Source: a virus. From it: a stretch of DNA of 23,559 nt. Position 1 is the stretch's first letter; each line of letters begins with the position of its first letter. The notes under the pieces were generated by a model. It was not told the origin of the DNA. It was given only the letters and a program-made list of their open reading frames with translations, and did not search any database. The stretch is taken from IMG/VR virus record IMGVR_UViG_3300009106_000032, positions 1 through 23,559 of that record; one strand, written 5' to 3'. Positions 1-23,559 of the stretch are shown here, piece by piece. Position numbers and translations under genes: made by a program.

Positions 1-2
1 AA

Positions 3-383
3 ATGAAAATTAAATTAGGAGATTGGCTTAACTCTATTAATGTAGGGAAGAATAATTTAATGGAGGGAGGAGAAAATATAGAGGACTATAGTCCTTTTAT
101 TATTAATAAATGTATGGCTTCACATATAGATACATTATTCATTGCCTCTGAAATGAATGTAGCCCATTATCTAGATAAAGATATTCAATATAATTACTAT
201 CTCCATGTTGTAAAGAAGAAGAGAAGATTCGCCCAATGGATTAAATCATCTTCATCTAAAGATTTAGAGATAGTTAAAGAATATTATAATTATTCAGACA
301 AAAAAGCTAAAGAGGCTTTAAAAATACTAAGTTCCAAGGACTTAGATACCATTAGAAGTGAATTATATAGAGGCGGAATATAA
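3..383 (+). CDS. 62: Clamp loader small subunit (T4 gp62-like)
   Basis: A 126-residue protein that in T4-like phages joins the gp44 ATPase to load the gp45 sliding clamp on primer-template DNA. Recognition rests on the family pattern around residues 30-80: a PFIINKC stretch, ASEMN, a DKDIQYNYYL segment and the basic KKKRRFAQWIK motif, then a YYNYSDKKAKEALKILS helix near the C-terminus. It is shorter than T4 gp62 (187 aa) but matches the short form of marine T4-like phages. The start at base 3 gives a complete-looking N-terminus (MKIKLGDWLNSIN), so it is probably whole, though its ribosome site lies off the window. It precedes regA and polymerase, the usual 62-regA-43 order, so 44 and 45 are expected just upstream. 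Sure of family; the exact start is less certain. Confidence 0.9.
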   Translation: MKIKLGDWLNSINVGKNNLMEGGENIEDYSPFIINKCMASHIDTLFIASEMNVAHYLDKDIQYNYYLHVVKKKRRFAQWIKSSSSKDLEIVKEYYNYSDKKAKEALKILSSKDLDTIRSELYRGGI

Positions 384-386
384 TAT

Positions 387-394
387 TATAAATA
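387..394 (+). promoter_or_regulatory. Candidate T4-type late promoter upstream of regA
   Basis: An exact TATAAATA octamer, the T4 late promoter -10 element read by the gp55 sigma factor with the gp33 coactivator. It sits 34 bases before the regA start, in the short gap after gp62, so a transcript would begin near base 400. The surroundings are very AT-rich, so chance is possible. The same octamer at 6653, 8883 and 20962 stands before virion-type genes, which raises its credibility. A late start for regA would be the oddity. Confidence 0.45.
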
Positions 395-428
395 AGGATA
401 TTATATTCAAATGTTAACGGATTAAATT

Positions 429-815
429 ATGAGTGAAATAGATGATTTATTAGAAATTAGTTTTAAAGAGGTTGATGATTTTCTTAAAATCAAGGAGACA
501 TTAACCCGTATTGGAGTGGCAAGTAGGAAAGATAATAAACTTTATCAATCCTGTCATATACTACATAAGCAGGGTAAATATTACCTAGTGCATTTTAAAG
601 AGTTATTTAAGCTAGATGGTAAGCCTTCAGATATATCAGAGAATGATATTGAAAGAAGAAATGCTATAGCTAAATTACTTTCTGATTGGGGCCTCTTGAA
701 GATTAAAGCGGATCTAGGGGATTTAGCCCCAATGAATCAGATAAAAGTTATATCCTACAAAGATAAGGATAAATGGGAATTAGTGGCTAAATATAATATA
801 GGTGGAGTTAAATGA
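429..815 (+). CDS. regA: RegA translational repressor
   Basis: A 128-residue RNA-binding repressor that, in T4, binds the start region of many early mRNAs and blocks ribosome entry. The match to T4 RegA is direct: residues 16-50 contain DDFLKIKETLTRIG, then LYQSCHILHKQGKYYLVHFKELF, and the C-terminal half has LLSDWGLLKI and a VISYKDKDKWELVAKYNIGG ending. Length fits the family (T4 RegA is 122 aa), with a slightly longer N-terminus. No clear Shine-Dalgarno sequence precedes the ATG, which is preceded by an AU-rich tract; since T4 RegA represses its own mRNA, this start region is a plausible self-target (inference). A TATAAATA late-promoter match lies just upstream. The stop overlaps the next gene's ATG (ATGA), so the two are translationally coupled. 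Confidence 0.95.
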   Translation: MSEIDDLLEISFKEVDDFLKIKETLTRIGVASRKDNKLYQSCHILHKQGKYYLVHFKELFKLDGKPSDISENDIERRNAIAKLLSDWGLLKIKADLGDLAPMNQIKVISYKDKDKWELVAKYNIGGVK

Positions 816-1108
816 GTATTGGGATTTTAAGATTAAGAAGTGGTGAAGATATTCTTTGTGATGTTATGAGCAATATTGATGGTAATTATGTAGTTGAAAA
901 TCCTGCTGTTATCATGCCAGTTGGTAGAAATGATGATGGTGCAATGCAAATGGCACTAAGTCCTTGGATGCCATATTCCACAAATACAGAATTCAACATC
1001 CCTGAGGATTTTATTGTTACTACAGCTGAACCAGGAGAAGATATTTTATCTTCATATAGTAGTATGTTCTCTAAAGTATATGCCCCTACAAAAAAGATTC
1101 TAACGTAG
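812..1108 (+). CDS. Sm-like (Lsm fold) protein of cyanophage type
   Basis: A 98-residue protein that I recognise as the Sm-like family of marine T4-like phages, for which a crystal structure of a cyanophage-type member has been reported (recalled, not searched). The N-terminal strand-rich stretch (residues 3-36: ILRLRSGEDILCDVM, then a YVVENPAVIMP segment) has the look of an Sm1 motif, where bent strands carry the RNA-binding loop. A middle part with PWMPYS and IPEDFIV closes the barrel, and the C-terminal 25 residues look helical and polar. The start overlaps the regA stop (ATGA) with a GGTGGAG ribosome site before it, so it is made with RegA. A role in RNA binding beside a translational repressor is attractive but is inference. 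Confidence 0.75.
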   Translation: MSIGILRLRSGEDILCDVMSNIDGNYVVENPAVIMPVGRNDDGAMQMALSPWMPYSTNTEFNIPEDFIVTTAEPGEDILSSYSSMFSKVYAPTKKILT

Positions 1109-1137
1109 TTTACAATTAGTCTTATTTGTTATATAAT
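1109..1137 (+). promoter_or_regulatory. Sigma70-like promoter for DNA polymerase
   Basis: TTTACA at 1109-1114 and TATAAT at 1132-1137 with a 17-nt spacer. It begins one base after the Sm-like gene stop and stands 40 bases before the gp43 start. It belongs to a set of six identical-architecture promoters in the window (also at 4997, 11965, 15453, 18862 and 21625). Expected transcription start is near 1144. Confidence 0.8.
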
Positions 1138-1177
1138 ATCTATATCATGTGCAAACAAGTGAAAGTGAGGAACATAT

Positions 1178-3742
1178 ATGAGCAGTTTCTATACAAATGT
1201 CATACAGAGAAATGGTATGCTCTATACCAGGGGCTACGATTCTGGTAAACAATATTTCAAAAAGATAAGATATAGACCATCTCTCTGGATAGAAGGAGAT
1301 GGTCCATATTCAAATCTCGAGGGATCTAGACGTCTAATCAAAAAAGATTTTAAATCGATTAAAGAGTCTAAAGATTATCTTAAACTATATGATGATGCCT
1401 TTGAAATCTGGGGAGACTTCCCTAATCAATACAAATATATTTCTGAGAATTGGGAAGATGAGATCTCATTCGATTCTGGAGTCATTCGAGTATTAAACTT
1501 TGACATCGAATGTATGGCTCCTCCAGAGGGGGGATTTCCACACCCAGATAAAGCTAATGGCCCAATCAATGCTATCACGATGGAATATGATGGCACATAT
1601 TTTACATTTGGAACAGAGGCTTATGAGGTAAAGAGAGATGATTCCAAATATATAAAATGTAAAGATGAAGCTGATCTTCTCAAAAACTTTGTAAACCTTT
1701 GGAGTTTTATAGCACCTGATGTTATAACAGGTTGGAACATAGAGTTTTTCGATGTGCCTTACGTGGTCAATAGATTGAGAAAAGTACTCGGGGATAAATG
1801 GGTAAACAAATTAAGTCCATGGGGTATCGTAGATCGTCGTAATTCATCATATGGTCAGGTCGGAGGATTCAGGGTAGGTCATAAGAAAATTGAGAGAGAT
1901 TCATATGACATTAAAGGCATCACAACTCTTGACTACATAGCACTATACAAAAAGTTCACATTCATCACACGGGAATCCTATAGTCTTAATAATATAGCAT
2001 TTGAGGAGTTGGGTGAAAAGAAATTAGATTACTCAGAATATGAAAACCTTTTCAATCTCTATGAGAAGAACTATGATCTATTCATTGATTATAATATAAA
2101 GGATGTTGAATTAGTAAAGAGACTTGATGATAAACTAAAACTCTTAGATCTAGTTTACATGATGACATATAAAGCTAAATGCTCATACATTGATGTATTA
2201 GGTACTCTAAAGGTTTGGGATGTTATATGCTACAATTATTTAAGATCAAATGATATAATTATTGGTGCTAATATAACAGAGGAAACTAAAGAATTTGTAG
2301 GAGGATATGTAAAGGATACGTTAGTTGGTAGACATAAATGGGTAATGTCATTTGATTTGACATCACTATATCCTCATCTAATCATGCAATATAATATCTC
2401 ACCAGAAACATTAAAGAGAAGGGTGCCAGATATACATATTGATGATTTACTACATAAGAAGATTGATCCTTCCAAATTATTAGAAGGTCAAGAAACACTT
2501 ACTGCAAATGGTACTATATATGATACATCTGTGCGAGGATTCATTCCAGAGTTAATGGAAACCTATTTCAAAGAAAGAAAGATTGCAAAGAATGCAATGT
2601 TCTCTGCCAAAACTCCGGAGGAAAGACTTACATATCAAACTAAACAACATGCCATTAAGATCTTACTTAATAGTTTATATGGTGCATTGGGTAATAGATT
2701 CTTTAGACATTTTAGTTTGGACTTAGCAGAGAGTATCACAACAAGCGGTCAACTTTCGATTCGTTGGATAGAAGAAGCTCTTAATGGTTACATGAATAAA
2801 CTTATGAAGACCGAGGACTATGATTATATTGTGGCCTCTGATACTGATTCGGTCTATGTATCATTTGAAAGTTTAATGGAGGATGTACCATTATCTGAGA
2901 GAAACGATAAAGTTAATTTCCTTGATAAAATTGCAAAGGAAAAGATTCAGCCATTCATCGATTCCTCTTATGAGGATTTAGCAAAGTATCTAAGTGCATA
3001 TGAACAGAAAATGTTTATGGATAGAGAGAACATTGCTGACAATTCTGTATTTTTTGCAAAGAAAAGATATATCATGAATGTCCTAGATTCCGAGGGTGAT
3101 CGCTACGAAGAGCCTAAGATTAAGATGATGGGTATCGAAGCTATTAAAAGCTCTACACCACAATCATGTAGAATAGCATTACGTGAGTTCATTAAGATTA
3201 TGCTAAATGGTAGTGAGGAAGAAGCTAAAGAATATTATGCGGATTTTGAGAAAAGATTTAAATCCTGTAGTGTTGTTGATATAGCATTTCCACGAAGTGC
3301 TAACAATTTAGCTAAATTCTATGATAGTACTTCACTATTTAAGAAAGGTACTCCTATACATGTTAGAGGATCATTGATCTACAATTATTACATAGAGAGT
3401 TTTGGTCTAGATTCTAAGTATAAGTATATTTCTGATGGAGATAAAATCAAATTCATTTATTTGAAAATGCCTAACCCTGTAAAAGCAAACGTTATATCTG
3501 TTCCTGAGGTATTACCTCCTGAATTAGGATTAGATTCCTATATAGATTACGAATTACAATTCTCTAAAGCCTTTTTGATGCCAGTTGAGAATATGTTAAA
3601 GAGTATTAATTGGAATCCTAAATCAGATGAGGAGAGTGTCGACCTATGGGGAAATACTATAGTAGCACAAACTAAACACATTAAAGAAAAACCTAAAAGA
3701 GTTGAAGAAAAGATTAACACATTAGAGAGATTTTTTACATGA
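1178..3742 (+). CDS. 43: Family B DNA polymerase (T4 gp43-like)
   Basis: The replicative DNA polymerase with 3'-5' proofreading. Exonuclease motifs are present in order: Exo I FDIE (D109, E111), Exo II NIEFFDVPYVVNRL (about residue 187) and Exo III YNIKDVELVKRLD (about 305). Polymerase motifs follow: motif A FDLTSLYP (D393), motif B KILLNSLYGALGN (about 500) and motif C SDTDSV (D555, D557). All catalytic acids are intact. At 854 residues it is a little shorter than T4 gp43 (898). The C-terminus ends in TLERFFT, a hydrophobic tail like the clamp-binding peptides of phage polymerases, so contact with gp45 is likely. A GAGGA ribosome site precedes the ATG and a TTTACA/TATAAT promoter lies upstream. 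The stop overlaps the next ORF (ATGA). Confidence 0.98.
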   Translation: MSSFYTNVIQRNGMLYTRGYDSGKQYFKKIRYRPSLWIEGDGPYSNLEGSRRLIKKDFKSIKESKDYLKLYDDAFEIWGDFPNQYKYISENWEDEISFDSGVIRVLNFDIECMAPPEGGFPHPDKANGPINAITMEYDGTYFTFGTEAYEVKRDDSKYIKCKDEADLLKNFVNLWSFIAPDVITGWNIEFFDVPYVVNRLRKVLGDKWVNKLSPWGIVDRRNSSYGQVGGFRVGHKKIERDSYDIKGITTLDYIALYKKFTFITRESYSLNNIAFEELGEKKLDYSEYENLFNLYEKNYDLFIDYNIKDVELVKRLDDKLKLLDLVYMMTYKAKCSYIDVLGTLKVWDVICYNYLRSNDIIIGANITEETKEFVGGYVKDTLVGRHKWVMSFDLTSLYPHLIMQYNISPETLKRRVPDIHIDDLLHKKIDPSKLLEGQETLTANGTIYDTSVRGFIPELMETYFKERKIAKNAMFSAKTPEERLTYQTKQHAIKILLNSLYGALGNRFFRHFSLDLAESITTSGQLSIRWIEEALNGYMNKLMKTEDYDYIVASDTDSVYVSFESLMEDVPLSERNDKVNFLDKIAKEKIQPFIDSSYEDLAKYLSAYEQKMFMDRENIADNSVFFAKKRYIMNVLDSEGDRYEEPKIKMMGIEAIKSSTPQSCRIALREFIKIMLNGSEEEAKEYYADFEKRFKSCSVVDIAFPRSANNLAKFYDSTSLFKKGTPIHVRGSLIYNYYIESFGLDSKYKYISDGDKIKFIYLKMPNPVKANVISVPEVLPPELGLDSYIDYELQFSKAFLMPVENMLKSINWNPKSDEESVDLWGNTIVAQTKHIKEKPKRVEEKINTLERFFT

Positions 3743-3969
3743 ACATTAAAATGAAAACAGAAGAGATACAATTGAGAAAGAATTTTTATGATCTATGGGG
3801 TGTTAGTATTGGTAATAGGGTATCATTAAAATATGATGAGCATCAGTTTAAGTCAAGAGATATAGCTAAGATAAGTGAGATAATCTCAGAGGAATTAGCC
3901 CAATTGACTTTTGAAAATGGTTCTGGCGGAACGTGGCACATGTTAAATCTGAATATAGTTGGAGATTAA
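3739..3969 (+). CDS. Small conserved hypothetical between gp43 and uvsX
   Basis: A 76-residue protein of unknown function in the slot between polymerase and uvsX, where marine T4-like phages often carry one small gene. It is mixed charged, with a helical first half (TEEIQLRKNFYDLWGV), a central KISEIISEELAQL helix and a glycine-rich GSGGTWHML turn near the C-terminus. No catalytic motif is visible. The first ATG overlaps the gp43 stop; a second in-frame ATG at 3751 would remove four residues, and neither has a strong ribosome site, so coupling to gp43 translation is likely. The gene ends two bases before the uvsX ATG. Confidence 0.6.
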   Translation: MNIKMKTEEIQLRKNFYDLWGVSIGNRVSLKYDEHQFKSRDIAKISEIISEELAQLTFENGSGGTWHMLNLNIVGD

Positions 3970-3971
3970 AT

Positions 3972-4985
3972 ATGAGTATAAGTTTATTAGAAAGAATGAA
4001 GAGCACATCAAAAATTAAGTTAGCTGCAGTAATGAATGAGTCTAAGGTTCTGAATCAAAGTGCACCGGTATCTACCTCAGTGCCTATGATTAATGTAGCT
4101 CTATCAGGTAAACTGGATGGTGGAATTACTAGTGGTTTAACTGTATTAGCAGGGCCTTCTAAACATTATAAAACATCATTTGGGTTATTGATGTTAAAGG
4201 CATATCAGGACAAATACCCAGACTCTGTTACCTTATTTTATGATTCGGAGTTTGGCAGTCCTCAAAGATATTGGGAATCTTTTGGTATTGATATGTCTAG
4301 AGTATTGCATATTCCAATTAAGAATATAGAGGAATTGAAATTCGATTTAATAACCCAACTCGAAGAAATTTCTCCCAAAGATAAAGTTTTCGTCATGATT
4401 GATAGTGTTGGTAATCTAGCATCAAAGAAAGAAGTTGATGATGCTAAGGATTCTAAGTCTGTATCTGATATGACCAGAGCTAAGCAAATGAAATCCCTAT
4501 TCCGTATGGCTACACCATATCTAACACTTAATGATATACCTCTAGTTGCTGTTAATCATACGTATGAGACCCAAGAAATGTTCTCAAAACAAGTTGTGTC
4601 TGGTGGGACTGGTATCGTATATAGTGCTAATACTATATGGATTATTGGTCGTCGACAAGATAAGGTTGGTACAGAGATTAAGGGATATGATTTCATCATT
4701 AACGTTGAGAAATCTAGATTTGTCAGGGAAAAGAGTAAGATTCCTATTTCAGTATCATGGGAAGGTGGAATTGAGAAATATTCCGGGTTACTTGAAGTAG
4801 CACTTGAATCTGGATTCGTCACTAAACCTAAGGTTGGTTGGTATACTAGACCGACTGTTCCAGATGATAAGAATTATAGAGAGAAAGATACTATGAATGA
4901 AGCTTTCTGGGATCCTATATTTGAGAGTACAAATTTCTCAGAGTATATTGAGGAAAAATTCTCTGCTGGATATACGTCAGAGTGA
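3972..4985 (+). CDS. uvsX: UvsX RecA-like recombinase
   Basis: The phage RecA/Rad51-type strand-exchange protein, 337 residues from the chosen start. The Walker A is GPSKHYKT (residues 61-68), very close to the T4 UvsX form, followed by the adenine-side DSEFGSPQRYWESFG segment and the Walker B-like KVFVMIDSVGNL. The DNA-binding loop region lies in ETQEMFSKQVVSGGTGIVYSA. An in-frame ATG at 3933 exists, but the one at 3972 has GGAG eight bases upstream, starts with the family-like MSISLLERM, and avoids overlap with the preceding gene. UvsX drives recombination-dependent replication with gp41, gp59 and gp32-type proteins. It is co-directional with gp43 and probably shares its transcript. Confidence 0.96.
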   Translation: MSISLLERMKSTSKIKLAAVMNESKVLNQSAPVSTSVPMINVALSGKLDGGITSGLTVLAGPSKHYKTSFGLLMLKAYQDKYPDSVTLFYDSEFGSPQRYWESFGIDMSRVLHIPIKNIEELKFDLITQLEEISPKDKVFVMIDSVGNLASKKEVDDAKDSKSVSDMTRAKQMKSLFRMATPYLTLNDIPLVAVNHTYETQEMFSKQVVSGGTGIVYSANTIWIIGRRQDKVGTEIKGYDFIINVEKSRFVREKSKIPISVSWEGGIEKYSGLLEVALESGFVTKPKVGWYTRPTVPDDKNYREKDTMNEAFWDPIFESTNFSEYIEEKFSAGYTSE

Positions 4986-4996
4986 GATAAGAAGAG

Positions 4997-5025
4997 TTTA
5001 CAAATGGATATTAATGTATTATAAT
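4997..5025 (+). promoter_or_regulatory. Sigma70-like promoter upstream of the 5037 gene and gp41
   Basis: TTTACA at 4997-5002 and TATAAT at 5020-5025, spacer 17 nt. The -10 ends only 11 bases before the start codon at 5037, so a transcript starting here would have a leader of about five bases and would lack the AGGA at 5026-5029. Readthrough transcripts from upstream would retain that ribosome site. Confidence 0.75.
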
Positions 5026-5036
5026 AGGAATGTATA

Positions 5037-5297
5037 ATGAATCAGCAATTTACTTATGTCGAAAATAAGAATCTACCAGATAAAACTGCAATTAAACTTA
5101 TTGACGGAAAATATGCTGATATGATATACATCTATGGTAATGTAAGATTCTCAGAGGATATTCCCCCAGTTATGAAGTTTGATTATGAAGTACTTTCTAA
5201 TCTTGGTAATTGTGAATATAAAGACTCAGAGGATTTTGAATATATCATTGGAGATATTCTTGTTAAATGTATTGAGGAACAATTAGAAGATGATTGA
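5037..5297 (+). CDS. Conserved hypothetical between uvsX and gp41
   Basis: An 86-residue acidic protein without a recognised function. It looks like the small gene that marine T4-like phages keep just before the gp41 helicase. Visible pattern: a strand-rich first half (FTYVENKNL, TAIKLIDGKYADMIYIYGNVRF) and an acidic helical C-terminus (SEDFEYIIGDILVKCIEEQLEDD). An AGGA lies seven bases before the ATG. The end overlaps the helicase start by eight bases, which suggests translational coupling and a job near the helicase (inference only). Confidence 0.65.
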   Translation: MNQQFTYVENKNLPDKTAIKLIDGKYADMIYIYGNVRFSEDIPPVMKFDYEVLSNLGNCEYKDSEDFEYIIGDILVKCIEEQLEDD

Positions 5298-6642
5298 AGA
5301 AACTATTATAAGCAGTCTAGTTACAAATGAGGCTTTCCTAAGGAAATCTATACCATTCATTCGTGATGAATATTTTCAGGGTCAAATAGAAAGATTTGTC
5401 TTTAAGGAGATAGATACATATGTCTCTGAGTATTCCAATATACCCAGTAAAGAGGCTTTAATAATAGGTATCAATAAAAGAACCAATATCAATGATGACC
5501 TTCATTCTAAAATAGTTAATTATATATCAGGAATAGAGAAACTAGATCTCAATCTAGATTGGTTAGTTAATGAAACTGAGCAATTTTGTAAAGATAGATC
5601 AGTATATAATGCTGTACTAAAAAGTATATCCATTATAGATGGTAAAGAAAAAGATTTAGCTCCTGATGCATTACCTGGTATATTATCAGAAGCACTCTCT
5701 GTCTCTTTTGATTCCAATGTTGGCCATGACTATTATGATAGTGCCGATGATAGATATGAATTCTATCATAGAGAAGAAGAAAGAATACCATTTGATGTGG
5801 ATTTACTAAACAAGATTACAAAAGGAGGTTTACCAAATAAATCCCTTATGTGCTGGCTTGCTGGTACAGGTGTCGGTAAATCTCTCGTTATGTGTCATCA
5901 AGCCGCTGCAGCAATGGAGGTTGGTAAGAATGTATTGTATATTACATTAGAAATGGCTGAAGAGAGAATAGCAGAAAGAATCGATGCTAATCTCATGGAT
6001 GTTGATATATCAGGGATACAAAACTTATCAAGATCTGATTTCAATGGAAAGATTGATAAAGTTAGAAAGAAATGTCAAGGCGAATTAGTTATTAAGGAGT
6101 ATCCAACATCATCTGCTCATACTGGGCATTTTGAGCATCTCCTTGACGAATTGAATATTAAAAAATCATTTAGGCCTGATATTATCTTCATTGATTATAT
6201 TAATCTATGTACCTCTAAAAGGTTTAAGAATGCTTCTAATCAGAATTCCTATACTATTGTAAAAGCTATAGCAGAGGAATTAAGAGGATTATCTGTAGTT
6301 CATAATGTTCCTATTGTTACAGCCACACAGGTTAATAGATCTGGTGCTGGGGATGCTGATATCGATTTAACTAATACAGCAGAGTCATTTGGTTTACCTG
6401 CTACAGTAGATTTAATGTTGGCCCTTATATCTACGGAAGATCTAGAGAATATGAATCAGATTATGATTAAACAATTGAAGAATCGCTACAATGATGTATC
6501 ATACTATAAAAGATTCACTGTTGGTATTGATAGAGCTAAAATGAGACTATATGATCTTGAGAGTCAAGCACAAGAGGGATTAGTTAATAGTGGGACAAAG
6601 ACGAGAAATCCTGAGACAGCATATTCCAAGTTAGTCGTATAA
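5290..6642 (+). CDS. 41: Replicative DNA helicase (T4 gp41, DnaB-like)
   Basis: A 450-residue hexameric 5'-3' helicase of the RecA/DnaB superfamily that unwinds the fork and works with primase gp61. The N-terminal domain (residues 1-150) is helical; then comes Walker A AGTGVGKS (191-198), the YITLEMAEERIAERID segment following it, a Walker B DIIFIDYINL, and the motif 3/4 region ATQVNRSGAGDAD. The C-terminus carries KQLKNRYND, matching the arginine-finger region of DnaB-type helicases. Length is close to T4 gp41 (475). The start overlaps the preceding small gene; no strong ribosome site is visible, so coupling is probable. It is followed by a late promoter, marking the end of the early block. 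Confidence 0.96.
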   Translation: MIEETIISSLVTNEAFLRKSIPFIRDEYFQGQIERFVFKEIDTYVSEYSNIPSKEALIIGINKRTNINDDLHSKIVNYISGIEKLDLNLDWLVNETEQFCKDRSVYNAVLKSISIIDGKEKDLAPDALPGILSEALSVSFDSNVGHDYYDSADDRYEFYHREEERIPFDVDLLNKITKGGLPNKSLMCWLAGTGVGKSLVMCHQAAAAMEVGKNVLYITLEMAEERIAERIDANLMDVDISGIQNLSRSDFNGKIDKVRKKCQGELVIKEYPTSSAHTGHFEHLLDELNIKKSFRPDIIFIDYINLCTSKRFKNASNQNSYTIVKAIAEELRGLSVVHNVPIVTATQVNRSGAGDADIDLTNTAESFGLPATVDLMLALISTEDLENMNQIMIKQLKNRYNDVSYYKRFTVGIDRAKMRLYDLESQAQEGLVNSGTKTRNPETAYSKLVV

Positions 6643-6652
6643 TTATATTTTC

Positions 6653-6660
6653 TATAAATA
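6653..6660 (+). promoter_or_regulatory. T4-type late promoter for the 6703-11820 block
   Basis: Exact TATAAATA in the gap after gp41, 42 bases before the ATG at 6703, leaving room for a start near 6668 and the AGGA ribosome site at 6691-6694. Downstream genes are virion-type and holin-like, as expected for gp55/gp33-dependent late transcription. Confidence 0.8.
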
Positions 6661-6702
6661 ATAGAATACCAAATAGTAATATAAAAAACAAGGAATATAA
6701 TA

Positions 6703-7050
6703 ATGGCTGATGTAGAAGAGGTTGTAAGTAAAGAAACCCGCAAAAAGATGGCTCGTAATATGGCTAAGATAGCCAAGAAGTCCTCTACCAAATTAAAGAA
6801 AGCACGTGCGGCTATGAAGGTTGCGACGCCTGAAAAGATACAGGCAAAGGCCGCCAAGAAAGCTAAAGATGTAATGGTAGGCAAGCTAATTGGTGATAAA
6901 AAATGGGCAGACTTATCTGATGCAGAGAAGACCCAAATAGAAAAGAAATTAGCCAAGAAGAAAGGTGCTATTGCCAAATTAGCTAAGAAATTAGCCAAAC
7001 AAGTGAAGAAGGATGAATTAGCTAAAGTTAAGAAAAATAGGGAAGGATAA
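6703..7050 (+). CDS. Lys/Ala-rich basic protein, conserved in marine T4-like phages
   Basis: A 115-residue, very basic, Lys/Ala-rich protein with no cysteine and almost no aromatic residue. Most of it looks helical: a KKMARNMAKIAKKS stretch, a central KARAAMKVATPEKIQAKAAKKAKDVM segment, and a KKLAKKKGAIAKLAKKLAKQVKK tail. I recognise the pattern of a conserved late gene of marine T4-like phages, generally unannotated or listed as structural. Its composition recalls histone-like or core proteins and suggests DNA or prohead-core binding (inference). AGGA lies eight bases before the ATG and a late promoter lies upstream. The stop overlaps the next start (TAATG), coupling it to the ligase-like gene. 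Confidence 0.75.
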   Translation: MADVEEVVSKETRKKMARNMAKIAKKSSTKLKKARAAMKVATPEKIQAKAAKKAKDVMVGKLIGDKKWADLSDAEKTQIEKKLAKKKGAIAKLAKKLAKQVKKDELAKVKKNREG

Positions 7051-8279
7051 TGTATAACTTCTCTAGCTTTCTGGTCTCTTCTCTAAATGAGGCCAAGAAT
7101 ACACATATGACTCATATTGAGGACCTAGTTCTTGATGGTGGTGTTAATGGTACGAGAGATGCTATAAATGCTATAAGATCCCTTCGTGATATGCTTGGTG
7201 GTACAACAAACTCTTCTCATTCTGTCACTGTTAAGTGGGATGGTGCACCAGCAGTCTTTGCCGGTATAGATCCTTCGGATGGTGAGTTCTTCGTTGCCAA
7301 GAAGGGTATATTTAATAAAAATCCTAAAGTATATAAATCCCATTCTGATATAGATGCTGATACCTCAGGGGATTTAGCTACTAAGTTAAAGATAGCCTAT
7401 ACAGAATTAAAGAAACTTGGTATATCTAATGTCATGCAAGGTGATATTATGTTTACTAAAGGTGATCTCAAAAAAGAAAAGATTGAAGGACAATCATACA
7501 TTACATTCCATCCCAATACTATTGTATATGCAGTACCCTTTGATCAAGCAGATGAGTTATTGAATGCTAAGATTGGTGTGGTATGGCATACTAAGTATGA
7601 AGGATCTTCTTTTGAGGATATGAGTGCATCTTTTAATGTTGATATTACTGGTCTTAGGAAGAGTAAATCCGTTTGGATGCGTAGTGCAGATCTTGAAGAT
7701 TTAAGTGGTACCGCTACATTAACTGCAGATGAAACAACTTTGGTTAATTCCCATTTATCTAATGCTGGAAAGATCTTTAGAAAAATATCAGCAAGTACAT
7801 TAAAAGGTGTTGCTGGGAATTCTGAGATTAATCTCTTAATTAACACTTTCAATAATACTAAAGTTAGAAGTCAAGAACGCATTACGAATCCTAAGAAGCA
7901 TACCTCTGAATTAATAGATTGGATTACTGCTCGATACCAAGGCCAGATAGATAAACTTAAAAGCGTAAAGGGAAAGGAACGAAAAGGCCTAGCTCGTGAT
8001 GAAACCCTTAAATTCTTCTCCACGACCAATAAAAATAATTTATCATTGATGTTCGAATTGCAGAACCATTTGGTTGATGCAAAAGAGATACTGATTAATA
8101 AAATGAATGAGGTATCTAGTATTTCTACATTCGTAAGGACCACTCAAGGATTTAAAGTATCTGGCACTGAAGGTTATGTTGCTATTAATAGAGATGGCAA
8201 TGCCGTTAAGCTAGTTAATAGAATGGAATTCTCTGCTAATAACTTTTCAAAGAATATCATAAAAGGCTGGGAAAAATGA
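7050..8279 (+). CDS. Ligase-like nucleotidyltransferase superfamily protein (DUF6267-type)
   Basis: A 409-residue protein that I recall as the DUF6267 family of marine T4-like phages. It carries hallmarks of the covalent nucleotidyltransferase fold of DNA/RNA ligases: motif I KWDG (K62-G65) in a TVKWDGAPAVFAG strand-turn; a QGDIMF stretch (130-135) that could be a motif III/IIIa region; EGYV (374-377) matching motif IV; and VKLVNR (386-391, K387) resembling motif V. About 300 residues separate motifs I and IV, far more than in ordinary ligases, so an insertion or a divergent layout is present. The N-terminus (MYNFSSFLVSSLNEA) resembles the T4 capsid-targeting sequence MKTYQEFIAEA. Substrate unknown. 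It starts on the stop of the basic protein and ends on the ATG of the next nucleotidyltransferase. Confidence 0.75.
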   Translation: MYNFSSFLVSSLNEAKNTHMTHIEDLVLDGGVNGTRDAINAIRSLRDMLGGTTNSSHSVTVKWDGAPAVFAGIDPSDGEFFVAKKGIFNKNPKVYKSHSDIDADTSGDLATKLKIAYTELKKLGISNVMQGDIMFTKGDLKKEKIEGQSYITFHPNTIVYAVPFDQADELLNAKIGVVWHTKYEGSSFEDMSASFNVDITGLRKSKSVWMRSADLEDLSGTATLTADETTLVNSHLSNAGKIFRKISASTLKGVAGNSEINLLINTFNNTKVRSQERITNPKKHTSELIDWITARYQGQIDKLKSVKGKERKGLARDETLKFFSTTNKNNLSLMFELQNHLVDAKEILINKMNEVSSISTFVRTTQGFKVSGTEGYVAINRDGNAVKLVNRMEFSANNFSKNIIKGWEK

Positions 8280-8887
8280 AGAAGATCGCAATCACATTTG
8301 GTAGACTAAACCCACCAACTATAGGGCATGGTAAGTTAATTGATGCACTAAAGAAAGCTGCACGTGGATCTGAATATAGAGTCTATCTATCCCAGACACA
8401 AAATAAGAAAAAAGATCCTCTATCATATAAAGATAAGATTAAGTATGCAAGGTTAATGTTCCCATCTCATTCTCTTTATATAATGGAGGATAAAGACGTA
8501 CGTACTGCTTTTGATCTTTGGGTTAAAGTATACAATGAGGGTTATGAATCAATCACTATGGTGGTTGGCTCCGATAGAGTAAGAGAATTTAAAAGTCTCA
8601 TAGAGAAATATAATGGTAAAGAGGGCAGACATGGTCTCTATGATTTCAAAGAAATAAATATAGTGTCTGCAGGAGAAAGAGATCCTGATGCCGAAGGCGT
8701 TGAAGGTATGTCAGCTTCAAAGATGAGAGAAGCCGCTAAGAATAACGATTTTGAAGCGTTTAAGAAAGGATTACCGCCAAGTTTTAAAAAAGATGAGGAG
8801 TTATTCAAACTTCTTCAAAGCGAAATGAATATAAAATCATTTATGGAGTGGGAACAATTGCTTGGATTCAATCACCATCCTTTATAA
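8276..8887 (+). CDS. HIGH-motif nucleotidyltransferase (cytidylyltransferase/NMNAT-like)
   Basis: A 203-residue protein of the alpha/beta-phosphodiesterase nucleotidyltransferase fold. The nucleotide-binding FGRLNPPTIGH (residues 8-18) is the GxxxPxTxGH form, and GMSASKMR (144-151) is the ISxTxxR-type signature that closes the active site; a VVGSD strand lies at 97-100. Such enzymes transfer AMP or CMP to a phosphate, as in nicotinamide-nucleotide adenylyltransferase; the exact substrate cannot be assigned. The C-terminus (MNIKSFMEWEQLLGF) also shows a short F-x-x-[WF]-type amphipathic motif. The ATGA overlap with the ligase-like gene implies joint translation, and both sit in the late block. 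A role in NAD or nucleic-acid end chemistry is inference. Confidence 0.8.
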   Translation: MKKIAITFGRLNPPTIGHGKLIDALKKAARGSEYRVYLSQTQNKKKDPLSYKDKIKYARLMFPSHSLYIMEDKDVRTAFDLWVKVYNEGYESITMVVGSDRVREFKSLIEKYNGKEGRHGLYDFKEINIVSAGERDPDAEGVEGMSASKMREAAKNNDFEAFKKGLPPSFKKDEELFKLLQSEMNIKSFMEWEQLLGFNHHPL

Positions 8888-8890
8888 ATA
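8883..8890 (+). promoter_or_regulatory. T4-type late promoter overlapping the end of the HIGH-motif gene
   Basis: Exact TATAAATA that contains the upstream gene's stop codon (TAA at 8885-8887). The next gene starts 24 bases later behind a strong AAGGAGAT ribosome site (8903-8910), leaving a very short leader. It probably boosts transcription of the downstream virion-type genes. Confidence 0.7.
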
Positions 8891-8914
8891 AATAATAAAT
8901 AAAAGGAGATAATT

Positions 8915-9124
8915 ATGTCAAAACAAACTGCACCGCATTGGTGCCCAAATGCTATAGCTACTGCCCGCGGATGGGAAGATCCAGTAACAGGTGAAGTATA
9001 TGTTTCAGATGGGTCTTTAGATTTGTCGAGTCCTGCACCTGCTACAGAAAGCAAATCAGGAACTTCGAACAGCACTAGAAAGAAAGAGAAACTATTTAAG
9101 AGTACTGACAGCGCTAGTGCTTAA
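8915..9124 (+). CDS. Small conserved phage hypothetical (WCPNAI...GWEDPVTGE type)
   Basis: A 69-residue protein. The first half matches a short protein common in marine T4-like phages, with the pattern W-x-P-N-A-I-A-T-x-x-G-W-x-x-P-x-T-G-E (residues 9-27). The second half is Ser/Thr/Ala-rich, ends with a small basic patch (RKKEK), and looks disordered. No function is known to me; its own late promoter and strong ribosome site suggest an abundant late, perhaps virion, product. A 9-nt tandem repeat begins at its stop codon. Confidence 0.7.
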   Translation: MSKQTAPHWCPNAIATARGWEDPVTGEVYVSDGSLDLSSPAPATESKSGTSNSTRKKEKLFKSTDSASA

Positions 9125-9146
9125 AGTACTTAAAGTACTTAAAGTG
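9120..9146 (+). repeat. Three tandem copies of a 9-nt unit
   Basis: The unit CTTAAAGTA occurs at 9120-9128 and 9129-9137, with a third copy CTTAAAGTG at 9138-9146. The array starts in the last codon of the 8915 gene and fills the first part of the gap before 9201. A weak GCTG/CAGC hairpin follows at 9161-9173. Function unknown; it could be a slippage product or a protein-binding site. Confidence 0.85.
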
Positions 9147-9200
9147 CATAATATTATTGAGCTGCGTCCCAGCATAACAATTCCTGAGAGGGTTTAAAGA

Positions 9201-9647
9201 ATGGCAAATAAGAAGATAACACAATTAACTGATATCGGAACTACAATAAATGAAGGAGATTTGCTTCATGTTATAGATGATCCTGATGGATCCCCGATTA
9301 ATAAAAAAATGAGCATTGGTAATTTATTTGGCAATGTACCTGGTCTATTAAATTTAAAACAAGATCCAGAGGTAAAGAATTCTGGTACCTCTGGTGTGAT
9401 TAGTACCGAAAAGATTATTACTAATATAGAAACACTGGCACCAAGCACATTTGATTTGGGTGATGGCACACAGGGTCAATTAAAATTTATTATAATGACA
9501 GGTTATGGCGGGGATGGAGTGATTAGCCCGACCAATTTACTTGGTGCTACTACAATAACCATGCAAGCTTTGGGCCAATCTATTCTATTACTTTGGAGCG
9601 GTGGGTCATGGGTAGTTATTTCTAGTTATGGTGCGATAATAGCTTAG
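9201..9647 (+). CDS. Probable virion/fibre-associated protein
   Basis: A 148-residue protein beginning KKITQLTDIGTTINEGDLLHVIDDPDGSPINKK, a repeat-like opening common in marine phage fibre and structural proteins (residues 4-36). The rest is rich in Gly, Thr, Ile and Ser, with likely beta strands (LKFIIMTGYGG, TTITMQALGQSILLLWSGGSWVVIS) ending in a hydrophobic tail, a composition typical of trimeric fibre tips or small receptor-contact proteins. A GAGAGGG ribosome site lies before the ATG. Virion assignment rests on the recognised opening and late context; no enzyme motif is seen. Confidence 0.65.
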   Translation: MANKKITQLTDIGTTINEGDLLHVIDDPDGSPINKKMSIGNLFGNVPGLLNLKQDPEVKNSGTSGVISTEKIITNIETLAPSTFDLGDGTQGQLKFIIMTGYGGDGVISPTNLLGATTITMQALGQSILLLWSGGSWVVISSYGAIIA

Positions 9648-9649
9648 TA

Positions 9650-10000
9650 ATGTTTGAGCAATTAAATAGTAAGAACGTATTAATGTTTGCTATTAAGAAC
9701 TATAGTAATCCAACTTTTAAGGGTGAGGATGAGTTTGAAGAGGATTTTAAAAAATTTAAATTAATGAATAAATTATTAAATTCTAATTCTCTGAATCATA
9801 GATTAGTATTAAACAATATTATAATTCTTCAGAATACATTTACTACTGAAGGAGTTAGGGCATTATTATTTTATTTTACTAACGAAAAACACTGGGGACA
9901 ATTAAAATCGATTTTAATATATTTGGGTTACTTAAGCCCCGATGATATGTTAGCGGTTATACCAGATGACGATTTACTAAGAGAATTAGAGAGAATATAA
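9650..10000 (+). CDS. Conserved phage hypothetical (DUF7207-like)
   Basis: A 116-residue, mostly helical protein of a family I recall from T4-like phages with no assigned role. Typical features are the opening LNSKNVLMFAIKNYSNP (residues 4-21), the FEEDFKKFKLMNKLL helix, the NHRLVLNNIIILQNTF segment and a buried FTNEKHWGQLKSILIYLGYL stretch. The spacing of two bases from the preceding stop and two to the next start shows one translational unit with the virion-type genes around it. Confidence 0.65.
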   Translation: MFEQLNSKNVLMFAIKNYSNPTFKGEDEFEEDFKKFKLMNKLLNSNSLNHRLVLNNIIILQNTFTTEGVRALLFYFTNEKHWGQLKSILIYLGYLSPDDMLAVIPDDDLLRELERI

Positions 10001-10002
10001 GA

Positions 10003-11004
10003 ATGCATATTATAACGGAAGGCAAATATATTGATTTATTCGTAACTTATAAATTCCTTCGAATACTAACTATACCCTGGGAAGAACAAGAAGCATTTAA
10101 ACTCGGAATCATCGATGCTGAGGGTAAAAGAGTTAAGAAAAAAAGCATTGCATCTTCAGATGAGAAGAATGCCTATACCATGCTTCATAGATTAGTGTTT
10201 AACTTTAAAAGAATCTTGAGTAAGATACCTCTAGTTAAATCCAAATTGGGTACTTATGCCGCTGCTCTTTTCTTATTAAAGGAAAGCATGGATCATAAGG
10301 AATACAATATATTAATGGAATATATTATAGAGAAGGGCGAATTCGGTTACGAATTAGAAGCGTTAATAGAAAATTTAAATACAACACAGGCACTATGCCT
10401 ATTAGAGGAAGAAAATATGAAAACATTAGATGAAGTAACATTAAAAGAAGCAAAGAGCCTTCCAGCTGAAATATCAAATCTAGGTCCTGCTGGTCAGTTT
10501 GCCTTAATTAATGATTTTCTTGGAATTAGGCAAAACAGCGGAATTCGACCTTTTGAGAAAGATTCAGAAAGGGCGGAGAAAGTTATTAAGGCCAATGATA
10601 TTTCCGGTGATCTAGTAAAGAAGGCTTTAGCTAAGATGGAAAAGGATGGCTGGTTTAAGGAAGATATAGATGAAGATGCACCAGCAAACAATATGGGTGA
10701 TGGCAACATTGCTGATAAAGATAATGTAATGAATCTTGATGGCCGTTCCAAAACCTTTAAAGCTGTCATGCGCAGAATTAAAGAGAGAAAATTAAAAGAA
10801 AAGGAAAGATTAATTAAAGCGAAATTATCTAAAATGGGCATCTCAGAAGATAAAATAGATGAAGAGGAATATGAAGAATTCTTCCAGAATGCTTTAAAGA
10901 AATTCAAAGTTAAAGATATAGCAAATCTTTCTGACGATGAGAAGAAAAAGTTCTTTAATTACGTAGATAAAAATTGGGACGCAGGATCAAAGGAAACAGA
11001 TTAA
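10003..11004 (+). CDS. Probable virion structural protein with coiled, basic C-terminal part
   Basis: A 333-residue protein. Residues 1-138 resemble a marine T4-like phage structural family (KLGIIDAEGKRVKKK, then KNAYTMLHRLVFNFKRIL and LGTYAAALFLLKES). The second part (139-333) has a linker (LPAEISNLGPAGQFALINDFLG), an acidic segment (DIDEDAPANN), a Lys/Arg/Glu coiled-coil-like stretch (about 245-280) and an ending with FQNALKKFKVKDIANLSDDEKKKFFNYVDKNWD. An in-frame internal ATG at 10417 has AGAGGAAG just before it and could give a shorter product. No enzymatic motif. The assignment is by family resemblance and late context. Confidence 0.65.
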   Translation: MHIITEGKYIDLFVTYKFLRILTIPWEEQEAFKLGIIDAEGKRVKKKSIASSDEKNAYTMLHRLVFNFKRILSKIPLVKSKLGTYAAALFLLKESMDHKEYNILMEYIIEKGEFGYELEALIENLNTTQALCLLEEENMKTLDEVTLKEAKSLPAEISNLGPAGQFALINDFLGIRQNSGIRPFEKDSERAEKVIKANDISGDLVKKALAKMEKDGWFKEDIDEDAPANNMGDGNIADKDNVMNLDGRSKTFKAVMRRIKERKLKEKERLIKAKLSKMGISEDKIDEEEYEEFFQNALKKFKVKDIANLSDDEKKKFFNYVDKNWDAGSKETD

Positions 11005-11063
11005 TTACAATTAAAAAGAATTGGGCTCAAAAGAAAGGTATAAAAGTAATAAAGGGAATTAAG

Positions 11064-11360
11064 ATGGATAATCCGGACTATAGAAGATTGGATAGAATAG
11101 AAGAAAAAATAGATAAATTATCTGATCTTCTTATTGTATTAGCCAGAACTGAAGAACGAGTGATATCATTGGAAGAAGATACAAGGAAGACCGAGCGTGA
11201 TATTGAAGAGGTTGAGAATAGGATCACCGCATTGGAGAGATGTGTTGGGGTTAATTCGAGGACTGTAACTTCTATCAATAAATTAGTATGGATTATAATG
11301 AGTTTTGTGTTAACCGCCTTTTTTACCTGGATAGTATCATTCCCGACCTTGGTAAAATAA
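11064..11360 (+). CDS. Coiled-coil plus C-terminal TM protein (XhlA/holin-like)
   Basis: A 98-residue membrane protein. Residues 1-70 form a charged heptad-rich helix (LDRIEEKIDKLSDLLIVLARTEERVISLEED..., RDIEEVENRITALE), and residues about 74-95 form one transmembrane segment (LVWIIMSFVLTAFFTWIV). This layout fits haemolysin XhlA-type phage proteins that act with holins. An ATG at 10974 in the same frame would place the first 30 residues inside the preceding gene; I chose 11064 because AAGGG lies shortly before it and the start coincides with the family-like DYRRLDRIEEKIDKL. The next gene is holin-like, which supports a lysis role. Confidence 0.7.
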   Translation: MDNPDYRRLDRIEEKIDKLSDLLIVLARTEERVISLEEDTRKTERDIEEVENRITALERCVGVNSRTVTSINKLVWIIMSFVLTAFFTWIVSFPTLVK

Positions 11361-11382
11361 TTATAGAGCAGTGGAGTAAATT

Positions 11383-11820
11383 ATGTTTGGAATATTGAGT
11401 ACATTATTTGGCGGAGGTGAAACCGCCTCTAAATCGATCGATCTAATCTCCAGTTCCGTAAAAGGAATTGGAGGTTTCATTGATGAACAAAATTTTACTA
11501 CAGAAGAAAAGGTAAAGGCAGGACTAGAACTAAATAGACTTAATCAAGAACTAGTGAAATCTACAATGAACGAAAACTCTATTCGTTCAATAACAAGAAG
11601 AATTCTCGCATGGGCAATCATGGGATCCTTTCTTTTCCTTGTACTATTTTCTGCCCTAATATACGGTATTCCCTTTCCCTCAGATGTAGAAGGTATCTCA
11701 TTTGGTGCACAGTGGGCAAATCACGTAATGGAAGTCCTGACAGAACTATCAAATATGTCATTAGCTGTCAGCATCTTTTATTTTGGCTCAGCACTCCTAG
11801 GATCCAAATCAAAACCCTAA
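11383..11820 (+). CDS. Holin-like membrane protein (3TM gene-transfer-release type)
   Basis: A 145-residue protein with an amphipathic N-terminus (FGILSTLFGGG), a polar helix (residues 40-65), a first strong TM segment (about 72-94, RILAWAIMGSFLFLVLFSALIYG) and a second hydrophobic stretch near residues 120-139 (LAVSIFYFGSALLG). The order matches the holin family with three TM segments used for release of gene-transfer agents and phages. It follows the coiled-coil/TM protein, together a probable lysis pair; no endolysin is visible in this window. It closes the late block; a structured intergenic region follows. Confidence 0.7.
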   Translation: MFGILSTLFGGGETASKSIDLISSSVKGIGGFIDEQNFTTEEKVKAGLELNRLNQELVKSTMNENSIRSITRRILAWAIMGSFLFLVLFSALIYGIPFPSDVEGISFGAQWANHVMEVLTELSNMSLAVSIFYFGSALLGSKSKP

Positions 11821-11837
11821 CAACATCACGACCAAAA

Positions 11838-11913
11838 ATCGTGTAGTTTCACAAATTAATCAATTTTCTCTGATATACCCATAGATTAATTATATATCTC
11901 GAAACTACACGAT
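11838..11913. repeat. 13-bp perfect inverted repeat with nested 8-bp repeat
   Basis: Left arm ATCGTGTAGTTTC (11838-11850) and right arm GAAACTACACGAT (11901-11913) are exact reverse complements, 50 nt apart. Within the loop, AATTAATC (11854-11861) and GATTAATT (11884-11891) form a second stem with a 22-nt loop. Just upstream CACGA (11827-11831) can pair with TCGTG (11839-11843), competing with the left arm. There is no U-tract directly after the structure, so it is not a standard terminator. It lies between the late block and the primase promoter. Confidence 0.85.
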
Positions 11914-11964
11914 ATAAGGGTTATAACTTATTGATTTGTAAGGGATTTATTTTGTAATTTTGTG

Positions 11965-11993
11965 TTTACAATTAGTGATTATTATATTATAAT
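11965..11993 (+). promoter_or_regulatory. Sigma70-like promoter for primase, near-leaderless
   Basis: TTTACA at 11965-11970 and TATAAT at 11988-11993, spacer 17 nt. The primase ATG is at 12000, seven bases after the end of the -10 box, exactly where transcription should begin. The mRNA from this promoter would therefore be leaderless or nearly so. Confidence 0.8.
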
Positions 11994-11999
11994 AGGTCT

Positions 12000-13004
12000 A
12001 TGAATTATATTGATTTGAAGTATATTAACTTAGTTTCCCATCGTCTTCTCCGTTTCAAGAAGAAGACCTCCTCTGAATACAATTTTAGATGTCCATTCTG
12101 TGGGGATTCTTTTAAGTCTGAAAGCAAAGCCCGTGGTTGGTTATTAGAGAAGAAGGGTGAATGCTTCTTCTATTGCCATAACTGTAATATTTCTAAGAAT
12201 TTTTATACATTTCTCAATACAATTGATGTAGGTCTTAGTAAGGAGTATTACTTTGAAAAGTTTAAATCTAATTTAGGAACTGAAGACATTGAAGGGGACA
12301 AATCACTGGAGAAATTATCCTTTCCTAAACCGATATTCAAGACTCGTAGCACTGATATATTAGAGGAGAGGGCTACGTCACTAAGGGACTTACCCCGAGA
12401 TCACATTGCAATAAAATATGTTGAGAGCCGTAAAATTCCAAGGGATGAATATGAGAATCTATATTACATAGATAAATTCAATATATTAGATCCCTCATCA
12501 TCTATAAAGGATGAAAGATTAATTATACCATATTATGGAACTGAAAATAAATTAGTAGGATTTACTGGAAGGGCATTAAGAAAATCCAATTTAAGATATA
12601 TTAACATTTCATATGATGATGAGAAATTGTTCTATGGAACAAGACACATAGATAAGACTAAAGATGTTTATGTGGTTGAAGGTGCTATAGATTCTATGTT
12701 TCTGAGAAATTCGATTGCTGTTAATAATTCAAATCTTGCAAGAGTAACATCAATAGCACCACAGGAATCGTGTATACTTATTCCAGACAGAGAACCTAGA
12801 AATAAGGTTATCGTGAATAACATATATAATTTTATAGAAAAAGGCTTTAGAGTCTGTCTACTGCCGTCATATGTGAAAGGGAAAGATATAAATGAATATA
12901 TATTAAATGGGCTAGATCCTGAGGATTTAATGGATATTATTAATGCTAATATAGTTCAAGGTATGATAGGGAGATTAAAATTAACAGAATGGAAAGGAAT
13001 ATAG
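12000..13004 (+). CDS. 61: DNA primase (T4 gp61-like)
   Basis: A 334-residue DnaG-type primase that lays RNA primers for the lagging strand together with gp41. The N-terminal zinc domain has CPFCGDS (C31, C34) and CxxxCHNC (C55, C59, C62) around SKARGW, as in T4 gp61. The TOPRIM part carries VVEGAIDSMFL (the conserved Glu) and LIPDREPRN (the Asp-containing motif); the end, NANIVQGMIGRLKLTEWKGI, mirrors the T4 C-terminus. Length equals the family norm (T4 342). The start is fixed by homology, since the first residues YIDLKYINLVSHRLL align with T4 gp61. No ribosome site at normal spacing exists (AGG is only 3 bases away). Confidence 0.95.
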   Translation: MNYIDLKYINLVSHRLLRFKKKTSSEYNFRCPFCGDSFKSESKARGWLLEKKGECFFYCHNCNISKNFYTFLNTIDVGLSKEYYFEKFKSNLGTEDIEGDKSLEKLSFPKPIFKTRSTDILEERATSLRDLPRDHIAIKYVESRKIPRDEYENLYYIDKFNILDPSSSIKDERLIIPYYGTENKLVGFTGRALRKSNLRYINISYDDEKLFYGTRHIDKTKDVYVVEGAIDSMFLRNSIAVNNSNLARVTSIAPQESCILIPDREPRNKVIVNNIYNFIEKGFRVCLLPSYVKGKDINEYILNGLDPEDLMDIINANIVQGMIGRLKLTEWKGI

Positions 13005-13013
13005 GAGTAGTGA

Positions 13014-13172
13014 ATGGACGATAATACTAATTATTATTTGTGCGAATCGTGTGAGGGGAGTTTCAAAATATCCCACTCATTAGACCCGAATCTATATCAA
13101 ATAAAAATATGCCCATTTTGCGGGGCAGAGGATCTGATTGAAGATCTATTTATAGATGATGAGGAATTATAA
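13014..13172 (+). CDS. Small zinc-ribbon protein
   Basis: A 52-residue ORF read directly from the sequence. It begins MDDNTNYYLCESCEGSFKIS and carries two Cys pairs, CESC (residues 10-13) and CPFC (33-36), about 20 residues apart, a clear zinc-ribbon; the tail is acidic (EDLIEDLFIDDEEL). AGGAG lies at 13003-13007, overlapping the primase stop. Small zinc-ribbon proteins in phages often bind DNA or transcription complexes, but the function here is unknown. It sits between primase and RNase H. Confidence 0.75.
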   Translation: MDDNTNYYLCESCEGSFKISHSLDPNLYQIKICPFCGAEDLIEDLFIDDEEL

Positions 13173-13186
13173 CAGGAAGGTGTGAT

Positions 13187-14032
13187 ATGATATATATTGA
13201 TGCAAGCCAGATGTTTGTTGCTAATGCAATGGTCTATCTGTCTTATAATAAGGAAAGTGAAATTGATGAAGATAGATATAAATTTATGATCTATTCTTCT
13301 CTACTTGGTTACACTAAACATAAAAGCAAATATGGTGAAATGATTCTATGCTTTGATTCAAAAAAGAACTGGAGAAGAGGAGTCTTCCCACATTATAAAG
13401 CAGGAAGAAGAGCCGGGAGAAAAGATAATGATGAAGTTAATTGGGAGGCAGTCTATAGAGCAATAGATTCAGTAAAAGACGATTTGAGAAAATATTTCCC
13501 ACTCAAAAATATTGAGATACTTAATGCTGAGGCAGATGATATTATAGGGATATTAGCTTCAAACGTCCAGGATAAGAGTTTAATCATATCATCGGATAAA
13601 GATTACTTCCAACTTCATAGATACCCATGGATCTCACAATATAGTCCAATAACAAAGCGATTAATTAGTCCTAAAATATCACCGACTAATTATCTTAGAG
13701 AACATGTTATAAGAGGGGATAAAGGAGATGGCATACCTAATTTTCTAAGTAGTGATGATACCTTTGTCTCTGGTGGCAGACAAACCCCAATAACAAAAAA
13801 GAAGATGGATTCTTGGTTTGGTAAAGATCCTAAAGAATTTTGTGATGATGATATGCTAAGGAATTTTCAGAGGAATGAATTATTAATCGATTTCACCAAG
13901 ATCCCCGAAAATCTAGTGGAAGAGATCTTAATAGAGTATGGGAAATGTACTAAGAACAAGAAATTCAAATTATTAAATTATTTTATTGAAAATAGATTTA
14001 AAGAATTTATAGATAAAATTGACAACTTCTGA
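13187..14032 (+). CDS. rnh: RNase H / 5'-3' exonuclease (T4 rnh-like)
   Basis: A 281-residue flap-nuclease-family enzyme that removes RNA primers and 5' flaps from Okazaki fragments. It aligns with T4 RNase H: IDASQ (D5), ILCFDSKKNWRRGVFPHYKAGR (the metal-binding Asp with the helical-arch basic cluster), AEADDIIGILAS (acidic pair), LIISSDKDYFQLHRYPWISQYSP and RGDKGDGIPN. The metal-binding acids known in the family look present. It lacks about the first 13 residues of T4 RNase H but the core is intact. The C-terminus, FIENRFKEFIDKIDNF, matches the T4 ending. Confidence 0.95.
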   Translation: MIYIDASQMFVANAMVYLSYNKESEIDEDRYKFMIYSSLLGYTKHKSKYGEMILCFDSKKNWRRGVFPHYKAGRRAGRKDNDEVNWEAVYRAIDSVKDDLRKYFPLKNIEILNAEADDIIGILASNVQDKSLIISSDKDYFQLHRYPWISQYSPITKRLISPKISPTNYLREHVIRGDKGDGIPNFLSSDDTFVSGGRQTPITKKKMDSWFGKDPKEFCDDDMLRNFQRNELLIDFTKIPENLVEEILIEYGKCTKNKKFKLLNYFIENRFKEFIDKIDNF

Positions 14033-14048
14033 GAGGAGAAGAATTATT

Positions 14049-14486
14049 ATGCAAATGACTATGCACGAAATATTAGAAAAAGTAAGAAAGGCAAAAAACA
14101 AAGCACTAAAGATCAAGATTCTCAGGGAGAATGATACCCCAGAATTGAGATCACTACTCAAGAGTTCTTTTGATCCCAATATAGAATGGCTATTACCAGA
14201 GGGCCCTGTACCCTACGATCAAAAAGACTTTAAGCTTGGGGATGGGTCACATAAATTTCTAGAAACCGAAATACCAACTCTATACCATTTCGTTAAGGGT
14301 GGTAATGATGGGATGAAATCAGTAAAGAGAGAACAGACATATATACAATTACTGGAATCTCTACATGAGACCGAGGCAAAACTGCTAATTGCAGCAAAAG
14401 ATAAGCTCCTTGGTAAAACGTATAATATATCTGATCAGGTAGTTAAGGAAGCTTTTGATTGGAACAAGTCCTACACGAGGAATTAG
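14049..14486 (+). CDS. Conserved T4-like hypothetical (DUF6433-type)
   Basis: A 145-residue protein of a family I recall from cyanophage-type T4-like phages (DUF6433), function unknown. Recognisable parts are MHEILEKVRKAK near the N-terminus, LRSLLKSSFDPNIEWLLPEGPVPY, YHFVKGG and a KREQTYIQLLESLHETEAKLLIAAKDKLL helix. An upstream in-frame ATG at 14019 lies inside the rnh gene; I chose 14049 because AGGAG (14034-14038) precedes it at usable spacing. In T4-like genomes it sits near replication genes, as here. Confidence 0.75.
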   Translation: MQMTMHEILEKVRKAKNKALKIKILRENDTPELRSLLKSSFDPNIEWLLPEGPVPYDQKDFKLGDGSHKFLETEIPTLYHFVKGGNDGMKSVKREQTYIQLLESLHETEAKLLIAAKDKLLGKTYNISDQVVKEAFDWNKSYTRN

Positions 14487-14488
14487 CT

Positions 14489-14719
14489 ATGCCTACATAT
14501 TCATTAAAGGAGGTTGCCACTGGTATTATATCAGAGGTTTTCATATCAATATCAAGGATGGAAGAGCTAGTATCATCCGGTGAATATGAACAAATTATAG
14601 GATCCCCTACTATAGTTACTGGGGTAGGTAATCCACTTAAAAATACTCCCTCAGGATTTAAAGATGTATTGAAGGAAGTTAAAAAAAATTCACCCAAGGC
14701 TACAATGGAAATAAACTAA
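14489..14719 (+). CDS. Conserved small hypothetical (MPTY... type)
   Basis: A 76-residue protein. The opening MPTYSLKEVATGIISEVFISISRMEELVSS and the IIGSPTIVTGVGNPLKNTPSGFKDVLKEVKKNSP end recall a common T4-like phage family whose members start MPTY and look FmdB-related, usually without zinc cysteines. Here there is no cysteine, so no zinc site. The in-frame ATG at 14459 overlaps the preceding gene by 28 bases; 14489 fits the family opening, and GAGG is at 14477-14480. Function unknown. Confidence 0.7.
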   Translation: MPTYSLKEVATGIISEVFISISRMEELVSSGEYEQIIGSPTIVTGVGNPLKNTPSGFKDVLKEVKKNSPKATMEIN

Positions 14720-14742
14720 AGGACTAAAAGGATTTAATTAAA

Positions 14743-15432
14743 TTGGCATCGAGAAAGAAAATGACAGTAAAACAAGAAAATCTAGTAAAAATATCTCCAA
14801 TCACTGAAGCTCAAGGTGTAACAGAAAAGGCTTTCGAGAATAATAAACATCTATTCCTATATGGATCTGCCGGTACAGGGAAGACTTTTCTTTCTTTGTA
14901 TCTTGCACTACAAGAGGCTTTTAAGAGTCGTAAGCAAGTCTATATTGTGAGATCCCTCGTACCAACAAGAGATGTTGGCTTTTTACCAGGAACAATTGAA
15001 GAGAAGTCTGATCTATATCAAGAACCATATAAGAATATGGTCAAGTATATGTTTGAGCAACAAAGCGATGAGGCCTTTAATAGTCTTTATTCTAGGTTAG
15101 TTGATCAAGGTACTATACAATTTCTCAGTACCTCATTCCTAAGAGGTATAACATTAGATAATGCAATCATTATAGTAGATGAATCACAGAATCTAACTTT
15201 CTGGGAATTAAACAGTATTATAACTAGAGTTGGAGAAGATTCTAGAATTATATTCTCTGGTGATATTGATCAAACCGATCTTAGGAAAGGGGAGAGTGAT
15301 GGCTTCTCAACCCTACTAAGCATATTGAGTACTATGACTGAGTTCGAGTGTGTTGAATTTGGATTAAATGATATTGTTAGGTCTGGATTCATTAAATCGT
15401 ATCTTATAGCTAAAATGAAAAGTGGACTATAA
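14743..15432 (+). CDS. phoH: PhoH-like P-loop ATPase
   Basis: A 229-residue ATPase of the PhoH family, frequent in marine phages. Walker A GSAGTGKT (residues 41-48), VRSLVPTRDVGFLPG with the family RxxVPxxD-like loop, Walker B IIIVDESQNLTFWEL and a SGDIDQTDLRKGESDG motif are all visible. The start is TTG at 14743, with AAAAGGA ten bases before it; the next in-frame ATG (14761) has no ribosome site. PhoH proteins are thought to be RNA helicase/ribonuclease-associated; their phage role, often linked to phosphate stress, is unsettled. It is the last gene before the gp33/gp59 promoter. Confidence 0.92.
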   Translation: MASRKKMTVKQENLVKISPITEAQGVTEKAFENNKHLFLYGSAGTGKTFLSLYLALQEAFKSRKQVYIVRSLVPTRDVGFLPGTIEEKSDLYQEPYKNMVKYMFEQQSDEAFNSLYSRLVDQGTIQFLSTSFLRGITLDNAIIIVDESQNLTFWELNSIITRVGEDSRIIFSGDIDQTDLRKGESDGFSTLLSILSTMTEFECVEFGLNDIVRSGFIKSYLIAKMKSGL

Positions 15433-15452
15433 CGTTCTCTAGTGAAGTGTAG

Positions 15453-15481
15453 TTTACAATTTGAGTAATTTATATTATAAT
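15453..15481 (+). promoter_or_regulatory. Sigma70-like promoter for gp33-gp59-nrdA
   Basis: TTTACA at 15453-15458 and TATAAT at 15476-15481 with a 17-nt spacer. A leader of about 25 bases would follow, including an AGGAG ribosome site (15505-15509) before the ATG at 15515. Confidence 0.8.
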
Positions 15482-15514
15482 AGTATCACATTACAAGTAC
15501 GTATAGGAGATATA

Positions 15515-15730
15515 ATGTTAATGAGCGCAAACGATTTCTCAAAGAAGATTGAGAATCTATCAGAGGAACATAACCTATCTTTAATAGATACTATAACATG
15601 GTATGCTGAGAAAAATGAAATAGAGATTGAAAGCATTACTAAAATGCTAACTAAAAACATTAAGGAGAAAATATATTATGAAGCTTCGAAAATCCGATGT
15701 GTTAAAAAGAAACCAGAACTACCTATTTAA
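15515..15730 (+). CDS. 33: Late transcription coactivator (T4 gp33-like)
   Basis: A 71-residue protein corresponding to the C-terminal part of T4 gp33: SEEHNLSLIDTITWYAEKNEIEIESITKMLTKNIKEKIYYEASKIRCVKKKPELPI mirrors the T4 pattern MSYLEATTAFLEENSIP...IIEKIQSEA...VRC. gp33 bridges RNA polymerase and the gp45 clamp so that late promoters fire. It is shorter than T4 gp33 (112 aa) and lacks the N-terminal extension; whether the ELPI tail replaces the T4 clamp-binding LDFLL is open. AGGAG (15505-15509) fixes the ATG at 15515; upstream in-frame ATG 15461 falls inside the promoter. It is directly followed by gp59, the T4 59/33 neighbourhood in reversed order. Confidence 0.8.
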   Translation: MLMSANDFSKKIENLSEEHNLSLIDTITWYAEKNEIEIESITKMLTKNIKEKIYYEASKIRCVKKKPELPI

Positions 15731-15733
15731 TTC

Positions 15734-16354
15734 ATGACTAATCTAGAATGGAACGAATATGTAGCATGTAATTACTACATAGGTATGAGATGTCATTTCG
15801 GTAATGATAATTTCAATTTCATTAATATGATTAAGGGCAATCGATTTTTTTATAAGGTAGATCATTATAATAAGAGGAGAGATAAAGTATTATTCAAGAA
15901 ATTATCTAAACAATATGGTAGAATAGATTTCATGAAATATATATTGAGTAATATAGTCTATTCCCATTTGTCGAAAGATAATACTGTTCGAATGCATTTG
16001 ACTGATATGTCAGATGATAAGTTTAAAAAATGGTCTGGCAAAACTGAAAGTCTATTCTACAATTTCAAAAATGACATAGGTAGATTGAAAGAACACACTA
16101 ACTCATTCAACGAATTATTTGAAATAAAGCACAATGAAATACCTATACTTCTTAGAGCTAATATATCTATAGAAACATTGAGCATATTAAATGGGATGAC
16201 TAACTTCTCAAAGAGATTCGATGAAAATCTACACCATTTCCTATGGATACCCGTTAGTTATAAAGTTAGAAATTATGAGCCATTACTTTCACATTTTACT
16301 GCCTACGACAAAGAAAAATATAAGCAATATTTAATATCTGAGATGGAGAGATGA
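15734..16354 (+). CDS. 59: Helicase loader (T4 gp59-like)
   Basis: A 206-residue helical protein that in T4 binds fork DNA and single-strand binding protein and loads gp41. The match is clear: YKVDHYNKRRDKVLFKKLSKQYGRIDFMKYILSNIVYSH (residues 38-77), SLFYNFKNDIGRL, FNELFEIKHNEIPILLRANISIETLSILN and the closing FLWIPVSYKVRNYEPLL. T4 gp59 is 217 aa, so it is full length. It follows gp33 by three bases and ends in an ATGA overlap with the next small ORF. Confidence 0.92.
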   Translation: MTNLEWNEYVACNYYIGMRCHFGNDNFNFINMIKGNRFFYKVDHYNKRRDKVLFKKLSKQYGRIDFMKYILSNIVYSHLSKDNTVRMHLTDMSDDKFKKWSGKTESLFYNFKNDIGRLKEHTNSFNELFEIKHNEIPILLRANISIETLSILNGMTNFSKRFDENLHHFLWIPVSYKVRNYEPLLSHFTAYDKEKYKQYLISEMER

Positions 16355-16356
16355 AA

Positions 16357-16515
16357 ATGAATAAGGACGAGGTCATTGACGATTTAGAAAGAGAGATCGA
16401 TACATTAAATAAAAAAGTGAGAGATCTAGAATATGAGAATGCTGTGAAAGATGTTAAAGAAGAAGCGCTTTGGAATGGTATCAACAAAAAGGAAATGAAT
16501 GATGGAATTAACTGA
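16357..16515 (+). CDS. Small coiled-coil ORF between gp59 and nrdA
   Basis: A 52-residue ORF read from the sequence, highly charged and almost entirely helical, with a heptad-like run (VIDDLEREIDTLNKKVRDLEYEN). A GGAG (16345-16348) sits eight bases before the ATG at 16357; an earlier ATG at 16351 overlaps the gp59 stop. It overlaps the nrdA start by 17 bases. Short proteins of this type in T4-like phages have no known role; it may be a real coupling gene or only a translated spacer. Confidence 0.5.
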   Translation: MNKDEVIDDLEREIDTLNKKVRDLEYENAVKDVKEEALWNGINKKEMNDGIN

Positions 16516-18265
16516 GCAATCTTTAAAACTACTTAAAGATTATTATATGAAAGAGTATGAAAAGTCTCCAGAAGAAGCATTCAAAAGAACCTCATATGCC
16601 TTCTCTGGAGGCGATGACAAACTAGCCGAACGAATATATTCGTATATTATTAAAAACTGGTTTATGTTTTCTTCACCAATTCTTAGTAATGCACCACGAA
16701 AAGATGAAAAGGTAAGAGGTCTTCCTATATCTTGTTTCTTAGGATATGTACCTGATACACTAGAAGGTCTTATAGATCATACCTCAGAACTAAGATGGTT
16801 ATCTGTTAAAGGCGGTGGAGTCGGCGGGCATTGGTCTGATGTACGTTCGGTGAGCGATATAGCTCCAGGTCCTATCCCATTCCTTCATACAGTCGATGCT
16901 GACATGACAGCATACAAGCAAGGGGTAACACGGAAAGGATCTTATGCAGCTTACATGGATATATCTCATCCTGATATTATGGAATTCCTATCTCTTAGAA
17001 TACCAACTGGTGATGTCAATAGAAAGTGTCTTAATCTTCATCATGGTGTTAATGTACCAGATGCATTTATGGAAGCCCTCGAGAATAATGATGAATGGCT
17101 TCTGAGAGATCCAAACAGCAAGAAAGATGTTGATTTCGTCAAGGCACGAGAATTATGGGAAACTCTCTTAGAGACCCGTTATCGTACAGGTGAACCCTAC
17201 ATTTATTTCATTGATAAAGCCAATGATGCTTATCCACAAACACAAAAAGATAAAGGTTTATTCTCTAGAGGCTCTAATCTTTGTATTGAGATTACATTAC
17301 CAACCAATGAAGAAAGAACAGCCGTATGCTGTCTATCATCATTAAACCTAGAAATGTATGATGAATGGAAAGATTCAACATTAGTAGAGGATCTTACTGT
17401 ATTCCTTGATAATGTTCTACAATACTTTATTGACAATGCACCAGATGAGATAGAAAAAGCCAGATATTCTGCATCTCAGGAACGTAGTATTGGTATAGGC
17501 GCAATGGGTTGGCATAATCTCTTAATGAAGAAATCTATTCCCTTTGAGTCACAAGCTGCTGCTGAACTTAATGAAGAAGTATTCTCACTCATTAAAGAAC
17601 GCTCTGTATCTATGTCATTGGCATTAGGCGCTGAACGTGGTGAATGTCCTGATATGGTTGGAACAGGAAGACGTAATGCTAACCTCCTAGCTATTGCACC
17701 TAATGCCAACTCATCATCTATTGCAGGAACATCACCATCAGTAGAACCTATTAAAGCTAATGCCTTTGTACATAGAACAAGAGCAGGATCTCATTTGATT
17801 AAGAATAGATATATATCATCATTACTTGGGGATTATAATCAAGATACTGAGGAAGTTTGGAACACAATTATAGCTAATAATGGATCTGTGCAGCATTTAG
17901 AGTTTCTTAGCGCACATGAAAAAAGTGTATTTAAGACTGCTATCGAAATTGACCAAGATGCTATTGTTCGTTTAGGCGGTCAGAGAGCTAAATATATTTG
18001 TCAGTCACAGTCCCTTAACGTATTCTTTCCTGCCGGGGTTGATAAGAAGTATCTCCATGAAGTACATTATAATGCATGGAAATATGGCAACAAATCTCTA
18101 TATTATTTGAGAACTGAAACATCTAATAAGGCGGAAACCCTATCCAATAAGATTGAACAGAAGACTATGAAAGATTATGGGGAAACTCCAAGTGGTCAAG
18201 ATCTCTTAGCATCCGTACCAGGTGAGTTTGCAAGTCAAGATGATTGTGCATCATGTCAGGGGTAA
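16499..18265 (+). CDS. nrdA: Class Ia ribonucleotide reductase large subunit NrdA without ATP-cone
   Basis: A 588-residue catalytic subunit that reduces NDPs to dNDPs. The key residues are present: C79 in LPISCFLGY, the radical site N260-x-C262-x-E264 in SNLCIE, C278 (partner of C79), the radical-transfer tyrosines in SLYYLR and the C-terminal CxxC (C583, C586) that passes electrons to the active site. It is much shorter than E. coli NrdA (761 aa): the protein starts directly in the R1 N-terminal domain, so the about 90-residue ATP-cone that gives dATP feedback inhibition is absent. The ATG at 16499 follows AAAAAGGA. Its partner beta subunit is at 19765 as a glutaredoxin fusion. Confidence 0.96.
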   Translation: MMELTEQSLKLLKDYYMKEYEKSPEEAFKRTSYAFSGGDDKLAERIYSYIIKNWFMFSSPILSNAPRKDEKVRGLPISCFLGYVPDTLEGLIDHTSELRWLSVKGGGVGGHWSDVRSVSDIAPGPIPFLHTVDADMTAYKQGVTRKGSYAAYMDISHPDIMEFLSLRIPTGDVNRKCLNLHHGVNVPDAFMEALENNDEWLLRDPNSKKDVDFVKARELWETLLETRYRTGEPYIYFIDKANDAYPQTQKDKGLFSRGSNLCIEITLPTNEERTAVCCLSSLNLEMYDEWKDSTLVEDLTVFLDNVLQYFIDNAPDEIEKARYSASQERSIGIGAMGWHNLLMKKSIPFESQAAAELNEEVFSLIKERSVSMSLALGAERGECPDMVGTGRRNANLLAIAPNANSSSIAGTSPSVEPIKANAFVHRTRAGSHLIKNRYISSLLGDYNQDTEEVWNTIIANNGSVQHLEFLSAHEKSVFKTAIEIDQDAIVRLGGQRAKYICQSQSLNVFFPAGVDKKYLHEVHYNAWKYGNKSLYYLRTETSNKAETLSNKIEQKTMKDYGETPSGQDLLASVPGEFASQDDCASCQG

Positions 18266-18269
18266 TACT

Positions 18270-18623
18270 ATGAAAGTAGTTATTAATGATTGTGAAGGCG
18301 GATTCTTTCTATCCAAAAAAGCAAAGAAGATGATAGGAATGGGCCACGCTGCATCTGAGTGGTGGGAAAAGTATGGTGATAGACATGATCCTAATTTAGT
18401 TGAAGTAGTAGAGGAATTAGGATCCGAAGCTTCTGAGGATATAGTATGGGAAGCATTTACTATAAAGTCAAACCTAGTAATACGTGAAATACCAGATGGT
18501 GATAAGTATTGCATAGATAAGGTTAATGGGAAAGAGACATTGGTTAACTTATCAGTTATACCGATAGTTTGCCCAGCATCTATTCACGTTAAATCGTTAT
18601 ATAAGAGTCTAAAACGTAATTAA
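18270..18623 (+). CDS. Conserved phage hypothetical (MKVVINDCEGGF type)
   Basis: A 117-residue protein of a family widespread in tailed phages, recognised from MKVVINDCEGGFFLSKKAKK at the N-terminus, RHDPNLVEVVEELGSEASE in the middle and LVIREIPDGDKYCIDKVNGKE near residue 90. No activity is known. The first-half pattern is conserved even in distant phages, suggesting a compact fold. An in-frame ATG at 18222 lies within nrdA; 18270 matches the family start. It begins four bases after the nrdA stop, so it is part of the RNR operon. Confidence 0.75.
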   Translation: MKVVINDCEGGFFLSKKAKKMIGMGHAASEWWEKYGDRHDPNLVEVVEELGSEASEDIVWEAFTIKSNLVIREIPDGDKYCIDKVNGKETLVNLSVIPIVCPASIHVKSLYKSLKRN

Positions 18624-18624
18624 A

Positions 18625-18843
18625 GTGCTGAAGGGAATTATTATATTACTACTATTCTCGAGTGTATCATGTGCAGAACCTAAATGGAATGAAGGTCTCA
18701 AAGTCGATGGAATGGATGATATGGAAGTATGGGGATTGTCTGGTCGGTGGATTGAAGAGGGTAAAGTTACAAAGCTTTGTTTCTTTTATATGAAAAGATA
18801 TATAAGTTGTGCTAATATACCAGAAAATTCAAAAAAAAAGTGA
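18625..18843 (+). CDS. Small putative secreted or lipoprotein, GTG start
   Basis: A 72-residue ORF starting with GTG one base after the preceding stop. It opens with LKGIIILLLFSSVSC then AEPKW, a short positively charged n-region, a hydrophobic core and a cysteine in lipobox-like position (weak box, SVSC), or a normal signal cleavage after SCA. The mature part has WGLSGRWIEEGKVTKLCFFYMKRYISCAN with two further cysteines. It may be exported or membrane-anchored during infection, for example in superinfection exclusion (speculative). It ends beside a run of nine A. Confidence 0.55.
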   Translation: MLKGIIILLLFSSVSCAEPKWNEGLKVDGMDDMEVWGLSGRWIEEGKVTKLCFFYMKRYISCANIPENSKKK

Positions 18844-18861
18844 AAAAAGTTGAAATAAATG

Positions 18862-18890
18862 TTTACAATCCGATTAATATGCGGTACAAT
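18862..18890 (+). promoter_or_regulatory. Sigma70-like promoter for 18934-HAD-nrdB
   Basis: TTTACA at 18862-18867 and TACAAT at 18885-18890, spacer 17 nt. The -10 departs from TATAAT by one base. A leader element shared with the 21625 promoter follows at 18895-18913, and a strong AAGGAGATAT ribosome site lies at 18921-18930. Confidence 0.7.
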
Positions 18891-18894
18891 TAAC

Positions 18895-18913
18895 TATAAA
18901 TTAAATTAATTAG
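18895..18913 (+). promoter_or_regulatory. Shared 5' leader element (copy 1)
   Basis: TATAAATTAAATTAATTAG, begins five bases after the -10 box. It matches 21659-21677 at 18 of 19 positions, at almost the same distance from its promoter. Role unknown. Confidence 0.5.
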
Positions 18914-18933
18914 CAATGTTAAGGAGATATAAC

Positions 18934-19182
18934 ATGAACAACTTAGAATTAGATACAATCATCAAAGCTTATGATTTCGAACCTATGCCAGAAAGAGACG
19001 ATTGCTACATCATAGGAAATATCAAAGAGGTTAGATTCAACTCATACGTCATTGAAGTTCTAGAAGATTCTTGGGACGGAACTGGAAGGGTTGGACAAGA
19101 AATAATTGTACCAAAACCTGAATATATGATGCACGATTTCGAAGGAAGAATCTCTGTCATGAATGAAGAGACCCTACATTGA
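18934..19182 (+). CDS. Small conserved hypothetical upstream of HAD-nrdB
   Basis: An 82-residue acidic protein without a known function. It has a strand-rich pattern (CYIIGNIKEVRFNSYVIEVLEDSWDG and GQEIIVPKPEYMM) resembling a small beta-barrel (OB- or SH3-like; inference). The ATG at 18934 has a strong AAGGAGATAT at 18921-18930; an in-frame ATG at 18916 overlaps this site and is rejected. Its stop overlaps the TTG start of the HAD gene, so the two are coupled. Confidence 0.65.
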   Translation: MNNLELDTIIKAYDFEPMPERDDCYIIGNIKEVRFNSYVIEVLEDSWDGTGRVGQEIIVPKPEYMMHDFEGRISVMNEETLH

Positions 19183-19775
19183 GCAATATAATATTAGTAG
19201 ATGTCGATGGGGTATTATTAGATTGGGAGAGATCATTCACAGATTGGATGATCTCTCATGGATTCAATCCAGTAGAGGGTCACGATAAATTATATAAGGT
19301 ATACCAGAAATTTGGATTACCTAGATCTCAGAGTAATGTTATGGCACGATACTTCAATGAAAGTGCTGGGATAGAGCATATGCCGCCTCTTCGTGATGCG
19401 GTCAAATATGTTCGTATGCTTCACGAAGATCATGGCTACGTATTTCATTTAATATCATCTCTATCTTCAGATAGGCATGCACAAAGATTAAGGACTAAGA
19501 ATATTAAATGCTTATTTGGAAAGACCGCATTTGAGAAATTCATTTACCTTGAAACTGGTGCTGATAAAGATAAAGTGCTAGAGGAATATAAGGACACAGG
19601 CTATTATTGGATCGAAGATAAACCTGCTAACGCAGATGCAGGTCAAGCTCTTGGATTAGTGCCAATCCTCATAGCTCATGAGCACAATAGACATTATAAA
19701 GGCCATTCTGTTTGGTGGTGGAAAGATATATATAGTATTTTAACGAATAGAGAGTGTCATAATTATGAAGATTGA
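19179..19775 (+). CDS. HAD-superfamily phosphatase (5'-nucleotidase-like)
   Basis: A 198-residue HAD enzyme. Motif I is LVDVDGVLLDW (nucleophile D8, acid/base D10), motif II lies in HLISSLSSD and motif IV in WIEDKPANADAG (residues near 146-157), the latter typical of phage HAD proteins with this EDKPANA signature. Such proteins are usually annotated as 5'(3')-deoxyribonucleotidases or phosphatases; the substrate here is unknown, but the place between small genes and nrdB fits nucleotide turnover. The start must be TTG at 19179, since motif I begins at codon 6 and no ATG precedes it. It overlaps the upstream stop (TTGA) and the nrdB start by 11 bases. Confidence 0.85.
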   Translation: MSNIILVDVDGVLLDWERSFTDWMISHGFNPVEGHDKLYKVYQKFGLPRSQSNVMARYFNESAGIEHMPPLRDAVKYVRMLHEDHGYVFHLISSLSSDRHAQRLRTKNIKCLFGKTAFEKFIYLETGADKDKVLEEYKDTGYYWIEDKPANADAGQALGLVPILIAHEHNRHYKGHSVWWWKDIYSILTNRECHNYED

Positions 19776-20961
19776 AGTATATTCTAAGCCAAACTGTTCC
19801 TTTTGTGATTCTGTGAAGGCTTGGTTTGATAAGCATGATGTAAGATATGAAGTAAAAGATATAATGGAGAAGGAAGAGTATTTTGAGGAATGGTCTAAGT
19901 TTGGTCAAAGATCTGTTCCTCAAATAGCATGTGATGGGAAACTCTTTGGTAACTATGACAATCTCATGGCAGAGAAAGAGAAATTCTTATTTGAAAAGAA
20001 AGTCACTATGCTTACACCATCTGAGACATATAAACCGTTTAGATACCCATGGGCAGTTGAATTGACTAAGCGTCATGAACAAGCACATTGGATTGAAGAT
20101 GAAATAGATCTATCAGATGATGTAGCTGATTGGAAAAAGGGCACTCTCCCCAATTTCGAGAAAGATTTTATTATACAAGTCCTACGACTATTCACACAAA
20201 GTGATGTAGCTGTCGGTCAAAATTATTATGATTTCTTTATTCCTAAGATGAAGAATAATGAGATTCGTAATATGTTAGGATCATTTGCAGCTCGTGAAGG
20301 TATCCATCAAAGAGCATATGCACTATTGAATGATACTTTAGGACTTCCTGAATCAGAGTTCCATGCCTTTCTTGAATATAAAGAAATGGCTGATAAAGTT
20401 GATTTCATGAGGGATAATGATAATAGTAATTATAACAATTTAGCTATATCTGTAGCCAAATCTGTATTCTCTGAGGGTATATCACTCTTTGCCTCATTTG
20501 TAATGCTATTAAACTTTCAACGATCTGGTAAAATGAAGGGAATGTGTAAGGTTGTTGAATGGTCTATTAGAGATGAAAGTATGCACGTTGAGGGTATGTC
20601 AGAATTATTTAGAGAATTCTGTAAAGAACATCCAAAAGTAATTACCGATGACTTTAAGCGTAATATATATGAAATGCTAAGAAATGTAGTTACATTAGAA
20701 GATAAATTCATTGACCTAGCTTATGGCAAGAACAATGAAATAGACGGTCTTAAAAAGGAGGACGTATCCCTATATATTAGACATATAGCAGATAGAAGAC
20801 TCCTGCAACTAGGTCTTAAACCAAACTTTAAGGTTAAGGATAATCCTCTACCATGGCTAGATTGGGTACTCAATGCACCAGATCATACCAACTTCTTTGA
20901 GAATAGAGTCACTGAATATGAGGTTGGAGGTCTTAAAGGATCATGGTCAGATGTCTATTAG
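19765..20961 (+). CDS. nrdB: Glutaredoxin-NrdB fusion, class Ia RNR radical subunit
   Basis: A 398-residue fusion. Residues 1-about 80 are a glutaredoxin (C11-S-F-C14, SVPQI cis-Pro loop near 50, then FGNYDNL), the rest is the beta subunit that makes the tyrosyl radical. The di-iron ligand pattern is complete: D115 in EIDLSDD, E178 and H181 with Y185 in REGIHQRAY, E237 in VFSEGISLF, and E271/H274 in RDESMH, so a Fe(III)2-Y form is expected. The C-terminus (EYEVGGLKGSWSDVY) should dock NrdA. Glutaredoxin-NrdB fusions exist in a few bacteria (Facklamia ignava is the worked example, from memory). The ATG overlaps the HAD gene end. Confidence 0.95.
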   Translation: MKIEVYSKPNCSFCDSVKAWFDKHDVRYEVKDIMEKEEYFEEWSKFGQRSVPQIACDGKLFGNYDNLMAEKEKFLFEKKVTMLTPSETYKPFRYPWAVELTKRHEQAHWIEDEIDLSDDVADWKKGTLPNFEKDFIIQVLRLFTQSDVAVGQNYYDFFIPKMKNNEIRNMLGSFAAREGIHQRAYALLNDTLGLPESEFHAFLEYKEMADKVDFMRDNDNSNYNNLAISVAKSVFSEGISLFASFVMLLNFQRSGKMKGMCKVVEWSIRDESMHVEGMSELFREFCKEHPKVITDDFKRNIYEMLRNVVTLEDKFIDLAYGKNNEIDGLKKEDVSLYIRHIADRRLLQLGLKPNFKVKDNPLPWLDWVLNAPDHTNFFENRVTEYEVGGLKGSWSDVY

Positions 20962-20969
20962 TATAAATA
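20962..20969 (+). promoter_or_regulatory. T4-type late promoter downstream of nrdB
   Basis: Exact TATAAATA immediately after the nrdB stop codon, 26 bases before the ATG at 20996. It is placed to drive the 20996 gene alone, since a TTTACA promoter begins near that gene's end. Confidence 0.75.
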
Positions 20970-20995
20970 GTATAATTACCTACTAAGATAGTACT

Positions 20996-21640
20996 ATGAT
21001 TGATTTCAATACTTTTAATGCGCTGAATGCACTTAATGCGCTGAATGCACTTAATGAAAATGTTAAGAATCTATTAATTAAGGATATGGAGCTGAAGAAG
21101 AAGTATTCTTTAGAGGTTTGGAGTATACTTCAAGAGGCATATTCTTCTATTGGTGGATTAAAGGGGTCTGGATTTAATAGTGTAGATGATATGATTGAGA
21201 ATATCCCATTTTGGAAACTTATCATGAAAGACTCTATTGTACATGGAGTAGTTATGTATAAGGATTCAGGAGGCAGAAAGGCAGTTGCTCTTGGGGTTTT
21301 AAAAGGTTCTAGCTATGGCATAACCATGATTAAGAGTATCTTTAAGGATACTTTTAAAGTTTCATTTGGAGAGTTGAGTAAAGCTGCACTTAATATGGCT
21401 CTAAAGTCCGTACCGGATCAAGTTATTCGTCAATTGATACATACCCCTGAAAGCGCTGAAAAGATCCTAGGGAAGGAAACTACACCTCTTAAGGATATAC
21501 CTAAGGATGAATGGCCATCAGATGCTATAGTAACTATTAAAAAGTTTCCATGGCTCCTAGATTATGGTTACATAAGAATGCTTAAGGGTAAACCATATTT
21601 TAAGGTATTAATTGGTAAAGAGGGTTTACAAATTAAATAA
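20996..21640 (+). CDS. Conserved late phage protein with N-terminal NAL repeats
   Basis: A 214-residue protein whose first residues are MIDFNTFNALNALNALNALNENVKN; the NAL copies come from a DNA tandem repeat. The rest matches a marine T4-like family with the segments SLEVWSILQEAYSSIGGLKGSGFNSVDDMIENIPFWKL, VMYKDSGGRKAVALGV and KKFPWLLDYGYIRML, often kept in late regions; no activity is known. The M-x-x-F-x-x-F opening resembles T4 capsid-targeting sequences, so packaging into the head is possible (inference). A late promoter stands directly upstream. The ribosome site is weak. Confidence 0.65.
   Translation: MIDFNTFNALNALNALNALNENVKNLLIKDMELKKKYSLEVWSILQEAYSSIGGLKGSGFNSVDDMIENIPFWKLIMKDSIVHGVVMYKDSGGRKAVALGVLKGSSYGITMIKSIFKDTFKVSFGELSKAALNMALKSVPDQVIRQLIHTPESAEKILGKETTPLKDIPKDEWPSDAIVTIKKFPWLLDYGYIRMLKGKPYFKVLIGKEGLQIK
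21017..21052 (+). repeat. 18-bp tandem duplication inside the 20996 gene
   Basis: Two exact copies of AATGCGCTGAATGCACTT (21017-21034 and 21035-21052); each is itself a pair of diverged 9-mers. They encode the repeated Asn-Ala-Leu in frame. Slippage expansion is the likely origin. Confidence 0.9.
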
Positions 21641-21653
21641 ATTATGTTATAAT
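21625..21653 (+). promoter_or_regulatory. Sigma70-like promoter for esterase and tRNA region
   Basis: TTTACA at 21625-21630 lies inside the last codons of the 20996 gene, TATAAT at 21648-21653, spacer 17 nt. Followed by the shared leader element at 21659-21677 and the esterase ATG at 21689. Confidence 0.75.
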
Positions 21654-21658
21654 TATAT

Positions 21659-21677
21659 TATAAATTAAATTGATTAG
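21659..21677 (+). promoter_or_regulatory. Shared 5' leader element (copy 2)
   Basis: TATAAATTAAATTGATTAG, six bases after the -10 box; 18 of 19 positions match 18895-18913. Role unknown. Confidence 0.5.
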
Positions 21678-21688
21678 TGAAGTGAGAA

Positions 21689-22207
21689 ATGAGCAATATA
21701 TTATATGTACATGGATATAGATCAAAGTTTGATCGTAACTCTAAAAAAATAAATACCTTAGAATCTATTGGTACCATAGTATATGGTCTTGATATAGATT
21801 ATGATAATGAGACCCGTGAAGAGATCTTAAAAAGAATTGATACATTTATAAGGGATTTTAATATCGATTATGTTGTTGGTACTTCTATGGGTGGTTATAT
21901 TGCTGCTCAATCCGGAGTTCCTTATATTTCTTTAAATCCTGCACTACACATTCCGGGTTATCCACCCTTCAAATCTTATAACAGTAAAAATCTGATATTG
22001 CTCAATAAAGGAGATGAACTATTTGATTCATATACTTCTTTCAGAGAATTAACTAAGAATGGTCTCGATCCATACCTGACAGAGGGAGGAGATCACAGAT
22101 TTTCCAATATCGATAATCTAGCAGTGACAGCATTATTAAGAGAATTTGATTCAGACATCTTTTTTGCGAATTATAATTTGAGCGATGGAATAGGTGATGT
22201 AGATTAG
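21689..22207 (+). CDS. YqiA/YcfP-like alpha/beta-hydrolase (esterase)
   Basis: A 172-residue alpha/beta-hydrolase of the small bacterial YqiA/YcfP type. The catalytic serine sits in GTSMGGYIA (residues 64-72), after an N-terminal LYVHGYRSK (oxyanion-side HG); NPAL follows the nucleophile helix; the acid is probably the Asp of LLNKGDELFD and the catalytic His lies in GGDHRF near 138. All three triad positions are present, so the enzyme should be active on an ester or thioester. The substrate is unknown. It is rare phage accessory content, headed by its own TTTACA promoter. Ribosome site AGTGAG lies before the ATG. Confidence 0.85.
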   Translation: MSNILYVHGYRSKFDRNSKKINTLESIGTIVYGLDIDYDNETREEILKRIDTFIRDFNIDYVVGTSMGGYIAAQSGVPYISLNPALHIPGYPPFKSYNSKNLILLNKGDELFDSYTSFRELTKNGLDPYLTEGGDHRFSNIDNLAVTALLREFDSDIFFANYNLSDGIGDVD

Positions 22208-22209
22208 GT

Positions 22210-22248
22210 TCATATATATTCATTTAACATTATGAATTATATATATGA
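22210..22248 (+). promoter_or_regulatory. Hairpin covering the start codon of the GIY-YIG-like gene
   Basis: TCATATATAT (22210-22219) pairs with ATATATATGA (22239-22248), and TCAT (22220-22223) with ATGA (22232-22235), leaving loop TTAACATT and a three-base bulge. The ATG at 22245 lies in the stem, so translation from long transcripts may be reduced, as known for some T4 genes. It is AT-only apart from the ends, so moderately stable. Confidence 0.5.
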
Positions 22249-22673
22249 CATGGATATACAATGGAAAGGATTATGAGCCTAATGACTTAGATCCTAAGAA
22301 GGTACATGGATTTGTTTATGAAATAACTAATCTTGAGAATGGTAAAAAATATATTGGTAAGAAATCTTTTTGGTTTAAAAAAACATATCAAAAGAATCTA
22401 AAGAGAAGAAAGAAGGTAGTTGAGTCCGATTGGAAAGATTATTATGGATCATCTGAATTATTATTAGAAGATCTATTGAATGAGGGTAACGAAAACTTTC
22501 GTAGAGAAATACTAAGAGTCTGTAAGACTAAGTCGGAATGCTCTTATTATGAAGCTAAATATCAGTTTGGCAGAGGTGTACTAGAATCAGACCTATATTA
22601 TAATAGATGGATCATGGTCAAAGTGAGGGAATCACACTTAATTAAGCATCAAGATAGAACAAAGGGCCTGTAG
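22245..22673 (+). CDS. GIY-YIG-like nuclease-domain protein
   Basis: A 142-residue protein of a phage family with a GIY-YIG-type opening: GFVYEITN and KYIGKKSFW (residues 22-44) are the GIY and YIG strands, then a basic KKTYQKNLKRRKK stretch, SDWKDYYGSSELLLEDL and a conserved Tyr/Glu-containing C-terminal half (CSYYEAKYQFGRGVLESDLYYNRWIMVKVRESHL). It has the family's metal-binding Glu candidate near residue 118. T4-like phages commonly carry it as a putative endonuclease, not proven to be homing. No clear ribosome site precedes the ATG and a hairpin covers it. The stop TAG is inside the tRNA gene (bases 8-10 of the tRNA). Confidence 0.75.
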   Translation: MTWIYNGKDYEPNDLDPKKVHGFVYEITNLENGKKYIGKKSFWFKKTYQKNLKRRKKVVESDWKDYYGSSELLLEDLLNEGNENFRREILRVCKTKSECSYYEAKYQFGRGVLESDLYYNRWIMVKVRESHLIKHQDRTKGL

Positions 22674-22738
22674 CTCAACAGTAGAGCAGCGTCCTCATAA
22701 GACGTAGGTTGTAGGTGCAAATCCTACCAGGCCCACCA
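22664..22738 (+). tRNA. tRNA with anticodon CAU (Met or Ile2)
   Basis: A complete 75-nt cloverleaf with CCA encoded. Acceptor GGGCCTG/CAGGCCC (seven pairs), D-stem GCTC/GAGC with a seven-base loop, anticodon stem GCGTC/GACGT (first pair G-T) with loop CTCATAA and anticodon CAT at 22696-22698, five-base variable loop, T-stem GTAGG/CCTAC. G1-C72 rules out a bacterial initiator. C4-G69 and C5-G68, the pairs recalled as TilS determinants, favour tRNA-Ile2, whose C34 would become lysidine to read AUA; elongator Met is the alternative. The T-loop is TGCAAAT and the D-loop AACAGTA, both unusual. Confidence 0.93.
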
Positions 22739-22757
22739 AATAGAATAGGAGTATATA

Positions 22758-23186
22758 ATGAGAATGCGATATATTTGTGGTGGTAAAAAGGCTATATTCA
22801 GTAGAAAGGATATGTGGAATTTAGACAGTACCTTAAATCCTATTATAGCAGAGGGATTAAAGAAGTTCAGAGAAGTCATGTCTGATCCCTCCACAAAAGG
22901 AGCAGGCCACCCGGGGGATATACCCGATATGGAAGGGTGGTTAAATATTATTGATGAAATGATATTCGCCTTTGAGCATCCTGATCCCCCTCATGTACCT
23001 GATAATATAGAATTCGAGCATCGCTACATAGGTGAACCTGATGAAAATGGCTTCCAAGAGGTGATAATTGACGTAAATGACGAAGTTGCCTATGCTGAGC
23101 ATCAATCTCTATGTGATGAGCATACTGAGAGAGTTCGTGAGGGACGTAAACTATTTGTTAAATATTACGAAAGTCTTTGGTGGTAA
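22758..23186 (+). CDS. Conserved phage hypothetical (WNLD...EGLKKF type)
   Basis: A 142-residue protein of a common tailed-phage family of unknown function. Recognisable: MWNLDSTLNPIIAEGLKKFRE (residues 19-39), GHPGDIPDMEGWLNIIDEMIFAFE (50-73), and an ERVREGRKLFVKYYESLWW end. The Trp- and acid-rich pattern is conserved in many phages, and it is sometimes found beside nucleotide or tRNA genes. An AGGAG lies before the ATG, after the tRNA. Confidence 0.75.
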   Translation: MRMRYICGGKKAIFSRKDMWNLDSTLNPIIAEGLKKFREVMSDPSTKGAGHPGDIPDMEGWLNIIDEMIFAFEHPDPPHVPDNIEFEHRYIGEPDENGFQEVIIDVNDEVAYAEHQSLCDEHTERVREGRKLFVKYYESLWW

Positions 23187-23187
23187 A

Positions 23188-23367
23188 ATGAACTATAAAC
23201 GTAAGAAATCCAAGAGAAATGTTAGATGCACAATTTGTACCGAACTGAGATGGAGAGGTAACAATAATGGAAGACGTAGACATTCGGATTCAAAGAATAT
23301 GGGAATGATGAGTGAAAAACGTATTGAGAATATACGTCATAGACCCGGAGATCATGATTTTTATTAA
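23188..23367 (+). CDS. Small basic CxxC protein
   Basis: A 59-residue, strongly basic protein (NYKRKKSKRNVRCTICTELRWRGNN, then GRRRH). The CTIC pair is the only Cys pair, so it cannot by itself form a standard four-Cys zinc site, though His35 may help. Similar short proteins with a C-x-x-C and an RWRGN-like motif occur in T4-like phages, function unknown. The ATG at 23188 overlaps no gene and follows the previous stop by one base; an upstream in-frame ATG at 23077 is inside that gene. Confidence 0.6.
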   Translation: MNYKRKKSKRNVRCTICTELRWRGNNNGRRRHSDSKNMGMMSEKRIENIRHRPGDHDFY

Positions 23368-23381
23368 TAAGAGGAATGAAG

Positions 23382-23559
23382 ATGAAATGGATATGTAGAT
23401 TAGTATTAGTGCTAGGTTTAGGAACAATTATATCACTATTAGTGGTACTACCTCATGTATTAGGTAATAAAGTATTAGAGAATGACGAGATTGTAATGAT
23501 CAAAGACCTTGTTAAAATCCCTTGTACTTGGGAAGAGGGTTATCATGGTTACTTCTGTA
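23382..23559 (+). CDS. Membrane or exported protein, truncated by window end
   Basis: The 5' end of a gene cut off by the window; 59 complete codons are visible. It opens KWICRLVLVLGLGTIISLLVVLP, a single hydrophobic segment, so a signal peptide or an N-terminal membrane anchor, followed by a soluble start (NKVLENDEIVMIKDLVKIPCTWEEGYHGYF). AGAGG lies at 23370-23374, about seven bases before this ATG; an in-frame ATG at 23376 is too close. The total size and function are unknown. Confidence 0.5.
   Translation, partial: MKWICRLVLVLGLGTIISLLVVLPHVLGNKVLENDEIVMIKDLVKIPCTWEEGYHGYFC

What the first reader, a model, noticed from the sequence alone, without database searches (positions are those of the whole stretch)
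7050..8279. Late-expressed ligase-like nucleotidyltransferase with an unusually long gap between motifs
Seen: KWDG (K62), EGYV (374-377) and VKLVNR (386-391), the order of motifs I, IV and V of covalent nucleotidyltransferases. Family knowledge: DNA/RNA ligases and capping enzymes use the motif I Lys as the AMP/GMP carrier. Inference: the protein adenylates itself and acts on a nucleic acid end or another acceptor, but the layout (about 300 residues between I and IV) differs from known ligases, and the gene sits in a late, virion-type operon rather than with replication genes.
Basis: partly seen in the sequence, partly recalled or inferred. Interest (0 to 1): 0.75.

Follow-up and report, generated by a model that had tools for sequence, protein, structure and literature searches.

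The report
Head-packaged ligase-like enzyme of marine phages
A family of marine T4-like phages makes, late in infection, an enzyme built like an RNA ligase; in this phage's own branch it begins with a short tag like the one phage T4 uses to pack proteins into its head, so it is probably injected into the host together with the DNA.

Summary
In detail: K62, E374 and K387 are real. Among 371 distinct homologues K62 never varies, and E374 and K387 never vary where aligned. The ORF is Pfam DUF6267/PHROG 455, of unassigned function. AlphaFold2 models (pLDDT 87-88) resemble covalent nucleotidyltransferases: for the insert-less form, all 50 rows listed by VIA-align are RNA or DNA ligases, led by Naegleria RNA ligase (Z 8.6). 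Sequence profiles do not reach ligase families. The long I-IV gap is mostly a helical insert (226-353) that short cyanophage homologues lack; motif III- and IIIa-like segments lie inside the gap. 'Late' is supported: a T4-type late promoter starts this three-gene operon and recurs in relatives. New finding: in the window's clade the protein starts with a T4-like capsid-targeting leader (M..F..[FYH][IL].E|A, then KNTH), 50 of 109 sequences against 0.05 expected. Leaderless homologues begin exactly at the predicted cut. The same leader sits on the neighbouring NMNAT-like cytidyltransferase, which others found in cyanophage virions. Best reading: a head-packaged, injected RNA-ligase-like adenylyltransferase working with that partner, perhaps repairing nucleic-acid ends early in infection. 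Activity and packaging of this protein are untested.

The parts
6653..6660 (+). T4-type late promoter TATAAATA heading the three-gene operon
   Evidence: All four + strand copies in the window lie 34-50 nt before an ORF. In clade loci 0.27/kb on the coding strand against 0.023/kb on the other.
6703..7050 (+). Lys-rich 115-aa protein, first gene of the operon; its stop overlaps the DUF6267 start
   Evidence: Homologues in 57/152 own-clade loci. C48C1 CDS0088, similar in composition and placed next to DUF6267, starts MLSFKQFVSE.
7050..8279 (+). DUF6267 (PF19782) / PHROG 455 ligase-like nucleotidyltransferase, 409 aa
   Evidence: Pfam E 4e-104; PHROG 7e-96; model pLDDT 86.9.
7050..7091 (+). N-terminal leader MYNFSSFLVSSLNE, predicted head-protease cut after E14 (LxE|A)
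   Evidence: Leader statistics; pLDDT under 50 at 1-4 and 6-18; leaderless homologues start at MKNTH.
7233..7244 (+). Motif I, K62-W-D-G; predicted nucleotide-bearing lysine
   Evidence: K62, D64, G65 in 371/371.
7287..7313 (+). FFVAKKGIF, invariant K85; resembles LFKSKGSI after motif I in T4 Rnl1
   Evidence: the equivalence is inferred.
7437..7445 (+). Motif III-like Q130-G131-D132 (Asp where ligases have Glu)
   Evidence: Q130 and D132 in 371/371; on a strand in the model.
7509..7529 (+). Motif IIIa-like HPNTIVY (154-160); cf. APTNRIVLAY in T4 Rnl1
   Evidence: Y160 371/371, P155 370, N156 369; Rnl1 sequence.
7725..8108 (+). All-helical region 226-353 between motifs IIIa and IV; largely missing in the 295-320-aa cyanophage homologues
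   Evidence: Secondary structure; short forms.
8169..8180 (+). Motif IV, EGYV (374-377)
   Evidence: E374 367/367 ungapped; EGYV is also in T4 Rnl1 and Rnl2.
8205..8222 (+). Motif V, VKLVNR (386-391)
   Evidence: K387 and R391 366/366 ungapped.
8276..8887 (+). Partner gene: NMNAT-like HIGH-family cytidyltransferase, overlapping DUF6267 by 4 nt
   Evidence: downstream neighbour in 125/152 own-clade loci; fused to DUF6267 in S-PM2.
8883..8890 (+). Next late promoter, at the end of the operon

Best explanation
The gene encodes a covalent nucleotidyltransferase with an RNA-ligase-like catalytic domain and a family-specific helical insert. It is transcribed late from its own T4-type promoter. In this clade it carries a capsid-targeting leader that takes the precursor into the prohead core; the gp21-type protease removes it after E14, and the mature enzyme, starting near A15-K16, is ejected into the next host with the DNA. 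There K62 is loaded with AMP (from ATP or NAD+), and the protein, probably in a complex with the NMNAT-like cytidyltransferase encoded next door, most likely seals or caps ends of nucleic acid (for example host-cleaved RNA) before phage genes are expressed. Shown: motif conservation, operon structure, promoter and leader enrichment. Predicted: the fold. Inferred: packaging of this protein, adenylylation, acceptor and purpose.
For: Fold: window model pLDDT 86.9; the 20 best VIA rows are all RNA ligases; insert-less model pLDDT 88.4 gives 50/50 listed rows RNA or DNA ligases, best 6vt3 Z 8.6, 175 aligned, rmsd 3.8. Foldseek's top rows are also mostly ligases, without significance. Catalytic residues invariant in 371 homologues. 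Late promoter in 101/112 own-clade loci within 2.5 kb upstream, strand-biased 12-fold. Leader: 134 N-terminal matches against 2.0 by shuffling, 2/9153 at internal Met; DUF6267 of this clade 50/109 against 0.05. T4 IPII/IPIII begin MKTYQEFIAEA; T4's CTS is about 10 N-terminal residues, and gp21 trims IPI-III and Alt (PMC9958956). The neighbour with the same leader is in virions by mass spectrometry: S-CREM2 ORF154, MKNFSSFLTEA; S-SZBM1_140, MRFRQFIIEA. S-SCSM1 ORF91 NMNAT is also reported in virions (PMC9602691). Relative C48C1 encodes head maturation protease, scaffold and late sigma factor. Partnership: adjacency, fusion in S-PM2.
Against: No profile link to a ligase family: no Pfam ligase hit, no ligase in a PDB profile search, hhalign probability at most 2%. 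Foldseek E-values are not significant (0.09 at best). Motif III has Asp instead of Glu, and only about 20 residues follow motif V. The leader regex was written after seeing the sequences. DUF6267 itself is not listed in the published virion tables checked (S-CREM2 ORF87, S-SZBM1 gp135), though those forms have no leader. The Syn1-like clade has the leader on neither gene (80/80). Exact TATAAATA is rare upstream in other clades. The authors of a virion study allow for carry-over in CsCl purification.
Confidence: 0.5

Rival explanations
1. It is a covalent nucleotidyltransferase but not a nucleic-acid ligase: it adenylylates a protein or small molecule, or takes part in NAD metabolism with its NMNAT-like partner (NAD+ as AMP donor, NMN recycled by the partner).
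For: Partner resembles NMNAT-type enzymes and is fused in S-PM2; little follows motif V, so no C-terminal ligase module; C48C1 also carries an annotated NAD synthetase.
Against: Best structural neighbours are RNA ligases; kinase-like genes nearby in some clades fit end repair.
Confidence: 0.25
2. It is a replication-associated DNA ligase that replaces T4 gp30 and works inside the infected cell.
For: It follows polymerase, UvsX and helicase, and no DNA ligase is annotated in the first 150 kb of the relative C48C1.
Against: Late promoter and leader; in C48C1 it lies about 22 kb from the helicase; no OB-type domain after motif V; RNA ligases rank above DNA ligases.
Confidence: 0.12
3. It is an assembly factor or dead enzyme with a ligase fold, as T4 Rnl1 doubles as tail-fibre attachment factor.
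For: Late expression; T4 rnlA is annotated as RNA ligase and tail fibre attachment catalyst.
Against: All catalytic residues are invariant in 371 homologues, not expected of a dead enzyme.
Confidence: 0.1
4. The leader is not a packaging signal; the protein is a cytoplasmic late enzyme.
For: Several clades lack the leader on DUF6267, so the enzyme can work without it; no direct virion evidence for DUF6267.
Against: Same leader on virion-detected neighbours, near identity to T4's CTS, and the cut point coincides with the start of leaderless homologues.
Confidence: 0.2

Closest known systems
DUF6267 (PF19782) / PHROG 455 / T4-LIKE GC 71
   Same: Full-length match; this is its family.
   Different: No function or structure on record; no paper in the library names it.
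RNA ligases: Naegleria Rnl, T4 Rnl1 and Rnl2, TbREL1, Trl1
   Same: Predicted fold and the order of motifs I, III-like, IIIa-like, IV, V; EGYV identical to T4 Rnl1 and Rnl2.
   Different: No sequence-profile match; Asp at motif III; helical insert before motif IV; no added domain after motif V; capsid leader.
T4 internal head proteins IPI-III and Alt
   Same: Late genes with a short N-terminal leader ending in [IL]xE; diverse cargo behind one leader (PMC3012670).
   Different: Cargo is a ligase-like enzyme, unrelated to IPs or to the Alt ADP-ribosyltransferase; packaging not shown.
Virion-associated cytidylyltransferase/NMNAT of cyanophages
   Same: Orthologue of the adjacent gene; leader and virion detection.
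   Different: A different enzyme class; in this window it lacks the leader while DUF6267 has it.

Membership tests
DUF6267 (PF19782) | Profile match above the curated cut-off | tested here: met
   349 bits against a cut-off of 27, residues 17-401
Covalent nucleotidyltransferase superfamily | Motif I KxDG with invariant Lys | tested here: met
   371/371
Covalent nucleotidyltransferase superfamily | Motifs IV (E-G) and V (K) in order | tested here: met
   E374 367/367, K387 366/366 ungapped
Covalent nucleotidyltransferase superfamily | Motif III Glu and motif IIIa aromatic | tested here: inconclusive
   Q-G-D132 and HPNTIVY160 sit where expected, but with Asp; residue-level superposition not available
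Covalent nucleotidyltransferase superfamily | Nucleotidyltransferase fold | tested here: met
   Predicted models only: VIA rows all ligases, Z up to 8.6; Foldseek not significant
Covalent nucleotidyltransferase superfamily | Lys-AMP or Lys-GMP intermediate | not testable with these tools
   Needs labelling with ATP, GTP or NAD+
Known RNA or DNA ligase families | Sequence-profile match to a ligase family | tested here: not met
   No ligase in Pfam or PDB profile searches; hhalign with Rnl1/Rnl2 at most 2%
Known RNA or DNA ligase families | OB or other substrate domain after motif V | tested here: not met
   Only 18 residues follow R391, forming a helix and short turn
T4-type head-packaged (CTS) cargo | N-terminal leader like IPII/IPIII ending in [LI]xE | tested here: met
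   Clade 50/109 strict against 0.05 expected; the window copy is a longer IPI-like variant that matches only the looser pattern
T4-type head-packaged (CTS) cargo | Late expression | tested here: met
   By promoter sequence only
T4-type head-packaged (CTS) cargo | Present and trimmed in virions | tested here: inconclusive
   Not listed for leaderless DUF6267 of S-CREM2 and S-SZBM1; leader-bearing partner detected; no data for leader-bearing DUF6267

The most novel reading that the evidence does not exclude
Marine T4-like phages inject a preformed nucleic-acid repair set, a head-packaged ligase-like adenylyltransferase with an NMNAT-like partner and in some phages a P-loop kinase, that reverses host RNA cleavage or NAD loss before phage transcription begins; the leader marks a wider, exchangeable set of injected cargo in these phages.
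Probability: 0.28. Interest if true: 0.82.

Novelty: new variant of a known kind. Interest (0 to 1): 0.62.

Why it matters
DUF6267 is present in at least 468 sequenced phages, mostly of marine cyanobacteria, with no assigned function. A structural class and a delivery route give direct tests. The leader also offers a sequence handle for finding other injected proteins in abundant ocean phages, where, as far as the library searched shows, it has not been described.

Tried and rejected
Sequence search for ligase relatives: phmmer and profile against PDB, Pfam, NCBIfam and hhalign against Rnl1/Rnl2 alignments built here found nothing significant; the best local hhalign stretch does pair motif IV-V with Rnl1 in the right register. 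Capping enzymes appear in Foldseek but not among the VIA rows shown; this does not exclude them. Exact TATAAATA was not found upstream in most HTVC008M-like or cyanophage loci, so late expression there is not claimed. Bacterial genome contigs with DUF6267 are mostly marine MAGs and were not pursued; they may be phage contigs. The P-loop kinase in pelagiphage cassettes could be a Zeta-toxin-type enzyme rather than a polynucleotide kinase, so it is weak support only. A first leader regex (LxE[AS] in the first 22 residues) was too loose (14% of background) and was replaced. One search failed on an input error. Upstream cassette proteins gave no informative families apart from one GNAT acetyltransferase.

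Full report
What was checked. The ORF at 7050-8279 encodes 409 residues with KWDG from 62, EGYV at 374-377 and VKLVNR at 386-391, as stated. It is a full-length member of Pfam DUF6267 (E 4e-104) and PHROG 455 (E 7e-96), the 'T4-LIKE GC 71' cluster of cyanophages. tblastn finds it in 468 phage records, nearly all marine T4-like phages. No paper in the library searched names the family.

Conservation. Homologues were collected from IMG/VR with queries from four clades. In 371 distinct sequences K62, D64, G65, P67, K85, Q130, D132, Y160, H180, T181 and Y183 are invariant, and E374, K387 and R391 are invariant wherever aligned. Q130-G131-D132 and HPNTIVY (154-160) sit where motifs III and IIIa are expected, and T4 Rnl1 has APTNRIVLAY after its motif III. 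These two assignments are inference, because residue-level superposition was not available. Conserved H19, H22, E24, D25 before motif I and HTxY (180-183) are features of this family.

Fold. The window protein was modelled with 40 homologues (pLDDT 86.9, pTM 0.81). Foldseek against the PDB listed mostly DNA ligases and capping enzymes at the top, but without significance (best E 0.09). VIA-align put RNA ligases in the first 20 places (Naegleria Z 8.2, TbREL1 7.8, T4 Rnl1 7.7, Trl1 7.6, T4 Rnl2 7.3). Many cyanophages have a 295-320-residue form that lacks most of the helical region 226-353 and keeps the motifs. Its model (pLDDT 88.4) matched RNA or DNA ligases in all 50 rows shown (Naegleria 6vt3 Z 8.6, 175 aligned, rmsd 3.8). 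Z near 8 is modest alone, but the uniformity of the list is not expected by accident. Sequence profiles do not link the family to ligases, so it is ligase-like, not a member of a known ligase family. The long spacing between motifs I and IV is thus largely an insert.

Expression. TATAAATA occurs on the + strand at 387, 6653, 8883 and 20962, each 34-50 nt before an ORF. In loci of this clade it is twelve times commoner on the coding strand (0.273 against 0.023 per kb) and lies within 2.5 kb upstream of DUF6267 in 101 of 112 loci, either just before it or before an extra gene. The unit is 6653 promoter, Lys-rich 115-aa protein, DUF6267, cytidyltransferase, with overlapping start and stop codons. 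So late expression is supported, although the neighbours upstream are polymerase, UvsX and helicase.

Leader. DUF6267 of this clade begins with sequences such as MLTFQEYVTEA, MKSFKQNLSEA or MYTFKQHIIEA, then KNTH. T4 IPII and IPIII begin MKTYQEFIAEA and IPI begins MKTFKEFTSTTTPVSTITEA; T4's CTS is about ten N-terminal residues and gp21 trims IPI-III and Alt (PMC9958956). The window copy, MYNFSSFLVSSLNEA, is a longer, IPI-like variant that fits only the looser pattern. A strict pattern matched 134 N-termini against 2.0 expected from shuffling, and 2 of 9153 internal methionines; for DUF6267 of this clade 50 of 109 against 0.05. The pattern was written after seeing the sequences, so the contrast with internal methionines and the independent virion data matter more than the ratio. 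Residues 1-18 are mostly disordered in the model, and leaderless homologues begin MKNTH or MPNKH, at the predicted cut. The closest annotated relative, C48C1, has MMLDFKNFITE|QKNTH and encodes a head maturation protease.

Neighbours. The NMNAT-like cytidyltransferase lies next to or near DUF6267 in most loci and is fused to it in S-PM2 (591 aa). In S-RIM2-like cyanophages the partner carries the leader (MKKFSAFLTEA) and DUF6267 does not; in the window it is the reverse. The leader-bearing partner was detected in virions of S-CREM2 (ORF154, MKNFSSFLTEA) and S-SZBM1 (S-SZBM1_140, which by length and position is gp136, MRFRQFIIEA). S-SCSM1 ORF91, an NMNAT, was also reported in virions. DUF6267 itself is not in the S-CREM2 or S-SZBM1 tables, but those copies have no leader. 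Authors caution that such proteins may be carry-over. In the Syn1-like clade neither gene has a leader. Other cassette genes carry leaders too, including one GNAT acetyltransferase. Pelagiphages add a P-loop kinase related to Zeta toxin and more weakly to polynucleotide kinase.

Conclusion. Well supported: nucleotidyltransferase motifs, late operon, enriched leader. Predicted: ligase-like fold. Inferred: packaging of this protein, adenylylation, acceptor, and the idea of early end repair. Rough probabilities: covalent nucleotidyltransferase 0.85; packaged in this clade 0.7; true nucleic-acid end-joining 0.4.

Noticed in passing
L460:2557-3934: Three consecutive genes upstream of a short DUF6267, with different bodies, carry nearly the same leader MKTFSQFI[IT]EA; one is a GNAT acetyltransferase. 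Looks like a cassette of capsid-targeted cargo.
   Followed up: partly
L082:9730-10392 (HTVC008M 106562-107224): P-loop kinase (Zeta_toxin PF06414 E 3e-13; PHROG polynucleotide kinase 8.5e-8) between DUF6267 and cytidyltransferase; homologues in 51/77 pelagiphage-type and 26/152 own-clade loci.
   Followed up: partly
L058, L065, L066, L067, L068, L039, L044 upstream genes: Proteins of very different length share a leader followed by LLPKK; T4 Alt has NLYPKK shortly after its own leader.
   Followed up: no
window 20996-21640: ORF behind a late promoter begins MIDFNTFNALNALNALNALNEN, with a tandem NAL repeat near the N-terminus.
   Followed up: no
window 6703-7050: Lys-rich 115-aa protein, also similar to part of the 722-aa cytidyltransferase of phage DLP6; possibly a DNA-contacting internal protein.
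   Followed up: partly
L320:4896-7961 (S-RIM2): The cytidyltransferase is 1021 aa: the product is fused to a homologue of Syn9 gp185, so cassette genes fuse and split between phages.
   Followed up: no
L488:16399-17709 (C48C1 major head protein): N-terminal region contains GGFLTE|TGPTNSVAGG, a possible head-protease site of the same [LI]xE type.
   Followed up: no
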